From contig JAFPXY010000016.1 in the NCBI GenBank assembly GCA_017394515.1, forward strand, positions 62,001-126,000: a DNA stretch of 64,000 bases, written 5' to 3'. The stretch is from Bacillota bacterium (GTDB lineage Bacteria; Bacillota; Clostridia; Peptostreptococcales; Anaerovoracaceae). Under the pieces are notes generated by a model, which was not told where the DNA came from, ran no database searches, and saw nothing but the letters and a program-made list of their open reading frames with translations. The first letter of the stretch is position 1. The number at the start of each line of letters is the position of its first letter. Made by a program: the position numbers and the translations under genes. This document shows, piece after piece, positions 1 to 64,000 of this stretch.

Positions 1-1754
1 ACGGTACCGAACTGTCTCATACGCTTCTTACCTTCCTTCTGCTTCTCGAGAAGCTTCTTCTTACGGGAAATGTCGCCTCCGTAGCACTTGGCGATAACGT
101 CCTTTCTGTAGGCCTTGACGGTCTCACGGGCGATTATCTTCTGGCCGATGGCTGCCTGGATGGGCACCTCGAACTGGTGCATGGGAATGATCTCCTTAAG
201 CTTCTCGCAGACGAATCTGCCGCGCTGGTAAGCGTTGGATTCGTGGACGATCATGCTGAAAGCGTCCACGAGCTCACGGTTGAGCATGATGTCCAGCTTA
301 ACCAGGCTGCTCCTCTGATACCTGTCGAGTTCGTACTCTAAGGAACCATAGCCCCTGGTCTTGGACTTAAGGGCATCGAAGAAATCGTAGATTACTTCGT
401 TAAGTGGCATGTCATAGTGGAGAGCGACTCTGGTGGGAGTGATGTACTCCATGTGCTTCATGGTGCCGCGCCTCTGCTGGCAGAGTTCCATGATGGATCC
501 CACGTACTCGTTGGGAATCATGATGGTGGCCTTTACCATGGGCTCCTCGATGTGATCGATCTCCTGAGGTGTAGGCAGGTTGGAAGGATTCTGCAGCATG
601 ATGACGGTGCCGTCGGTCTTAACGACCTTGTAGATTACGGAAGGCGCCGTGGTGATGACTGCCAGATTGAACTCTCTCTCAAGCCTTTCCACGATGATCT
701 CCATGTGAAGGAGTCCCAGGAATCCGCATCTGAAACCGTAGCCCAGAGCCTGTGATGTCTCAGCTTCGAAATTGAAAGCAGCATCGTTTACCTGGAGCTT
801 TTCCAGAGCATCCTTTACGCTTTCGTACTTCTCACCTTCTGCCGGGTAGATACCGCAGTATACCATGGACTGGACTTTCTTGTAGCCCGGGCAGGGATCG
901 TCCGTGGGATCGCTTGCCAGGGTAACGGTATCACCGACTCTGGCGTCTGCCACCTGCTTGATGGAACCGCAAATATATCCTACCTCACCGGCTCTCAATT
1001 CCTTGGTGGGAACCAGGCCGGGAGCGCAATATCCGACTTCGGTAACCTCGTATTTAGCGCCTGTAGACATGAGCTTGATCACATCGCCCTTCTTGACCTT
1101 TCCGTCGAAGATACGAGCGTAGATTATAACGCCCAGATAGTTATCGTATTTGGAGTCAAAGATGAGGGCTTTAAGCTTGCCGTCCTCCTTGCCCGTGGGT
1201 GCCGGGATGACCTGAATGAGCTGTTCCAAAAGTTCATCCACGCCCATGCCGGTCTTGGCAGAGATCTCAGGAGCCTCGCTGGCATCCAGACCGATGACCT
1301 CCTCGATCTCCTCCCTGCACTCGTCGGGTCTGGCGGAAGCCAGGTCCATCTTGTTTAAAACAGGCATGATCTCCAGATTTTCATCGAGAGCCAGATACAC
1401 GTTGGCCAAAGTCTGAGCCTCCACGCCCTGAGTCGCGTCAACCACAAGGACAGCTCCCTCGCAGGCTGCCAGAGATCTGGATACCTCATAGGTAAAGTCA
1501 ACATGGCCCGGAGTGTCGATGAGGTTCAAAATATACTCTTCCCCGTCCTGCGCCTTGTAGACAAGTCTGGTGGTCTGAAGTTTGATGGTTATTCCCCTCT
1601 CTCGCTCCAGATCCATGTTATCCAGATACTGCTCTTTCATGTCACGCTCCGCCACCAGGCCCGTCTTCTCGATGAGACGGTCCGCCAGAGTGGATTTGCC
1701 ATGGTCGATGTGCGCTATAATGCTGAAATTTCTGATGTATTTCTGATAATCCAT
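1..1754 (-). CDS. lepA: Elongation factor 4 (LepA), 3' end outside window
   Basis: Translational GTPase that back-translocates or remodels stalled ribosomes in the cytoplasm. The reverse-strand frame opens with an ATG at 1752-1754 ([22 protein letters not shown] split here: residues 1-13, then the G1 motif AHIDHGKST at about 14-22) and stays open to the window edge, giving 584 residues. The last visible residues include the LepA C-terminal signature [15 protein letters not shown], so only some 15-20 residues should be missing compared with the usual ~600. The ATG follows an AAGAGGAAT Shine-Dalgarno-like stretch. It lies 22 nt after a small membrane protein gene. Family identity is certain; the C-terminal end is simply cut by the window. 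Confidence 0.97.
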
Positions 1755-1776
1755 ATATTCCTCTTAAATTATAAAA

Positions 1777-2238
1777 TTAGTTTGCGTTGGTTGGTTCCGG
1801 CCCCCAGGGCACGTCCATGTAGTATGGAAGCACGTATTTGCCCAAAAGGAAGATGACGACCAAAACTATAAGGATGATGAGATTCCGCTTGTTGAAGATC
1901 TTCTTCCAAGGTATCTTGGTCGCAAAAAATCCCGCGATGCCCGTCAGCATCCCGTAGAACCAGATCTTAAGCCAGCTGAAGAATCCTCGCTTCTTTTCCT
2001 CCTGGGTATCCTCCTCGGATTCGCTCTCGTCAGCCATGTCAGCCTCGTCAATTTCGAGCACCACAGGATCAGGCTCAGATATCTCCGATATGCCGGAGCC
2101 CTGCCCCTGGATGTTATCCAGCGCGGCTACAGCACCCACAGCCAAAAGTCCCGTGGACACAGCTACAGCCACGACCTTCAAAAGCGACTTCTTAGCGTGC
2201 TTCTTCTTTTCTTCGATAGTTTCTTTAATTGTATCCAT
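1777..2238 (-). CDS. Small membrane protein, unknown function
   Basis: 153 residues, family not recognised. Visible layout: a charged, Lys-rich N-terminus (residues 1-20), a hydrophobic segment at about 21-40 (VVAVAVSTGLLAVGAVAAL), an acidic linker rich in Glu/Asp at about 50-83, then two further hydrophobic segments near 90-107 and 119-138 (LIILIVLVVIFLLGKYVL). It is therefore probably an integral membrane protein with two or three spans. It is followed closely by lepA and separated from upstream pckA by two terminators, so it likely has its own promoter; a TATAAT -10-like hexamer sits at 2294-2299 but no convincing -35 is seen. No functional call is made. Confidence 0.75.
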   Translation of the reverse strand: MDTIKETIEEKKKHAKKSLLKVVAVAVSTGLLAVGAVAALDNIQGQGSGISEISEPDPVVLEIDEADMADESESEEDTQEEKKRGFFSWLKIWFYGMLTGIAGFFATKIPWKKIFNKRNLIILIVLVVIFLLGKYVLPYYMDVPWGPEPTNAN

Positions 2239-2363
2239 TTATCCGCCCTCACTTTAAAAAACTGAACGCAAATGAACATAATCATACATAATAATTATAC
2301 TACATTTCTTACGCAAGTGCTATAAAAATCTTTTTGAACGATCCTTGCTGATAAAGCACAATG

Positions 2364-2385
2364 AAAAAGGCCACTTAGCGTGGCC
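2364..2385 (-). terminator. Second intrinsic terminator after pckA
   Basis: On the minus strand a 6-bp stem GGCCAC/GTGGCC with a 5-nt loop is followed by five U. It lies about 14 nt beyond a stronger terminator, so pckA transcripts meet two terminators in tandem. Confidence 0.7.
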
Positions 2386-2398
2386 TAAGGCTGTCGAT

Positions 2399-2427
2399 AA
2401 AAAAGAGAGCTGCACAAGTCAGCTCTC
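2399..2427 (-). terminator. Intrinsic terminator of pckA
   Basis: Minus-strand 8-bp perfect stem GAGAGCTG/CAGCTCTC with a 7-nt loop followed by six U, 20 nt past the pckA stop codon. Confidence 0.9.
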
Positions 2428-2446
2428 GTTTATTTTATTATCTTTT

Positions 2447-4060
2447 TTACAGCTGCGGTCCTGCTGCGACCAGTGCCTTGCCAGCTTCATTGTATTCGTA
2501 TTTCACGAAGTTCTTGATGAATCTGCTTGCCAGGTCAGCTGCCTTAGCGTCCCACTCAGCGGGATCAGCATAGGTGTCTCTTGGATCCAGGATAGCGGGA
2601 TCAACTCCGGGAAGTTCAGTGGGACCTTCGAAGTTGAATACAGGGATCATCTTGGTAGGAGCCTTGAGCACGTCGCCGTTTAAGATGGCATCGATGATTC
2701 CTCTGGTATCCTTGATGGAGATACGCTTGCCTGTGCCATTCCAGCCTGTGTTTACAAGGTATGCCTTAGCTCCGGATTTCTCCATCTTCTTAACCAGCTC
2801 TTCGCCGTACTTGGTGGGATGAAGTTCCAGGAAGGCCTGTCCGAAGCAAGCGGAGAATGTGGGAGTAGGCTCGGTAATGCCTCTCTCTGTTCCAGCCAGC
2901 TTAGCGGTGAATCCGGAAAGGAAGTAGTACTTGGTCTGCTCCGGTGTCAGGATGGATACTGGAGGAAGTACTCCGAAAGCGTCAGCTGAAAGGAAGATGA
3001 CGTTCTCAGCGTCAGGTCCTGCAGATCTGCCGTTTACGTTCTTTGCGATCTTCTCTATGTGCTCTATGGGATAGGAAACTCTGGTGTTCTCGGTCACGCT
3101 CTTATCAGCGAAATCGATCTTGCCGTTTTCATCTACAGTAACGTTCTCCAGGAGAGCGTTTCTCTTGATGGCGTTATAGATGTCGGGCTCGGAATCCTTA
3201 TCCAGATTGATTACCTTAGCATAGCAGCCACCCTCGAAGTTGAATACTCCGTTATCGTCCCAGCCGTGCTCGTCATCACCGATGAGCAGTCTCTTAGGAT
3301 CTGTGGATAAGGTGGTCTTGCCGGTTCCGGAAAGTCCGAAGAAGATGGCAGTGTTCTTACCTTCCATATCTGTGTTGGCGGAGCAGTGCATGGATGCAAT
3401 GCCCTTAAGAGGCAGATAGTAGTTCATCATGGAGAACATACCCTTCTTCATCTCGCCGCCGTACCATGTGTTAAGGATGACCTGCTCACGGCTTGTGATG
3501 TTGAATGCAGCTACGGTGCTTGAGTGGAGTCCCAGTTCTTCCCAGTTCTCAGCCTCAGCCTTGGAAGCATTGTATACCACGAAATCAGGCTCGAAGTTCT
3601 CCAGCTCCTCTTCAGTGGGAGCAATGAACATGTTCCTTACGAAGTGTGCCTGCCATGCTACTTCCATGATGAAACGGATAGCCATTCTGGTATCCGGATT
3701 GGTACCGCAGAAAGCATCCTGTACGAAGAGTCTCTTGCCTGAAAGCTGTTTCTGAGCCATGGCCTTTACCTTGCCCCAGACTTCTTCGCTCATGGGATGG
3801 TTGTCGTTGGGATATCCTTCAGTGGTCCACCAAACGGTATCCTTGGAATTCTCATCCATTACGATATATTTATCCTTAGGGGAACGTCCGGTGTAGATTC
3901 CGGTCATTACGTTCACCGCATCGAGTTCTGTTAACTGACCCACGTCATAACCTGTAAGACCAGGTTTCATCTCTTCTTCGAAAAAGAACTCAAAGGAGGG
4001 ATTGTGGATTATTTCAGTTGCGTTATAAATTCCATATTTGTTTAAGTCTAAATTTGCCAT
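2447..4060 (-). CDS. pckA: Phosphoenolpyruvate carboxykinase (ATP)
   Basis: Interconverts oxaloacetate plus ATP with PEP, CO2 and ADP in the cytoplasm. In fermentative anaerobes it often runs towards oxaloacetate for C4-acid formation; that direction is inference here. 537 residues, the normal size for the ATP-dependent family. The kinase-1a P-loop [10 protein letters not shown] is near residue 245, with the metal-site motif [12 protein letters not shown] just after and the substrate motif GRSPKDKY near residue 59. The ATG has GGAGGATCTGAA upstream. It is monocistronic: own promoter at 4118-4146 and two terminators downstream. Confidence 0.98.
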
Positions 4061-4117
4061 TTCAGATCCTCCGCCTATCGGCTAAATTTAAAAGCAAAAC
4101 CATATTTTCTCATGTTA

Positions 4118-4146
4118 ATTGTACCACTAAACAAGAGCATATTCAA
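4118..4146 (-). promoter_or_regulatory. Sigma-A promoter of pckA
   Basis: Minus-strand -35 TTGAAT (4141-4146), 17-nt spacer, -10 TACAAT (4118-4123) with TGG just before it (extended -10 TGnTACAAT). It lies in the 96-nt gap upstream of pckA. Confidence 0.65.
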
Positions 4147-4156
4147 GGAATCAAAA

Positions 4157-4882
4157 TCAATCCTCTTCAAATTCTTTTTCTCTGGAAGGCATCCAGCCTC
4201 TGGTAGGGCTTGAAACCTTCTTTTCTTCCTCTTCTTTAGCCATACTCTCGAAGACATAGCCGCCGATGGCATCGCCGATCAACTTTGATTCCACGCTTAA
4301 AGCCATGCCCATGGCAAAGGCTTTGACCACCTTGAGCACGTCCGCCTTGTCTCTGGAATTGACTCTGGCTCTTCCAAAAAGATTCTGATTATATGTAGGG
4401 AACATGATCTCTTTGAGGCTCTTCCTGCGTCCTGCAGGTGCGAACTGATAAACCAGATCGCAGTCATAACCGCCTTCAGGAAGGGTCTTCAATCTATTTA
4501 CGCAGATATTGGCACTCTGGTCATTTATGCTGTAGGTGAAAATGGATTTCAAGGGACCCACGTCATCCTTGGTGATGAAATTTGATCCAAGGGGTACGAA
4601 GATCCTGCCCGCTCTGTTGGCCTTAATGGCCAGGTCTCTTGCCTCTCTTTTAGCAGCTTCGCCTTCCACGTTCTCAAAGATTATGATATCGCAGGGCGGC
4701 TCCTTGCTGAGATCCATGTCTTCCTTATAGTCTATGGCAAAATATGTCTTAGCTCCGACTTCGAATTCGTGGTGGATCCTTAAAGTCTTGTCGATGACAT
4801 ATCTGATCAGATCTCCGGAGTCCGTCTTATCCCCTCCGTTATACAGCATTGCTATCTGTTTCTCGACCTTTTTATCGTCCAT
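4157..4882 (-). CDS. Conserved-looking protein of unknown function
   Basis: 241 residues; I do not recognise the family with certainty. It has no signal peptide or membrane span. A central part (about 60-150) alternates beta-like hydrophobic strands and charged helices (DIIIFENVEGEAAKREA, RAGRIFVPLGSNF) and ends in an acidic tail rich in Glu/Lys, consistent with a cytoplasmic alpha/beta protein. A distant resemblance to Mur-ligase-like proteins was considered but no ATP-binding loop is visible. The ATG follows CAGGAGAAAAAC. The start is only about 20 nt after the rpsT terminator, so it probably depends on readthrough from rpsT or on a promoter hidden in 4939-4989. Confidence 0.7.
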   Translation of the reverse strand: MDDKKVEKQIAMLYNGGDKTDSGDLIRYVIDKTLRIHHEFEVGAKTYFAIDYKEDMDLSKEPPCDIIIFENVEGEAAKREARDLAIKANRAGRIFVPLGSNFITKDDVGPLKSIFTYSINDQSANICVNRLKTLPEGGYDCDLVYQFAPAGRRKSLKEIMFPTYNQNLFGRARVNSRDKADVLKVVKAFAMGMALSVESKLIGDAIGGYVFESMAKEEEEKKVSSPTRGWMPSREKEFEED

Positions 4883-4901
4883 GTTTTTCTCCTGTCTTTA
4901 T

Positions 4902-4938
4902 AAAAAAATTAGCCCAGAGGAGACACAATCTCTGGGCT
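4902..4938 (-). terminator. Intrinsic terminator of rpsT
   Basis: Minus-strand 9-bp stem AGCCCAGAG/CTCTGGGCT followed by AATTTTTTT. A second small inverted repeat, GTGCAT/ATGCAC at 4953-4971, lies between it and the rpsT stop codon. Confidence 0.88.
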
Positions 4939-4989
4939 GGTTTGCTCATGCTGTGCATTTAACTTATGCACTGTGGGGACGGGTGAGAC

Positions 4990-5262
4990 TTATTTTGCAG
5001 CCTTTGCTGCGTTGAGTTTCTTGGCTAATCTGGAAGTCTTTCTTGATGCAGCGTTCTTGGAAATAGTTCCCTTGGAAGCAGCCTGCATAAGCTTCTTCTC
5101 TGCAAGTCTGAACTTCTCTTCTGCGGTTTCGAAGTTGCCTTCTGCTACTGCGTTGTCAAAGTTCTTAAGAACAGCCTTCAGATGATTTCTTACTCTTCTG
5201 TTCCTTGCAGTCTTCTTGTCGATAACCTTGATTCTCTTCTTTGCGGATTTAATGTTTGCCAT
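4990..5262 (-). CDS. rpsT: 30S ribosomal protein S20
   Basis: Primary 16S rRNA-binding protein of the small subunit. 90 residues, the usual length, starting MANIKSAKKRIKVI and rich in Lys/Ala as expected (helical KKLNAAKAAK C-terminus). It sits alone between its own promoter and a strong terminator. The start codon is preceded by GTGGGGTGAAAATTCA, an acceptable Shine-Dalgarno. The leader can fold into a hairpin (5298-5339), so autogenous control is possible. Confidence 0.97.
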   Translation of the reverse strand: MANIKSAKKRIKVIDKKTARNRRVRNHLKAVLKNFDNAVAEGNFETAEEKFRLAEKKLMQAASKGTISKNAASRKTSRLAKKLNAAKAAK

Positions 5263-5297
5263 TGAATTTTCACCCCACTTTATATTATTTTTTGGTT

Positions 5298-5339
5298 AGT
5301 CGGCTTGGTTGGACTACTTTGTATATATATATGCCGACT
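5298..5339 (-). promoter_or_regulatory. Leader hairpin upstream of rpsT
   Basis: A 7-bp inverted repeat AGTCGGC (minus strand 5333-5339) / GCCGACT (5298-5304) encloses about 28 nt of mostly AT-rich sequence in the rpsT 5' leader, between the promoter and the Shine-Dalgarno. S20 is autoregulated in E. coli; a role for this hairpin is inference. Confidence 0.4.
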
Positions 5340-5358
5340 CCATAAATTCGCGAGTATT

Positions 5359-5387
5359 ATTATATAAGGTACAAAGTCAAATTGCAA
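5359..5387 (-). promoter_or_regulatory. Sigma-A promoter of rpsT
   Basis: Minus-strand -35 TTGCAA (5382-5387), 17-nt spacer, -10 TATAAT (5359-5364). It leaves a leader of about 90 nt before rpsT. Confidence 0.7.
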
Positions 5388-5411
5388 GAATTTTTTTGTG
5401 CGATTTTAGGA

Positions 5412-6857
5412 TTATTTTGCGTTTTTTGACGCATTTCTCATGTTATCGAGGCTTTCCTTTGTGATGGGATAGCCTAACATCACTATGAGCACTAAAACCA
5501 TGAAGATTCCCGGCAATAAAGTGAAGGAATTGCTCACCCAGGTCAGGGCGGAATCAGGCTGGAGAATGGCAGCCTCACCCGCTTGCTCCAGGGGTGACGG
5601 CAATGTCTCATCGAAGCCCGACAGATCCAGAATTATGCCCAGAGCCTGAAGGCCGATGGCGATGCAGACCGACTCGGAAAGGGCTTGGAAGGATATGACT
5701 GAACCAGCGTGGGAACTTCCGGACTCCATAGCCTCGATCTCCGCGATATCGTAGATCATGGATGGCATGAGCTGCCAGTAACTGGTATTAGCCAGGGAGT
5801 AAATGAGGCTCACCAGGATCACTCCCTTAAGGTCTGAAATGTTCATCACCCTTAAGATGATCAGAAGCACTCCTGCGCTTCCTATGCCGTACATGAAGAC
5901 GTTTTTCTTGTCAAAACGTCTGGAGAACCTCTCGATAAAAGGCACGAATACAATTCCCGACAAGGTGATTATCAGCATTATGAGCGAGATGGCCTTCTGA
6001 CTCATGCCCAAGTTATAGGTCATGAAGAACACTCTGTCAGAGCTGAAGAGCGTATTGGCTATGAGATACAGCATGGACGCTCCCAGCAGATAGCGCATGG
6101 CTTTGAGCTTAAGGATGCAAAAATATTCCTTGAGGATGGATGCGGCCTTCTTAAGGATGGATTCCCTCGAGGCAGATCTCTTTTGCGCCTTTAATTCCAT
6201 GATCTCAGGATCGTCCTTGGGCCTGTCGCCCTTCCTTAAGGTCAGAGTCGAGACTAGAAGCGCCGCTCCCGCCGAGATTCCGCAAAACATTCCCACCAGC
6301 TGCCATGACTGCTGAGTGGACTTTCCCAGGTTCATGGCCCAGTCCACGATTATCGTGGGAAGTACCATGCCGATCAGCATGCCCACCTGATTGAAAATGT
6401 AAGCGTAAGACCTTAATACAGTGCGTTCGTGATAGTCGTCGGTGAGGTCAGCGCCCCAGCTCATGTAAGGCACGAACTCCATGCTGAAGAAAGTCCAAAA
6501 AAGTACGATCATCACAGTGTAATAAATGGCTTTCACCACAGGACCCGCGCTTATGGTGGTGAAGAGCAGGCTGGTGATGACCGCCACAGGAATGGCCGCA
6601 AACATCATAAAGGGTTTACGCTTGCCCAACCTGGATATGTGGTTGTCTGAGCTGAAACCGATGAATGGACCGATGATGGCTTCCCAGACGGAACCCACCG
6701 CACTGATAGCGCCTGCCATGGTCGGCGCCACTCCTGCTACTGTGGTCAGGTACAAAAGAAGGTAGGTACCGCTTAAGGTATAGAGCGTGTTATCGCAGAT
6801 ACCGCCGATGCCGTAACTTATTTTATTTTTAAATGAAAGTGATGTATTTTGATTCAT
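5412..6857 (-). CDS. MFS transporter, GPH (glycoside-pentoside-hexuronide:cation symporter) type
   Basis: Integral membrane secondary transporter with about 12 hydrophobic segments over 481 residues. The N-terminal segment KISYGIGGICDNTLYTLSG and the cytoplasmic motif GFSSDNHISRLGKRKPFM (around residue 60-80) are characteristic of the MelB/GPH branch of the major facilitator superfamily; the substrate (sugar or glycoside) cannot be read from sequence. I chose the ATG at 6857 because AAGGAGAC lies at 6861-6868; a longer open frame to 6905 would run through the promoter. It is monocistronic, with a palindromic operator inside its promoter. Confidence 0.88.
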   Translation of the reverse strand: MNQNTSLSFKNKISYGIGGICDNTLYTLSGTYLLLYLTTVAGVAPTMAGAISAVGSVWEAIIGPFIGFSSDNHISRLGKRKPFMMFAAIPVAVITSLLFTTISAGPVVKAIYYTVMIVLFWTFFSMEFVPYMSWGADLTDDYHERTVLRSYAYIFNQVGMLIGMVLPTIIVDWAMNLGKSTQQSWQLVGMFCGISAGAALLVSTLTLRKGDRPKDDPEIMELKAQKRSASRESILKKAASILKEYFCILKLKAMRYLLGASMLYLIANTLFSSDRVFFMTYNLGMSQKAISLIMLIITLSGIVFVPFIERFSRRFDKKNVFMYGIGSAGVLLIILRVMNISDLKGVILVSLIYSLANTSYWQLMPSMIYDIAEIEAMESGSSHAGSVISFQALSESVCIAIGLQALGIILDLSGFDETLPSPLEQAGEAAILQPDSALTWVSNSFTLLPGIFMVLVLIVMLGYPITKESLDNMRNASKNAK

Positions 6858-6876
6858 AATGTCTCCTTGACCATAT

Positions 6877-6905
6877 GATAAAGTATATGGTAACCGTATA
6901 GTCAA
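6877..6905 (-). promoter_or_regulatory. Promoter of the GPH transporter gene
   Basis: Minus-strand -35 TTGACT (6900-6905), 17-nt spacer and a weak -10 TTTATC (6877-6882). The spacer is filled by a 17-bp near-palindrome. Confidence 0.5.
6884..6900. promoter_or_regulatory. Palindromic operator, TetR-like geometry
   Basis: TATATGGT-A-ACCGTATA is a 17-bp inverted repeat with one mismatch and fills the space between -35 and -10 of the transporter promoter. A half-site (ACCATAT, 6870-6876) repeats the arm further downstream. Position and shape fit a repressor of TetR type; no regulator gene is next to it. Confidence 0.6.
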
Positions 6906-6915
6906 GCATTTGTTT

Positions 6916-6946
6916 AAAAAAGTCTGATACCCTAAAGTATCAGACT
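6916..6946 (-). terminator. Intrinsic terminator of mnmA
   Basis: Minus-strand 10-bp perfect stem AGTCTGATAC/GTATCAGACT with a 6-nt loop followed by six U, 9 nt past the mnmA stop. Confidence 0.92.
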
Positions 6947-6954
6947 TGGATTCG

Positions 6955-8025
6955 TCATATTATCTCGCCTCCGCCTAGGACCTTTTCTCCATGGTAGGCC
7001 ACTGCCGACTGGCCGCGGGTGATGGCCCGCTGTGGCTCGTCAAAGATGATCCTCGCTCCTCCGTCGGGAAGAGCATATATGGTTGCAGGCTGCTCCTTCA
7101 TGCGATATCGTGTCTTGGCACAGCAGCGCATGGGCTCCAAAGGAGCCTCCCCTGAGATCCAGTTAAAGTCCTTGACCATGACCTCCCTTTTCATGAGATC
7201 TTCGCTCTCACCGAGCACCACCCTGTTGGTCTCCGGGCAGATCTCACAGACGAAGATGGGATGACCCATGGCGATTCCCAGACCTTTACGCTGGCCGATG
7301 GTATAATTGATGATGCCCTTATGCTGGCCTAGAACCTTACCTTCCTTATCCACGAAATCCCCGGGCAAAGGATCCTTCCCGGTGATCTTGCGAACCACCT
7401 CGGCATAGTGCCCGTCAGGCACGAAGCAGATGTCCTGGCTGTCGGGCTTGTTGGCATTTACGAAGCCGTTCTTTTCGGCTATGGCACGAGCCTCAGCCTT
7501 GGTCAGTCCGCCCAAAGGAAATAGCGTATGCGCAAGCTGCGTCTGTGTAAGGTTGTACAGCACGTAGCTCTGATCCTTGGACTCGTCCAAAGCTTTCTTA
7601 AGCTCATATTTACCATCAGGTCCTTGCTCGATCCTTGCGTAGTGTCCTGTCACTATATAATCGCAGCCGAGAACTTCAGCCCGTTCAAACAATCTTCCGA
7701 ACTTCAGATATTTGTTGCAGTCGATGCAGGGATTCGGAGTCCTCCCCAGTTCGTAGGCATGGCCGAATTTCTCCATGACCTTTGCGCGGAATTCATCCTT
7801 GTAATTGAACACATAAAAAGGCATGCCAAGTCTGAAGGCCACCGATCTGGCGTCCTCCGTATCGTCCAGGCTGCAGCAGGTCTTGGAGTTTTCCGGACTG
7901 AGGTCCGTATCCTCCGCCGCGTAGAGCTTCATGGTGCAGCCGATGCAATCTATTCCCTTTTCCTTTGTGAGAAGAGCGGCTACGCTGGAATCAACTCCAC
8001 CGCTCATGGCTATAAGTGCTTTCAT
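6955..8025 (-). CDS. mnmA: tRNA-specific 2-thiouridylase MnmA
   Basis: Installs the 2-thio group on U34 of Lys, Glu and Gln tRNAs in the cytoplasm, using sulfur relayed from a cysteine desulfurase. 356 residues, normal for the family. Visible: the PP-loop SGGVDSSVA at residues 8-16, the first active cysteine in GRTPNPCIDCN (near residue 98), and the second in SQDICFVPDG (near residue 197), followed by the beta-barrel C-terminus. The ATG at 8025 has GGAGGCC a short distance upstream (GGCCTTACATG context). It lies downstream of dnaJ, separated by a long hairpin, and ends at its own terminator. Confidence 0.97.
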   Translation of the reverse strand: MKALIAMSGGVDSSVAALLTKEKGIDCIGCTMKLYAAEDTDLSPENSKTCCSLDDTEDARSVAFRLGMPFYVFNYKDEFRAKVMEKFGHAYELGRTPNPCIDCNKYLKFGRLFERAEVLGCDYIVTGHYARIEQGPDGKYELKKALDESKDQSYVLYNLTQTQLAHTLFPLGGLTKAEARAIAEKNGFVNANKPDSQDICFVPDGHYAEVVRKITGKDPLPGDFVDKEGKVLGQHKGIINYTIGQRKGLGIAMGHPIFVCEICPETNRVVLGESEDLMKREVMVKDFNWISGEAPLEPMRCCAKTRYRMKEQPATIYALPDGGARIIFDEPQRAITRGQSAVAYHGEKVLGGGEII

Positions 8026-8091
8026 GTAAGGCCTCCATATGCGTTCAGTATATCACAAAAAACCTCCCATGCCAATTTATATCAAAAAAGA

Positions 8092-8272
8092 AGCTAAAGC
8101 ATACTGACTGGTTGGACTTTTGCGAGGAGCGAAGAACGGCCAAAGAAAAAGACACTTTGATTGGTTTGCGGATCGCGTAATTTTGTAGCGATCCGCCCAA
8201 GAAAAGTGTCTTTGATTTGTTTGCCGTTCGATGCGACGAGCACTGAGTCCAACCAGTCAGCATGCTTTAGCT
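8092..8272. repeat. 181-nt imperfect inverted repeat (long hairpin) at the dnaJ stop codon
   Basis: The outer arms (8092-8118 and 8246-8272) are complementary over 27 bp with one mismatch. Inside them two equal 58-nt segments pair imperfectly, with blocks around AACGGC, AAAGACACTTT and a perfect 9-bp apical stem GCGGATCGC (8168-8176 with 8188-8196), and an 11-nt loop. On the minus strand the base of the hairpin is followed by UCUUUUUU, so it can act as a giant terminator for the dnaK operon. The right arm overlaps the last codons and TAA of dnaJ (8267-8269). Origin as a mobile palindromic element is possible but no target duplication is seen. Confidence 0.85.
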
Positions 8273-9421
8273 GAACCACTCTTTGATCTTGCTCGCGAAG
8301 CCGGATTTCTTCTGGTAGCATTCACCGGTGACTTCACTCGCCATGGCCTCGATGGCCTTCTTTTGCTTAGCGTTGAGCTTGGTAGGTATCTCCAGGTTGA
8401 CGGTGACATAAAGGTCTCCCTTAGCCTCTCTCTTGAGATACTTGATGCCCTTCTCCTTAAGTCTGAATCTGGTGCCAGGCTGTGTTCCCTGAGGAATCTT
8501 ATATTTAACCTTTCCCTCAAGAGTAGGCACAGTTATCTCTGCGCCAAGGGCCGCCTGGTCAAAGCTGATAGGAATGTCAAGATACAGATCAGCGCCATTA
8601 CGCTTAAACATCTGATGCGGCTTGACATTGAGTACAATGTATAGATCACCTGCGGGTCCTCCGTTATATCCCGGTTCTCCCTGTCCGCGGATAGGGATAA
8701 CCGACTCATTATCCACTCCTGCCGGAATGTCAACTGTAATGGAAACGTTCTTTTTGATCCTGCCGGTGCCACCGCAATCCGGGCAGGGTGATTCAAGTAT
8801 GGTTCCTGCTCCGCCGCACTGGTCACAGGTGCTCATGGACTGGAACTGACCGAAAGGTGTTCTCTGTACGGTCTGCACCTGACCGGAGCCACCGCACTTA
8901 GGACATGTCTTCCTGGAAGTACCGGCTTTTGCGCCGTCTCCCTTGCAGCTTGCACAGGTCACATATTTGTTAAGATTGATCGTTTTTTTGCAGCCAAAAG
9001 CAGCCTCCTCAAAGGTGATAGAGATCGCCTTCTGAAGGTCCCTGCCCTTTCTGGGCTGGTTAGCACGGCGTGACTGACTCTGGGTGAAACTTCCAAAGAT
9101 ATCTCCAAAGATATCCTCGAAGCCGCCAAAGCCGCCGAAGCCGCCGAAACCGCCAAAGCCGCCTGCACCTGCTCCGCCGAAGCCCTGGCTCGGGTCTACC
9201 CCCGCGAAACCGAAGCGGTCATATTTGGATTTTTTGTCAGGATCGGAAAGCACAGAATAAGCTTCGTTTACTTCCTTGAACTTTTCCTCAGCCGTCTTGT
9301 CCCCGGGATTCCTGTCGGGATGATACTTCATGGCCAACTTTCTGAAGGCCTTCTTTATCTCCTCCTCGGATGCTCCTTTTTTGAGCCCCAGGACTTCATA
9401 ATAATCGCGTTTATCTGCCAT
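8267..9421 (-). CDS. dnaJ: Co-chaperone DnaJ (Hsp40)
   Basis: Delivers unfolded clients to DnaK and stimulates its ATPase. 384 residues with full type I architecture: J domain (1-70) with the HPD tripeptide in YHPDRNPG, a Gly/Phe-rich linker with repeated GGFGGF units (about 78-112), four zinc-binding repeats [24 protein letters not shown] and CPDCGGTG (about 145-215), then the C-terminal substrate-binding domains. It is the last gene of the hrcA-grpE-dnaK-dnaJ operon, 61 nt after dnaK. Its stop codon lies inside the arm of a long hairpin, so the final residues may have been shaped by that element. Confidence 0.98.
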
Positions 9422-9482
9422 AATTTACAAACCTCAAAATACAAGATTCAGGGGGCTTCATCAGCCCCCTTGAAAAGCTTGC

Positions 9483-11396
9483 TTATTTATCTTCGTCAAC
9501 TACGGTGTAGTCTGCATCTACAACGTTGTCGTCGTTTGCAGGTCCTGCCTGCTGTCCACCTGTGAAGTTGTTAGGGTCGAAGCCAGCACCTGCTCCGTTG
9601 AATCCCTGAGCTCCCATATTAGGATCGAAGCCTGCTCCGCCCTGAGCCTGCTGCTGCTGAGCAGCCTGCTGATAGAGCTTGGTGGAGATGATGTGGAACT
9701 TCTCGGTAAGAGCCTGTGTCTTATCCTTGATCTGATCAACTGTACCGTTGTTCAGAACTGCCTGAAGCTGATCTTTTGCATCTGTGATCTCCTGCTTCTC
9801 GGAATCTGTAAGCTTGCCTTCCAGATCCTTCAGGGACTTATCTGTGTCATAGATGAGAGCTTCTGCTTTGTTCCTTACGTCTACTTCTTCTTTTCTCTTC
9901 TTATCTTCTTCAGCGTAAGCCTGAGCTTCCTTTACCTTTCTGTTGATCTCGTCCTCGGAAAGGTTGGTGGAAGAAGTGATGGTGATGTGCTGCTCTCTGC
10001 CGGTTCCCATATCCTTTGCGGATACGTTTACGATACCGTTAGCATCGATATCGAAGGTTACTTCGATCTGAGGGATGCCACGAGGAGCGGGAGCAATACC
10101 TGTCAGCTGGAATCTGCCGAGAGTGGTGTTTCCTGCTGCCATTTCTCTCTCACCCTGCATTACGTGAATGTCTACTGCAGTCTGGTTGTCAGCTGCTGTG
10201 GAGAAGATCTGGGACTTCTTGGTAGGAATTGTAGTATTTCTCTCGATGAGCTTGGTGGCTACTCCGCCCAGAGTCTCGATGGACAGTGAAAGCGGTGTAA
10301 CGTCCAGAAGAAGTACGTCGTGAACTTCACCTGTAAGTACGCCTGCCTGGATAGCAGCTCCAACTGCTACGCACTCATCGGGGTTGATGCCCTTGAAGGG
10401 TTCCTTGCCGGTAACGCTCTTTACAGCGTCCTGAACTGCGGGGATACGAGTGGATCCGCCTACCAGGATGACCTTTGCAAGGTCAGCGTTGGTAACGCCG
10501 GCGTCTCTCATAGCCTTGTGCATAGGCTCGATGGTTCTCTGTACAAGGTGCTCGGTGAGCTGGTTGAACTTAGCTCTTGTCAGGTCTACGTTCAGGTGGA
10601 GAGGACCATCAGCAGATACTGAGATGAAAGGCAGGTTGATGTTGGTGGTCTGTGCGGATGACAGTTCCTTCTTTGCCTTTTCTGCAGCTTCCTTCAGTCT
10701 CTGAAGAGCCATCTTGTCCTGACGAAGGTCTACTCCGTTCTGTCTTGCAAAATCATCAGCCAGCCAGTTCATGATAACTTCATCGAAGTCATCTCCGCCG
10801 AGCTTTGTATCGCCGTTTGTAGCAAGTACTTCGAATACTCCGTCGCCCAGTTCGAGGATGGATACATCGAAGGTACCGCCGCCAAGGTCGTATACCAGGA
10901 TCTTATGTGATCCTTCTTCTTTATCAAGGCCATATGCAAGGGATGCTGCGGTAGGTTCGTTGATGATTCTCTTAACATCGAGTCCTGCGATTCTTCCTGC
11001 ATCCTTGGTAGCCTGCTTCTGGGAGTCAGAGAAGTAAGCGGGAACTGTGATTACAGCTTCTGTTACCTTTTCGCCCAGATATGCTTCTGCGTCGTTCTTT
11101 AACTTGGTAAGGATCATAGCACTGATCTCCTGAGGAGTGTAATCCTTGCCATCGATGGTTACTCTATAATTTTCACCCATGTGTCTCTTGATGGATGATA
11201 CGGTTCTGTCGGGATTGGTTACAGCCTGACGCTTTGCTGTCTCACCTACTAATCTCTCTCCGTCCTTTTTGAAGCCTACTACGGAAGGAGTTGTTCTGCT
11301 TCCTTCTGCATTGGCGATAACTGTGGGCTCGCCGCCCTCAAGTACTGCTACGCAGCTGTTTGTGGTTCCTAAGTCGATTCCTATAACTTTAGCCAT
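9483..11396 (-). CDS. dnaK: Chaperone DnaK (Hsp70)
   Basis: ATP-dependent protein-folding chaperone. 637 residues, with the phosphate-1 motif [13 protein letters not shown] at the N-terminus, phosphate-2 [12 protein letters not shown] near residue 170 and the adenosine motif VGGSTRIP near 310, followed by the substrate-binding domain and a Gly/Gln/Ala-rich tail ending in the conserved acidic [12 protein letters not shown]. The ATG follows CTAGGAGGAAATAAA. It is cotranscribed with grpE (39 nt upstream) and dnaJ; control is through HrcA at the CIRCE element. Confidence 0.99.
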
Positions 11397-11435
11397 TTTA
11401 TTTCCTCCTAGAAAAACTTTCTTACTTTACGAATT

Positions 11436-12017
11436 TTACTGAGCCACCTTGACCATGCTGGGTCTGATAACTCTTGAATTAAGTGTGTAACCCTTCTGCA
11501 TGACTCCGGAGACCTTATTGGATTCATACTCATCGGTCTCTTCCATCATTACGGCATTGTGGAAGTTCGGGTCAAATTCTTCCCCTAAAGCCTTTATCTC
11601 GGCAACTCCGGCATTTTCCAGAGCTGTCATCAACTGTTTGAAAATCAACTCCATACCGTCGTGGAGGCTGGGATCTGCATCCTTTGTGGCATCCAGCGCT
11701 CTCTCGAAGTTATCGAGTACTTCCAAAAGATTTTTAACTATTTTTTCATTTGCATACTGATAGATATCAGCTTTTTCCTTATCGAATCTCTTCTTCTGAT
11801 TCTGGAAGTCTGCCATGAGTCTCATGTACTTGGCATTGAGTTCCTCGATCTTCTTGTCCTTGGGATCCGGTTCCTTGGATTCAGCTTTCTCTTCTTCCTT
11901 CTCCGGTTCCTTGGCGGTTTCTTCCTCCTGAACCTCAGTCTCTTCAGGCTTGATCTCTTCTTCTGCCTGTTCCTCTAAGATTTCATCTTCGATAGGAATG
12001 TTCTTTTCTTCATTCAT
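11436..12017 (-). CDS. grpE: Nucleotide exchange factor GrpE
   Basis: Releases ADP from DnaK. 193 residues: a strongly acidic, Glu-rich disordered N-terminus (about 1-55), a long helix expected to form the dimer coiled coil (about 55-105, KYMRLMADFQNQKKRFDKEK), then the beta-wing domain with FDPNFHNAVMM and a C-terminus SRVIRPSMVKVAQ typical of the family. Its ATG lies 8 nt inside the end of hrcA, so the two are translationally coupled. Confidence 0.97.
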   Translation of the reverse strand: MNEEKNIPIEDEILEEQAEEEIKPEETEVQEEETAKEPEKEEEKAESKEPDPKDKKIEELNAKYMRLMADFQNQKKRFDKEKADIYQYANEKIVKNLLEVLDNFERALDATKDADPSLHDGMELIFKQLMTALENAGVAEIKALGEEFDPNFHNAVMMEETDEYESNKVSGVMQKGYTLNSRVIRPSMVKVAQ

Positions 12018-13101
12018 TGTTATTTACTCCTTCGTTTTCCCCTTTTTTATCATCTATATCATCGGTTCGTTCTCCGCTTTCCAGCTTGAACGTATCCGTC
12101 AGGTTCTCTGTGAGATATTCTATGATCGAGGTTATTTTGCTGTACTTCATTCGGGTGGGACCTATGACTCCGATCTTACCTACCAACTTGCCGTCTACGG
12201 AATAGCTGGCGGTGATCAGGCTGCAATCCTGAAGATTGCTGTCCTCGTTCTCATCTCCGATGGTCACCGTGATGCCGTCGTCACGCTCGATGAGCTTCTT
12301 GGTCATCTCTTCCTTCTGGGAGAGCATCTCTATGAAACTTCTGGCCTTGCTGACGTCGCTGTACTCAGGAATATCGAAGATGTTCGAAAGGCCTTCCATG
12401 TAAAGGTTTACGTTCAGCATGTCCTCCAGGGTCTTCATGAAGTTCGGCATTACGTCCTCTGCCATACCGCTCATGGCTACCACATCCGTCTCAAAGTTGG
12501 CGATGATGTTATTGGTAAGTGCCTGAGAAACGGTCTTGCCCTTGTAGTTATAGGTCATAGTCTTGGACAGAAGTTCCAGACTATCCTCCGTGTAGGGCAC
12601 TGACATCTTGACTGCCTTGTTGGAGACCTTGCCGGATTCGGACACGATCATGAGTACCACGGTCTCTTCGTCCACCGACAAAAGATTGATGTACTTGATG
12701 ACATCTTCGGTCTTCTTCGGCGTCATGGCGAAGCTGGTAAGGTTCGTGATCTCTGAAAGGATGGATGCCGCATGAGCTATGGTCTTCTCAAAGTCCACCG
12801 TGGTCTCGTGGAGACGATTAGCTATGATGGCCTTCTCATCTTTGGAGAGCTGAGGCCTTTCCATCAATTCGTTTACGTAGAGTCTGTAGGCCTTGTCTGA
12901 AGGAACACGTCCTGCTGAGGTGTGGGGGTGTGTCAGATAACCCATTTCTTCCAAGTCGGCCATCTCATTTCTGATGGTGGCGGGGCTGTAATCAAAGCCT
13001 TCCTTCTTGGAAAGTGTTCTGGATCCCACGGGCTCAGCCGTCTTGATATATTCACTGATAATGGCCTGTAAAATTTTCAGTTTTCGCTCGCTGAGTTCCA
13101 T
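12010..13101 (-). CDS. hrcA: Heat-inducible transcription repressor HrcA
   Basis: Repressor of class I heat-shock genes; binds CIRCE operators and depends on GroE for activity. 363 residues with an N-terminal winged helix containing EYIKTAEPVGSRTLSKK and SPATIRNEMADLEEMG (about 16-55), then GAF-like dimerisation and insertion domains and a long charged C-terminal tail. It is the first gene of the operon and overlaps grpE by 8 nt. The CIRCE copy and promoter directly upstream imply autoregulation together with dnaK. Confidence 0.98.
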   Translation of the reverse strand: MELSERKLKILQAIISEYIKTAEPVGSRTLSKKEGFDYSPATIRNEMADLEEMGYLTHPHTSAGRVPSDKAYRLYVNELMERPQLSKDEKAIIANRLHETTVDFEKTIAHAASILSEITNLTSFAMTPKKTEDVIKYINLLSVDEETVVLMIVSESGKVSNKAVKMSVPYTEDSLELLSKTMTYNYKGKTVSQALTNNIIANFETDVVAMSGMAEDVMPNFMKTLEDMLNVNLYMEGLSNIFDIPEYSDVSKARSFIEMLSQKEEMTKKLIERDDGITVTIGDENEDSNLQDCSLITASYSVDGKLVGKIGVIGPTRMKYSKITSIIEYLTENLTDTFKLESGERTDDIDDKKGENEGVNNNE

Positions 13102-13126
13102 TATCTTATCTCCTTCTCGTTTTGTG

Positions 13127-13153
13127 TTAGCACTCGCTTAGTCAGAGTGCTAA
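13127..13153. promoter_or_regulatory. CIRCE operator (HrcA binding site)
   Basis: TTAGCACTC-N9-GAGTGCTAA, an exact match to the CIRCE consensus, between the hrcA promoter and its start codon. Confidence 0.98.
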
Positions 13154-13164
13154 CTTACAATAAT

Positions 13165-13193
13165 AATATAACCCTGCCGGCAAAGAATGTCAA
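13165..13193 (-). promoter_or_regulatory. Sigma-A promoter of the hrcA operon
   Basis: Minus-strand -35 TTGACA (13188-13193), 17-nt spacer, -10 TATATT (13165-13170), with CIRCE about 11 nt downstream of the -10, the usual arrangement. Confidence 0.88.
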
Positions 13194-13233
13194 CAGGGTT
13201 TTTGATGATTTTTGTGTAATTATGGTGAAGATT

Positions 13234-14904
13234 TTAGATAAACTTTTCCAGTCTGGCTCTGACTCTGTCCTCACCCAGGATCTGCTGGATCTCCCAGATG
13301 TCAGGTGACTGCTGTCTGCCCATGAGAGCTACTCTTATAACGGTGGAAACGTGTCCAACGTGTCCCTTATATTCCTCAGGATGCTTCTTGTAATCCTTAG
13401 GCTTAACGGCATAGCCCAGCTCGTCGGTGATGGCTCTGATCTTGTTGAACCAGGTCTCGTTATCGTCTGAGTGGTCGTAAGTCTCCAGATACTTGCTGAT
13501 AATGGTGCTCACGTCTCCCGCGTTCACCACCTCCTGAGGCATCTCGTCCTGGATCTCAAAGGTCTCGTCGAAGAAGTAGCTCAGGTTCTTTACCATCTGA
13601 TCCGCAAAAATATGGTCCTTTCTGGGATTTCTCTCAGCATGGCGGCCGATGTCCAGGATCTTTTCCAGATAAGCTCTGTCCTTGAGCATTGTCTGAACGT
13701 TCTCGTCATCCGTTCTGAACTCGTCAGCCCAAGCCTTAAGGAAATCGTAGAGATCGGAGGCGCTGATCTTAAGAAGTACTTCCTTGGAAACGTCGTTTAA
13801 CTTGGTGAGATCGAAGAGAGCGCCTGAATTTGACATCTTTTCGGTGGTAAATTCGAACTCGTCGATATCCGCATCGGGATTTGCCAGTCTCCATTCTTCA
13901 AAGTTGGAGTTTAAGATGGTCAGAAGATATTCTCTGACAGCTGCAGGATGGTAGCCATCCTTTCTGTAGTAGTCAAGGCTGAGCTCAGGATCCAGTCTCT
14001 TGGAAAGCTTACGCTTGTTTCCCTGTTCATCGATCTTCATGAGCTGAGCAGTATGGCAATAAAGCATAGGCTCCCAGCCAAGCTTCTCAAAGAGCTCGAT
14101 ATGGATAGGAAGTGAAGGCAGCCATTCTGCACCTCTTACTACGTGAGTGACCCTCATGAGATGGTCGTCCACTACGTGAGCGAAGTGATAGGTCGGGATG
14201 CCCGTTCTCTTGAGAATAACGGTATCCTGATCGTTTTCAGGCATGTCCAGAATTCCGCGGATGGCGTCCTTTACCTTGATCCTTCTGATTTGATCTTCGG
14301 GAAGATCCAGGTTACCATCGGACTTAAGACGGATGACGAACTTCTCGCCGGCATTGATCTTAGCTTCGATCTCTTCATAGGTGAGATCTCTTGACTTAGC
14401 CCACTTGCCATAGATTCCGGGGTTAGCCTTCTGAGCCTGCTGCTCTTCTCTGATGGCAGCGATCTCCTCTTCAGAAAGGAAGCAGGGATAAGCCTTACCT
14501 TCTGAAACTAATTTTTTTGCAAAACACTGGTAGACCGGTCCTCTGTGGGACTGAGTATAGTCTCCGTAAGAACCAACATCACCTGTCATGGAAGCGCCTT
14601 CATCAAAGTTGATTCCAAAAAATCTCAGGGAATTGATGATGATCTCTACAGCACCTTCCACCTCTCTCTTGTCGTCAGTGTCCTCGATCCTGAGGATGAA
14701 GGATCCGCCTGACTGATGAGCGAGTCTCTCATCAGCAAAAGCTCCGTAAAGGTTTCCCAGATGTATGAAGCCTGTAGGTGAAGGACCGAGTCTGGTTACC
14801 TTAGCTCCCTCAGGGAGATCTCTTACAGGATAGATCTTTTCATAATCTTCGGGGGTCTTATCGATGTGCGGGAAAAGCAGTTCCGCTAATTTCTTATAAT
14901 CCAT
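13234..14904 (-). CDS. gltX: Glutamate--tRNA ligase
   Basis: Charges tRNA-Glu (in many Clostridia also tRNA-Gln, later amidated by GatCAB). Class I synthetase with GPSPTGFIHLGNLYGAF (HIGH motif, near residue 40-56), the RIEDTD signature, and the KMSKS equivalent RKLSKRLDP near residue 298. At 556 residues it is longer than the usual 470-500; the extra length lies in the middle/C-terminal anticodon-binding part. Its start is 4 nt after the stop of a GH25 muramidase gene, so it seems to be the last gene of an acyl-CoA synthetase/muramidase operon, an unusual context. Confidence 0.95.
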   Translation of the reverse strand: MDYKKLAELLFPHIDKTPEDYEKIYPVRDLPEGAKVTRLGPSPTGFIHLGNLYGAFADERLAHQSGGSFILRIEDTDDKREVEGAVEIIINSLRFFGINFDEGASMTGDVGSYGDYTQSHRGPVYQCFAKKLVSEGKAYPCFLSEEEIAAIREEQQAQKANPGIYGKWAKSRDLTYEEIEAKINAGEKFVIRLKSDGNLDLPEDQIRRIKVKDAIRGILDMPENDQDTVILKRTGIPTYHFAHVVDDHLMRVTHVVRGAEWLPSLPIHIELFEKLGWEPMLYCHTAQLMKIDEQGNKRKLSKRLDPELSLDYYRKDGYHPAAVREYLLTILNSNFEEWRLANPDADIDEFEFTTEKMSNSGALFDLTKLNDVSKEVLLKISASDLYDFLKAWADEFRTDDENVQTMLKDRAYLEKILDIGRHAERNPRKDHIFADQMVKNLSYFFDETFEIQDEMPQEVVNAGDVSTIISKYLETYDHSDDNETWFNKIRAITDELGYAVKPKDYKKHPEEYKGHVGHVSTVIRVALMGRQQSPDIWEIQQILGEDRVRARLEKFI

Positions 14905-14908
14905 ATTC

Positions 14909-16849
14909 TTAACTCCATTTTTTAATAACGAGATTTGACCACTTGGTATAGTATTTCTTATCGTTTATAATGCGATATCCGCGTATTTTGTAATAGTAGG
15001 TAGTGCCCTTCTTAAGGTACTTCGCCTTATTCAAATAGGATGTCGCGGTGCCGGCTTTGGAATAGATCCTCTTGTAGCCTGCCTCCAGGACTGTGGATTT
15101 ATATACCTGGATCTTATCCAATTTCTTCTTTCCGTTCTTCACCCAGCTGAGCTCTATTCCCTTGGATGTCTTCTTGGCTTTAAGGGTGAAGTCCATGGCC
15201 TTCACGGCGTCCCTCAGTTTCTTTTGGCTTTCCGTTAGTTCTTTCTTCTTAACGGTAAGGGTTATCCTCTTCGTATAAGACTTGACGTTGGGAGTGGAAT
15301 TAGCCTTGACCGTGAGCTCTGTGGTGCCTACCTTGAGAGGTGTTACGGTTCCATTTTCGTCTACAGTCGCCACCGTTTCATCTGATGAACTGTAAGTCAC
15401 GGAAGTGACGAATTTGGTGGTTGCGCCGAGATCGTAGGGGCCGTCCTCTATTAAGGTCTCCGTCCTGGCGTCCTTGATCTTAAGGGTCTGGGAAGCCTTG
15501 ATGATGTTGAAGGTCTGAGTGATGGTTCCCTTGTACTCGCCCTTGAAAGTGATGGTCATGGTCGCCGTACCCACATTGGTATTGTCGGTGCACTTCACGG
15601 TGTAATCAGCGTTCTTAACCAGCTCTCTTCCGTTCTTTTCAGTCACGGTGATCGTAGGAATTATCGGTCCGCCTGTATACTTCGTATCCGGAATCTCGGA
15701 AATGGTCAGGCTCTCAAGGTCTGCGGACTTGGCGATCTTGAAGGGTACCGTCACATAGTCAGCATACTGTCCCATGCCGATGATAACCGCGTAAGCGGTG
15801 CCTGCGTGGACATTTCTGATATATCTCAGCTTGTAATCGGTGTTCTTGGTGAGCTTGACTCCGTTATATTTTACCGTGACCTTGGTGGGCTTTTTCGCCG
15901 TGCCATCGTAGACGAAATCGTCTGCTCCGGTCAAGGTTACTACCGCGTCTGTCAGCGAGTATGGCGCAGTGCCTGCTAGAGCTTCTTCGGATTCCATAAA
16001 GCCGGAATGTTCTCTGACAGTGCCTGATGATCCACCCGAGGAGACAGCGCTTGAAGGCGGTACCGGATTGATGTACCAGTAATCCATATCACAGGTGTTT
16101 GCAGTGATGCCGTTCACCCTGCCGTTTGAAGCATACTGCCACCAGCAATACTCAAAGGCAAACTGATTCTTGATATAGTACTGGGCGCCCCAGTAATTAT
16201 AATCCTTTGATAATGTCTTGCCGTTCACCTTGGTCTGGCCGAAGTAAAGGTCGGTATAGATGCCCGGGGTGAAACCCTTGGAGATGGCGTAGTTCATCCA
16301 TTCCTTTGCGACCTTTGTCCCCTGCTCCTGAGTCAAATCATACAGAAGAGCATCAGATCCGCCGGCGGTTTCATAATCCATGAAGATGGGCAGATCCAGA
16401 TCCTTTGCCGTATATCCGGCTTCCTCCAGGAGCTTGATGGTATAGTCTACTTCTTCTCTTGCCATCTTCCTCGTGTTGGCTTGGGAGAAGAAATATACGC
16501 CTACCATTATACCGTTATTCTTGGCGCCCTTCAGGTTCTCGACAAACCTGTCATCGGAATAAAAGCCACCTGAAACGTAGTATCTTCCTCCGGCTCGGAT
16601 TATGGCGAAATCGATTCCGTCAGCCTTTACCTTAGCCCAGTCGATCTTCCCCTGGAACCCGGATACGTCTATGCCATCTACGATGATGTATCCATCCAGC
16701 GAACTGTCATGGGTGTAGGTGGAGCCTGTATACCTGGAATAGGTTTTGGTCTCCGCAAAAGCATGTGACGCGCAGAATATCATAATAGCTATGATTACTA
16801 CGGCAAACGCAAAAAATTTAGTTGTCCTTGTTCTCAGTGTTTTCCTCAT
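14909..16849 (-). CDS. Secreted GH25 muramidase with Ig-like repeats
   Basis: Predicted cell-wall hydrolase (1,4-beta-N-acetylmuramidase). 646 residues: signal peptide (about 1-32, hydrophobic FFAFAVVIIAIMIFCASHAFA region), GH25 catalytic domain (about 50-260) with DVSGFQGKIDWAKVK, the acidic pair in FMDYE and a C-terminal WQYASNGRVNGI strand, then two Ig/MBG-like beta domains (about 285-450), a Big_2-like domain (SSDETVATVDENGTVTPL, about 480-535) and a fibronectin III-like end. I chose the ATG at 16849 (AGAGGGAA at 16851-16858); a longer frame begins with TTG at 16885. It overlaps the upstream synthetase gene by 32 nt. Confidence 0.9.
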   Translation of the reverse strand: MRKTLRTRTTKFFAFAVVIIAIMIFCASHAFAETKTYSRYTGSTYTHDSSLDGYIIVDGIDVSGFQGKIDWAKVKADGIDFAIIRAGGRYYVSGGFYSDDRFVENLKGAKNNGIMVGVYFFSQANTRKMAREEVDYTIKLLEEAGYTAKDLDLPIFMDYETAGGSDALLYDLTQEQGTKVAKEWMNYAISKGFTPGIYTDLYFGQTKVNGKTLSKDYNYWGAQYYIKNQFAFEYCWWQYASNGRVNGITANTCDMDYWYINPVPPSSAVSSGGSSGTVREHSGFMESEEALAGTAPYSLTDAVVTLTGADDFVYDGTAKKPTKVTVKYNGVKLTKNTDYKLRYIRNVHAGTAYAVIIGMGQYADYVTVPFKIAKSADLESLTISEIPDTKYTGGPIIPTITVTEKNGRELVKNADYTVKCTDNTNVGTATMTITFKGEYKGTITQTFNIIKASQTLKIKDARTETLIEDGPYDLGATTKFVTSVTYSSSDETVATVDENGTVTPLKVGTTELTVKANSTPNVKSYTKRITLTVKKKELTESQKKLRDAVKAMDFTLKAKKTSKGIELSWVKNGKKKLDKIQVYKSTVLEAGYKRIYSKAGTATSYLNKAKYLKKGTTYYYKIRGYRIINDKKYYTKWSNLVIKKWS

Positions 16850-18599
16850 TTTCCCTCTTGTATTTTTTGAGTTCTTCCTCTTCAAGAACTCTGTATGCTA
16901 CCTTGCCTACCAGAGTCTTCGGCAGTTCTTTTCTGAACTCGATCTCCTTCGGCATTTCAAATTTAGCAACGTGTTTTGCGAGATACTTCATAAGTATCTC
17001 TCTTGCTTCGTCTTCTGAAACCTTCACATCAGGCTTCAGCATTACGAAGGCTACTACCCTCTGCATCTTCAGAGGGTCAGGAACTCCGATGACGCAGCTC
17101 ATGTGAACCAGCTCATGGGCGTCCAGAACGTTCTCTATCTGTGAAGGATATACATTGTAACCGGAGGTTACGATCATCCTCTTAAGTCTCTGTCTGAAGT
17201 AGATGAAGCCGTCCTCATCCATCTTGCCCAGGTCGCCTGTATGTACCCAAGTGAGGCCGTCAGCGTGCTTGCGGAGGGTCTGCGCGGTCTCTTCAGGGTT
17301 ATCGATGTAGCCCTTCATGACCGTAGGTCCTGCCAGACAGATCTCGCCTTCTTCTCCATAAGGCATTTCCTCTTCAGTGCCGGGCTTAACGATCTTGTAA
17401 TAGGTATCCGGGAAAGGAAGACCGATGGATCCTTCCTTATACCAGTGTGAAGGTGTCAGGCATGATGCTGTAACGCACTCGGTGGTTCCGTAACCTTCTC
17501 TTACAGGGATGGATGCGTTGTGATCCTTCAGGAACTGGTCGAATTTCTTCTTGAGTTCGATACTTAAGGAATCTCCTCCGGAGAATACGCCCTTAAGGCA
17601 TGAGAGGTCTGCTCTGTCCAGAGTATGGATCCTGAGAAGAGCCTCATAGAGAGTAGGAACTCCGGCTATGAAATTCGGTTTATGTTTCTTGATGAGCTTA
17701 GCGTAGGAATCAGCCGTGAATCTGGGGATCAGAAGGCATCTTCCGCCGTTAGCCAGCATGGAGTGGATGCACACGCCAAGTCCGAATCCGTGGAATACGG
17801 GCATTACTGCCAGCATCTTATCGCCGGGCTTGAACATGGGATTGGTGGCCACGATCTGCTGAGCGAGGGCGTTGAAGTTCAGGTTGGTAAGGGAGATGCC
17901 CTTCTGAGTACCTGTGGTTCCGCCGGAGTAAAGAATTACCGCCGGGTCATCAGCTCTCTTGTTAGCGTGATAAGGTCCCTTGTACCACATGCCGTCCAAA
18001 AGGAATTTCTCCCACCATACTACCTCTGCAGTAGCAGGTACCTTGGCGATCTTACGACCTTCCAGAAGGTAATATCCTTTGCGCTTTACCGGTGAAAGCA
18101 CGTCCTTGATGGATGTAAGGATAAGGCTTCTTAAGGTCACGTTTTCTCTTATGTTTGCGAACTTGCCATAGAACTGGTCCAGTGTGAGGCACACTACGGA
18201 CTTTGAAAGTTTCAGGCAGAATTCGATTTCCTTTTCGGAGCTTAAAGGGTGTACCATGTTGGCGATGCCGCCAATCTTATTTACTGCATAGAACATGACT
18301 ACCGCCTGGGGTGCGTTTGGCATGCAGATGGTGACTGCTTCGCCCTCCTTGACTCCGATGGCAGCAAGGGCTCTTGCGCAGTTGTCTACTTTATTGATGA
18401 AATCCTTGTATCTGACTTTACCGCCCATGAAATCATAAGCGATGTTGTTCGGATAGTGTCTCGCAATCTCCGCTACTCTGTCGTACATGGATCCCTGGAA
18501 GTAGTCCAGGTGTGCAGGTACGTTTCCCAGATTCTTTATCCAGGGAGTTTTAACTTCATGTTTTGACTGTGATTTATCTTCTGTTTTGAATAACGCCAT
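16818..18599 (-). CDS. AMP-dependent acyl-CoA synthetase (FadD-like)
   Basis: Activates a carboxylic acid to acyl-AMP and then acyl-CoA; the acid is probably a fatty or aryl acid but cannot be specified. 593 residues with the ANL-superfamily motifs in order: P-loop YSGGTTGTQKGISL (near 228), GYGTTE (near 372), HTGDLGKMDEDGFIYFRQR (near 455-475), RMIVTSGYNVYPSQIE, and the catalytic lysine in PKTLVGKVAYR near the end. The start codon is 1 nt after the stop of the E2/CAT-like gene, and its 3' end overlaps the muramidase gene, so the three form one operon. Confidence 0.92.
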   Translation of the reverse strand: MALFKTEDKSQSKHEVKTPWIKNLGNVPAHLDYFQGSMYDRVAEIARHYPNNIAYDFMGGKVRYKDFINKVDNCARALAAIGVKEGEAVTICMPNAPQAVVMFYAVNKIGGIANMVHPLSSEKEIEFCLKLSKSVVCLTLDQFYGKFANIRENVTLRSLILTSIKDVLSPVKRKGYYLLEGRKIAKVPATAEVVWWEKFLLDGMWYKGPYHANKRADDPAVILYSGGTTGTQKGISLTNLNFNALAQQIVATNPMFKPGDKMLAVMPVFHGFGLGVCIHSMLANGGRCLLIPRFTADSYAKLIKKHKPNFIAGVPTLYEALLRIHTLDRADLSCLKGVFSGGDSLSIELKKKFDQFLKDHNASIPVREGYGTTECVTASCLTPSHWYKEGSIGLPFPDTYYKIVKPGTEEEMPYGEEGEICLAGPTVMKGYIDNPEETAQTLRKHADGLTWVHTGDLGKMDEDGFIYFRQRLKRMIVTSGYNVYPSQIENVLDAHELVHMSCVIGVPDPLKMQRVVAFVMLKPDVKVSEDEAREILMKYLAKHVAKFEMPKEIEFRKELPKTLVGKVAYRVLEEEELKKYKRENEENTENKDN

Positions 18600-18600
18600 A

Positions 18601-19527
18601 TTAGTATTCTACCTCCTCATCTGCTCTCAGATCCAAAAGTTCAGGGTTCTCAGCCAGTTTTTTGAAAAGTCTCACGGACTTGGCATAATAGAAGCCGTCC
18701 GCGATTCTTTCATCGATGGTGAGTCCTATGTCATTCATGACCTTCATGGTTACATTGCCCTCCTCATCATAGATGGGCTTCAGCTTTCTCTCGCCTATTA
18801 TCACGAACAATGATGTGGTCCCCCAGTTTGACAGGTGATGATAGCCGGATTTAAGATGAATGGAACCTAAATTTGTAATGAAGGCTGACGCATAGTTGGG
18901 ATCCTTCTTGACAAAGTCATAAGGAACCTTGCCGTGTCTGTCAAGGAAACGGATGAACTTGAATGTAGGTCTCAGAAGGAAGGGTGGAAGCTTCATGAAC
19001 TTGTCCATAATGTCTACGGAATTGTCCAGAGTACTCTCATCCTTTACAGCGTTTATCTCCTTTACGATCTTTTCGTAAAGAATATCCATGGTGGTCTCCG
19101 GTCCGAATTTCTCGAAGGCCAGACCTTCGTCAGCATTATCGGCGAATTTCTTCTTCACCGTGAAGCCTACGCTGACTTCGTCTTTTTGGTAAAGCTTCAT
19201 GTTAGCCACAAAGCGATTGAGGCCCGGTCTCAGATGCATGACCTTCACAAGGGCCATGAGCATGACGTAGAAGGGCTTATACGGATCCTCCAGAGCGCTC
19301 TCGGGGAGCTCGCCTCTCTCTACTTTCGCTTTAAGCTCTGCGTTTTTCTTCTCCACATATTTGAAGATGGGATCCATCTCTATGGATTCCTGGATGAATG
19401 CTTCGTTATCTGCTCTGTTGGGATAGACGTAAGGAACTATGGCGTGCATGGGATCGATATCCCTCATTAGTCTGCCATCACGTCTGTCTCCCCAACGTTT
19501 TTTGGCTTTGTTCTCCTTTTTCCCCAT
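18601..19527 (-). CDS. E2/CAT-like acyltransferase-fold protein without catalytic His
   Basis: 308 residues resembling the catalytic domain of 2-oxoacid dehydrogenase E2 / chloramphenicol acetyltransferase (LRPGLNRFVANMKLYQKD and FITNLGSI blocks align with the E2 core). It has no lipoyl or peripheral-subunit-binding domain, and no dehydrogenase E1/E3 genes are nearby. The HxxxDG catalytic motif reads DERIADG: Glu stands in place of the histidine. Start chosen at the ATG at 19527 because AAAGGAGT lies at 19533-19540; an upstream in-frame extension to 19602 covers the leader. It is the first gene of an operon with an acyl-CoA synthetase. A paralogue lies at 62013-62885. True substrate unknown. 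Confidence 0.8.
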   Translation of the reverse strand: MGKKENKAKKRWGDRRDGRLMRDIDPMHAIVPYVYPNRADNEAFIQESIEMDPIFKYVEKKNAELKAKVERGELPESALEDPYKPFYVMLMALVKVMHLRPGLNRFVANMKLYQKDEVSVGFTVKKKFADNADEGLAFEKFGPETTMDILYEKIVKEINAVKDESTLDNSVDIMDKFMKLPPFLLRPTFKFIRFLDRHGKVPYDFVKKDPNYASAFITNLGSIHLKSGYHHLSNWGTTSLFVIIGERKLKPIYDEEGNVTMKVMNDIGLTIDERIADGFYYAKSVRLFKKLAENPELLDLRADEEVEY

Positions 19528-19590
19528 TAATGACTCCTTTTCGACATTTAGTTGTCGTACTGATTTTATGCATATAAATATACAGTATAT

Positions 19591-19618
19591 ATTATAGCAC
19601 AAAAAAACTGTACTGCAA
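19591..19618 (-). promoter_or_regulatory. Promoter of the E2-like/acyl-CoA synthetase operon
   Basis: Minus-strand -35 TTGCAG (19613-19618), 16-nt spacer, extended -10 TGCTATAAT (hexamer 19591-19596). The -35 lies within the stem of the upstream gene's terminator. Confidence 0.72.
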
Positions 19619-19639
19619 AATGATTTATGGCAGTACAGT
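19601..19639 (-). terminator. Intrinsic terminator of the PstS-like gene
   Basis: Minus-strand 10-bp perfect stem ACTGTACTGC/GCAGTACAGT followed by seven U. It overlaps the -35 and spacer of the next promoter. Confidence 0.88.
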
Positions 19640-19669
19640 TCAATTTTAATGAAATCTTAATATCCGACT

Positions 19670-20626
19670 TCATTCAAGCGCCACGTAACCGCTTTCTTCC
19701 ACTATCTTCTGACCTTCATCTGACAAAATCCACTCTACCAATTTTCTAACATTGGAGTTGTCCTCGTTTTTCCGATAAACCGCAAAAAGATTTGCCACGA
19801 TGGGATAGCTTTCATTTCGTATGTTTTCTTTATTAGGATAAATGCCGTCCAATGCAAGCAGCTTCACTCTGCCGTTCTCTACAATTCCTTCAACGTAATA
19901 TCTGAAGGAAAATCCTATAGGACTGCCCAGTGGTCCCAAGGCGCTCGGATGTACCTCCGTATCCCCCATGACTGACAAAAAAGCTGTCTGGCTTCCACTT
20001 CCCTCATTTCTCTGAGTCGCATGTATCAGCCTGTCCTCTCCTCCCAGCTCCTTCCAGTTGGTGATCTTTCCGGAATAGATGCCTTTGAGTTCATCTAGGG
20101 TGATATCGTCAACAGGGTTACTGCCGTTAACCAGGAAAACGAAAGCTTCACGGCCTATAGGCACGAATTCCAGCTCGACTCCATTGTCAGCAGCATATTT
20201 AAGCTGCTCTTCAGAGGGCTTAGCGACAAAGATTAGGTCGCAGTCGCCGTCCACTATCCTTTGATAAGCACCTCTTGTGTTGGTATACTGAAGCGCACTT
20301 TCTTCCGTGAAGGTGCCGCTCGCCTCGTCATAGATTATTGACTCCTCAGGATATACTGATGCTGCAAAAGCCGAGTAAACCGGAAAGAGTGCCGCTGCTC
20401 CGTCCAGCACAGGAAGATCTCCTTCAAGCTTCATTTCCGTGTCCATCCTTACGATCTTCGAGTCATCATCGAAAGGCAGGTATTCGGATACCTCCACCGA
20501 CTTTGCCTGCATCTCGGGTGAGGTGCTGTTTATAAAGTTTTTTGTAAAATTGAAATATATCCCCAGATCCAAAACCACGAAAGCCGCCCCTAAGATGACC
20601 AGGGAAACGATCTGTTTCTTAGTCAT
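19670..20626 (-). CDS. PstS-like substrate-binding protein, membrane-anchored
   Basis: 318 residues. An N-terminal hydrophobic segment (about 7-27) without a lipobox acts as signal or anchor; the rest is a type II periplasmic-binding fold of the phosphate-binding (PstS) kind: LDGAAALFPVYSAFA near residue 75, GDCDLIFVAKPSEEQ near 127, and the anion-loop region RNEGSGSQTAFL near 205. No PstC/A/B permease or ATPase genes are adjacent; instead it closes an operon with an XRE regulator and two small membrane proteins. It may therefore be a sensor or scavenging protein rather than part of a local transporter. Start ATG at 20626, following AAGGGGTGAAGAC. Confidence 0.85.
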   Translation of the reverse strand: MTKKQIVSLVILGAAFVVLDLGIYFNFTKNFINSTSPEMQAKSVEVSEYLPFDDDSKIVRMDTEMKLEGDLPVLDGAAALFPVYSAFAASVYPEESIIYDEASGTFTEESALQYTNTRGAYQRIVDGDCDLIFVAKPSEEQLKYAADNGVELEFVPIGREAFVFLVNGSNPVDDITLDELKGIYSGKITNWKELGGEDRLIHATQRNEGSGSQTAFLSVMGDTEVHPSALGPLGSPIGFSFRYYVEGIVENGRVKLLALDGIYPNKENIRNESYPIVANLFAVYRKNEDNSNVRKLVEWILSDEGQKIVEESGYVALE

Positions 20627-20630
20627 GTCT

Positions 20631-20768
20631 TCACCCCTTGTTCGCTATGTATGATATTATTGAGCAATGGTCATGGAGATATATGGTGTATGCGGTAAGC
20701 GCAACGAGACTCAATGTCCCCAGCACGAGCACCGCAAAAAACAATCTATTAAATGTTTTATTGTTCAT
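20631..20768 (-). CDS. 45-residue single-span membrane protein
   Basis: ATG at 20766-20768 preceded by GGGGGATTGAG; stop TGA at 20631-20633, 4 nt before the PstS-like start. The product begins MNNKTFNRLFFAVLVLG and has one hydrophobic helix at about 9-31 (LFFAVLVLGTLSLVALTAY), then a short His/Cys-containing polar tail (HDHCS). Its position between two coding genes in the same direction with tight spacing and its own Shine-Dalgarno support a real gene. Function unknown; a partner or anchor of the neighbouring PstS-like protein is a guess. Confidence 0.72.
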   Translation of the reverse strand: MNNKTFNRLFFAVLVLGTLSLVALTAYTIYLHDHCSIISYIANKG

Positions 20769-20778
20769 CTCAATCCCC

Positions 20779-21036
20779 CTACATGAACATGAAGCCGTTT
20801 TGCAAAGCTATAAACAACGCGATAGCACAAACCGCAAATACGATCAATACCGTCACCTCTGTTTTAATCTTACTTTTGAGAAGGATACTTTGTTCTTCTG
20901 AGACGCCCTCTTTGTCTTTAAGCTTGATGGAATTACTGACGATTCCTATGATCATTGCGACCGGGATCACAACAGCCAGCAAAGGCCCGCCGTAAACTAT
21001 TATCATCAAAACTAACATTCCCAAAAAATCCAACAT
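20779..21036 (-). CDS. Small two-span membrane protein
   Basis: 85 residues, family not recognised. Two hydrophobic helices (about 4-33, LVLMIIVYGGPLLAVVIPVA region, and about 61-83, VTVLIVFAVCAIALFIALQ) flank a charged cytoplasmic-type loop with Lys/Glu. The start codon directly follows the stop of the XRE regulator (TAAATG), which indicates translational coupling. Second gene of the cassette. Confidence 0.78.
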   Translation of the reverse strand: MLDFLGMLVLMIIVYGGPLLAVVIPVAMIIGIVSNSIKLKDKEGVSEEQSILLKSKIKTEVTVLIVFAVCAIALFIALQNGFMFM

Positions 21037-21492
21037 TTACCTCACCTTCCTTAATCCCTCCAAGTACTCCATAACCTCATTTTTATCGAAGGATGAAAAC
21101 AGCCTTCGGTCTTCGCTGTCCAAAATACGGTAATGCTGAGAAATGATATTCTGCTGCACCACATATCCATCTGCCTCTTGAACAATCTTCCACCAGATCT
21201 TACCACCCATAGTCATAGGATAATCCACCTTAATATCCTTGAAAGCCAGAGCTCTTACCATATCTGATGCTTCTCCCCCGAATTCATTTTGTATAACGTT
21301 GCTCCCACTGAAAATAGTTATCAGGCAAGCCGTCTCTGTCCATCCAATGCTGCGCCTGCCTTTCTCACTCTCTACAAGGGTCTTCTTTGAGATTCCGAGT
21401 ATCGCTGCCATTTCATCCTGTGTAAGCCCGTATTCTGTTCTGATCAGTTTGAGTATTTTATTGCATTTATCAACAAATTCATTTCTATCCAT
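21037..21492 (-). CDS. XRE-family transcriptional regulator
   Basis: 151 residues. N-terminal Cro/C1-type helix-turn-helix at about 12-50 (EYGLTQDEMAAILGISKK, then TLVESEKGRRS) followed by a C-terminal region of unknown fold (about 75-151) containing WWKIVQEADGYVVQQN and ISQHYRILDSEDRRLFSSF. First gene of a four-gene operon. A 16-bp perfect palindrome overlaps the -10 of its promoter, so autorepression is likely. What signal the C-terminal part senses is not visible; the PstS-like protein in the operon suggests an extracellular small anion or ligand. Confidence 0.88.
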   Translation of the reverse strand: MDRNEFVDKCNKILKLIRTEYGLTQDEMAAILGISKKTLVESEKGRRSIGWTETACLITIFSGSNVIQNEFGGEASDMVRALAFKDIKVDYPMTMGGKIWWKIVQEADGYVVQQNIISQHYRILDSEDRRLFSSFDKNEVMEYLEGLRKVR

Positions 21493-21517
21493 GATGATTT
21501 CTCCATCGCTTTATTAT

Positions 21518-21533
21518 AGTGTAATTTTACACT
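21518..21533. promoter_or_regulatory. Palindromic operator over the XRE operon -10
   Basis: AGTGTAATTTTACACT is a perfect 16-bp inverted repeat and covers the -10 hexamer at 21524-21529, a position typical of autorepression by the downstream XRE protein (inference). Confidence 0.75.
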
Positions 21534-21552
21534 TTTTATTATGTTTTGTCAA
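21524..21552 (-). promoter_or_regulatory. Sigma-A promoter of the XRE/PstS-like operon
   Basis: Minus-strand -35 TTGACA (21547-21552), 17-nt spacer, -10 TAAAAT (21524-21529). Confidence 0.78.
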
Positions 21553-21591
21553 TATTTCTAGGAATTTTCGTTCAACTTTTCTTTTGCGAAT

Positions 21592-21617
21592 AAAAAAGGA
21601 CCGTCTTTCGACGGCCC
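21592..21617 (-). terminator. Intrinsic terminator of the pot operon
   Basis: Minus-strand stem GGGCCGTC/GACGGTCC (GAAA tetraloop) followed by six U, 8 nt past the potCD stop codon. Confidence 0.92.
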
Positions 21618-21624
21618 CGCAACT

Positions 21625-23571
21625 TTATCTTTGTGATTTGAACTCTTTCCAGTACTTGGAGTACATGTCGTCGCCCTCGGGTCCCAGGTTCTGCAGGGTC
21701 TCGCATCTAGCCAGCACGTCCTCGGGCGGGTTCACGATCTCGATCTCAGAGAGTACTCGAGGTCCTTCGATGTAGTCCTCATATTCGTAATCCTCTAACT
21801 GAGTATTGGGAATAGCGTAGGTCAGGTACTCGAAGTTGGCCACTGCCGCGTCATAGGAGTACATGAAGTCGATCCAGGCCATGGCTCCGTCGTAGTTCTT
21901 ACAGGACTTGGGCACTGCCCAGCAGTCCGTCCAAACTTCCGTTCCTTCCTTAGGTACCACGTAAGCCAGGTTCTCGTTATCCTCCTGAGCGTAGAGCACG
22001 TCGCCTGAAGTGATGACAGCCATGGATGCGTTGTCGCCTATCATCAGGTCTCTGGCGTTATCGTTTGCATAGGAGTACACCAGAGGTTTCTGCTCGATGA
22101 GCTTGTCCGTGATGGCTTTCATTTCATTCTCGTCAGTGGTATTCATGGAATAGCCAAGGAGTTTAGCAGCCACCATGTCAGCCTCGCGGATGGAATTGGG
22201 CATGATGACCTTGCCGGCGTACTTCTTATCCCAAAGTATGCCCCAGGAAACGTCGCCAGCGAAATCAGCCTCATCTACCAGTTCTTTATTGTAGATAATG
22301 CCGTAGGTGCCCCAGGTATGAGGTGCTGAATAGAACATGCCCGGGTCGAAGTCTTCCATGAAGTCACGGATGTTTTGCGAAAGGAACTGTATGTTCGGTA
22401 TCTTGGTGAACTCCAGCTCCATGAGAAGGTCTTCCTTGATGAGCTTATCTATCATGTAGTCCGACGCGCAGATCACGTCGTAGTCGGCAGTGTTGTTCTT
22501 TACTACCGGGTACATTTCTTCATTGGTATCGAAATAATCGCAAACTACTGTGTAACCAGTCTCCTCATAGAAGGCGTCCACCAGTTCAGGATCTATATAG
22601 TCTCCGAAGTTATATACGTATACAACGCCCTTCTCTCCCACTTCTCCGGGAGTGGAAGGAGTGAACCTGATGGCCACAGCCATGGCTACGACGATAGCGA
22701 GGATGATGGCCAAAGTCTTTTTGGTGGACATACCGCCCTTGTAGACGTATTCTTTGCCGGATTTAGCGGCCTTTCTGGCCTCTTCCTCCTCGTCTCCCTT
22801 AAGGAAGTTGGAAACCACCAGTACCAGAAGCACGATGACAAAGATCACCGTGGAAAGCGCAAATAACGTAGGTCTGACACCGATCTTCAGCTGGCTGTAG
22901 ATCAAAGTCGACAGGGTGTTGATTCCCGCGCCTCTAGTGAAGTGAGTGATGACGAAATCATCTACGGACATGGTGAAGCTCAGTAGGAAACCTGAAACTA
23001 TGCCCGGCATGATGTCCGGCAGCACCACCTTGAAGAAGGCGTATAAAGGCGAAGCTCCCAGATCCAGCGCAGCCTCATAGGTGTGGTTCTCCAGCTGCTT
23101 GAACTTGGGCATGACGCTCAGTATTACATAGGGAATACAGAAGGTCACATGGGCAAATAATACCGTCCCGTAGTTCAAGGAAATGCCGAAAAGCAGGAAG
23201 CTCATCATGATGGAGATACCGGTTACGATATCAGCGTTAAGAAGCGGGATGTTGTTCAATCCCATGAAGATGCTTCTCTTCCTGTCCGTCATGGCACTCA
23301 TGGCAATGCAGGCCATAACGCCGATGACCGTGGCGATGATGCTGGCCCAGAGAGCTATGGTCAGGGTATTTCCCAGAGCCTCCATGAGCTCATCGTTGGT
23401 GAACATCTCTTTGTACCACTTAAGGCTGAAGCCCTGCCAGGAAGTCATGGATTTCGATGAGTTGAAACTCAGCACCATGAGAGTCCCGATGGGCAGGTAC
23501 AGGAAGAGCACGATCACGATGAGGTAAAGCACTTTTATTAATTTGTTAAGTCCGAAAGAGGTGTTTTTCAT
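21625..23571 (-). CDS. potCD: Fused polyamine ABC permease / substrate-binding protein (PotC-PotD)
   Basis: 648 residues combining two subunits of the spermidine/putrescine importer. Residues 1-265 are a PotC-type permease with six hydrophobic segments and the EAA loop EAALDLGASPLYAFFKVVLP. A charged linker leads to an extra membrane segment (about 287-305, TLAIILAIVVAMAVAIRF), and residues 318-648 are a PotD-type binding protein (VYVYNFGDYIDPELVDAFYE start, GMFYSAPHTWGTYGIIYNKE, WTDCWAVPKS). The fusion tethers the binding domain on the outer face. Start overlaps potB by 4 nt. Fused PotCD proteins are known in Firmicutes. Confidence 0.95.
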   Translation of the reverse strand: MKNTSFGLNKLIKVLYLIVIVLFLYLPIGTLMVLSFNSSKSMTSWQGFSLKWYKEMFTNDELMEALGNTLTIALWASIIATVIGVMACIAMSAMTDRKRSIFMGLNNIPLLNADIVTGISIMMSFLLFGISLNYGTVLFAHVTFCIPYVILSVMPKFKQLENHTYEAALDLGASPLYAFFKVVLPDIMPGIVSGFLLSFTMSVDDFVITHFTRGAGINTLSTLIYSQLKIGVRPTLFALSTVIFVIVLLVLVVSNFLKGDEEEEARKAAKSGKEYVYKGGMSTKKTLAIILAIVVAMAVAIRFTPSTPGEVGEKGVVYVYNFGDYIDPELVDAFYEETGYTVVCDYFDTNEEMYPVVKNNTADYDVICASDYMIDKLIKEDLLMELEFTKIPNIQFLSQNIRDFMEDFDPGMFYSAPHTWGTYGIIYNKELVDEADFAGDVSWGILWDKKYAGKVIMPNSIREADMVAAKLLGYSMNTTDENEMKAITDKLIEQKPLVYSYANDNARDLMIGDNASMAVITSGDVLYAQEDNENLAYVVPKEGTEVWTDCWAVPKSCKNYDGAMAWIDFMYSYDAAVANFEYLTYAIPNTQLEDYEYEDYIEGPRVLSEIEIVNPPEDVLARCETLQNLGPEGDDMYSKYWKEFKSQR

Positions 23572-24350
23572 ATCATTGATCCCTCCCCGTTCTTATCAAA
23601 TTTCTCTATGAAAGCCATGGAAATGACGATAAATATCATCATGACCAAACTTAAGCCGGAGCCCAGGTTCCAGTTGGAAGTGGTGGTAAACTCCTGCTCA
23701 ATGATGTTACCGATGAGGTTTACCTTGCCTCCGCCCAGCATGTTGGAAATGGCGAAGGTGGTAAGGCTCGGTACGAACACCATGGTGACGCCCGAAACGA
23801 TGCCGGGCACCGTAAGAGGTGTTATAACTTTCATGAGTACGGTGGACTTGGATGCTCCAAGATCGTAAGCCGCCTCGATGAGAGAATTGTCTATCTTGAT
23901 CATGGCGTTATAAATGGGAAGCACCATGAAGGGCAGATAGTCGTAGACCATGCCCAGAACTACCGCCACCGGCGTGTTGATGATGCCCAGGAAACCCAGA
24001 GGCCCATTTTTTTCTAATAATACCTGCCAGGCCATGGTACGAAGTACGAAGTTCATCCACATGGGCAGGATGAAAATGAATACCATGAAGCCCTTCTTTC
24101 CCAGCTTTGAATCCTTGAGTATAAGGCCCAGAGGGAACGCCAGAAGCAGGCATATCAAAGTCGCCGCAAAGGACAATAAAAGGCTGAGGCCCAGTGCCTT
24201 CGCGTGGTCTCCTGTCCCTACAGCCAAAATATTTTCAATTGTGAATGCGCCGGATCTGTCAGTCAGTCCGTAGTAGGCTATGACACCCATGGGTATCAGG
24301 GTGCCCGCCAACAGGAAGATGATGAAGGGCGCGCTCAAAAGTCTTTTCAT
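23568..24350 (-). CDS. potB: Spermidine/putrescine ABC permease PotB
   Basis: 260 residues with six hydrophobic segments and the EAA motif EAAYDLGASKSTVLMKV followed by ITPLTVPGIVSG (about 168-200), the site that docks on the PotA ATPase. It overlaps potA by 4 nt upstream and potCD by 4 nt downstream (ATGA junctions), so the three are one translationally coupled operon. Together with the permease half of PotCD it forms the transmembrane channel. Confidence 0.95.
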   Translation of the reverse strand: MKRLLSAPFIIFLLAGTLIPMGVIAYYGLTDRSGAFTIENILAVGTGDHAKALGLSLLLSFAATLICLLLAFPLGLILKDSKLGKKGFMVFIFILPMWMNFVLRTMAWQVLLEKNGPLGFLGIINTPVAVVLGMVYDYLPFMVLPIYNAMIKIDNSLIEAAYDLGASKSTVLMKVITPLTVPGIVSGVTMVFVPSLTTFAISNMLGGGKVNLIGNIIEQEFTTTSNWNLGSGLSLVMMIFIVISMAFIEKFDKNGEGSMI

Positions 24351-25450
24351 TGATCCTGTTCCTCGCCCAAAACATCCTCAAGTGAGATAGCCTCTTCGTC
24401 CTCGGACTGAGGCTTGTTCATGATCTGTATATTTTCCGGGTCCACATTGATGGATACCTGCTCGCCCACGGGCCAGCTTCTGGTATTCTGGCAAAGCCAC
24501 TCAATGCCGCCGGCTTCGATGCACATCTCGTAGTGAACTCCGATGAATACGTTGGAAGTTACCATGCCGTCCATTACGCCTTTCCCGGGTTTATCGATTA
24601 TGATATCCTCGGGACGGATAACCACGTCCACGGGCTTGTTCTTTCCGAAGCCATAGTCGATGCAGGGGAACTTATAGCCGTTGATCTTAACCACATAGTC
24701 CTCCACCATGATTCCGTCCACGATGTTGGAGTCCCCGATGAAGTCGGCCACGAAGGCGTTCTCCGGCTCGTTGTAGATCTGTTCGGGAGTGCCCATCTGC
24801 TGGATGTAGCCCTGGTTCATGACGACCACCTTGTCACTCATGGTGAGGGCTTCCTCCTGATCGTGGGTAACGTAAAGGAAGGTGATGCCAAGCTCGTTCT
24901 TAAGTCGACGGAGCTCGTACTGCATCTCCTGCCTGAGTTTAAGATCCAAGGCACCCAGTGGCTCGTCCAAAAGAAGCACTCTAGGCTCGTTCACTATGGC
25001 CCTGGCGATGGCTATTCTCTGCTGCTGACCACCTGAAAGGGATGTGACGGCTCTGTTCTCGTAACCGCTCAGGTTAACCAATTTCAGAGCATATTTGATC
25101 TTATCGTTTATATACTCCTGGGATTTGCCGGAGATCTTAAGACCAAAAGCTATATTATCCGCAATATTCATATGCGGGAAAAGAGCATACTTCTGAAATA
25201 CCGTATTGAGCGGTCGCTTATTGGCGGGAGTATATGTGATATCCTCTCCCTGAAAGAGCACCTTGCCTGTATCGGGCTTGGTGAAGCCGCCCAGGATCCT
25301 TAAGGTCGTGGTCTTACCGCAGCCTGAGGGTCCCAGAAGTGTTATGAACTCATTTTCTTTGATGTTGAGATTGAACTCGTCCAGCACGATCTCGCCATCG
25401 TAGCTCTTTGAAATATCGATCATTTCGATCAATGTTTGTTCTTTAGCCAT
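24347..25450 (-). CDS. potA: Spermidine/putrescine ABC ATPase PotA
   Basis: 367 residues; energises polyamine uptake on the cytoplasmic side. Walker A GPSGCGKTT near residue 40, Q-loop FQKYALFPHM, signature LSGGQQQR near 138, Walker B VLLLDEPLGALD near 158, switch VTHDQEEALTMSD, then a C-terminal TOBE regulatory domain (about 235-350). It opens the operon, with GGAGGGGACTC before the ATG and a sigma-A promoter upstream. Confidence 0.96.
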   Translation of the reverse strand: MAKEQTLIEMIDISKSYDGEIVLDEFNLNIKENEFITLLGPSGCGKTTTLRILGGFTKPDTGKVLFQGEDITYTPANKRPLNTVFQKYALFPHMNIADNIAFGLKISGKSQEYINDKIKYALKLVNLSGYENRAVTSLSGGQQQRIAIARAIVNEPRVLLLDEPLGALDLKLRQEMQYELRRLKNELGITFLYVTHDQEEALTMSDKVVVMNQGYIQQMGTPEQIYNEPENAFVADFIGDSNIVDGIMVEDYVVKINGYKFPCIDYGFGKNKPVDVVIRPEDIIIDKPGKGVMDGMVTSNVFIGVHYEMCIEAGGIEWLCQNTRSWPVGEQVSINVDPENIQIMNKPQSEDEEAISLEDVLGEEQDQ

Positions 25451-25493
25451 GAGTCCCCTCCTTTCCTACTTTTTTGCAAACTTATACAAATAA

Positions 25494-25522
25494 ATTATAC
25501 TCTATAATACATAAAGGTACAA
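25494..25522 (-). promoter_or_regulatory. Sigma-A promoter of potA-potB-potCD
   Basis: Minus-strand -35 TTGTAC (25517-25522), 17-nt spacer, -10 TATAAT (25494-25499). Confidence 0.72.
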
Positions 25523-25537
25523 TGGTAATTTTTAAAT

Positions 25538-25560
25538 AAAAAACCCGACAGTTGTCGGGC
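25538..25560 (-). terminator. Intrinsic terminator of the first AEC transporter gene
   Basis: Minus-strand 7-bp stem CCCGACA/TGTCGGG with a 2-nt apparent loop, followed by six U; 16 nt past the stop codon. Confidence 0.88.
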
Positions 25561-25575
25561 ATCATGTCACTTATA

Positions 25576-26517
25576 TCATATCAGTCCCAGGCTCTTCAGG
25601 ACGAAGATCCAAAGGAACATGGTGATACATGAAAACAGCGAGCTGAAGATGACGCAGTTGCCTGCCAGTTCATAGTCAGAGTCCATCTGCTGAGCCATAG
25701 TAAATGACGTGATGGCAGAAGGCGCCGCGAACATGGCCACCAGGGTGAGAAGAGGCACTCCTCTGAATCCCATGAGAGCACCGCCTATGAGACCCACCGC
25801 CGGATAGACTATGAGCCTGCCCACAAGACACACTATAAGATTCCGTTTTTCCACGGAAACAGACTTGAAATCGAAGGACACGCCAAGGAGCAGCAGCGCA
25901 AAGGGAGTTGCCGCATCTGCCAGCATTTCCACCGGCGACATGATTACCTTTGGCACCTCGATCTTAAGTATTATGGCCAGGAAACCCAGAATAGCGCCTA
26001 TGATGATGGGATTTTTAAAGAGATTCTTTATGGTATCCCTGAGGTCCGGCTTGCCGCCCCTGAAAACTTCAAGGGTGATTACCGCCAGGATGTTGTAGAT
26101 GGGCACTACGATCGCAATGATCACCGCCGTTACCGCCAGTTCTCCCTTGCCGAAGACGTTCTGAACTACGGGAAGGCCCATGATGATGAAGTTGGACCTG
26201 TAAATGGCCTGGATCATGGCTCCGCGGCTCTTAGGACTTTTTTCGATCTTGAGCACTATGAGCACTGTCAAAAAGTACAGCGCAAAAAACACTCCCAAGG
26301 TAAAGATTATCAGCCTCGGATTAATGGCCTGACTGCTCTCCTTCCCGTAAAGGTTGGTGAACATCAAAGGCCCGAAGCAGCACATGAACACTACCTTATT
26401 GAATTTTTTTGCTTCATCCCTTGTAATGATGCCTGCCTCTCTGATCAAAATGCCCAGAAAGATTATCAGGAACATGGGGATGACAGCTTCTGCAGCTACG
26501 ATGAAATTGCTCAGCAT
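25576..26517 (-). CDS. AEC-family transporter
   Basis: 313-residue membrane protein with about ten hydrophobic segments, of the auxin efflux carrier family (bacterial members export or import malate-like organic acids). Recognisable features: N-terminal VIPMFLIIFLGILIREAGII, central NPIIIGAILGFLAIIL and TPFALLLLGVSFDF (near 200), C-terminal APSAITSFTMAQQMDSD. It stands alone between two terminators. A second AEC gene lies at 56490-57434; the two are clearly divergent. Substrate not determinable. Confidence 0.88.
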   Translation of the reverse strand: MLSNFIVAAEAVIPMFLIIFLGILIREAGIITRDEAKKFNKVVFMCCFGPLMFTNLYGKESSQAINPRLIIFTLGVFFALYFLTVLIVLKIEKSPKSRGAMIQAIYRSNFIIMGLPVVQNVFGKGELAVTAVIIAIVVPIYNILAVITLEVFRGGKPDLRDTIKNLFKNPIIIGAILGFLAIILKIEVPKVIMSPVEMLADAATPFALLLLGVSFDFKSVSVEKRNLIVCLVGRLIVYPAVGLIGGALMGFRGVPLLTLVAMFAAPSAITSFTMAQQMDSDYELAGNCVIFSSLFSCITMFLWIFVLKSLGLI

Positions 26518-26541
26518 AAGATTCGCTTCCCTTTCAGCGTT

Positions 26542-26570
26542 AAAAACAGGCTGAAACGTGTCAGCCTGTT
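26542..26570 (-). terminator. Intrinsic terminator of the DctP-like gene
   Basis: Minus-strand 10-bp stem AACAGGCTGA/TCAGCCTGTT (6-nt loop) followed by a U-run (TTTTT). Confidence 0.85.
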
Positions 26571-26607
26571 TGTTTAAATTCTAAGTATGGTCAGCCGGCT
26601 AAAGATT

Positions 26608-27813
26608 TTAGTCACTGAAATCGATGGTGACTTCCTCAGTCTCATCCGTCGTGGATTCGACCCTGTAGACCTCCAGCTTTCCTTCCAGATATTTAAGGAT
26701 CTCCGGATCATCCATGAGTTTACGCACTTTGCTCCTGATCTTGGCAGCTTTGATCTTCTTCTGGAAGATCTGCTTCTGCTTTTCGGTCAGTTCGATGAGA
26801 TTCATCTCCGACTTGTCGATCAGATCCATGGCGTATTTGTTATATGCGTCGCAGCGTTCCAGCTCCAGATTTCTGGCGTAAACCACGGAATCCATTAAAG
26901 CTTTACGCTGTATCTCACTCAGAGAATTGTACTTTTCAAGATTCATTACAACTACATAAGGGCTATAGGTGTGATTCGTAAGGATACAATATTTCTCCAG
27001 GTTCTGATACTCTTCGTTGATGATGGTATCAAGATCGCTCTCCTGGCCATCTATCTTCTTTTTTTCGATAGCCTTGGCCCTCTTGGAGGCTTTCATAGTA
27101 ACAGCCTTGGCGCCCATGGCCTCCCAGGCAACTTCGTCGATCTCGCTGGTGGAAGTGGCTATCTTGAGTTTTTTGAGGTCTGCCGGTTTCTTGACTTTTT
27201 TCTTATTGGTGGTCAGTTCCCTGAAACCATTTCCCCAAAGGGAAAGACATTTCAGCCCGTACTTCTCAAATGAAGCCTGCAGAGCGTCCGCCATCTCCGT
27301 AGTCAGGACTACGTTATGGACCTCTTCTTTGCTTTCGAACAGATAATACATGTCAAAGACGTGGAGGTCCTTGATGATAGGAGCAAAATCATCAGAAAGC
27401 CCGATGGCTATGTCAAGTTCGCCATCTATAACCTTCTGGAGTCTCTTCTTGCCGCTCACCGGGTTATCTTCGGTGTTCTCTTTGATGATAACCGTACCTG
27501 TGGAATATTCCTCCACCAGATCGCAGAGTTTGGCTACTCCCTCTTCCACAGGAATAGAATGCACGCTTCCCAGGGACAGCTCACTGGTGTTTCCCGTCAG
27601 GCCGCTTATGGGATTCGTCTGTTTCGACTCATCCTCGCCTTCCTGGGCGTCTTCTCCGCCCTCCTGAGCGTCCTCACCTTCCTGAGTTTCCTCTCCGCCA
27701 TCCTGGGTCTGAGGCTCGTTGTTGTCTTCCCCGTTGTTTGCTGTATTATTGCCGCAGGCAGCAAATGTAAAGATTAAAGCCAGTATTAAAATTATAGCTA
27801 TGATCTTTTTCAT
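26608..27813 (-). CDS. DctP-like TRAP solute-binding lipoprotein, orphan
   Basis: 401 residues. Lipoprotein signal with lipobox FAAC (Cys about residue 20), then a low-complexity acidic linker with repeated EDAQEG units (about 28-65), then a binding domain with TRAP/DctP-family features (GELDIAIGLSDDFAPI, MYYLFESKEEVHNVV, ASTSEIDEVAWEAMG-type region, about 130-370). No DctQ/DctM membrane subunits are near, so either they are elsewhere or the protein has another role. The ribosome-binding site AGGAGG lies in the last codons of the upstream GH25 gene and the gap is 2 nt, so both are coupled. Confidence 0.85.
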   Translation of the reverse strand: MKKIIAIILILALIFTFAACGNNTANNGEDNNEPQTQDGGEETQEGEDAQEGGEDAQEGEDESKQTNPISGLTGNTSELSLGSVHSIPVEEGVAKLCDLVEEYSTGTVIIKENTEDNPVSGKKRLQKVIDGELDIAIGLSDDFAPIIKDLHVFDMYYLFESKEEVHNVVLTTEMADALQASFEKYGLKCLSLWGNGFRELTTNKKKVKKPADLKKLKIATSTSEIDEVAWEAMGAKAVTMKASKRAKAIEKKKIDGQESDLDTIINEEYQNLEKYCILTNHTYSPYVVVMNLEKYNSLSEIQRKALMDSVVYARNLELERCDAYNKYAMDLIDKSEMNLIELTEKQKQIFQKKIKAAKIRSKVRKLMDDPEILKYLEGKLEVYRVESTTDETEEVTIDFSD

Positions 27814-27815
27814 TA

Positions 27816-28646
27816 TTACCTCCTGTCAACCAGGCAAATGCTCAGGTCTACATTTCCGGATATGCCGTTCACCTTACCAGTGCTGGTATATTGCCACATC
27901 TCAAACAGGTAAGGCCATTCGGTCTTTTCGGTATAGTGGGCAAGCCAGATGGGATAATCCGTGAGAAGTCTCAGGTCCACATCTTTCTTGAACCAGCTGG
28001 GATTGCCGTAGAGCATGGCTTTATAGCCCTTCTTCTTGATGACCTTAAGGAACGCGTCCGCGATCTCAGTTTTTTCCTGCACCGTAAGATTAGTTATCCT
28101 GTCGGCGCCGGCGATGGGCTCCATATCAAAGGCTATGGGTCCTTCGACCTTCTTGCCTTTGATATTCTTGAGGACGAACTTGGCTTCCTCCTGAGCTTCC
28201 TCGACGCTTACGGCCTGGGAGAAAAAGTACACTCCGTACTTCATTCCCGCCGCCTCTGCTTCTTCGGTGTTTACTTCATAGTATTCGTCCAGGTTCAGAA
28301 GACCTGTGGAATACCCTCTGTAGCCCAGGCGGATCATTGCCATATCGATCTTGTCCGCTGCCACCTTATCCCAGTTTATGTCCTTTTGGACATAGGATAC
28401 ATCAATAACATTAAGGTAATCGTAATCATCGCCCTTGTACACAACCCTGTTAGCCTTATTATGCTTGAAGGCTGACATATCATAGGTGTGCGTAGGGATC
28501 TCCTTGGGTTCTCCTAAGCCCTTGTACTCGTCTGAGCCATGGAGGAAATGACCCGCCAGAAATCCCAGGCAAAAAATCACCATTATCAATGCAATTATCT
28601 CAGTCCATGCCAGCTTGATACCGCCGGCCCCCTTTATGATCTTCAC
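27816..28646 (-). CDS. Membrane-anchored GH25 muramidase
   Basis: Predicted peptidoglycan muramidase. 276 residues: one N-terminal membrane segment (about 14-33, WTEIIALIMVIFCLGFLAG) with no clear cleavage site, then a GH25 domain from about residue 78 to the end. The catalytic core is visible in IDVSYVQKDINWDKVAADK, YGVYFFSQAVS and the acidic motif AFDMEP; the C-terminus ends FEMWQYTSTGKVNGI plus the final strand, with no binding modules, unlike the larger GH25 protein at 14.9 kb. It lies 18 nt after pnp and is coupled to a DctP-like lipoprotein gene. Confidence 0.92.
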   Translation of the reverse strand: MKIIKGAGGIKLAWTEIIALIMVIFCLGFLAGHFLHGSDEYKGLGEPKEIPTHTYDMSAFKHNKANRVVYKGDDYDYLNVIDVSYVQKDINWDKVAADKIDMAMIRLGYRGYSTGLLNLDEYYEVNTEEAEAAGMKYGVYFFSQAVSVEEAQEEAKFVLKNIKGKKVEGPIAFDMEPIAGADRITNLTVQEKTEIADAFLKVIKKKGYKAMLYGNPSWFKKDVDLRLLTDYPIWLAHYTEKTEWPYLFEMWQYTSTGKVNGISGNVDLSICLVDRR

Positions 28647-28663
28647 TGCTATATCCCCTTTTA

Positions 28664-30814
28664 TTAGCGAGTTGTTTTCTTAACTTCGTTGTTTCCGTCG
28701 AGCAGTTCTTTTCTGGAAAGGTTGATTCTGTCCTGAGAGTCGATCTCGACTACCTTAACGGTAACCTTGTCGCCTACGTTCATGACGTCTTCTACCTTTT
28801 CAACTCTCTGCTTAGCCATCTTGGAAATGTGAAGGAGTCCTTCCTTACCGGGCAGGATCTCGATGAAAGCTCCAACGGAACCCTTAGCGGTGTTCAGGAT
28901 GCGGGTAACGGTTCCTTCGTAGATCTCGCCAACCTCAACGTCCTTTGTGAGGATCTCGATCTCCTTCTTGCAAGCCTCTGTCATGGCTGCATCGGTTCCG
29001 TAGATGGATACAAGACCGTCATCGTTGATGTCGATCTTAACGCCATACTTGTCAACCATTCCATTGATGGTCTCGCCGCCCTTACCGATGACTATTCTGA
29101 TCTTATCAGGATTGATTCTCAAGCTGAGAGCTCTGGGAGCCCACTTGGACATCTCTTCACGAGGTGCAGGGATCTCTTCGAGCATCTTTTCCATGATGAA
29201 CATTCTGCCTTCCTTAGCCTGCTTAAGAGCTCTCTCAAGGATGTCTCTGGAAAGTCCGTGTACCTTGATATCCATCTGGATAGCGGTTACGCCGTCTTCA
29301 GTTCCGGTTACCTTGAAGTCCATGTCTCCAAGGAAGTCTTCCATTCCCTGGATATCGGAAAGGATAGCGAATTCGGATTCTCCGTCTTCCTTAACTCTCT
29401 CGATGAGTCCCATAGCGATACCTGCTACAGGCTTCTTGATGGGAACGCCGGCGTCCATGAGAGCCAAGCAGGATCCGCATGTGGATGCCATGGAGGATGA
29501 TCCGTTGGATGAAAGTACGTCGGATACCACACGGATAGCATAAGGGAATTCCTCTACTGAAGGAATAACGGGAAGAAGAGCTCTCTCTGCTAAAGCACCA
29601 TGTCCGATCTCACGTCTTCCGGGGGAACGGGGTGACTTTGCTTCTCCGGTGCAATATCCGGGGAAGTTATAGTGATGGATGTATCTCTTCTCTGTCTGCT
29701 CTGTGATACCGTCGATGGTCTGGGATTCAGAAGCGGGAGCCAGTGTGCAGGATGAAAGCACCTGTGTCTGTCCACGCTTGAAGAGTCCTGTACCGTGAAC
29801 TCTGGGAAGGAGTCCGGTCTCGCAGAAGATAGGTCTGATCTCGTTGCAGGCTCTGGAGTCGGGACGTACGCCGTCGTCCAGGATCATGTTTCTGACGGAT
29901 TCCTTGGTGATGTTGTAAAGGACAGCGTCCACGTCCTTGGAACCTTCAGGATAGATCTCTTCGAAGTGTTCCTTGGTCTCAACTTCAACCTTATCCATGT
30001 TCTCAAGTCTTTCGAGCTTGTCATATGTATGGATAGCTTCCTTCATCTTCTCGGTAGCGTATTCTCTTACAGCCTGATCGATCTCTTCTGAAGGCTTGTA
30101 GAGGTTGACTTCCATCTTAGGTCTGCCAACTTCTGCTACGATCTGATCGATGAATTCAACCAGTCTCTTGATCTCTTCATGAGCAAAAAGAATAGCGTCC
30201 AGCATGTCCATTTCAGGAACTTCCTTAGCACCGGCTTCTACCATCATGATAGCTTCCTTGGTTCCTGCTACGGTCATGTCGATGTCGGATACTTCTCTCT
30301 GAGCAAGTGTGGGGTTGATGACGAACTGTCCGTCAACTCTTCCTACCTTTACTGCAGCAGTAGGGCCGTCCCAGGGAATGTCAGATGTAGCGATGGCTAC
30401 GGATGAACCGATCATGGCTGCGATCTCGGGTGAGCAGTCCTGGTCAACTGACATGCATGTGGCTACTACTACTACGTCGTTATAGAATCCCTTGGGGAAT
30501 AAAGGTCTCAGCGGTCTGTCGATAAGTCTGGAAGTGAGGATGGCGTGTTCTGAAGGACGTCCCTCTCTCTTGATGAATCCGCCGGGAATCTTACCCACGG
30601 AGTACATCTTTTCCTCGAAGTCGCAGCTTAAGGGGAAGAAATCCATTCCCTCTCTGGGCTCCTTGGAAGCACATACGGTAACGCTTACTACTGTATCACC
30701 ATACTGTACCCAAACCTGTCCGTTGGCCTGCTCGCAGACCTTGCCGATCTCCAGCTGAAGAAGTCTTCCTCCAAGTGGATATCTGAATGTTCTGTAATCT
30801 GTAAATCTTGGCAT
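28664..30814 (-). CDS. pnp: Polyribonucleotide nucleotidyltransferase (PNPase)
   Basis: 3'-5' phosphorolytic exoribonuclease of mRNA decay. 716 residues: two RNase PH domains (1-220 and about 310-540, FFPLSCDFEEKMYSVGKIPG and GTGLFKRGQTQ with the active-site GDMDFKVTGTEDG) joined by an alpha-helical segment, then KH (IGKGGETINGMVDKYG) and S1 (GEIYEGTVTRI, VGAFIEILPGKEGLLHIS) domains. I set the start at the ATG at 30814, behind AGGAGGTAGTTGCA; an in-frame extension to 30883 runs back through the upstream terminator. rpsO lies directly upstream, the usual pairing. Confidence 0.98.
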   Translation of the reverse strand: MPRFTDYRTFRYPLGGRLLQLEIGKVCEQANGQVWVQYGDTVVSVTVCASKEPREGMDFFPLSCDFEEKMYSVGKIPGGFIKREGRPSEHAILTSRLIDRPLRPLFPKGFYNDVVVVATCMSVDQDCSPEIAAMIGSSVAIATSDIPWDGPTAAVKVGRVDGQFVINPTLAQREVSDIDMTVAGTKEAIMMVEAGAKEVPEMDMLDAILFAHEEIKRLVEFIDQIVAEVGRPKMEVNLYKPSEEIDQAVREYATEKMKEAIHTYDKLERLENMDKVEVETKEHFEEIYPEGSKDVDAVLYNITKESVRNMILDDGVRPDSRACNEIRPIFCETGLLPRVHGTGLFKRGQTQVLSSCTLAPASESQTIDGITEQTEKRYIHHYNFPGYCTGEAKSPRSPGRREIGHGALAERALLPVIPSVEEFPYAIRVVSDVLSSNGSSSMASTCGSCLALMDAGVPIKKPVAGIAMGLIERVKEDGESEFAILSDIQGMEDFLGDMDFKVTGTEDGVTAIQMDIKVHGLSRDILERALKQAKEGRMFIMEKMLEEIPAPREEMSKWAPRALSLRINPDKIRIVIGKGGETINGMVDKYGVKIDINDDGLVSIYGTDAAMTEACKKEIEILTKDVEVGEIYEGTVTRILNTAKGSVGAFIEILPGKEGLLHISKMAKQRVEKVEDVMNVGDKVTVKVVEIDSQDRINLSRKELLDGNNEVKKTTR

Positions 30815-30842
30815 TGCAACTACCTCCTGTAATGCGTATAAC

Positions 30843-30872
30843 AAAAAATAAAAGGCGAGGTTCTGCCCCGCC
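30843..30872 (-). terminator. Terminator/attenuator between rpsO and pnp
   Basis: Minus-strand 7-bp stem GGCGGGG/CCTCGCC (one G-U pair) followed by UUUUAUUUUUU, 15 nt past rpsO. pnp has no clear own promoter here, so this probably lowers rather than abolishes readthrough. Confidence 0.8.
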
Positions 30873-30886
30873 CATAATATCAAATT

Positions 30887-31153
30887 TTACTTTCTCAATC
30901 CTAAGCGAGCGATAAGAGTTCTGTATCTCTCAAGGTCATTCTCCTTAAGATAAGCAAGCATGTTTCTTCTCTGACCTACCATCTTGAGAAGGCCTCTTCT
31001 GGAGTGATGGTCCTTCTTGTGAACCTTAAGGTGCTCGTTGAGGTCATTGATTCTGTAGGTAAGAATAGCAACCTGAACTTCAGGGGAACCTGTGTCACCC
31101 TCTTTAAGCTGATATTCCTTGATGATTTCCTGTTTTTTCTCTTTTGTGATCAT
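30887..31153 (-). CDS. rpsO: 30S ribosomal protein S15
   Basis: Primary 16S rRNA-binding protein. 88 residues with the family core [33 protein letters not shown] and the C-terminal [13 protein letters not shown] take the ATG at 31153 (AGGAGAAAACAA before it) because it gives the standard length; a frame six residues longer starts at 31171. It has its own promoter and a structured leader, which fits the autogenous control known for S15 in several bacteria. Confidence 0.97.
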
Positions 31154-31178
31154 TTGTTTTCTCCTTTTCATTAATACG

Positions 31179-31225
31179 CCGGATCCTGAGTAGTACGTTG
31201 GAGTGTCGTGACGCTAAGCATCCGG
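31179..31225 (-). promoter_or_regulatory. Structured rpsO leader (possible S15 autoregulatory site)
   Basis: CCGGAT (minus 31220-31225) pairs with ATCCGG (31179-31184), closing a 35-nt region just upstream of the rpsO Shine-Dalgarno. Firmicute rpsO leaders that bind S15 exist; whether this is the same fold needs a covariance search. Confidence 0.45.
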
Positions 31226-31243
31226 TAAATTTTCGAACGATTA

Positions 31244-31273
31244 ATAATAGCACGATTGACCCTTGATTGTCAA
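31244..31273 (-). promoter_or_regulatory. Sigma-A promoter of rpsO
   Basis: Minus-strand -35 TTGACA (31268-31273), 18-nt spacer, -10 TATTAT (31244-31249). Confidence 0.75.
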
Positions 31274-31294
31274 TATTTTTTTGGTGCAAAACAC

Positions 31295-31444
31295 TCATTT
31301 CTCATAGATATCTCTACAGTGTCCTATGGACATTGCCAGAATGACAAGTTTCTCATCTTTTGTGAGGCAAATCAGGCAATAATCTCCTCTGTCGCACATT
31401 GTAGTGCAAAACACTGCTTTGTCAAAGACAGCAACTACTTCCAT
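31295..31444 (-). pseudogene. Small ORF resembling a RelE/ParE toxin C-terminus (probable remnant)
   Basis: A 49-residue frame (ATG 31442-31444, TGA 31295-31297) overlaps the end of brnA. Its last part, GDYCLICLTKDEKLVILAMS then IGHCRDIYEK, looks like the final two beta-strands and IGHRxDVY-like tail of RelE/ParE toxins, with Cys in place of the conserved Arg. The first 16 residues match nothing I know and the first two thirds of a RelE protein are absent. I judge it a decayed toxin fragment; a real small Cys-rich protein cannot be excluded. Confidence 0.4.
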
Positions 31445-31650
31445 GAAATATCAAGTTTTCTCTTATTCTTCGCGCAGTCTGTAAGATACAGATTAATCAG
31501 AGTCTGATAAGGGATACCTGTTTCAACCGCCTGCTCCTTGAAGTAATCGATTATGAATGGAGCAAGTTTAATCGTGATCTGCTTCTTCAGTTCCCTGGCG
31601 TATGGATTTGGGCGGGGATTTAATTTATCAATATCATATTCCTTCAGCAT
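31435..31650 (-). CDS. brnA: BrnA-type antitoxin (ribbon-helix-helix)
   Basis: 71 residues with the BrnA/CopG-like layout: NPRPNPYARELKKQITIKL (short N-terminal stretch and DNA-binding beta-strand), then two helices with FIIDYFKEQAVETGIPYQTL and INLYLTDCAKNK. Antitoxins of this kind bind the BrnT RNase toxin and repress their own promoter. It overlaps the upstream brnT remnant by 17 nt, the normal brnT-brnA order. The antitoxin appears intact while the toxin is not. Family assignment is by motif memory and fairly firm. Confidence 0.8.
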   Translation of the reverse strand: MLKEYDIDKLNPRPNPYARELKKQITIKLAPFIIDYFKEQAVETGIPYQTLINLYLTDCAKNKRKLDISWK

Positions 31651-31780
31651 ATCTTTGTACCTCTTTCTTTGTTGCCTTACGTGCAGATATTATCCGAATT
31701 ACAGTTTCAGATTCCCTGTAACAATGACATACAATACATACCCTTGTTTTTTCACTCTTATCCCATTCAAAAATAAACAT
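31634..31780 (-). pseudogene. brnT: BrnT toxin with large internal deletion
   Basis: A 48-residue frame (ATG 31780, TGA 31634-31636) preceded by AAGGCGGG. It starts MFIFEWDKSEKTR, like the BrnT N-terminus (FEWDxxK), and jumps to VCHCYRESETVIRIISARKA then TKKE, the conserved BrnT C-terminal part with the catalytic-region IRIISARKAT. BrnT proteins are normally about 90 residues, so roughly 40 central residues are missing without loss of frame. The product is very unlikely to be an active RNase. Confidence 0.75.
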
Positions 31781-31812
31781 AAAATACCCGCCTTTGAAAT
31801 GTTTATATCATA

Positions 31813-31841
31813 ATTATAATGTATTTACTTAATAATGTCAA
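31813..31841 (-). promoter_or_regulatory. Consensus sigma-A promoter of brnTA
   Basis: Minus-strand TTGACA (31836-31841), 17-nt spacer, TATAAT (31813-31818): a perfect consensus. The -10 lies within the AT-rich palindrome ATTATAAT region, a plausible BrnA operator. Confidence 0.88.
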
Positions 31842-31847
31842 GAAGAT

Positions 31848-31882
31848 AAAAAACACCGGCGACCTTTTTATCAAGTCGCCGG
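31848..31882 (-). terminator. Intrinsic terminator of the dapF-lysA operon
   Basis: Minus-strand 8-bp GC-rich stem CCGGCGAC/GTCGCCGG (11-nt loop) followed closely by a run of six U, 16 nt past lysA. Confidence 0.92.
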
Positions 31883-31897
31883 CAAAAGTTGTCTTTA

Positions 31898-33199
31898 TTA
31901 TATATCGTTTCTCACCAGATCTTCCAGAGTTTCGCCCTTAACAGCCACATAGCTTTCATTGCCGCCTCTCAACATTATTGTAGCCGGTATGGGCAGCTTA
32001 TTATAGCGAGATGCCATGGCGTAGTGGTAAGCTCCCGCGGTGCAAAGTGCGATGATATCATACCTTCCTACGCTTTCGGGAAGCATGACTCCTTCCTGAA
32101 GAATATCTCCGGACTCACAGCAACGTCCGACTACCGATGCTTTGAAGGTGCATGGCTCGTTCATCTTGTTTGCCACATAGATCGTGTAAGCAGACTTATA
32201 CAGCGCGTATCTGGGGCTGTCAGGCATGCCTCCATCTATGGATACATAATTCTTGTATCCGGGGATCTTCTTTACAGTGCCTGCTGTATAGAGCACCATG
32301 CCGGCGTCTGCTACTATGGATCTGCCTGGTTCCATGTGGATCTCCGGAAGTTCCAATCCCAATCTCTCACAGGCTGCCTTAACGGCAACTGACACCTCTC
32401 TTACTTTGTTATCTATATCAAGATAAGGATCCGAATCCACATAGCGCACACCATAGCCTCCGCCAAGATCAAGCTCATCAGCAGTAAAGCCCAGCTTATC
32501 TCTGCACTCTGCTATGAACTCCAGCATGATTACAGCTGCCCTCTCAAAGACATCTTCAGTAAATACCTGAGAACCAACGTGGCAGTGGAAACCTTTGAGC
32601 TCTATATGCGGCTGCTTCAGAGTATATTCAGTGATCTCCAAAGCCTGTCCGGTCTCAATGGCTGTACCAAACTTAGAGTCCACCTTGCCCGTTGCCACCT
32701 CCTCAAAGGTATGAGGATCGATGCCGGGAGAAAGGCGAAGCAGCATCTTTTGTTTAATACCCCTTCTGGATGCTTCTGCTTCTACCGCCTTAACCTCTTC
32801 AACATTGTCCGCCACAAAATATCCGATACCGTGGTCCATGGCAAATGCTATATCCCAATCGGTCTTATTATTTGAATGGAAGTAAGCTTTGGACAGATCG
32901 AAACCTGCGTTAAGCGCCGTGTAAATCTCACCGGATGAAACCACGTCTATGCCCATGCCCTCTTCAGTCATTATCTCGTATATGCGCTTGAAGCTGTTGG
33001 CCTTTGATGCATAAAGAGGGATCGCTCTATCGTCGAAATATTTCAGGAAGGCCGCCTTATATGCTCTGCATTTCTCACGAATCTTATCCTCGTCCATGAG
33101 ATATACAGGCGTGCCGTATTTTTTTGCAAGTTCAACCGTATCCTGTCCCGCGAACAAGAGATGTCCTTCTTTTGAAACAGATAAATTATCACAGATCAT
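31898..33199 (-). CDS. lysA: Diaminopimelate decarboxylase
   Basis: Decarboxylates meso-diaminopimelate to L-lysine, using PLP. 433 residues of the alanine-racemase-fold group: the PLP lysine in YASKAN (near residue 65), HCHVGSQ (near 204), LDLGGGYGVRY (near 243), EPGRSIVAD (near 290) and CESGDIL with the active cysteine (near 358). It is the last gene of a run GNAT-dapF-symporter-lysA that follows a sigma-54 activator; 54 nt separate it from the symporter gene. In this setting it may serve DAP catabolism or acid consumption as well as biosynthesis (inference). Confidence 0.96.
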   Translation of the reverse strand: MICDNLSVSKEGHLLFAGQDTVELAKKYGTPVYLMDEDKIREKCRAYKAAFLKYFDDRAIPLYASKANSFKRIYEIMTEEGMGIDVVSSGEIYTALNAGFDLSKAYFHSNNKTDWDIAFAMDHGIGYFVADNVEEVKAVEAEASRRGIKQKMLLRLSPGIDPHTFEEVATGKVDSKFGTAIETGQALEITEYTLKQPHIELKGFHCHVGSQVFTEDVFERAAVIMLEFIAECRDKLGFTADELDLGGGYGVRYVDSDPYLDIDNKVREVSVAVKAACERLGLELPEIHMEPGRSIVADAGMVLYTAGTVKKIPGYKNYVSIDGGMPDSPRYALYKSAYTIYVANKMNEPCTFKASVVGRCCESGDILQEGVMLPESVGRYDIIALCTAGAYHYAMASRYNKLPIPATIMLRGGNESYVAVKGETLEDLVRNDI

Positions 33200-33253
33200 A
33201 TAATCACCTACTTTTCTATGATTCTGACTATTTATACATATATTTTAATAGTT

Positions 33254-34498
33254 TTATGCGTTCTGTGCAATCCTCTTTTGAAGCCAATCTTTACCATCAA
33301 CAAAACGCGATACGATAAATGATGTTACATAGTCGCCTGAAGAGTTGATCATAGTTGCAGGAGGATCTACCAGATTACCGATAGCTACTAAAATAGGGAA
33401 TGCCAATTCGATCTGTGTAGGGAAGAATATTGAGCAAATAATGTACTCTCCGATATATCCACCGCCGGGAACGCCGGACATTCCAACTGATGAAAGAACT
33501 GCTACGAGTACGATGGGAATCAGCTGGCCCCAGCTGAGAGGCTGACCGAATACTCCGAGTACAAAAGCGATCTTAAGTACGCAGGAGAAGCAAGATCCGT
33601 CCATATGCATGGTCGCTCCTAAAGGAAGTACCATCTCGGATACGTCCTTTGAAATACCTGTCTCTTCAGCAACTTCCATATTTGTAGGGATGGTAGCTAC
33701 AGATGAACAAGTACCAAGGGATACTACTGCAGGTCTTGCGATGTGTGAGAACATTACCTTAACAGCTCCCTTGCCGCCTCCGAAGTATGCGAACAGAGGA
33801 AATGCCGTAAAGATATATACAAAGCAAAGCGGGTAGTAAACAAGCATTGCACGTCCATAAGATTCAGTGATCATTGAACCATAGTCTGCAACCAGTCCAG
33901 CAAAAATAGCAAAGAATGCTATAGGCGCATAATATGTAACGATCTTTACAAATTTCAGCATGACTTCTGTAAGTCCGTGCAGGAAATTAGTGACTACGCC
34001 CTCTCCATTTTCAGCCAGGTTAGTGGCAAAACCGAACAGCAGAGAGAATACAATGAGCGGAAGCATAGCTCTTCTGGAAAGCAGCCCAACGAAATCATTT
34101 GCCGTAAAGAAGTTTACGATCATGTCGCTTGTGCTGGCATATTCACCCATTTCTTCTGATTCAATATTTTCCCAAGGAGTGAGTACTGGCGGGAAGATCT
34201 TCATAAGTATGAACATGATAACAGCTGCGATAGCTCCTGTAATCACGAAAGTTACAACCGTAGTTCCCAGAATCTTACCTGCTCTCTTTTTTGACTTCAT
34301 GCCGGCAATAGATCCCGCGATTGATGCAAATACCAACGGAACTACTATACAGAACATCATGTTAATAAAGACTTTTCCCAGTGGGCTGATGGCAGCCGCA
34401 AATCCAGGCGCTACCCATCCTGCAATACAACCAAGGATCATTGCACCGATCAGTATCGCAAGGAAGCGGTAGTTCTTCATTACTTCATTCTTTTGCAT
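33254..34498 (-). CDS. Dicarboxylate/amino acid:cation symporter (DAACS family)
   Basis: 414-residue membrane protein with the GltP/GltPh-type topology. Family marks: N-terminal AISPLGKVFINMMFCIVVPL, the hairpin-1 serine-rich loop SLGTCSSVATIPTNMEVAEE (near 280) and VLPLGATMHMDGSC (near 310), hairpin-2 GVPGGGYIGEY (near 355). Such proteins couple uptake of acidic or small neutral amino acids to Na+ or H+. It sits between dapF and lysA, so a DAP-like or related amino acid substrate is conceivable but not shown. ATG at 34498 with AGGTGAATTGTA upstream. Confidence 0.92.
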   Translation of the reverse strand: MQKNEVMKNYRFLAILIGAMILGCIAGWVAPGFAAAISPLGKVFINMMFCIVVPLVFASIAGSIAGMKSKKRAGKILGTTVVTFVITGAIAAVIMFILMKIFPPVLTPWENIESEEMGEYASTSDMIVNFFTANDFVGLLSRRAMLPLIVFSLLFGFATNLAENGEGVVTNFLHGLTEVMLKFVKIVTYYAPIAFFAIFAGLVADYGSMITESYGRAMLVYYPLCFVYIFTAFPLFAYFGGGKGAVKVMFSHIARPAVVSLGTCSSVATIPTNMEVAEETGISKDVSEMVLPLGATMHMDGSCFSCVLKIAFVLGVFGQPLSWGQLIPIVLVAVLSSVGMSGVPGGGYIGEYIICSIFFPTQIELAFPILVAIGNLVDPPATMINSSGDYVTSFIVSRFVDGKDWLQKRIAQNA

Positions 34499-34514
34499 TA
34501 CAATTCACCTCCAA

Positions 34515-35375
34515 TTATAATTCCAATTCCTCATCAAGGACATCACCTTTAGCCACTATGTTAGTTGGTCCTTTCAGATAAATATTATTTATATGACCAG
34601 GGTCTTTTTTGTCCCTGTCGATATCAACGTTTAACCGTCCGCCTCTCACATCTACTTTGACGTCCTTGCCCGACACCAAACCTTTAAGCGTGAGTACTGT
34701 AACAACGGAACCTGTTCCGGTGCCGCAAGCATAGGTAAAGTCTTCCACGCCTCTTTCATATGTTTTTTCGATAATATGGTCATTTCCTATCAGTTCATAG
34801 AAATTGACGTTTGCTCCTTTGGGATAGCCTTCATAAAACCTGATGGCCCTTCCAAGCTCAAAGAGCTTATCCGAAGGATACTTTTCCAAGTCCTTTATCT
34901 CCACAACGCTGTGGGGTATGCCGGGATCACCGAGTTCCACATAAGATGCTTGGATATGTTTATCTCCCACTTTTATATCCTCGTCCAGTTTGATTACACT
35001 CGGATCATTCAGCCTTATTTTGTAGGTGCGTTCAGACATCCTTTTACCGGTCACAAGACCTGCGGTGGTTTCTATCTTCTGAGTCTCGCCCGATAATCCG
35101 GTCTCGTAACCGTAGCGGCATATACAGCGGGCGCCATTTCCGCACATTTCTCCCAAACTTCCGTCAGAATTAAAAAACATCATCTTAAAATCTGCTTTAT
35201 ATTTGTATTCCTCGGAAGGCTGGGTTACAACCATAAATCCGTCCGCACCGATGGACAAATGCCTTTCACACAAGGTCTCCGCTATATATGGAAACTTTTC
35301 AGCCGGAATAGTCCCTTTAAAATTGTTTATGATAATGAAGTCATTTCCGGCGCCGTTCATTTTCCAGAATTCCAT
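34515..35375 (-). CDS. dapF: Diaminopimelate epimerase
   Basis: Interconverts LL- and meso-diaminopimelate by a two-cysteine, cofactor-free mechanism. 286 residues with both active cysteines in place: GEMCGNGARCICRYG (near 75) and YACGTGTGSVV (near 220). NGAGNDFIIINN at the N-terminus is also typical. The gene follows a GNAT gene by 9 nt and precedes the symporter gene by 16 nt, in an apparent sigma-54-dependent operon. Confidence 0.96.
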   Translation of the reverse strand: MEFWKMNGAGNDFIIINNFKGTIPAEKFPYIAETLCERHLSIGADGFMVVTQPSEEYKYKADFKMMFFNSDGSLGEMCGNGARCICRYGYETGLSGETQKIETTAGLVTGKRMSERTYKIRLNDPSVIKLDEDIKVGDKHIQASYVELGDPGIPHSVVEIKDLEKYPSDKLFELGRAIRFYEGYPKGANVNFYELIGNDHIIEKTYERGVEDFTYACGTGTGSVVTVLTLKGLVSGKDVKVDVRGGRLNVDIDRDKKDPGHINNIYLKGPTNIVAKGDVLDEELEL

Positions 35376-35384
35376 AATTATCTC

Positions 35385-35948
35385 CTATCTTGTACCCTCA
35401 TATTCATCTTTAAGCATGGAGTAATACATTCTTCCGACATATTCTCCATCATAATAAAAATAATCTCTCAGCGTTCCTTCATATGTGAAGCCGCACTTTT
35501 CGATGACCCTTTTTGATGGTAAATTGATGGTCTTTGTGCATATTTGTATTTTATGAAGGCCTATCTTTTCAAAGCCATATCGTATAAGTGCTTTGGTAGC
35601 TTCCGTAGCATAGCCTTTGCACTGGAATTCAGATCCTATGCAATATTCGATCTCAGCAAAATGATTGTTCGAATCTACAAGGAAAAAGGCAATCTGACCT
35701 ATACACCCATGTCCATCCTTATCCGTTACAGCCCACCTGTAATAATCACTTCTTTCATATGAACCGATATACTTGCTCAATAAGCCTTTTACCTCATCAA
35801 GGGTTTTATAAATCGGTTCTGCATACATAAACTGGATTTTCTCATCAGAAGCCCAATATCCGAGCATAGCCTCTGCATCAGAGTATTCAAAAGGCCTGAG
35901 TATAAGGTTTTTAGTTTCTATTGGCAGCGTTCCGCAGTGTTTCAACAT
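35385..35948 (-). CDS. GNAT-family N-acetyltransferase (RimJ/RimL type)
   Basis: 187 residues. Opens with the ETKNLILRPFEYSDAEAMLG pattern of RimJ/RimL-type acetyltransferases, has GCIGQIAFF and EIEYCIGSEFQCKGYATEA (acetyl-CoA loop QxxGxA variant, near 105-120) and ends SKRVIEKCGFTYEGTLRDYF. Substrate unknown. I use the ATG at 35948 with AGGTG at 35955-35959; a GTG nine nt upstream is the longer alternative. It is the promoter-proximal gene behind the -24/-12 element at 36000-36016. Confidence 0.88.
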   Translation of the reverse strand: MLKHCGTLPIETKNLILRPFEYSDAEAMLGYWASDEKIQFMYAEPIYKTLDEVKGLLSKYIGSYERSDYYRWAVTDKDGHGCIGQIAFFLVDSNNHFAEIEYCIGSEFQCKGYATEATKALIRYGFEKIGLHKIQICTKTINLPSKRVIEKCGFTYEGTLRDYFYYDGEYVGRMYYSMLKDEYEGTR

Positions 35949-35999
35949 TTCGATCACCTATCCCTCTGTCATTTTTCATAGCCCTTTAGCTCAATAAAT

Positions 36000-36016
36000 A
36001 GCAAAAACGATGCCAA
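36000..36016 (-). promoter_or_regulatory. Sigma-54 (-24/-12) promoter
   Basis: Minus-strand TTGGCATCGTTTTTGCT: GG and GC are separated by exactly 10 nt and 15 of 17 positions fit the YTGGCACGRNNNTTGCW consensus. The predicted start is about 40 nt before the GNAT gene, and a sigma-54 activator gene lies just upstream. Confidence 0.75.
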
Positions 36017-36060
36017 ATCACAAAACCCTTAAAAACTGAGGTTTTCATGCTAGCATCGTT
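36003..36060 (-). terminator. Terminator of the sigma-54 activator gene, overlapping the next promoter
   Basis: Minus-strand outer stem AACGATGC/GCATCGTT (36053-36060 with 36006-36013) with an inner stem AAAACC/GGTTTT, followed by five U. Its 3' arm and U-run are also the -24/-12 element of the next operon. Confidence 0.65.
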
Positions 36061-36077
36061 TATTATCCAGCGATATT

Positions 36078-36115
36078 TTCCCGATTTTCGGAATAACGAT
36101 TCCTTAAATTAGGAA
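36078..36115. promoter_or_regulatory. Two TTCC-N8-GGAA dyads, probable activator binding sites
   Basis: TTCCCGATTTTCGGAA (36078-36093) and TTCCTTAAATTAGGAA (36100-36115) are 16-bp inverted repeats with centres 22 bp apart (two helical turns). They lie about 75-120 bp upstream of the predicted sigma-54 start site, the usual place for enhancer sites. The second overlaps the activator's own stop codon. Confidence 0.65.
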
Positions 36116-38022
36116 ATTATTTCGTATTTTTTTAATTTTTCATAAAATGCCGTTTTACTGATTCCGAGCATTTTTATGGCTTCTGCATTATTTCCGCCAC
36201 TGCTTTCAATAGCACGCAAAAGCATCTTTTTCTCTGTTTCCTCCAACGTGTGTTTTAGATTGCCGTCCATCCAAGTGGAAGAATCATCTGCTTCACTGTT
36301 TGCAGGAAGTTCAAAATCATCTAACGCCAGGTAATCTTCATAGATCATTGGAGCCTCGCACATTGCTACTGCTCTCATAATGACGTTTTCAAGTTCTCTG
36401 ACGTTTCCCGGCCAGGAGTACTCCATTATTTTTCTATAGGCACTTTCAGAAATTGTTTTAAGCTCTACTCCGTTTTCACGGCATGCCGCTTCAAGGAACA
36501 GATCCGTCAATTCTCTGAGGTCTCCCTTACGCGCTCTTAACGGTGGAATATAAATAGGGAATACATTGAGCCTGTAGTACAGATCTTTACGGAACTTACC
36601 CTCATTTACTGCTTTCTTTATGTCCATATTGGTCGCAGCAATTACTCGTACATTTACATCTATGGGCTTGGCAGATCCTACGCGATATATTTTTTTGCTC
36701 TGTAATACCTGAAGAAGTTTCACCTGTGAAGTTAAAGGTATTTCACCGATCTCATCCAAAAAGATCGTTCCGCCATTAGCTTCTTCGAAATATCCGGCTT
36801 TACCCTTTGCCAGCGCACCCGTGAAAGAGCCTCCAACATATCCAAATAACTCACTTTCAAATAAGTTAGGCGGAATAGCGCTGCAGTTTACTTCCACAAA
36901 TGGTCTGGAGCTTCCGCTCAGATCATGGATCTCTCTGGCTAATCGTGTTTTACCAGTACCGCTTTCTCCGGTGATCAGCACACCGAATTTACCTTTGGAT
37001 GCCCTGAAAGCCATCTGCTTGACCTCAAGGATCTCAGGCGTACTTCCGCTGAGTCCCTCCGAATCCTCGAAAATGCTTTCTCTTATGTGTGGCAGTCTCT
37101 TAGTTCTCTGGTATTCCTCAAGTTGCTCAATGAGCTTATTACGGCCTTCAGCCAGATAAGCGAGAGAAGATGCATCCATGATGGTAATGTAAACTCCATC
37201 ATATCTGCACCACTGCTTGCTTCTGATGATATTACAGTAAAATCCCCTCTTATATATCTCAAAAATACCATCATAGAACTCATCTTTTTTGCTCTTTAAC
37301 ATTTTATCAATAAGTTCTACGAATTCTTCTCCAAAAATGCTGTCCTGATATGGCGTGCCGATAATGCGATCCTTCTCAGTTCCTCCCTCTGTGAGTTTCG
37401 CCAGGAAGGCTTTGCCCCTCAGGAGTTTGCCTATCTCTTCTCTACGATATCCGTAGCCCCTTGCCTGGAAAAACTTGACGGATCCGGTATTACCGTCCAG
37501 CACCACCATGTGGCCAACTGCTTCGAAGTATGACATATAGTAGGACTCACCATTGGCTCTGATCTTTATGGACTGTCTGCCGAAATCAATCATACTTTCT
37601 ATGTCCTGTCCGTTTCTGACAGTCCTTAGGACCAGTTCACCATTGGGATTGTAGTTGGAAGCGTACTTATATTCAGGTCCGTTCTTCTTCCCGGTATTGA
37701 TGCTGCTCAAACCTGAAGAAGAATAAACTCCTACCGCGAGAATCGCGTCGCCTTCTTTGATGTCCTTATCCTTTATACCTATGTATTCCAGATCTTCAAG
37801 CTTTAGGTCATCGTCGTTTCCAATGGCATTATCCGCTATGATCACTATATCGCCATCAGAAATAACTCCCCCTTCGTGCACATTATCGCTCTCAAGGATT
37901 ATTCCTGTTACCTTTCTGGCCAACCTGGAATATGCACGGATCACACCCTTTTCATCTATATAGATCAATCCGCGTCCGCTATTCTCTATAATGTTTTCAA
38001 TAGTACTGATATAATCATCCAT
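36109..38022 (-). CDS. Sigma-54-dependent transcriptional activator with PAS-type sensor region
   Basis: 637 residues. N-terminal sensory half with two PAS-like regions (about 5-100 and 190-300, RGLIYIDEKGVIRAYSRLAR at the start), AAA+ activator domain (about 325-560) with Walker A GESGTGKT, loop-1 motif GSFTGA in place of the usual GAFTGA, Walker B GGTIFLDEIGE and arginine-finger region FRKDLYYRLNVFPI, and a C-terminal Fis-type helix-turn-helix (NNAEAIKMLGISKTAFYEKL). It drives open-complex formation by sigma-54 RNA polymerase, most likely at the promoter directly downstream of its own gene. The gene begins 28 nt after ribF. Confidence 0.95.
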   Translation of the reverse strand: MDDYISTIENIIENSGRGLIYIDEKGVIRAYSRLARKVTGIILESDNVHEGGVISDGDIVIIADNAIGNDDDLKLEDLEYIGIKDKDIKEGDAILAVGVYSSSGLSSINTGKKNGPEYKYASNYNPNGELVLRTVRNGQDIESMIDFGRQSIKIRANGESYYMSYFEAVGHMVVLDGNTGSVKFFQARGYGYRREEIGKLLRGKAFLAKLTEGGTEKDRIIGTPYQDSIFGEEFVELIDKMLKSKKDEFYDGIFEIYKRGFYCNIIRSKQWCRYDGVYITIMDASSLAYLAEGRNKLIEQLEEYQRTKRLPHIRESIFEDSEGLSGSTPEILEVKQMAFRASKGKFGVLITGESGTGKTRLAREIHDLSGSSRPFVEVNCSAIPPNLFESELFGYVGGSFTGALAKGKAGYFEEANGGTIFLDEIGEIPLTSQVKLLQVLQSKKIYRVGSAKPIDVNVRVIAATNMDIKKAVNEGKFRKDLYYRLNVFPIYIPPLRARKGDLRELTDLFLEAACRENGVELKTISESAYRKIMEYSWPGNVRELENVIMRAVAMCEAPMIYEDYLALDDFELPANSEADDSSTWMDGNLKHTLEETEKKMLLRAIESSGGNNAEAIKMLGISKTAFYEKLKKYEIIS

Positions 38023-38050
38023 TTTATTACCCCTAAATCACATGATCTCA

Positions 38051-38989
38051 TCAGATTCCATGATACTCCCTGGCCGCATTGCAGTCCTTGGTGATCTGCT
38101 CGCAAAGCTCGCCGATTGATGCGAACTTGGCTTCGGGCCTGGTCATCTTGATGAACTCTATCATTATCTGCTTGCCGTAGAGTTCCTTATCGAAGTTGAA
38201 AATGTGAGTCTCCATGTTTTTTGCGAAAGTACCGATGGTGGGCTTGACGCCTACGTTTGTGATGGAAGGATACTTCACGCCGTTATAGATGCAGTTGGTG
38301 ATGTAAACTCCGTTGGGTGGGGTCACCATGGTCTCGTCGATCATAATGTTTGAAGTCGGGAAGCCGATGGACTTGCCCAGGCGGTTGCCTACGACCACTT
38401 CGCCTCCGATGGAGTAGTTTCTGCCCAGATATCTGTCGCACTCGTCCATGTCGCCTGCCTTGATGAGCTGACGGATGAGAGTGCTGGAAACCACCTCGCC
38501 GTCCACCATGACGGGAGGGATCTGGTTCACGCCGAAACCGTACTTTTGGCCCAGAGTCTTAAGCAGTTCGCCGTCGCCTCCGGCCTTATAGCCATAGCGA
38601 TAGTTGAACCCGCAAAAAACATCCTTCGCATTGAACCTATCCACCAAAAGCTCCTTCACGTAGCGCTCAGGATCCATGGTCATGATCTCCGGGGTGAACT
38701 CGATGTCGAAGTAATAATCCACTCCCAGAGATTCAATCAAAGCCTGCTTTTCTTCGTTATACACGATATTTTTGATGGGCTTTGCTCCGGGTATCAAATT
38801 TTTTGGATGATTTGAAAATGTGAACACCGCGGATTTTTCAGGGCTTCCCTGGGAGGTCTTCTTTCTGGCGTTGGCTACAGCGCGCTTGATGAGCTCCTGG
38901 TGTCCCACGTGGACACCATCGAAATTGCCCAGAGCCACGGATGTTTTAGGTATATCTTTTATATCTTCAAGCTTATTAAATACTATCAT
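38051..38989 (-). CDS. ribF: Bifunctional riboflavin kinase / FAD synthetase
   Basis: Makes FMN and then FAD from riboflavin. 312 residues: N-terminal nucleotidyltransferase domain with ALGNFDGVHVGHQELI (near 20) and VSSTLIRQLI (near 165), C-terminal riboflavin kinase domain with IGFPTSNI (near 208) and PNGVYIT. Last gene of the translation-factor operon, 15 nt after truB as usual in Firmicutes. No FMN riboswitch is seen. Confidence 0.97.
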   Translation of the reverse strand: MIVFNKLEDIKDIPKTSVALGNFDGVHVGHQELIKRAVANARKKTSQGSPEKSAVFTFSNHPKNLIPGAKPIKNIVYNEEKQALIESLGVDYYFDIEFTPEIMTMDPERYVKELLVDRFNAKDVFCGFNYRYGYKAGGDGELLKTLGQKYGFGVNQIPPVMVDGEVVSSTLIRQLIKAGDMDECDRYLGRNYSIGGEVVVGNRLGKSIGFPTSNIMIDETMVTPPNGVYITNCIYNGVKYPSITNVGVKPTIGTFAKNMETHIFNFDKELYGKQIMIEFIKMTRPEAKFASIGELCEQITKDCNAAREYHGI

Positions 38990-39004
38990 TTCAAGCCTTT
39001 CAAA

Positions 39005-40162
39005 CTATATTCTTTTAAAGACCTTTTCCGGAACCAACTTATGATATTTATCACTGTGCTTGGCTATTCCCGTAAAGGCCCTGCCACCCTCCGGCAGCTC
39101 CTCGTATATTCTGTACAAAAGAGCGTATTCCGGGTGGAGTTTGAGTCCCGGGTGGGACCCGATGTTTCTTTCTTTTTCGATTCTGTCGTATTCGGCAGCC
39201 TCTCTTCCCAGTTCCGAGATCCAGGTCGGTGTTTCGGGATGCTCCATCATTTTGACTTCTCTGTATCCCAGGTGCCAGCCGTCCAAAAATCTTCTGGCGT
39301 TTTCAGGGCTTACCAAAGCTGAACCGAAATGGGTGAGCGGAAAATCCGCTCCCAGGATGAACTTTTCCATGTCCTCCGGGATCTCCTCACCGAAGGGCAC
39401 ATTTCTCTTCACCTTTGTCTTTTCCTCATCTATGAAGGACACCCTGCCGGCCTTGACGGCCACCACAGTGATCTCCTCCAGGCTGGAGGCGTTTTCAAGG
39501 TTAAAGGCGCCGGATGCCGTGCGCTTAAGGGCTGTCATGGCAGCTCCGCATCCCAGGGTCTCGCCTATGTCTCTTGAAATGGATCTGATATAGGTTCCCT
39601 TGGAGCAGGTCACCGTGAATCTTATCTTAGGCAGATCGATCTCATCGATGGTCAGGCTATCGATCCACACCCTCCTCGGGCGGATCTTATCCTTGATTTC
39701 CTCCGGGATCTCCTCCCCGGCATGTATGTATTCATAGAGCCTGCGGCCCTGAATGCGAACCGCTGATGTGAGGGGTGGGATCTGGTCCAGCATGCCTGAA
39801 AATGTGGGAAGAGGATTTTTTGCATCATGGTTTTCAGGAAGAAGTTTCCTAAAAGCTTCTATGACGTCTTCCTCGGTGATGTCTTCCACGGATGACACCT
39901 CTTCCAGATTTCCTGTAATGTCCAGGCTGTCCGTCCGCTTTCCCAGTTCGATCTCGGTCTCGTAGGTCTTCAGGTCCCAGTCCAGGTACTCGGCGATTCG
40001 AGTGCCTCGGTTAATGAGGATGGGAAGCACCCCCTCCGCCATGGGATCCAGGGTACCGGTGTGACCCAGTTTTTTGATGCCCAGGGCTGCCCTCACCTTG
40101 TAGATCACGTCGTTGGAGGTCATGCCTGCGGGCTTATATACATTGATTATTCCGTCTTTCAT
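39005..40162 (-). CDS. truB: tRNA pseudouridine-55 synthase TruB, long form
   Basis: Forms pseudouridine 55 in the T-loop of tRNAs. The catalytic domain is clear: INVYKPAGMTSNDVIYKVR at the N-terminus, HTGTLDPMAEGVLPI with the catalytic Asp (near 40), CSKGTYIRSISRDIGETLG (near 185). At 385 residues it is about 80 longer than common TruB; the extra C-terminal part (about 300-385) contains a PUA-like ending GRAFTGIAKHSDKYHKLVPE after an unassigned, Glu/His-rich stretch. It overlaps nrnA by 4 nt. Confidence 0.95.
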   Translation of the reverse strand: MKDGIINVYKPAGMTSNDVIYKVRAALGIKKLGHTGTLDPMAEGVLPILINRGTRIAEYLDWDLKTYETEIELGKRTDSLDITGNLEEVSSVEDITEEDVIEAFRKLLPENHDAKNPLPTFSGMLDQIPPLTSAVRIQGRRLYEYIHAGEEIPEEIKDKIRPRRVWIDSLTIDEIDLPKIRFTVTCSKGTYIRSISRDIGETLGCGAAMTALKRTASGAFNLENASSLEEITVVAVKAGRVSFIDEEKTKVKRNVPFGEEIPEDMEKFILGADFPLTHFGSALVSPENARRFLDGWHLGYREVKMMEHPETPTWISELGREAAEYDRIEKERNIGSHPGLKLHPEYALLYRIYEELPEGGRAFTGIAKHSDKYHKLVPEKVFKRI

Positions 40163-41190
40163 AGTTCTTTGAGAGCGTTTTCCACTTCTCTGGAAATGAG
40201 CTCAACCGCCTCCTGAATGGACATATAAAGGGTGCAGCCCGCAGCCTTTCTGTGGCCGCCTCCATTGTGGGCCTTTGCGATGGCCGCTACATCCGCATCA
40301 GACTTGGATCTGAAGGAAACACGGATCACCTTGTGGTCCTTTTCCTTGAGAAAAGCGACGACCTCCACGCCTCCTATAGAGCGCATGACGTTTACCACTG
40401 AATCGGTCTCGCCTTCCTTAACACCGATATTTGTGAGATCTTCCTTGGTCACGTATGAGATAGCTCCTCTTCCTTCGGATACCAGCGTCATATGATCCAG
40501 GGCGAGATTTCTGATCTTTACCTCTTCCAAGCGTATGTTCTCATAGATTTCTACAGAGACCTTGTTGGTATCCACATCCCAGTCGCTTATCTCAGCCATT
40601 ACCTCAAAGCACTTGCGATTGGTGTTGGAATACTGGAAGTTGCCGGTATCCGTTGTAATGGCCGCAAAAAGCGCTTCGCCGATCTCCTTGTCCGGCACCA
40701 GCTTAAAGCTGGTCATGGAATTGAGTTCCTTCAAAAGATCAAATACCAGGATTCCTGTGGCTGCGGCATCAGGATCGATTACCGAGTAGTCAGCTATGCC
40801 GTGGCTAGTTCCATCCTCTTCTGTAGTTATGGATGTGCCGTGATGGTCCAGACAAAGGGTCGTCTTGGCAGCTTTGAATTTGTCCTCGTAGGGTCTGAAG
40901 CGGTCCCAGCCGCCGCAGTCTACCGCCATGGAAACATCCAGATTACAATCTGCTATGACATCCGGATCATCGGTGAAATATGGCATGCCCTTCTCATCTA
41001 TTATCATGAAATCCAGATTGTGAGGTATCTCATCTTTGTAGAGTGCGAAAACATTCTTGTCCATCTTTCTCAAAGCCTTGGCAATGGCCACGCAGGAGCC
41101 GACAGCGTCTCCGTCTGTTCCCACGTGAGGGTAGAGAAGAATGTTTTTTGCGCCTATTAATTTTTCCGCGACCTCTCGCAAATTATTCAT
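40159..41190 (-). CDS. nrnA: DHH-family phosphoesterase (NrnA-type oligoribonuclease/pAp phosphatase)
   Basis: Degrades nano-RNAs and 3'-phosphoadenosine-5'-phosphate in Firmicutes. 343 residues: N-terminal HVGTDGDAVGS metal motif (near 22), AVDCGGWDRF, the DHH motif CLDHHGTS (near 115) and the C-terminal DHHA1 signature GGGHRKAAGC (near 315). It lies between the inserted nuclease-like gene (15 nt upstream) and truB (4-nt overlap). AACGGAGGATTAA precedes the ATG. Confidence 0.95.
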   Translation of the reverse strand: MNNLREVAEKLIGAKNILLYPHVGTDGDAVGSCVAIAKALRKMDKNVFALYKDEIPHNLDFMIIDEKGMPYFTDDPDVIADCNLDVSMAVDCGGWDRFRPYEDKFKAAKTTLCLDHHGTSITTEEDGTSHGIADYSVIDPDAAATGILVFDLLKELNSMTSFKLVPDKEIGEALFAAITTDTGNFQYSNTNRKCFEVMAEISDWDVDTNKVSVEIYENIRLEEVKIRNLALDHMTLVSEGRGAISYVTKEDLTNIGVKEGETDSVVNVMRSIGGVEVVAFLKEKDHKVIRVSFRSKSDADVAAIAKAHNGGGHRKAAGCTLYMSIQEAVELISREVENALKEL

Positions 41191-41205
41191 TTAATCCTCC
41201 GTTTA

Positions 41206-42015
41206 TCACGCGATCAGAATCGTCCGCACGATAGCTTCTACATATTCAAGATCTATACTGCCATCTTTATCATACGTAAGTATCAGGTTATCCCAGGGGA
41301 CAATATCACAACATGTATACAAATCGGTCTTTTCGTAATACCTTCTGCGATATATCAAATCATCCATCATTCCGCAGTGTTCCCAGTAGAATATCTTACC
41401 GTCGGATTTCCTTCTGATGGTAAAATCAGGTACGATCCGCCGCCCATTCAGATAGATGACCTCCTCATATCGGAACTCAATGCCATTAGCATATAAAACT
41501 TCACAAATAGATACTTCTGATTTAGACCTGACCTTAAGGCCACGTGATGTGGTATGAATCTTTTCCTCAGGCTTATATTCAGACATTTTGTACTGAGCAC
41601 GAGCCCATTCGCTGGGTTCATACTTTATTTGTTCCAGTTCCGAGACAGCTATTGAAATATCGTGTATATCTAGTCTAGGGTTGTCTCTGTAAACCTCTGT
41701 CATCAATTCCGTAGGACTGATGTCCCGATATAGATGCTGTATATTTTCCAAGATATTAAGATCGGCATCGACCATTTTTAGTTTGGTGTTTATACATATG
41801 CCTTTTAAGATATCGTAGAACTCGGTTCCCTTTGGTTTTACGATTTTTCGTTTACGCTTACCTTCTGCTCTGTATACTTTATAATATACTACTTTACCAT
41901 CATTTTTGGTTTTCATAAGTTTAAACAGAGGATATCGCTTTTGCTGTTCTTTTAATTCAAGTTGCCTTGAACGCATCCATTTTGATTCCTCTCTCAAATC
42001 CTTTTGAAAAATCAT
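41206..42015 (-). CDS. PD-(D/E)XK-like nuclease-fold protein, uncharacterised
   Basis: 269 residues. The N-terminal half is basic and helical, with a short strand YYKVYRAEGKRKRKIVKPKG (about 44-63). The C-terminal third shows a PD-(D/E)XK-like order: SKSEVSICEVLYANGIEFRY (helix with Glu, about 165-184), RIVPDFTIRR (PD, about 193), then YWEHCGMMDD, where Glu-His replaces the usual E-x-K. Similar proteins occur widely in gut Clostridia, to my recollection, without known function. By eye its codons are more AT-rich than those of nrnA or truB. A palindromic repeat array begins 44 nt upstream. The gene sits inside an operon where it is not normally found, which suggests acquisition. Confidence 0.7.
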   Translation of the reverse strand: MIFQKDLREESKWMRSRQLELKEQQKRYPLFKLMKTKNDGKVVYYKVYRAEGKRKRKIVKPKGTEFYDILKGICINTKLKMVDADLNILENIQHLYRDISPTELMTEVYRDNPRLDIHDISIAVSELEQIKYEPSEWARAQYKMSEYKPEEKIHTTSRGLKVRSKSEVSICEVLYANGIEFRYEEVIYLNGRRIVPDFTIRRKSDGKIFYWEHCGMMDDLIYRRRYYEKTDLYTCCDIVPWDNLILTYDKDGSIDLEYVEAIVRTILIA

Positions 42016-42058
42016 TTTTTACCCCTTCTTGTAATTTACTTGTCTTATCGTATCCGAA

Positions 42059-42334
42059 GTGTCAGATGTTGATAGTTTTGCGATAATTGACACGATTATC
42101 TTTCACGAAAAGTGTCAGATGTTGAAACTTTTGTGATAATTGACACGATTTTTTTCTTTAAAAAGTGTCAAATGTTGATGCTTTTGCAATTATTGACACG
42201 ATATCCCCTTTTTTCGCATCAAATTGTTCTTAAGCATATTTTTTGCGTGTCAAATATTGGATATCTCCTTAAATTTGACACGATTCTCCCCTTAAAATCG
42301 TGTCAAAAAACGTCAATTCACACAAATCTGACAC
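42059..42334. repeat. Array of 35-nt palindromic-ended repeats, GTGTCA-N23-TGACAC
   Basis: Five units of exactly 35 nt begin GTGTCA and end TGACAC: 42059-42093, 42112-42146, 42165-42199, 42247-42281 and 42300-42334. Neighbouring starts are 53 nt apart in three of four steps, with 18-nt separators that all begin GAT; a degenerate copy seems to sit at about 42216-42246, where the step is 82. The first three units also share interior ATGTTGA and TTTTG blocks. TGACACGATT (42276-42285) and AATCGTGTCA (42296-42305) can form a 10-bp stem. The array fills the 330-nt gap between rbfA and the nuclease-like gene, which otherwise holds no gene. Confidence 0.9.
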
Positions 42335-42345
42335 GACGTCGTCAA

Positions 42346-42768
42346 TCAAAAATCTTCCTCATCCTCCACTTCGTTGGGATCCACTGCGTGGTACTCATCG
42401 AAGGGAAGCGTGGAAAGTATCTCGTCGATGTGTCTTCCGTACTCGGCGGCTGTGTCCATCCTGAAAATGAGTTCAGGAATACGACGCACCTTAAGTGCCT
42501 TGGCCATTTCCTTCTTGAAAAGGCCTTTGGCTGAGTTCATGCCGGAAAGCACATCCTCCTGCTGTGCAGCCTTGGTATCAGGATCGTTTCCAAAGCTGAG
42601 GGTTGTCAGATACACATAGGCGAAGGATCCGTCGTTGGTCACTTCCACGTCCGTAACGTTTACGAAGTTCTCAGTGATCCTGGGATCTTTTACACCGTTG
42701 ACCAGGAGCTCACCTATGATCTTGCGAATTTCTCCCGCCATACGGTCGGGTCTATGATTTTTACCCAT
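42346..42768 (-). CDS. rbfA: 30S ribosome-binding factor A
   Basis: Late 30S maturation and cold-adaptation factor that binds 16S helix 1. 140 residues with a KH-like fold: KNHRPDRMAGEIRKIIGELL at the N-terminus, VKDPRITENFVNVTDVEVTN, then AKGLFKKEMAKALKVRRIPE and LIFRMDTAAEYGRHID. A short acidic tail (NEVEDEEDF) follows. It sits 142 nt after infB and ends just before the repeat array. GAAAGGAGCTAATA precedes the ATG. Confidence 0.96.
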   Translation of the reverse strand: MGKNHRPDRMAGEIRKIIGELLVNGVKDPRITENFVNVTDVEVTNDGSFAYVYLTTLSFGNDPDTKAAQQEDVLSGMNSAKGLFKKEMAKALKVRRIPELIFRMDTAAEYGRHIDEILSTLPFDEYHAVDPNEVEDEEDF

Positions 42769-42784
42769 TATTAGCTCCTTTCAT

Positions 42785-42903
42785 TCTTCGCTCCGCCGCG
42801 CAAAAAACTCGCACCCCGGAGTTTCTCTTCGCCCCGCCGCGAATTAATTCGCAGACAGAGCCTTTATTAGGATGAGGCGGACTGCACCAAAGGCGCAGTC
42901 CGC
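42785..42903. repeat. infB-rbfA spacer: direct repeat and hairpin
   Basis: A direct repeat of about 28 nt (42785-42813 and 42826-42853) shares CTTCGCYCCGCCGCG and a TTCGCA-like end. GCGGACTGC/GCAGTCCGC (42877-42885, 42895-42903) forms a 9-bp hairpin right behind the infB stop. On the minus strand no U-run follows it, so it is not a standard terminator; a processing or stability role is possible. Confidence 0.6.
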
Positions 42904-42910
42904 TCGATTT

Positions 42911-45900
42911 TTATTTTCTTTCTACCTCGACCATGTGGAAGCACTCGATGGTGTCGCCTTCCTTGATGTCGTTGTAGTTTTCGATACCGATACCGCACTC
43001 GTAACCCTGGTTGACTTCCTTGGCGTCATCCTTGTAACGCTTGAGGGAGCTGATGGTTCCTTCGTGGATAACGATACCGTCACGTACAAGTCTTACTTCA
43101 GCGTTTCTCATGACCTTACCTTCCTGTACGTAAGCACCGGCGATGGTACCAACGTTAGGTACTCTGAAGGTTGTACGTACTTCGACCTTACCAAGGACTT
43201 CTTCCTTGAACTCAGGATCGAGCATACCCTTCATAGCGTCACTGATCTCATTGATGATATCGTAGATTACTCTGTAAAGTCTGATCTGTACGTTTTCGCT
43301 GTCTGCATAGGTGGTAACAGCTGTGGTAGGACGTACGTTGAAACCGATGATGATGGATCCTGTAGTGGATGCCAGCATTACGTCGGACTCGTTGATGGTA
43401 CCTACACCTGTGTGTACCACTTTGACTCTTACGTTCTCGTTGGAGAGCTTCTCCAGAGAGGAAACGATAGCTTCCACTGAACCAGCCACGTCAGCCTTGA
43501 CGATGAGGTTGAGATCCTTGACCTCGCCCTCCTGGATCTGGCTGAAGAGCTGTTCCAGAGTGGAGGAAGCGTTCCTTGCCAGAACTTCTTCTCTCAGCTT
43601 CTGTCTTCTGCTCTCTGCGATCTCTCTTGCGACCTTGTCGTCCTTAACAGCGTTGAATTCGTCACCTGCTACAGGTACGTCGTCGAGACCCAGGATCTCA
43701 ACTGCTGTGGCAGGGCCTGCCTTTGAGATCTTCTTTCCGCGATAGTCTGTCATGAGACGGATCCTGCCGTAGCAGTTACCGACTACGACGGACTGGCCGG
43801 ACTTAAGAGTACCGTTGTCCACGAGAAGTGTGGCCACGGGACCTCTGGTCTTGTCCAGTCTGGCTTCAACAACTGAACCCTTAGCCATACGGTTGGGGTT
43901 AGCCTTGAGTTCCAGAACCTCTGCCTGGAGAAGGATCATTTCAAGAAGGTTGGTGATGCCTTCGCCGGTCTTAGCGGATACAGGTACGCAGATGGTATCT
44001 CCGCCCCAGTCTTCTACTAAGATGTTGTGTTCTGTGAGTTCCTGCTTAACTCTGTCCGGGTTAGCGCCGGGCTTATCTATTTTGTTGATGGCTACTATGA
44101 TGGGAACGCCTGCAGCCTTAGCGTGGGAAATGGATTCCACGGTCTGAGGCATTACACCGTCGTCAGCAGCTACAACGAGAACTGCTATATCAGTTACGTG
44201 AGCTCCACGAGCACGCATTGCGGTGAAAGCTTCGTGTCCCGGGGTATCCAGGAAAACGATCTTTTCGCCGTTGATATATACTTCGGAAGCACCGATGTGC
44301 TGGGTGATACCACCGGCTTCGCCAAGAGCTACGTTGGTCTTACGGATAGCGTCCAGAAGGGAAGTTTTACCGTGGTCAACGTGTCCCATTACGGTTACGA
44401 AAGGTGCACGAGGTACCAGATCTTCTTCCTTATCCTCGAAGTCTTCGATACCTTCTTCAACGTCATCCTCTTCAACCTTAGCAACTACGATGGAGATGCC
44501 CAGTTCGTCTGCAAGGATAGTAACTGTATCTTCGTCCAGGTTCTGGTTGATGTTTGCCATGATGCCCATCTTCATGAGAGCCATAATGACGGTGTTCATG
44601 CTGATGTCGGCCTGCTCACAGAATCCGCCGACGGTGATAGGAACGGTGATGGCGATGGTGCCTGTAGGCATATCGTCAAGGATATCCGGTTCTTCTTCAA
44701 CCACCTGCTGCTGTTTGTACTTGGAGTGCTTCTTAGGCTTCTCAGCCTTCTCAAGGGAACGCATTTCCATAGCCTTCTTTGATTTCTTTCCGCCGTTCTC
44801 AAGCTTGCTGAACTTATCGTGTTCTTTGTCGCCTTTGCCCTTCTTATCAGCCTTGCCGCCGAATCTCTGGGACTGGTTTGCCTGAACGGAGAAATCTCTG
44901 ACTCTGGGCTTCTTGTCAGCTGCCTTGGACTGTCCGCGATTGTCGGAATCCTTGTCCTTATCGGCACCTCTGCCCTGGTTCTGGCCCTTCTTCTTGGGCT
45001 TATCGGAATCAGCGCCGCGCTTGCCGCCGTCCTTTCTTCTGTCGTTTCTGTCGCCCTTTTCTGATCTCTCGTTCTTCTTCTTGGCGTTTTCAGCTTTTCT
45101 GGCTTCCTCTCTCTTCTTTCTTTCGAGAGCAGCAGCTTCCTCTTCAGCCTTTACTTCTGCGGCCTTCTTGATGATCTTCGGGCCTACGAATTCAGGCTTC
45201 TTAGGAGCAGCCTTAGGTTCCTTCTTAGCCTTGGCTTCTGCCTTAGCTTCTGCCTTAGGAGCTTCAGCCTTTGCGGGAGCTTCCTTTTCTTCAGTCTTGG
45301 GAGCAGCCTTCTTTTCAGCCTTTGGAGCTGCCTTCTTAGGAGTTTCAGCTTTAACAGCTTCAGCCTTTTCCTCGGCCTTAGGAGCTTCTGCCTTCACAGG
45401 CTCTGCCTTCTCTTCGACCTTTGCAGGCTCTTCTGCCTTAGGAGGCTCTGCCTTCTTCTCAGCCTTTGCCTTTTTAGGAGCTTCAGTCTTTACAGGTTCT
45501 TCTACCTTAACAGCCTCAGCCTTTACGGGTTCTTCCTTAACTTCTGCTTTAGGCTCTTCAACCTTAGCCTTCTTAGGGGCAGCCTTAGGTTCTGCCTTAG
45601 GAGCGGTCTCAACGACTGCTTCCTTGTTTACAACTTCCTGAACCTTATCGCCAATTGCCTTATCGGTCACTTCCTTTGCCACAGGAGTCATGCCCCTGGG
45701 AATCCTGGAAGTTCTGTTTTCTAATTCTTTGTTAACGACAGGAGTGCCGATGAACTGACGTCTGGCACCTGTCTGAGGCTTAGCCTGAGCCTGGGTGGTG
45801 GCAGCCGGCTTGGCAGTAGCTGTGTTCCTGGTGGGGATCACGGCAGCCTTGACGGTGACACGGGGCTCGTCGCCCTTTGCATCCTGCTTCTTAGGCGTTG

Positions 45901-45940
45901 CCTTTACTATTTTGGTTTCTTTGGTGTTTGATTCTGTCAT
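42911..45940 (-). CDS. infB: Translation initiation factor IF-2
   Basis: GTPase that recruits fMet-tRNA to the 30S subunit and promotes subunit joining. 1009 residues. The N-terminal third (about 100-400) is a low-complexity Ala/Lys/Glu/Pro region with many [15 protein letters not shown]-like units followed by a Lys/Arg/Asp-rich stretch, as in other long IF-2 forms. The G domain has [16 protein letters not shown] (G1), [17 protein letters not shown] (G3) and [12 protein letters not shown] (G4). Start taken at the ATG at 45940 with AGGAGGTGTATTAT before it; the frame extends 12 codons further without a better start. Confidence 0.97.
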
Positions 45941-45956
45941 ATAATACACCTCCTGG

Positions 45957-46331
45957 TTATTTACTGGTATTGTCAATCGTATTCACGATAACTTCTGCGA
46001 AATTTTCATCGGTAATGCAAAACACCCCCGCGCCATACTTTCCCGTATAGTGACCTAAGTCTTCTGCCTTACCGTAGACCCTGTACTCTACTTCGTTCTG
46101 CTTGGCTGAGAAAAGGACTTTCTCCTTGCCGTTCTCTGCCAGATCTTCAGCTACGATGAGAAGGCGGGCCTTGCCTCTGGCCATAGTGAAAATGCATGTA
46201 TTGGTTCCTGCAGCGAGCTTACCTGCCTTGGCAGCAAAACCCATGTAGGACGCAAGTTTTTTGTCGTAATATTGCTTCCTCTGTTCCGGGGAAAGCGCAT
46301 TAAGATCAATTTCCTGCTTGTTCTTTTTCAT
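45957..46331 (-). CDS. ylxQ: YlxQ-type L7Ae-family RNA-binding protein
   Basis: 124 residues, L7Ae/L30e fold: [18 protein letters not shown] (the typical N-terminal helix), [35 protein letters not shown]. Proteins of this family bind kink-turn RNA; the cellular role in nusA operons is not settled. The first 30 residues are a charged extension. It overlaps ylxR by 4 nt and precedes infB by 16 nt. Confidence 0.9.
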
Positions 46332-46549
46332 TCTCCCCTCCGGAATTCAGCTCTCTTCCTCTTGATCGCCTTCTTGAGGCACTCTTCGGAGCCCTTGCAA
46401 ATGTACGCTCCTCTTCCGGGAGCCTTGCCTGTAGGGTCATAGAGGTAGATCTTTTCCATGGGACGGATAACGTATCTGTCCAGTTCTTCCTTGGGTTTAG
46501 ACTGATTACAGCCTATGCATCTTCTAAGTGGTATGGCTCTGTTAATCAT
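46328..46549 (-). CDS. ylxR: YlxR family RNA-binding/regulatory protein
   Basis: 73 residues with the DUF448 signature RRCIGCNQSKPKEEL and the nucleic-acid-binding GRGAYICKGSEECLKKAI block. Start taken at the ATG at 46549 (AAGAGGTTAAAA upstream, giving MINRAIPLRRCIGC); a longer frame to 46660 overlaps nusA and is not credible. It lies 10 nt after nusA and is coupled to ylxQ. Confidence 0.93.
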   Translation of the reverse strand: MINRAIPLRRCIGCNQSKPKEELDRYVIRPMEKIYLYDPTGKAPGRGAYICKGSEECLKKAIKRKRAEFRRGE

Positions 46550-46559
46550 TTTTAACCTC

Positions 46560-47642
46560 TTACTCGTTGTCTTCAGACTCGACTTCGGTGATCTCTTCGT
46601 TTCCAAAATACTGGCTGTGGCTCTTGATATCGATCTTCCAGCCGGAAACTCTGGCAGCAAGACGGACGTTCTGTCCTTCCTTACCGATAGCCAGTGAAAG
46701 CTGATAGTCGGGAACCACTACCTGAGCCATCTTTTCGTCGGGATCGGGCACGATAACGCGCTCTACCTTAGCGGGGCTCAAAACGTTAGCGATCAGCTCG
46801 TCTGTATCTTCAGACCATGGGATAATGTCTACCTTTTCGCCGTTAAGTTCGTCTACGATAGCCTGAACGCGGGTTCCTCTGGTTCCTACGCAGGAGCCTA
46901 CAGGGTCCACGTTCTCATACTCAGTGTAAACAGCCATCTTGGTGCGGGAACCGGCTTCGCGGGCGATGCCCTTGATAACTACGGTGCCGTCCTCGATTTC
47001 GGGAACCTCCAGCTCGAAAAGTCTCTTGACTAAGCCGGGATGGCTCCTTGACAGGAATACCTGAGGTCCCTTGTTGGTCTTTCTTACATCCATGATGTAG
47101 ACCTTGATCCTGTCGTTTACTCTGTATTTCTCTCCCTTCACCTGTTCGTTAGGTGAAAGGATACCTTCTGTATTTCCTAAGTTTACAAAGATCGTGTCGT
47201 TGGAGATTCTCTCTACCTTACCGGTTACGATCTCGCCCTGGCGGGAGATGAAGTTGTCATAGATCATTCCTCTCTCAGCCTCTCTGATCCTCTGAACTAC
47301 CACCTGCTTGGCAGTCTGAGCAGCGATACGACCGAAGTCTGCAGGGTTTACCTGGAACTCGATGATGTCGCCGATCTCATAGCGGTCGTCGATCTCTCTG
47401 GCTTCTTCAAGGGTCATCTGAGTCTCTTCGTCCTCAAGCTCTTCAACTACGTCCATCTGCATGAATGCAAGGATCTCGCCGGTCTGCTGGTTGATCTCTA
47501 CTCTGACATTCTGGTGAGATGTACCGAAGTTCTTCTTATAAGCTGAAACTACTGCTGACTCGATAGCCTCGAAGATCACGTCTTTGGAAATGCGCTTTTC
47601 TTTTGATAAAGCTTCGATAGCTTCAATAAATTCCAAATTCAT
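46560..47642 (-). CDS. nusA: Transcription termination/antitermination factor NusA
   Basis: Binds RNA polymerase and controls pausing, termination and antitermination. 360 residues, the short Firmicute form: N-terminal domain (1-125), S1 domain (about 130-200, GEIVTGKVERISNDTIFVNL), two KH domains (GSCVGTRGTRVQAIVDELNG near 255, and AIGKEGQNVRLAARVSGWKI near 320). It starts behind GGAGGAAGAGCAAAG. Normally rimP is the next gene upstream; here a secreted protein gene and a 227-nt gap intervene, so nusA may have its own promoter. Confidence 0.97.
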   Translation of the reverse strand: MNLEFIEAIEALSKEKRISKDVIFEAIESAVVSAYKKNFGTSHQNVRVEINQQTGEILAFMQMDVVEELEDEETQMTLEEAREIDDRYEIGDIIEFQVNPADFGRIAAQTAKQVVVQRIREAERGMIYDNFISRQGEIVTGKVERISNDTIFVNLGNTEGILSPNEQVKGEKYRVNDRIKVYIMDVRKTNKGPQVFLSRSHPGLVKRLFELEVPEIEDGTVVIKGIAREAGSRTKMAVYTEYENVDPVGSCVGTRGTRVQAIVDELNGEKVDIIPWSEDTDELIANVLSPAKVERVIVPDPDEKMAQVVVPDYQLSLAIGKEGQNVRLAARVSGWKIDIKSHSQYFGNEEITEVESEDNE

Positions 47643-47724
47643 TTCTTTGCTCTTCCTCCATATTCTGTTTTTTGATTCTGTTGTGCGATACTGTTTTGAT
47701 TTTAAATTGTAATATTTGCATTAA

Positions 47725-47753
47725 TTAAGGAGTGGCTTTTGACCACTCCTTAA
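47725..47753. repeat. 11-bp inverted repeat between the secreted protein gene and nusA
   Basis: TTAAGGAGTGG/CCACTCCTTAA with a 7-nt loop. On the minus strand it is followed by TTAATG, not a U-run, so termination is uncertain. A weaker AAAACC/GGTTTT hairpin lies at about 47790-47815 and CTGATGC/GCATCAG at 47854-47873 overlaps the stop codon of the upstream gene. Nothing else is seen in the 47643-47869 gap. Confidence 0.55.
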
Positions 47754-47869
47754 GCAATAACTTATAATTTACATATGGATAATACACTAAAACCTCAGAA
47801 AAATCAAGGGTTTTTTGAGTTTTTTGGTGTCATCTGCAGGATTTGCCATGCATCTGATGCAATCAGGCA

Positions 47870-49900
47870 TCAGGAGGCTTTTTTAACCGTGCATTTGACC
47901 TCCGCTATAGGGCCATAGGCAATAAGGCCATCTTTCTTTCTGACTCCCCTTACATATAGGGTAACGGTCTTAGCTTTAGTGAGCTTGCCTTCAAACAAAA
48001 GTGTAAAAGTTCCTCCACTTGTCAACTTGTAATAATTAACTTCAGTATAGCTGGTATTCTTGGCCTTAGTGAACGTGACCTTTATCGTGGCTGCGCTTTT
48101 GTTGGACTGGATCTTGGTGACCCACTTTCCATCCTCAAAGACGAGATATTCCCCTTTACCCTTCTTGTACTTTGTACTAATGCAGGTTGCCTTTATATTG
48201 GTGGGCTTGGTGTTATAGGCGGTGATCATCTTGAAAGTCTTGTTTCCGCCCTTCACGCCGTTAGTGTATGATACAACTCTCAAGTTATATGTCTTGCCTG
48301 CACTGAGTCCAGCAAAGGAAATGGTAGGAGTCGCTGCTTTAAGGTTCTTCGCTGTCTTTAATGTCTTCCAGCTTGTGCCGTTCTTGACCTGAATTACAAG
48401 TTTGTCCGCCTGACCCTTTTCCACTTTCACTGAGCCGCCCGTGACAGCGCCTTCAACAGTCTTGATCTTGGCTGCCTTAGGTCCGCCCTTCTCCTCTATG
48501 GACTTGGTAATCCCCTCTGTGGTGCTCACCTTGTATGTGCGATACTTCTTAGCTTGGTCGGGATCATACAGAGTGGAGATCTTGATCTTAAAGGTAGCTA
48601 CTCCGTCCTTCTGACTGACCTTGGTGATGTTATCTCCCGCCGTCTTGTAGCTGGTGCCTTTTATGGAGATAACTGAATCAGCATTTTTAGGTGTGTAGTT
48701 TACCTTGTAAGTTATGGTACTGCCGTAAGCTCCGGTATAGGTTGCTTTGCAGTCGATGGAGGATATACCAGTCCAGTCCAAACGTTTGATGGAGAACTGT
48801 CCCTTGCTAATGGACGGAACAGGATATGCAACGATGGTATATTTGCCTTTAGGCATTACCACGGTCGTTGGATTCGCGTCACTGGATCTCACGTGCTTCC
48901 ACTCGTTATTACCCTCCCAGTCCTTAAGTCCTTTAATGATGTATATAGACGCGCTATCCGTAGCTGTGAAGGTATACTTGCCTGAAGCTGTCAGATTCAT
49001 GGTGTAGTAATATGGACGGCCCTCCATGTCGATGGTCTTGGTCTTGCCCTTAGAGATAGAAAGCGCCTCAGCTGTCTCAAAGGTGTTATTTACTACTTCA
49101 TGCTCCTCCCATTCGGCTTTAGTTGGTCCAAGATCTACCTTGGATTTCTCAAACTTGAAATAGTTAGTACCGGTTTTACAGGTGAATTCTCCATATTTAT
49201 ATATTTTGTCTTCACAAGGACCATACCACTGCTGCTGATTAGTAGCAGAAGAATCAGTACCATAATAGCGGATGTAGCCACTGTCTGCATAAATCGTTAC
49301 CGGTGTATCAACATTGACCTTTATCTTGTAGACAACGCCCTCCTCCGGCGTAAACGGCACACCATTCTGAATGGTCGTTTTGTCCGTCGGTGTCACCGGC
49401 GTATCATCCTTGACCTCGAACTTCGCCGATGTCAGTACCACATATTCGCTGGCTTGGTTGGTGCTTCCATCCCATGTGTAGTTCTCTACTTTAGCAGCGG
49501 CCGTGTCGTTTATTCTGTAATCGTAGAGCACATTCTCCATCGAACTTGCAAACATAGCGTCATGCGTATTGGTCTGCAGTTTGATCACACAGTAGTATGA
49601 CCAGCCCTTCTCAAATGAGGTTACCTTTAAATCATCTTCCCATCTGTACCAGTCAAGCACATAATTCTGCTTATTGATGCATTCGTTCATGTCGGCCTGT
49701 GCGGAGTCGTTTTCATAAAATATAAGATTATAATCCGCATTGGCACCCGCCTCAGGCACGGTAACCCCCAGGTCGAGGTGGCTGATGTTGGTGGGCCCTG
49801 CAGCAAATGCCGCATTCGATGTATTTACAAATGGAATAAAGGTGAATACCATCGCGAGCGCCAATGCCAAAATCAATAATGATCTATGGTTACGTTTCAT
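47870..49900 (-). CDS. Large secreted protein with beta-domains, unknown function
   Basis: 676 residues. Signal peptide at 1-34 (LLILALALAMVFTFIPFV, AAFAAG cleavage region). Then a region of about 140 residues without a match, a putative pre-peptidase-like beta domain (about 265-375, ALSISKGKTKTIDMEGRPYY, GKYTFTATDSASIYI), and two fibronectin III-like repeats (about 465-565 and 570-676, GLSAGKTYNLRVVSYTNGVK, TLYVRGVRKKDG). No sortase motif or SLH domain is visible. Likely an extracellular or wall-associated protein. It separates rimP from nusA, an unusual position. An extended -10 TGGTATAAT lies about 70 nt upstream and AAAGGAGATAGGAT precedes the ATG. Confidence 0.8.
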   Translation of the reverse strand: MKRNHRSLLILALALAMVFTFIPFVNTSNAAFAAGPTNISHLDLGVTVPEAGANADYNLIFYENDSAQADMNECINKQNYVLDWYRWEDDLKVTSFEKGWSYYCVIKLQTNTHDAMFASSMENVLYDYRINDTAAAKVENYTWDGSTNQASEYVVLTSAKFEVKDDTPVTPTDKTTIQNGVPFTPEEGVVYKIKVNVDTPVTIYADSGYIRYYGTDSSATNQQQWYGPCEDKIYKYGEFTCKTGTNYFKFEKSKVDLGPTKAEWEEHEVVNNTFETAEALSISKGKTKTIDMEGRPYYYTMNLTASGKYTFTATDSASIYIIKGLKDWEGNNEWKHVRSSDANPTTVVMPKGKYTIVAYPVPSISKGQFSIKRLDWTGISSIDCKATYTGAYGSTITYKVNYTPKNADSVISIKGTSYKTAGDNITKVSQKDGVATFKIKISTLYDPDQAKKYRTYKVSTTEGITKSIEEKGGPKAAKIKTVEGAVTGGSVKVEKGQADKLVIQVKNGTSWKTLKTAKNLKAATPTISFAGLSAGKTYNLRVVSYTNGVKGGNKTFKMITAYNTKPTNIKATCISTKYKKGKGEYLVFEDGKWVTKIQSNKSAATIKVTFTKAKNTSYTEVNYYKLTSGGTFTLLFEGKLTKAKTVTLYVRGVRKKDGLIAYGPIAEVKCTVKKAS

Positions 49901-50059
49901 ATCCTATCTCCTTTCTTAGATTATATAAATAAAACTTTTAATTAGTTTTTCCTTGATTTATTATACCACATTTATTTGTTTAACGCATCATCTAATTGAA
50001 ATATTGTGATGCAAAAAACGAGCTCCGAGCCTTTCGTGCCCGCGAGTCCGTTATCAGCC

Positions 50060-50647
50060 TTATTCAAATATCACAGCCAGATTGATCTTGGCGATGTCCT
50101 TAAGCGGTAATTCGATCACACATTCCTTAAGGGCCGCCGGGCTCACTCTGGCACCGGGTTTACGGTTGTTCGCCTTGGTATCGATTATGGTCCTAAGGGT
50201 CACGCGCTCTTCGCCCTCATCAAAATACTCCAGCAGAGTAGCATTAAACTCCTTGATCTTGAAGGGTCTGAGATCCAGCATGCCTTCCTCTTCAGTAAGT
50301 ACCGCCACCGCCTTCATGGGCACATAGGTCTTCACTTCAACCTCCTGACCGATGCAGGCCCTGAAATGCTCAGGCTTGATGAGCTCTCGATCCATACCGG
50401 GAGAGCTGACTTCCAGATAATAGTTCTGCTCGATGGGGTCGCGCTCATCCATTTCCTTTGAGAGGAACTCACTGACCTTTTCGCAGTCGTCGGTGGACAC
50501 GTACTCTCCGTCGCTCCTGTCGATATACACCCTGAGGAACCAGTCCCTGCCCTCCTTCACGAACTCGCAGTCCCAAAGATACAGGTCGTTCGATTCAAGG
50601 TATTCACGTGTCAGGTCCTCAATGAGGCTTACTATCTTATTTGCCAT
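50060..50647 (-). CDS. rimP: Ribosome maturation factor RimP
   Basis: Needed for 30S assembly. 195 residues with IEDLTREYLESNDLYLWDCE and FLRVYIDRSDGEYVSTDDCE in the N-terminal domain and YYLEVSSPGMDRELIKPEHF (the most conserved family motif) in the middle; the C-terminal part is an Sm-like fold. Start at the ATG at 50647 with AAGGAGGAGAGAA; the frame extends eight codons upstream. A GC-rich imperfect hairpin and T6 run follow the stop (about 50010-50050), so transcription may end here rather than continue to nusA. Confidence 0.95.
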   Translation of the reverse strand: MANKIVSLIEDLTREYLESNDLYLWDCEFVKEGRDWFLRVYIDRSDGEYVSTDDCEKVSEFLSKEMDERDPIEQNYYLEVSSPGMDRELIKPEHFRACIGQEVEVKTYVPMKAVAVLTEEEGMLDLRPFKIKEFNATLLEYFDEGEERVTLRTIIDTKANNRKPGARVSPAALKECVIELPLKDIAKINLAVIFE

Positions 50648-50674
50648 TTCTCTCCTCCTTAAATATATCAAAAT

Positions 50675-51217
50675 TTATTCGTATTCTTTGCCGCTCGCCC
50701 CAAGAGACTTCCATCCAAATCTGATGATGGAGATGATGATCGATGTCATGCCGATGACTTCATTTGCCACTCCTGCCCAGGCTCCAACTGCTATATCATA
50801 GACGATCCAGCATGGAGACGCTACAAAGAGGTTATGCGTCCGTATATCTCTGGGATTTCCTGTCCAGAAAGCCACGGTCGCAGCTATCACCGCAATCAGT
50901 GAAAATATGTCATACCACGCATGCCAGTTAATTATGGTGTTCAGTATGAACAGTCCAATCAGAACTGCCAGCATCAATGGTTTCTCCACGAAGGTCCATT
51001 TTTTGCGGTTTATAAATATCAGATTCCTCAAAATACAGATAACCAGATTTATACATCCAGAGTACGCTCCAAGCAGTATGAACTGGATGACGAACATGGA
51101 GTTACTGAACATCTGTACCAGATATAATTTTTTGTTGGACTTTATCTGAAATGAAAGTACGAAGGACAGCACTCCAATCAAGCCGAAGCACTGTGAAATT
51201 ATCTCGGTCTTAGTCAT
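50675..51217 (-). CDS. YgjV-like inner membrane protein
   Basis: 180 residues, about six hydrophobic segments. Features such as CFGLIGVLSFVLSFQIKSNK at the N-terminus, YLVQMFSNSMFVIQFILLGA and ARN/FINRKKW region match the YgjV family of bacterial inner-membrane proteins, whose function is unknown. The gene ends 27 nt before rimP and begins 27 nt after the aldo/keto reductase gene; no promoter is obvious, so it may belong to the same transcript as both. Confidence 0.8.
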   Translation of the reverse strand: MTKTEIISQCFGLIGVLSFVLSFQIKSNKKLYLVQMFSNSMFVIQFILLGAYSGCINLVICILRNLIFINRKKWTFVEKPLMLAVLIGLFILNTIINWHAWYDIFSLIAVIAATVAFWTGNPRDIRTHNLFVASPCWIVYDIAVGAWAGVANEVIGMTSIIISIIRFGWKSLGASGKEYE

Positions 51218-51244
51218 TCTGTCAATTCCTTCCGTACGCGTCTT

Positions 51245-52261
51245 TCACACCCTGATTATCGCTCTCGTCGGGCAGGCATAGGCGCAGTAGCCACAGTCGA
51301 TGCATTTATTGAGGTCTATCTCCGCCAGGCCGTAGCTTCCATAGTAGATCGCTCCTGATGCACAGGCCTTCATACACTCCCCGCAGCCCACACAGTCTTC
51401 TTGGTTCACCTTGAGCTTCTTATCGCTTATGTCCGGGGAGAAGTCTGACGGAAGGCGTCCCTCCAGATAGTCGATGAGCTGATCAATTTCAGTCTCCGAG
51501 CTCATTCCCAGCATTACCGAATCCACGAAGGGTCTGGAGAATGCGTAGTCCAGGGCCTCCCTGTATGAGGCTGCCAGGTTTCCTCCGCCCAAGGCTTTCA
51601 TGGTCAGTACTCCTTTACCGGCATCGCGACATGCTTTAAGCGCAGCTTCCATCTCTTCTCTGGTACCTGCCCTATCGGATATTCTGTATCCGGGGAGCTT
51701 CTCCCCTGGACCTCCGTCCTCGCCGGTGCGGATCCCTAACCCTTCGATATTGAGAAGGGCAAATATGAAGTCCAGGTCTTCAATGGATGCCGCTTCCATT
51801 GCCACATCGGAATGATGCGTTGAGAGCCCTATGGCTCTTACTTTACCGGAGGCCTTGGCCTCCTTAAGCGCTTTCCAGGCGCCGATTCGTTCTTTAAACT
51901 GGTCGCTCCTTACCTCGTGCATGAAAAATATGTCTATGTATTCCAGTTCCAGTTCTCTTAAGGCCTCATTCACAGCATCCATCATGCCTTCATAGTCGGA
52001 TGCCAAAGACTTGGAGCAGATAACGATGTCCTCCCTTTTGTATCTCTCTGCCTGAGCCTTCTCCAGAAACTTTCTGATCAGAGGATACTCTTCGTAATAC
52101 TGCGCTGTATCAAAAAATTCAATACCCCGCCTAAGGCCGTACAGGAGAAGCTCAGCCCCCTCTTCATTAGAGAGAGCCTTGTGAGTCTGCCCCAGGGCGA
52201 GAACGCCGAAGCCCGCGCGGGATACTGTTATAGTTGTGTTTCCTGGTTTGATTTTTTGCAT
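51245..52261 (-). CDS. Aldo/keto reductase with C-terminal 2[4Fe-4S] ferredoxin domain
   Basis: 338 residues. An AKR barrel (1-285; GVLALGQTHKALSNEEGAEL, IEFFDTAQYYEEYPLI with the catalytic Tyr, YIDIFFMHEVRS) fused to a bacterial ferredoxin domain with two CxxCxxCxxxC clusters: CVGCGECMKAC and CIDCGYCAYACP. Such fusions occur in anaerobes and presumably move electrons between ferredoxin and a carbonyl substrate; the substrate is unknown. It starts 32 nt after the small alarmone synthetase gene. Confidence 0.92.
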   Translation of the reverse strand: MQKIKPGNTTITVSRAGFGVLALGQTHKALSNEEGAELLLYGLRRGIEFFDTAQYYEEYPLIRKFLEKAQAERYKREDIVICSKSLASDYEGMMDAVNEALRELELEYIDIFFMHEVRSDQFKERIGAWKALKEAKASGKVRAIGLSTHHSDVAMEAASIEDLDFIFALLNIEGLGIRTGEDGGPGEKLPGYRISDRAGTREEMEAALKACRDAGKGVLTMKALGGGNLAASYREALDYAFSRPFVDSVMLGMSSETEIDQLIDYLEGRLPSDFSPDISDKKLKVNQEDCVGCGECMKACASGAIYYGSYGLAEIDLNKCIDCGYCAYACPTRAIIRV

Positions 52262-52292
52262 AAGTCGATTGCAAAGGGCCGATGTCCCTCGG

Positions 52293-52934
52293 TCATTTCT
52301 TTACCTCGTCGAAGATCTTTTGCATCTGGACGTCCAGCTTGGCAGAAACTTCAGCGCAGGCCTTGAGCTCTATGTTTGTCTTGGCGGAGATGCGGCCTTC
52401 ATTGTTCTGCTTGTATCTTAACTGATGCTCCAAAGATGCCCAGAAGTCCATGGCAACGGTTCTTATCTGGAGTTCTACAGGCACCGTGACCTTACGATCT
52501 ATGAGGAAGACCGGAACTCTTAAGCCCAGATGAAGGCTCCTATAGCCGTTGTCCTTGGGATTCTTGATATAGTCCTTGCAGGTCACAAGTTCAATGTCAT
52601 CCTGAGCGGTCAGCATGTCTGCAACCTGGTATACATCCTCGATGAAATTGCATATGATCCTCAATCCCGCGATGTCCTTGATATTCTCTCTGGCGGAGGG
52701 AATGGATACCTCGCACTCTAATCTTTCAAGCTTCTCCTGAATGGATTCTGCGGTCTTGAGACGTTTCTCTATATGGTGGATAGGCGAATAGTCATTCCTC
52801 ACCTCGAAATCGCTTGCCAGGATCTCTACTTTGGCGTTGACCTTTCGCATAGCTGCTTCATACTCATGATGGAATTTCTCAAATCCATCATGTTTACCGA
52901 GAGGAAGGCTGGCCTCCTGATCTGTCCACTTCAA
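52293..52934 (-). CDS. Small alarmone synthetase ((p)ppGpp synthetase)
   Basis: Transfers pyrophosphate from ATP to GDP/GTP. 213 residues with only the synthetase domain: RNDYSPIHHIEKRLKTAESI (near 45), DIAGLRIICNFIEDVYQVAD (near 88), YIKNPKDNGYRSLHLGLR (near 120) and ELQIRTVAMDFWASLEHQLR (near 152) hold the ATP- and GDP-binding residues. No HD hydrolase, TGS or ACT domain, so it is of RelP/RelQ size class. The start appears to be TTG at 52934 (MKWTDQ); an in-frame stop lies a few codons upstream. A TATAAT -10 with TTATAATAAAG context is seen near 52975-52985. Confidence 0.9.
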   Translation of the reverse strand: MKWTDQEASLPLGKHDGFEKFHHEYEAAMRKVNAKVEILASDFEVRNDYSPIHHIEKRLKTAESIQEKLERLECEVSIPSARENIKDIAGLRIICNFIEDVYQVADMLTAQDDIELVTCKDYIKNPKDNGYRSLHLGLRVPVFLIDRKVTVPVELQIRTVAMDFWASLEHQLRYKQNNEGRISAKTNIELKACAEVSAKLDVQMQKIFDEVKK

Positions 52935-53020
52935 TTCACTTCACACTCCCGAAATCAATATTTTTACTGTCTTTATTATAACCTAAAAGTTGTTATATAT
53001 AAAGTGAAACTTGGGTGAAA

Positions 53021-54541
53021 TCATCCTTTGGTAACTATCAGATTGGAATCAAGTCCCAGTACGTCTCTTACGAGAACAGTACCGATCTCAGGTCTTTCGT
53101 CCAGTTCGATTTCATCGATGAGCTTCATGAGGTTCATGATCTCCGTCTTTGGAATCGGCTTGGATGTCTTAACAGGGATCCTGAAATCGTAAAGGGTGCT
53201 GTCAGACGCAGGGCTAAGGCCGTCTTCGTTTACTGAAGCGCTTACCTGAGGTCTTCTCAGCTTGACTGTGGATGTCACAACTCTTGTCGGGTTGATCATC
53301 TCTGCCTTACCGTAGGCTCTGCCCTTAGGACAGCCGTTTCCTGTTACCTTGTAGTCCTTCTCAGGCTCCACTTTCAGGTGGCAACCTCTGGGGCATACGG
53401 TGCAGATGAACTCGTTCTTGCCCATCTTAAATGCAGCTCCATCGGGGCTTGGCGGCAGGAAGTGCATGATATCGCCCTGCTTTCTGATGTATGTGGTCGG
53501 ATCGCAATCATAATACATGTTATTGCTGAGCCACATCTTATAGTAATTCGTCAAAACATATTCGGCAGCAGCGCTTCCGGCCTTCTCTGCTTCTCTGGTT
53601 ACGTTGTCTACCAGGTCGTGAACGTGAGCCACGTTACCACAAGCAAAGAATCCCTCCACGGTGGTCTCCATGTTCTCATGGACGACAGTGCCGTTGGACT
53701 TAGGATCTACCTTGATGCCTGCCTTAAGTGACAGCTCGTTCTCAGGGATAAGTCCGACTGAAAGAAGCAGAGTATCGCAGTCGAAATACATCTCAGTACC
53801 CTTGATGGGCTTCATGTTCTCATCCACCTTGGATACTTCGATCTGCTGGATGCGATCTCTTCCCTTGATGTCCGTTACGGTATGTGAGAGATAGAGAGGA
53901 ATGCCGAAATCGTCCAGACACTGAACTACGTTTCTGGCGAGACCTCCGCAGTATGGCATTACTTCCACGCAAGCTAATACCTTGGCCCCCTCGAGAGTCA
54001 TACGTCTTGCCATGATGAGGCCGATGTCTCCGGATCCAAGGATAACTACCTTCTTACCTGGCATATATCCGTCTACGTTTACGTATCTCTGAGCAGCTCC
54101 TGCTGTAAGCACGCCTGCAGGACGCATACCTGGAGTATTGATGGCGCCTCTGGTCCTCTCGCGGCAGCCCATAGCCAGGATCACTGACTTGGCCTCCAGC
54201 TTGCGATAGCCGGTCTCGCGGCCAACTACAGTCACAAACTTGCGGATAGGGCCTTTGCCATCCTCGGGTTCTTCTGTGGAAAGGTCAAGCACCATGGTAT
54301 CCAGCATGACCTGGATGTTCTTCTGGTTGACTCTATCTATGAATCTTGAAGCGTATTCCGGACCGGTAAGCTGTTCTTTGAAATATCCCAGACCAAAGCC
54401 GTTATGGATGCACTGGTTTAAGATTCCTCCCAGTTCCACGTCACGCTCGATTATCAAAATATTTCTGAGTCCTTTGTCGTGAGCAGCACAGGCTGCAGCC
54501 ATGCCCGCAGGGCCGCCTCCGATAACTATAACATCATACAT
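53021..54541 (-). CDS. FAD-dependent oxidoreductase fused to DUF1667
   Basis: 506 residues. Residues 1-400 form a pyridine nucleotide-disulfide oxidoreductase-type flavoprotein: GGGPAGMAAACAAHDKG (FAD), VVILGSGDIGLIMARRM (NAD(P), near 170), FFACGNVAHVHDLVDN (near 315). Residues about 415-506 match DUF1667, with CTVCPRGCHL and GNGCPKGRAYG cysteine motifs. In other Clostridia these are often two separate genes beside a GlpA-like gene. Likely transfers electrons from glycerol-3-phosphate or a similar substrate oxidised by its partner. Start codon directly follows the stop of the GlpA-like gene. Confidence 0.9.
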   Translation of the reverse strand: MYDVIVIGGGPAGMAAACAAHDKGLRNILIIERDVELGGILNQCIHNGFGLGYFKEQLTGPEYASRFIDRVNQKNIQVMLDTMVLDLSTEEPEDGKGPIRKFVTVVGRETGYRKLEAKSVILAMGCRERTRGAINTPGMRPAGVLTAGAAQRYVNVDGYMPGKKVVILGSGDIGLIMARRMTLEGAKVLACVEVMPYCGGLARNVVQCLDDFGIPLYLSHTVTDIKGRDRIQQIEVSKVDENMKPIKGTEMYFDCDTLLLSVGLIPENELSLKAGIKVDPKSNGTVVHENMETTVEGFFACGNVAHVHDLVDNVTREAEKAGSAAAEYVLTNYYKMWLSNNMYYDCDPTTYIRKQGDIMHFLPPSPDGAAFKMGKNEFICTVCPRGCHLKVEPEKDYKVTGNGCPKGRAYGKAEMINPTRVVTSTVKLRRPQVSASVNEDGLSPASDSTLYDFRIPVKTSKPIPKTEIMNLMKLIDEIELDERPEIGTVLVRDVLGLDSNLIVTKG

Positions 54542-55978
54542 TTAGCGTCCCTCCTTGGTCTTACCCGTGAACATCTCGGATCCTGCTCTGTCCTGGAGCA
54601 CGTCCTTTACATCGAAGCCTCTGTCCTCTACAAAGAGTTCTGAGATCCTTGGTCCGCAGAAACCACCCTGGCATCTTCCCATGCCGGTTCCTACTCTCCT
54701 CTTGATACCATCGATAGATACAGGAGGAATAGGCTCGTCGAAGCAAGCCATGATCTCGCCCTCTGTCACCGTCTCGCAGCGGCAGATAACGCGACCGTAG
54801 GCAGGTTTCTCTTTAACCAGTTCAGCCTTCTCTTCGTCGCTCAGTTCGTTGAATCTGATGCGCTTTCTCTCGAAGATGAAGTTCTCCTTGCGCTCCAGAC
54901 TAAGTCCGCTCTTCTCCATAAGACCAGCCACATATTCAGCAATGGCAGGAGCAGCTGAAAGTCCGGGAGAGCAGATGCCTGCACAGTCGATAAATCCAGG
55001 CGCAGCCTCTTCGATTATGAAATCATGATGGTTTGTGGTAGCACGTACGCCTGCGAAGTTTCTGATGCTCTTATTGAACATTATGCTATCTATGGATTTA
55101 CGAGCTTTCTCTCTTACGAAGTTAAGTCCTTCTGTGGTATTGGCCGTATCTTCCCAAGCTACTTCGCTGGAGTTCGGTCCTACCAGAAGATTGCCGTGGA
55201 CTGTGGGTGTTACAAGTACGCCCTTACCGTCTTCATTGGGGCACTGGAACACGGTGTGCTCCGTTCTGGATCCCTCGGACTTGTCTAAGAGGAAGTACTC
55301 CCCACGTCTGGGCTTGCTCACATATTTGGGCTCAGCAACCATATCGTGGATGGCGATGGCATCTACGCCTGCTGCGTTAACGATGTGAGGAGCAAAAAAC
55401 TCTCCCTCACCCGTTGTGACCTTCCAGCGCTCATCTTCACGCTCGATATTCTTTACTTCCGTATTCAGGTGGAGTTCAACTCCATTTCTGATAGCAGTTT
55501 CAGCCAGAGCCAGGCAGTATTCCCAAGGAGATACGATGGCAGAGGTAGGAGCGAAAAGCGCAGCCACTACATCCTTGGAGAGATTCTTCTCTCTCATCCT
55601 TGCTTCATCTCCTGTAAGGATCCTAAGTCCTTTGACTCCATTAACGGTTCCTCTGGTAAGCAGTCCCTTCAAAGTCTGCTCCTCATCCTCGTTAAAGGCT
55701 ACGACCATGGCACCGTTTCTCTTGTATGGCACGTCCAGCTTCTCACAGATCTCAGCTGCAAGCTCGGATCCGCGCACGTTAAGTTTAGCCATGAGACTTC
55801 CGGACTCCGGGTCATAACCGGCGTGGATTATGGCAGAATTGGCTTTGGTGGTGCCTAGCGACACGTCGTTACCCTTCTCCAGGACTCCAACCTTAAGGTC
55901 ATATTTGGATAGTTCGAAGGCCACAGCCGCTCCAATGATGCCGCAGCCGACGATCAATACGTCATAGTTTCTTTCCAT
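54542..55978 (-). CDS. GlpA-like FAD-dependent oxidoreductase with BFD [2Fe-2S] domain
   Basis: 478 residues. N-terminal DAO-type FAD domain (LIVGCGIIGAAVAFELSKYD, GTTKANSAIIHAGYDPESGS, HIVNAAGVDA) and a C-terminal BFD-like domain with CRCETVTEGEI and GRCQGGFCGPRI cysteines (about 400-460). This is the anaerobic glycerol-3-phosphate dehydrogenase-like family common in Clostridia. glpK or glpF are not in the window, so the substrate remains open. It forms a two-gene operon with the FAD-DUF1667 protein, under a sigma-A promoter at 56050-56078. Confidence 0.92.
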   Translation of the reverse strand: MERNYDVLIVGCGIIGAAVAFELSKYDLKVGVLEKGNDVSLGTTKANSAIIHAGYDPESGSLMAKLNVRGSELAAEICEKLDVPYKRNGAMVVAFNEDEEQTLKGLLTRGTVNGVKGLRILTGDEARMREKNLSKDVVAALFAPTSAIVSPWEYCLALAETAIRNGVELHLNTEVKNIEREDERWKVTTGEGEFFAPHIVNAAGVDAIAIHDMVAEPKYVSKPRRGEYFLLDKSEGSRTEHTVFQCPNEDGKGVLVTPTVHGNLLVGPNSSEVAWEDTANTTEGLNFVREKARKSIDSIMFNKSIRNFAGVRATTNHHDFIIEEAAPGFIDCAGICSPGLSAAPAIAEYVAGLMEKSGLSLERKENFIFERKRIRFNELSDEEKAELVKEKPAYGRVICRCETVTEGEIMACFDEPIPPVSIDGIKRRVGTGMGRCQGGFCGPRISELFVEDRGFDVKDVLQDRAGSEMFTGKTKEGR

Positions 55979-56049
55979 TTTATCTATATTTTCACCTTTC
56001 TGATGTGATTACACGACAAAAACAGGCTATAAGTCAAGCCAGCTGATAT

Positions 56050-56078
56050 ATTATATCAAAAAGAATATGTGAATTCAA
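56050..56078 (-). promoter_or_regulatory. Sigma-A promoter of the GlpA-like operon
   Basis: Minus-strand -35 TTGAAT (56073-56078), 17-nt spacer, -10 TATAAT (56050-56055). Confidence 0.78.
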
Positions 56079-56106
56079 TGATATTATTACTTAAATAAGC
56101 AAAAAA

Positions 56107-56376
56107 TCACTCATATACCCGATATAACTCCCATCTCATCTCCTTGACAAAATATCTTAGCTCGTAATCTATGATCCTGTCGTCCACTTCAGAATAGCAA
56201 TAGTAGACGAAATTAGGGTGGCCGGCGGGAGTCACGCTGTCCACCCTCTTGACCTGGTCAACTTTGACGGTCTTAAGAGTGCCATCCCTGAATCTTATTT
56301 TAAATTTTCTAGGCTGCGGCGGTTTGCCAATGTAGGACACGCTCAGCATGTCCACAGCCTTCTCCAGCACTCTCAT
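56107..56376 (-). CDS. Small protein of unknown function
   Basis: 89 residues, not recognised. Basic-to-neutral, beta-rich looking, with PPQPRKFKIRFRDGTLKTVK (about 20-39) and many aromatic residues at the C-terminus (FVYYCYSEVDD, YFVKEMRWELYRVYE). No signal or membrane span. Start at the ATG at 56376 with AGAGGGACGAAAG; a longer frame to 56418 is less likely. It has a perfect-consensus promoter 55 nt upstream, so strong expression is expected. Confidence 0.72.
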   Translation of the reverse strand: MRVLEKAVDMLSVSYIGKPPQPRKFKIRFRDGTLKTVKVDQVKRVDSVTPAGHPNFVYYCYSEVDDRIIDYELRYFVKEMRWELYRVYE

Positions 56377-56430
56377 CTTTCGTCCCTCTTCCCCTTGACG
56401 CAGTCTCCAAAAGAACATTTGTTCGTTTTT

Positions 56431-56459
56431 ATTATATAACTAAACCCCGTCTTTGTCAA
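56431..56459 (-). promoter_or_regulatory. Consensus sigma-A promoter of the 89-residue protein gene
   Basis: Minus-strand TTGACA (56454-56459), 17-nt spacer, TATAAT (56431-56436): a perfect consensus. It lies over a stem AACCCCGT/ACGGGGTT (about 56443-56466) that could also end the upstream AEC transcript, though no good U-run follows. Confidence 0.85.
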
Positions 56460-56489
56460 CGGGGTTAGAGTTGTATACATATACACATT

Positions 56490-57434
56490 TTACAGATATA
56501 AAAGTCCCACCACATAGGCCGTGAGCGGTATTGTCACAAGCGACATCAACGTGGTCAGAGCCACGCCCTCTGCCGCCAATCGGGAGTCCTTACCCTCTGT
56601 AGCCGCTATAGGCGCTGTGGCCACAGCTGAAGGGAAGGATGAACCGAATATCAGCACCAGCTTCAGCGCATTTGGTATTGGAAGCCAGTTCACCAGAAGG
56701 AAGGTAATCACCGGCGTAAATATCATCTTCAAAGTGGACTCTATCATGAGTTCTTTGTTCTTTACGATCTTTTTGAAGTTGCTGCTTCCAAGCTGCACTC
56801 CTATTAAGATCATGGATATGGGCGTGGTGGCGCTTCCAATGCTCTCTATAGCCTTGAAGAGCACCTCGGGAAGGTGTGTCCCCGTGAAGAGCAGGATAAT
56901 GCCCAGGATAGCAGCGATTGTTCCAGGCCCCAGCACCGACTTAAGAGCTGACAGACCGTGACCGCCGCCCTTCTCTCCGTAGTGCATCTGAAAGGTTCCC
57001 GGGCCATAGATATATACCATGAGGATCATCTGGAAGAATACCATATAGAACAGCTTTTCTTCTCCGAATATGGCATAGGTTATGGGAAGTCCGATGAATC
57101 CGTTATTGATGGATGCGAAGAGCATGATGTAAACTCCCGTATCCCTCTCCGGTGGTATTTTCATGATCTTGGCGCAGAGCAGCCAGCCCAAGAAGCAAAA
57201 TACCACGAAGTACATGGCGCAGCATGCCATGTCCATCAGGACTACTCCTGCCATGCCCTCTTCGATCTCTTTGGATGAGATCGTAGCCAGAACCAGACAA
57301 GGGGTGGTTATCTTTATGAGAAGCGGCGACAGATAATCGTTGGCCTTCTCCGGAAGAAGCCCTATGCGGTTAGCTACGAAGCCTACTCCCATTATTAAAA
57401 AAACTGCAACTATATTTGTTATTATAACGTTCAA
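56490..57434 (-). CDS. AEC-family transporter (second copy)
   Basis: 314 residues, about ten hydrophobic segments, family features as AIASINNGFIGLPITYAIFG-like central motif (SINNGFIGLPITYAIFGEEK near 108) and TPISMILIGVQLGSSNFKKI near 205. Bacterial AEC proteins move organic acids such as malate; the substrate here is unknown. The start codon is TTG at 57434, behind a strong GGAGGAATA (8-nt spacing). It lies 3 nt after the EamA gene, last of a MATE-small protein-EamA-AEC operon. Only distantly similar by eye to the AEC protein at 25.6 kb. Confidence 0.88.
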   Translation of the reverse strand: MNVIITNIVAVFLIMGVGFVANRIGLLPEKANDYLSPLLIKITTPCLVLATISSKEIEEGMAGVVLMDMACCAMYFVVFCFLGWLLCAKIMKIPPERDTGVYIMLFASINNGFIGLPITYAIFGEEKLFYMVFFQMILMVYIYGPGTFQMHYGEKGGGHGLSALKSVLGPGTIAAILGIILLFTGTHLPEVLFKAIESIGSATTPISMILIGVQLGSSNFKKIVKNKELMIESTLKMIFTPVITFLLVNWLPIPNALKLVLIFGSSFPSAVATAPIAATEGKDSRLAAEGVALTTLMSLVTIPLTAYVVGLLYL

Positions 57435-57437
57435 ATA

Positions 57438-58304
57438 TTATTCCTCCGTTTTCGCTATAATTATCGTTGACGTGAGGATCGCCAGGATACCCAGAACGAT
57501 CTTCACGGTCATGGTCTCGTGGTAGACCAGAACGCCCACGACTATGCTGGTTATGGGCTCGAAGGTCGACAGCATGGCCGTGTTCTCAGATCCTATGCTG
57601 TCCACGCCGATCTGATATCCCAACGCTCCCACGAAGGTGGTAAGCGTGGCCACCAGGAACATGATGCCCCAGCCAAGAGGCGCCATCTGGAAGTCGAAAC
57701 CTCCGGAAACAAGGCCTATTACGCCCATCATACATGCACCGACCCAGTGCATATGAAAAAGCCTCTTGGTGGCTATCATATCCTTAAGGCAGCACTTGCC
57801 CAAATAGATGGTGTAGAAACCATAGGTCAGGGATGAGCAGAAGGCCAAAAGTATGCCGAAGGGCGCTATCTCCCCTCCTCCGTTATAGAAAAGGACTATG
57901 CCTATCAGGCACAGGATCACGCAAAAAATTTTCTTTGCGCTTATCTTTTCCTTATAGAAGATCATGAGCCCGGCCACGGTCACCGTTGGATACAAAAAGT
58001 GAATGGTGGTGGCCAGCCCCGAAGGAATATAGTTATAGGCGGTGAAGACCAGAATGGTGGTTCCGCCATAGCCCAAGAGGGTTATCTTAAGGATCTCCTT
58101 CATCTCCTCCCAGGTGACCTTAAGGCTTATGCCCCTCACCTTGTGATAGATGTACAGGGTGGGAAGTGACAATGCAAACCTTAAGAAGGCCGCCGTAAAG
58201 GAATTACCTCCGCTTGCGTATACAGTTTTCATGAAAAGCGGCATAAAGCCAAAGTAAGTGGCTGATATGAGAGTCGCCGCTATTCCGATAAATTTTTTGT
58301 TCAT
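57438..58304 (-). CDS. EamA/DMT-family transporter
   Basis: 288-residue membrane protein with ten hydrophobic segments arranged as two EamA repeats (residues 1-140 and 145-288; ATLISATYFGFMPLFMKTVY and FCSSLTYGFYTIYLGKCC begin them, and STFEPITSIVVGVLVYHETM is the conserved end of the second). Drug/metabolite exporters of this family often export amino acids; the substrate is unknown. Its ATG shares one base with the upstream stop (TAATG), so translation is coupled. Confidence 0.9.
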   Translation of the reverse strand: MNKKFIGIAATLISATYFGFMPLFMKTVYASGGNSFTAAFLRFALSLPTLYIYHKVRGISLKVTWEEMKEILKITLLGYGGTTILVFTAYNYIPSGLATTIHFLYPTVTVAGLMIFYKEKISAKKIFCVILCLIGIVLFYNGGGEIAPFGILLAFCSSLTYGFYTIYLGKCCLKDMIATKRLFHMHWVGACMMGVIGLVSGGFDFQMAPLGWGIMFLVATLTTFVGALGYQIGVDSIGSENTAMLSTFEPITSIVVGVLVYHETMTVKIVLGILAILTSTIIIAKTEE

Positions 58305-58666
58305 TATCCGAGCAATCCGCTTTGTCTCGTGAAGTAGTAAGCTAAAAGAATCATAGCAACGCCAAGGCCCATTCCCACCTTATAGAACGTAGGTCTGGTA
58401 TCCTTGCTGTTCCAGGCCATGAGCATCATGGCTACGGCTGAAGTTACAGTATAGATGGGCGCCAGATCGTTTTTGTGCTGTGTGGTCGCATAGATGGCAA
58501 GTCCCAGGGATATGACGATCATAATGAAGGATCCCAGGCTGACGAGCCTTCTTAACTTCCTCTTGGAGTCGCGCTCGGCCTTCTCCCTTTCTTCTCTCTG
58601 GGCTTCATACTGCCTCTGCATGTAATGGTAGTCACTGTTCTTGGATTTTTTCTTCTTGTTGCTCAT
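58304..58666 (-). CDS. Small three-span membrane protein
   Basis: 120 residues, unknown family. A Lys/Arg/Glu-rich N-terminus (about 1-42, likely a charged helix) followed by three hydrophobic segments (about 45-65 VSLGSFIMIVISLGLAIYA, 72-90, 98-115). It overlaps the end of the MATE gene by 35 nt and is coupled to the EamA gene, in the same operon. CAAGGAGACAAACA precedes the ATG inside the MATE coding region, which supports the overlap as real. Confidence 0.78.
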   Translation of the reverse strand: MSNKKKKSKNSDYHYMQRQYEAQREEREKAERDSKRKLRRLVSLGSFIMIVISLGLAIYATTQHKNDLAPIYTVTSAVAMMLMAWNSKDTRPTFYKVGMGLGVAMILLAYYFTRQSGLLG

Positions 58667-60050
58667 TGTTTGTCTCCTTGAATTTTTTGAAGCTGACGAT
58701 CACCATAGACACTGACATGACAAAGGCCATGGCGTCAGCGATGGGGCTTGCGGCAAGCACGCCGTTTATACCCATGAATCTCGGCAGGATTATCAGAAGC
58801 GGTATCAGGAAAAGTCCCTGCCTCGATAGAGACACCAGAAGTCCCTGCTTGTGATTGCCTGTAGCCGAGAAGTAATTGATGGTTATGGGCTGTATGTTCT
58901 GGAAGAACACCAGCATCATGAATATTTTGAGGTATTTTTCCGCAAATTCGAAATACAGTTCATCGCCCGTTCCGAAGATGGAAATTATCTGCCTCGGGAA
59001 GAGCTGCAGTGCTGCAAAAAACACCACTCCCACAAAGAATGCTGCCGCGAAGGCTCTCCAGTAGGCGCCCTTCACCCTGTCATACTGTTTGGCGCCCAGG
59101 TTAAAGCCCCAGATGGGCTGGCAGCCCTGAGCGATACCAACGGCGAAACTCACCATGATCATGCTGGTTTTTTGGGCTACGCCTGAAACCGCCAGGGGTA
59201 TGTCCGATCCGTAGATGGACATGGCACCGTATTCAGCCAGCACGTTGTTAAGCACTATGGCCGTGACCATCATCAGCATGTGGTTGCAGAAGTTCGGAAG
59301 TCCTGCTGACATGCTGTTAAGCATGTAGGAAGGTCTGATACCCAGTTCTTTAAAGCTTAACTTGAAAGCTCTGAATCTCGGATAGTACAGAAGTGCCAGC
59401 GTGCAGCTCAGGATCTGAGATATGACCGTTGCGATGGCCGCTCCTCTGATCCCCATGCCCATTGGGTACATGAAAAGCCAGTCGAGAAATACGTTAAGTA
59501 TCGCTCCCGATACCGTGCAAAGCATGGAATACTGAGGGCTTCCATCCGCTCGTATGATGGTGGAACTCGAGTGAGCGAACATCTGGAATGGCAGACCGAA
59601 GGCCGTAATGGACAGATAAGTCACCGCATAGGGATAGACGTTTCCGCCGGCTTCTGCTCCACAAAGCACCACGATGGGGCTTCTGAAGATAAAGACCATA
59701 AGGCCTATAAGTAGCCCTGCGATGGCCACACCGGTCAAGCCTGTGTGGATGTACTTTCTGGCTTCATCAATCCTACCCGCTCCCTGATTGATGCTGAAGT
59801 TCGCGGCTGTTCCCAGTCCGAAGAGCATGCTTATACCCGTAGTAAGGGTAACCGTCGGAAAGGCTACGTTTGTCGCGGCATTTCCCAGCATTCCCACCAC
59901 GTGACCGATGAATATCTGGTCGGTGATGTTGTAGGCTGCGCCTACAAGCATGCTTATGACGGAGGGTATGGCGAATCTGGCGATCAGCGGTATCAGAGGT
60001 GCCGAACCCAGAGGATTATTCTGATTTGGATTTTTTGCATAATCAGTCAT
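58632..60050 (-). CDS. MATE-family efflux transporter
   Basis: 472 residues with about twelve hydrophobic segments in two six-helix halves. Typical MATE blocks: PLIARFAIPSVISMLVGAAY at the N-terminus, IDQIFIGH-like NITDQIFIGHVVG, and AIAQGCQPIWGFNLGAKQYD-like VGIAQGCQPIWGFNLGAKQY near 275. Exports drugs or metabolites using Na+ or H+. No Shine-Dalgarno is visible before the ATG, and an extended -10 lies 6 nt before it, so the mRNA may be leaderless. First gene of a four-gene transporter operon. Confidence 0.92.
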   Translation of the reverse strand: MTDYAKNPNQNNPLGSAPLIPLIARFAIPSVISMLVGAAYNITDQIFIGHVVGMLGNAATNVAFPTVTLTTGISMLFGLGTAANFSINQGAGRIDEARKYIHTGLTGVAIAGLLIGLMVFIFRSPIVVLCGAEAGGNVYPYAVTYLSITAFGLPFQMFAHSSSTIIRADGSPQYSMLCTVSGAILNVFLDWLFMYPMGMGIRGAAIATVISQILSCTLALLYYPRFRAFKLSFKELGIRPSYMLNSMSAGLPNFCNHMLMMVTAIVLNNVLAEYGAMSIYGSDIPLAVSGVAQKTSMIMVSFAVGIAQGCQPIWGFNLGAKQYDRVKGAYWRAFAAAFFVGVVFFAALQLFPRQIISIFGTGDELYFEFAEKYLKIFMMLVFFQNIQPITINYFSATGNHKQGLLVSLSRQGLFLIPLLIILPRFMGINGVLAASPIADAMAFVMSVSMVIVSFKKFKETNNEQQEEKIQEQ

Positions 60051-60056
60051 ATTAGT

Positions 60057-60062
60057 ATTTTA
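60057..60062 (-). promoter_or_regulatory. Extended -10 immediately upstream of the MATE start codon
   Basis: Minus-strand TGTTAAAAT: TG-n-TAAAAT with hexamer at 60057-60062, followed by 6 nt and then the A of the ATG at 60050. This is the spacing for transcription to begin at the start codon. Confidence 0.5.
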
Positions 60063-60101
60063 ACACAATTTGTCAAAAAGCGAAGAGGTAATTAGATTTT
60101 A

Positions 60102-60130
60102 TTGAAAGATTTTATGCTCTATGTTAAACT
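60102..60130 (+). promoter_or_regulatory. Sigma-A promoter of pepP
   Basis: -35 TTGAAA (60102-60107), 17-nt spacer, -10 TAAACT (60125-60130), 26 nt before the start codon. Confidence 0.65.
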
Positions 60131-60156
60131 ATAACCTGTGGAAGGGAGATAAAATT

Positions 60157-61953
60157 ATGAATGATATTGTAATGAGAGTCGAGCTCCTCAGGGGCGAGAT
60201 GATGAAAAACGACATAGACTTTTATATCATACCCAGCAGCGACTATCATGACTCTGAGTATGTTGACGGATATTTCAAGGAGAGGGAGTACATGTCCGGC
60301 TTCACAGGTTCCGCAGGCACCCTGGTGGTGTCCCTTACGGAGGCCTGCCTCTGGACCGACGGCAGATACTTCCTTCAGGCATCTGATCAGCTAAAGGGTT
60401 CTGGCATCATCCTCATGAAGATGGGCGAACCCGGAGTTCCTGAGATCGACGAATATATCAGGGAGAAGATCAGATTCGGACAGACCGTGGGATACGATGG
60501 ACGTACCACCACCAGAGCTTTCGGACTTCGTTTAAGGGATACTCTTAAGAGCAGAAGCCCGCGTTTCAAGACGGACGTAGACCTGGTGGACAACATCTGG
60601 CACGATCGTCCTGCTTTCCCTGCAGCGCCTATCTGGCTCCTTGAAGAAAAGTATTCCGGCCGAAGTGTTACGGACAAGCTAGCGTCCCTTCGTGCCGCAT
60701 ATAAGAAGGCTGGAGCCTCAGGAATCGTGATCTCCTCACTGGATGACATCGCCTGGCTCTATAACTTCAGAGGTGATGACGTGTCCTATACGCCGGTAGC
60801 CATGGCCTTTACCATAGTTACCGATGAAGAAGCCATAATCTTCATCTCAAGAGAGGCTGTAAGCCAGGAGATCAAGGATCACTACGAGGAGCTGGGAGTA
60901 CGTTTCAGGCCTTACACCTCCATCTACGGCGAAGCTTCTCGTCTGGAAGGACCCATCATGATCGATCCCGACAGAGCAAGCGAAGCCCTTATAGACTCCG
61001 TGAAGGAGCCCATTTTCGGCGCCAATCCCACCTGTCTCGAGAAGGCCGTTAAGAATCCCACCGAGCAGGATAATTTCAAAAAAGCCCACATCAAGGACGG
61101 TATCGCCCTTACCAAGACCATCTACTATGTGAAGCAGATGCATAAGGCCGGCAAATTATCTGACAAGACTGAACTGGATATCGGTTCCTATCTGGATGAC
61201 ATGCGTGAGCTCCAGAACGACTTTATATCTCTGAGCTTCGAGTCCATCATAGCCACCGGTGCTCACGGTGCCATCGTGCACTATGAACCAACAAAGGAGT
61301 CCAACGCTAAGATCGAAGAAGGTTTCCTTCTCATGGATACCGGCGGACACTATCTCCAGGGAACCACGGACGTTACCAGAACTCTCTCCATCGGTGAACC
61401 TACAGAAGAGATGAAGGAATGCTACACAGCGGTACTTCGCGGTCACCTGAACATCATGTCCGCTACCTTCCCTGACGGAACTCTGGGTTCACATCTGGAT
61501 GCCATGGCTCGCAGACCTCTCTGGGAGCTTGGCCTTGACTACAATCATGGCACAGGCCACGGCGTGGGCTACCTTATGAACGTCCACGAAGGTCCTCACT
61601 CCATCAGAAAGCGTCCTGCAAGGGGTAATGATGAAGTGCCTTTGAGACCCGGCATGATCATCTCCAACGAGCCCGGCGTATATATCGAAGGCAAGTTCGG
61701 CGTTCGTATCGAGAATCTGATACTCACCAAGAAAGCCAAGATCTCCGGCCGCGACGGTCGCGACTTCTACTCCTTCGAGACCCTGACTCTGGCACCTTAC
61801 GACAGAGCCTCTATCATTCCCGAACGTCTCACCGACGGTCAGCTGGAGACCCTGAACGCCTACCACGCCAGAGTTTACGCAATGCTGGCACCTCACCTGA
61901 CAGACGCAGAATCCCTGTGGCTGGCAGAGGAAACAGCACCATTCAGCAGATAA
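60157..61953 (+). CDS. pepP: Xaa-Pro aminopeptidase (M24B), long three-domain form
   Basis: Removes N-terminal residues next to proline from peptides; dinuclear-metal enzyme of the cytoplasm. 598 residues: two creatinase-like N-terminal domains (1-160 and 160-310), catalytic pita-bread domain (about 310-540) with metal ligands in LLMDTGGHYLQGTTDVTRTL, NHGTGHGVGYLMNVHEGPHS, ISNEPGVYIEGKFGVRIEN, and a C-terminal extension. The long form resembles eukaryotic and some clostridial enzymes. Start ATG at 60157 behind GAAGGGAGATAAAATT. It is the only plus-strand gene in the window, divergent from the MATE operon and convergent with the E2-like gene. Confidence 0.96.
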   Translation: MNDIVMRVELLRGEMMKNDIDFYIIPSSDYHDSEYVDGYFKEREYMSGFTGSAGTLVVSLTEACLWTDGRYFLQASDQLKGSGIILMKMGEPGVPEIDEYIREKIRFGQTVGYDGRTTTRAFGLRLRDTLKSRSPRFKTDVDLVDNIWHDRPAFPAAPIWLLEEKYSGRSVTDKLASLRAAYKKAGASGIVISSLDDIAWLYNFRGDDVSYTPVAMAFTIVTDEEAIIFISREAVSQEIKDHYEELGVRFRPYTSIYGEASRLEGPIMIDPDRASEALIDSVKEPIFGANPTCLEKAVKNPTEQDNFKKAHIKDGIALTKTIYYVKQMHKAGKLSDKTELDIGSYLDDMRELQNDFISLSFESIIATGAHGAIVHYEPTKESNAKIEEGFLLMDTGGHYLQGTTDVTRTLSIGEPTEEMKECYTAVLRGHLNIMSATFPDGTLGSHLDAMARRPLWELGLDYNHGTGHGVGYLMNVHEGPHSIRKRPARGNDEVPLRPGMIISNEPGVYIEGKFGVRIENLILTKKAKISGRDGRDFYSFETLTLAPYDRASIIPERLTDGQLETLNAYHARVYAMLAPHLTDAESLWLAEETAPFSR

Positions 61954-61960
61954 GTAACAT

Positions 61961-62006
61961 ATAAAAATAAGGAGCTATCACTTAAATGTGATAGCTCCTG
62001 TTTTAT
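61961..62006. terminator. Bidirectional intrinsic terminator
   Basis: 12-bp perfect stem AGGAGCTATCAC/GTGATAGCTCCT (61970-61981 with 61988-61999), loop TTAAAT, with GTTTTATT on the plus side and TTATTTTTAT on the minus side. It serves pepP and the convergent E2-like gene. Confidence 0.92.
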
Positions 62007-62012
62007 TGCAAA

Positions 62013-62885
62013 TTATTTACTTCTCCACTTTATGGGCTTCTTTACATCCGGATCCCACTTGATCTCTGCGGGCGGAGTTTCCAGAACTTCAGGGTTCTTT
62101 AAGTATCTATCCAGTTCTCTGAAGCATCTTCCCATGTAGTGGCCGTTGGCGATACGCTCGTCGGTCATGATACCCAGCTCCATGATCTTCTTCTCGTAGG
62201 CCTTGCCCTCATCGTCGATATAGGTCTTCTTTACGGGCTTACCCATGGAGATGAACACGCCTGTGGTACCGAACTCATAGAGATGGTGGTTCACCGTATC
62301 CGTCCTGATGGATGCCAGATTCGTTACGAACAGTGATGTATGGAATGGACTGATGTCCACAAGACTGAAAGGTATGGCAACGTATTTATCCAGAAGTTTG
62401 ACAGCTCCTACCACTCCTCTGCAAAGGAATGGCACCGCCAGAAGTTTATGCATGAAATTGTCCATGTTATTGTCTTCTTCCAGCACCTGAACCTTCTCTA
62501 TGGCCTCTTCTACCTTCTTATTAACCGTAAAAATATCGTCATCCAGATCGAGATATACCTTGGTTACCGTATCTGTGTCGTTTCCCGGCTTTAAGGTCAC
62601 AAAACTGACGCAGAAGTGATTTCTGGCATAAATTTTCTTATTCATGGCAAAGCGGTTCAGCAAAGGATTCTGAGACACCAGCCTTAAGTATGCCGCGATC
62701 AGTATGGACATATGGCTCATTTTGATGCCTTTGGCCCTGCACTTTCTGACATATTCCTGTATCTTCTCAAGGTCAATATCGACCTTGATGCTGTTGGATG
62801 CGTCCCAGCGTTTGGGCATAATAAAAGGCACGATCTCATACATCGCGTCACTGGTATGGACTCTGTATCCGTCAGTTCTGTACAT
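62013..62885 (-). CDS. E2/CAT-like acyltransferase-fold protein without catalytic His (second copy)
   Basis: 290 residues, homologous over its length to the protein at 18601-19527 (shared LLNRFAMNKKIYARNHFCVS-like block, FVTNLASIRTDTVNHHLYEF, and the end LDRYLKNPEVLE). The HxxxDG active-site motif reads DERIANG, so both the catalytic His and the Asp are changed. No lipoyl domain. I place the start at the ATG at 62885 with GGAGGAATAT directly before it; a TTG seven codons upstream is the longer option. It is monocistronic with its own promoter and terminator. Function unknown. Confidence 0.8.
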   Translation of the reverse strand: MYRTDGYRVHTSDAMYEIVPFIMPKRWDASNSIKVDIDLEKIQEYVRKCRAKGIKMSHMSILIAAYLRLVSQNPLLNRFAMNKKIYARNHFCVSFVTLKPGNDTDTVTKVYLDLDDDIFTVNKKVEEAIEKVQVLEEDNNMDNFMHKLLAVPFLCRGVVGAVKLLDKYVAIPFSLVDISPFHTSLFVTNLASIRTDTVNHHLYEFGTTGVFISMGKPVKKTYIDDEGKAYEKKIMELGIMTDERIANGHYMGRCFRELDRYLKNPEVLETPPAEIKWDPDVKKPIKWRSK

Positions 62886-62937
62886 ATATTCCTCCAATTT
62901 ATCCAAAACACTTTCGTGCTAAGTTTCTGCTAATATT

Positions 62938-62966
62938 AATATATCACACCCACCCCCATATGTCAA
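62938..62966 (-). promoter_or_regulatory. Sigma-A promoter of the second E2-like gene
   Basis: Minus-strand -35 TTGACA (62961-62966), 17-nt spacer, -10 TATATT (62938-62943). Confidence 0.78.
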
Positions 62967-62984
62967 AAAAATGTACTAAATATT

Positions 62985-63044
62985 CAAAAAAATTAAAAAT
63001 CCCGGGTACTGTTTGAGCGGCATAGCCGCGAGTTTACCCGGGAT
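62985..63044 (-). terminator. Branched terminator of the DUF711 gene
   Basis: Minus-strand outer 10-bp stem ATCCCGGGTA/TACCCGGGAT (62999-63008 with 63035-63044) encloses an inner stem GCGGC/GCCGC (63017-63029), followed by UUUUUAAUUUUUUU. The stretch 63045-63109 between it and the stop codon holds a further GAGCAG/CTGCTC repeat and no gene. Confidence 0.85.
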
Positions 63045-63109
63045 TCGATTATCTTGTGAATGAGCAGCTTGAGCTGAGTCTGCTCCTACGGAATCGCTGG
63101 TGCGATATA

Positions 63110-64000
63110 TCAGTTCTTAAGACTCTGGATAGGTGCAGGGATCCTGCCGCCTCTTGAGATCATCGTGGCGGAGGATTCTTTGCGAACTTTCATGACGGGG
63201 CCTGCTCCAAGGAGTCCACCGAATTCCAGTTCTTTGCCCTCCTCTACTCCGATGGCAGGGATGACACGGACTGCGGTGGTCTTTGAGTTGACCATGCCGA
63301 TGGCCGCTTCGTCGGCTATGATTGCTGAAATGGTGGTCGCCGGCGTATCTCCGGGGATTACGATCATGTCAAGTCCTACGGAGCATACTGCGGTCATGGC
63401 TTCCAGCTTCTCGATGCTGAGAGCTCCGGCTCTTGCGGCTGCGATCATACCCGCGTCTTCACTTACCGGGATGAAAGCGCCTGACAACCCGCCGACGGAT
63501 GACGATGCCATGACGCCGCCCTTCTTGACCGCGTCGTTCAGCATGGCAAGAGCCGCGGTGGTACCGTGGGTGCCGCACTTTTCGAGGCCGATCTCTTCGA
63601 GGATATATGCTACGCTGTCGCCGATAGCCGGTGTGGGCGCCAGGGACAGGTCGATGATGCCAAAGGGCACGTTAAGCATCTGGGCAGCTTCAGTTCCTAC
63701 CAGCTGGCCCATGCGGGTGATCTTGAAAGCGGTCTTCTTGATGAGTTCCGCGATTTCGTCCATGGTGGCGTCTTTGCTGGCCTTGGCCAAGGCAGCCCTG
63801 ACTACGCCGGGGCCGGAAACGCCTACGTTCAGCACGCAATCCGGCTCTCCCACTCCGTGGAAGGCGCCTGCCATGAATGGATTGTCTTCAGGAGCGTTGC
63901 AGAATACCACCAGCTTGGCGGCACCGATGCACTGTCTGTCCTGAGTGAGCTTGGCGGTCTCGCGGACTATCCTTCCCATGAGAGCCACGGCGTCCATGTT
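63110..64000 (-). CDS. DUF711/UPF0210 family protein, 5' end outside window
   Basis: C-terminal 297 residues visible; the family is about 450 residues long, so roughly the first third is missing. Clear family blocks: [77 protein letters not shown] and the end [19 protein letters not shown]. The biochemical function of the family is not established. The frame is open to the window end and the gene is followed by a branched terminator. Confidence 0.92.

Follow-up and report, generated by a model that had tools for sequence, protein, structure and literature searches.

PstS is the phosphate-binding lipoprotein of the Pst ABC transporter, and PstS-type binding proteins are, as a matter of routine, labelled as components of phosphate ABC transporters. 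In the CylR1/CylR2 pair of Enterococcus faecalis, an HTH repressor acts at a promoter and is adjoined by a small membrane protein, as described in PMC3709268. The cassette described here, found in a stretch of 64,000 nucleotides (the window), is like each of these systems in some features and unlike it in others. The first-pass annotation knew of no named system with this composition, and a search of an open-licence PMC library gave none either, nor a description of the cassette, of its operator string or of a transporter-free membrane PstS class.

Layout and boundaries of the cassette

The four genes of the cassette lie on the minus strand in the order XRE regulator, two-span protein, one-span protein and anchored PstS-like protein (Table 1), and all four open reading frames are confirmed. 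The gaps between them are, in this order, 0, 10 and 4 nt, as expected from the tight packing described in the first-pass annotation, and the cassette has one promoter and one terminator-like hairpin. The absence of permease and ATPase genes from the cassette, also claimed there, is borne out when considering its four genes, and so is the single promoter whose -10 lies inside a palindrome. The palindrome itself is not the perfect 16-bp one that had been described; AGTGTAATTTTACACT is symmetrical at 14 of 16 positions, with arms of 7 bp around a TT centre.

Table 1. Features of the cassette and its boundaries, with positions in the window.
Feature	Positions	Strand	Remarks
Segment without match in both same-genus genomes	19515..21638	.	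GC 0.424 vs 0.477 for the window
Terminator-like hairpin followed by T run; downstream boundary	19605..19641	-	12-bp stem, z -2.57
Membrane-anchored PstS-like binding protein, 318 aa, without lipobox	19670..20626	-	
One-span membrane protein, 45 aa, conserved C-terminal SI(I/V)..I motif	20631..20768	-	
Two-span membrane protein, 85 aa, basic loop between the spans	20779..21036	-	Positional counterparts in 10 other loci
XRE regulator, 151 aa; HTH about residues 11-49, conserved C-terminal domain about 93-151	21037..21492	-	
Predicted operator, 7-bp arms and 2-bp centre, includes the -10	21518..21533	.	Comparative
Promoter TTGACA-N17-TAAAAT, consensus match 11/12	21524..21552	-	Equal spacing in 44/61 XRE loci with exact operator
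Terminator-like hairpin, end of upstream ABC operon; upstream boundary	21597..21618	-	

The host genome is assembled as 2.14 Mb in 64 contigs (completeness 94%). The two available genomes of the same genus, G019 and G102, have the genes that flank the cassette about 140-150 bp apart, and neither the XRE protein nor the PstS-like protein finds a match in either genome. Two genes that are neighbours in each congener are separated here by 2.1 kb of inserted DNA, the cassette, whose absence from the congeners makes it an accessory unit in the genus; either this genome gained it or the two others lost it. Upstream of it, at 21625-23571, a single ORF of 648 residues combines BPD_transp_1 and SBP_bac_8, an ABC permease fused to an extracellular binding protein, and this fused ORF is kept in both congeners.

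A sharp insertion of this size with lower GC, a regulator that is probably self-repressing and tiny hydrophobic proteins are features that a mobile selfish or stress module would also have, for example a toxin-antitoxin or defence unit with the small proteins as toxins under XRE control. When compared with PADLOC, the XRE protein gives weak matches (HTH_VI and Control_protein), which agree with such a module, but the other three proteins give none and the antitoxin models score far below their cut-offs. No recognised toxin is seen beside the XRE gene, and neither small protein matches NCBIfam (over cut-off), PADLOC or PHROGs; in PHROGs the XRE matches are weak as well, and confined to the HTH part. 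A large conserved binding protein is not known to have a place in toxin-antitoxin units, and we regard this explanation as highly improbable.

The PstS-like protein and its small membrane partners

The fold of the PstS-like protein is of the PstS type, with phosphate-binding proteins as the best PDB matches (Foldseek, 4gd5, E 5.8e-19), and by both sequence and fold the closest solved relatives are clostridial phosphate-binding proteins (model pLDDT 85). It matches Pfam PBP_like_2 with 83.9 bits (cut-off 27) and scores 106.2 bits against the curated PstS family TIGR02136, below the cut-off of 206.6. Its N-terminus has one hydrophobic helix and no lipobox cysteine. Clustering with transporter-linked PstS proteins was checked and is not seen: of the 70 rows of a tree, the 19 that are transporter-linked PstS proteins form a clade of their own (100/100) and the stand-alone proteins form another (100/100), inside which four of the 11 trio proteins (encoded together with a two-span and a one-span protein) are one clade (100/99). 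This tree omits the truncated PstS ORF of L277; the HMM of the PstS-like family left out proteins of 520 residues or more.

In the ligand loop, the transporter-linked PstS proteins have RE/D.GSGTR or a sequence close to it, and nearly all stand-alone proteins have R...SGSQ or a sequence close to it; the window protein has GSGSQ, not GSGTR. As regards phosphate binding, the arginine and SGS of the loop are retained, and counterparts of the E. coli PstS residues D56 and T10 are apparently missing. The first ligand loop reads DGAAAL in all 11 trio proteins and DGATAL in most fused relatives, in which the membrane spans are part of the PstS-like protein; DGAAA is also present in 10 of the 29 other class-level relatives. 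It is possible that the ligand differs from phosphate. Since the clade is set apart from the transporters by tree, motif, anchoring and neighbourhood, the phosphate-transporter labels are probably wrong for it.

There is no pstC, pstA or pstB gene beside the window gene, and no Pst permease gene is seen beside the 29 other class-level relatives in the maps read. PstB and PstC over their curated cut-offs are both present in seven other genomes tested and are not found in the present genome (G000), G019, G102, G119, G067 and G289; the best scores in the present genome are 168 bits for PstB (vs 343.2) and 45.9 bits for PstC (vs 196.45), in an assembly that is 94% complete, such that incompleteness may account for part of the absence. 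Three genomes that carry PstS-like proteins (G110, G128 and G123) encode a complete Pst system elsewhere, and three other carriers (G000, G119 and G067) have no Pst permease or ATPase over cut-off. As Pst is present in some carriers and missing in others, the presence of the anchored protein does not track the transporter. A role as an additional binding protein, supplying phosphate or a similar ion to an ABC permease from another locus, would be consistent with the PstS-like fold and with the carriers that have a full Pst system, but not with the carriers that lack one, nor with the separate clade and the anchoring in the membrane (by 3-7 spans in relatives), and is improbable when all this is considered. 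The claim that the cassette is not a transporter has held up, on the separate clade, the motif and the missing permease and ATPase, and as judged from these comparisons it would be wrong to see the PstS-like protein as a displaced component of a transporter.

Another transporter-free arrangement of PstS-like proteins, common in the family Anaerovoracaceae, is a pairing with a DUF3298 protein. In L086, L087, L089, L090, L092-L097, L099 and others, a stand-alone PstS-like lipoprotein is followed by a lipoprotein of about 540 residues, which has a DUF3298 domain in the two that were scanned, and in L162 and L167 the two parts are found in one protein.

The trio of two-span, one-span and PstS-like genes is found in 11 loci, each in a different genome and the window included, as shown when tallying the window, L201, L082, L083 and the seven best class-level relatives of the PstS-like protein. 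An XRE gene stands in front in five of them (the window, L201, L330, L332 and L333) and is not nearby in the other six. A first pass through the family found the one-span protein in L082 and L083 only, and the class-level search showed a wider spread: 43 of 291 genomes match the PstS-like protein (E <= 1e-30), and at all seven of the best matches after the window's own the one-span gene is directly upstream (HMM E 4e-17 to 2e-9) and is itself preceded by a two-span gene. Three of these seven (L330, L332 and L333) also have the XRE gene and its operator. The complete four-gene order, with XRE and operator, is seen in L201 (Clostridiales, yak rumen), and a one-span relative precedes the PstS-like gene without XRE in G123 and G067. 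In L330 and L332 there are two two-span genes (77 and 89 residues) between the XRE and the one-span gene, probably generated by duplication. A chance cluster of unrelated genes, which was considered as well, is ruled out by the trio in 11 genomes, including all seven nearest class-level relatives. Thus, when considering whether the genes are found apart in relatives, the trio recurs as a unit, but six of the 11 trios have no XRE nearby, and a downstream PstS-like gene is missing at 90 of 108 XRE loci.

The one-span proteins have a C-terminal SI(I/V)..I stretch in common, in which the third place is I/V or L. The two-span proteins share little beyond the basic loop and, mostly, a final methionine; their counterparts are too divergent for a sequence search (best E 0.0025 outside the own genome among 148 family genomes) and were identified by position. 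The two microproteins are conserved, have no family match in the libraries searched and are candidate partners of the PstS-like protein.

The PstS-like domain is preceded by 3-7 predicted spans (own hydropathy script, 19-residue window, mean >= 1.6) in 25 of the 29 other class-level relatives; no lipobox is found in any of the 29 with the pattern used, and XRE is absent at all 29 loci. The spans are either fused to the PstS-like domain or encoded beside it, such that a membrane bundle seems to be needed; the comparison suggests that this bundle is a required part, the functional equivalence of fused spans and small proteins resting on position and span count. The possibility that the small proteins are split-off spans of the fused forms was rejected, as profile comparison detects no kinship, and the analogy is kept as a positional one.

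The XRE regulator and its operator

The HTH part of the XRE protein is ordinary (Pfam HTH_3 25.8 bits, cut-off 23), and all 46 relatives scanned match HTH models (Pfam, E <= 0.5), with nothing else recurrent in Pfam. The C-terminal domain has no Pfam match, and the structure model (mean pLDDT 90.4) gives it four strands and one helix; G96, G97, W100, W101, Q113, N115, H120 and R122 are invariant in every row of two alignments. The rows of the fold searches (Foldseek, VIA-align) are filled by the HTH part. One structure, 6d7k_D, the inhibitory subunit of methane monooxygenase, covers residues 100-151 (rmsd 1.9, 51 aligned) with Z 6.3, a value that the tool classes as common, and is given no weight here.

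XRE relatives are found in 21 of 148 family genomes (E <= 1e-3), with matches below 1e-25 in 13 of them, including that of the window, in 24 of 198 genomes of the order (E <= 1e-8) and in at least 564 stretches of a named genome collection. The comparison covers 108 distinct XRE loci, after removal of 7 duplicates; those from the named collection are the best-scoring 80 of the at least 564 relatives, and the counts lean to the close kin of the window XRE.

The exact operator core is present upstream in 61 of the 108 loci and missing in 47. In 44 of the 61, the hexamer within the operator is preceded, at a distance of exactly 17 nt, by a -35 hexamer with at least 5 of 6 matches (27 of the 44 perfect), and each other spacing from 8 to 29 nt is seen in 0-4 loci; this fixed spacing shows that the operator is built onto the -10. 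Promoter-like matches as a class are no commoner in the sequence than in shuffles (4 vs 4.3), and therefore the promoter call rests on conservation elsewhere. The operator core GTGTAAWWTTACAC has exactly one copy in the host genome and its reversed control none. In 18 XRE-bearing genomes, chosen by hand and not at random, it is present at the XRE start in 16 and, in 14 of these 16, nowhere else; the reversed pattern is absent from all 18. The exceptions are G119, with one site away from XRE, G155 with none, G209 with two and G227 with thirteen. The copies in G227 are mostly GTGTAAATTTACAC, one of them at the XRE gene, and another regulon in this genome may use a site similar to the XRE operator. 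In G106 (L084, 8643-8677), TGTAATTTTACA is found 23 nt upstream of a fused PstS-like gene without an adjoining XRE, and no XRE is found in this genome; it is possible that the switch was lost and the 12-bp core of its operator left behind.

A predicted palindromic operator, identified by comparison, is thus located at the promoter of the XRE gene itself. Its position on the -10 and its single copy in the genome suggest that the four-gene operon is repressed by the XRE protein that it encodes, and that it is very probably the only target of this protein; the simplest reading of this geometry is that RNA polymerase would be blocked at the promoter. With one operator, at a predicted site, and a C-terminal domain that is a candidate for ligand binding, the XRE family can be described as a compact switch.

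PstS-like proteins are the commonest family among the downstream neighbours of XRE in the 108 loci (18), followed by a 4-span protein of about 160 residues (11), an alpha/beta hydrolase (8), a 6-span protein of 156 residues (6), DUF2157 (5) and others. In at least 5 of the 90 loci without a downstream PstS-like gene, less than 300 nt of downstream sequence is available. The 4-span proteins (in L242, L212, L230, L256 and others) have an LYN..FP.W motif, and the one member scanned has no Pfam match. On the XRE tree, from which L222 was left out, the PstS-like label changes 8 times, at least 4 of these changes being forced by well-supported branches, and the neighbour labels are clustered (27 changes in total vs 53.7 in shuffles). 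The XRE protein looks like a local switch that can be swapped between genes: it has become coupled to PstS-like genes more than once, and also to unrelated ones.

The main rival explanation is a unit similar to CylR1/CylR2, in which ligand on the PstS-like protein would cause the cytoplasmic basic loop of the membrane bundle to hold or release XRE, and the cassette would report a ligand from outside the cell. It is in agreement with the place of PstS-like genes among the XRE neighbours, with the 4-nt overlap of the XRE and PstS-like frames in several loci, and with the repeated origin of the pairing; PMC3709268 describes the CylR2 repressor as requiring CylR1, a suspected membrane protein, for induction by an outside signal. 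It is less easily reconciled with the PstS-like genes that have no XRE, in 6 of 11 trio loci and all 29 other class-level loci, or with the XRE proteins that keep the invariant C-terminal residues before alpha/beta hydrolase and radical SAM genes. The C-terminal domain is kept whatever the neighbour; this is more in line with a switch that works independently than with one that serves the PstS-like protein as its output, and the CylR1/CylR2-like explanation is rather unlikely. The interpretation in the first-pass annotation is supported in part: the conserved cassette that is no transporter stands, but XRE and trio are often apart, so that the proposed sensing or signalling unit is possible and a swappable switch fits better.

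Proposed working and comparison with known systems

On the sequence evidence, the cassette is real and beyond chance: the operator core is single in the genome and the gene order is repeated in other genomes, of gut-type bacteria. Our preferred reading, to which we give a probability of about one in two, is that it is an insulated, self-limiting unit, repressed locally, whose product would be a membrane receptor or scavenger that works without a transporter, probably for an oxyanionic ligand. In this mechanism, XRE would act at the operator and -10 to block RNA polymerase and repress its own four genes until a cue, probably intracellular, is read by its C-terminal domain and the repression is lifted. 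The three membrane proteins would then be made together and assemble into one complex, in which the two-span and one-span proteins would make up a small bundle within the membrane, and the positive residues at the N-terminus of the PstS-like protein suggest that its binding domain would be on the outer face of the membrane. There it would capture an oxyanion-like ligand via the R...SGS loop, without any ABC permease, and XRE would be a swappable local switch rather than a dedicated messenger of the PstS-like protein. More tentatively, and with somewhat less confidence than for the cassette itself, we suggest an unnamed and widespread class in Clostridia and Erysipelotrichia, in which a PstS-type domain on a bundle (3-7 fused spans, or two conserved microproteins with lengths near 45 and 85 residues) would sense or capture an oxyanion-like ligand at the membrane, and which would have come repeatedly under the control of an XRE switch with a unique operator at the -10.

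When compared with PstS of the Gram-positive type (PDB entries 4gd5 and 4q8r), the cassette protein has the fold and the ligand-loop R, S and G in common, but it has no lipobox, permease or ATPase, belongs to a separate clade, has SGSQ for GSGTR and has small membrane partners. The nearest large sister group, in which PstS-like lipoproteins of this bacterial family are paired with DUF3298 lipoproteins, is equally free of a transporter; its members are lipoproteins without XRE or small membrane proteins in the maps read, whereas the cassette has both. As for the restriction-modification controller (C) proteins and other self-regulating XRE proteins, the HTH fold and the probable control of the own promoter are shared with the cassette regulator; unlike in the controller systems, there are no restriction-modification genes, the operator is on the -10 and there is an extra C-terminal domain. 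CylR2 is a bare HTH protein, not known to carry an effector domain, and its chain 1utx, of 66 residues, is among the structure matches of XRE. The cassette resembles CylR1/CylR2 in that an HTH gene adjoins the gene of a small membrane protein, with repression by XRE as the predicted counterpart, and differs from it in the additional C-terminal domain of XRE, which extends to about residue 150, and in the membrane part, which is a trio that includes a binding protein.
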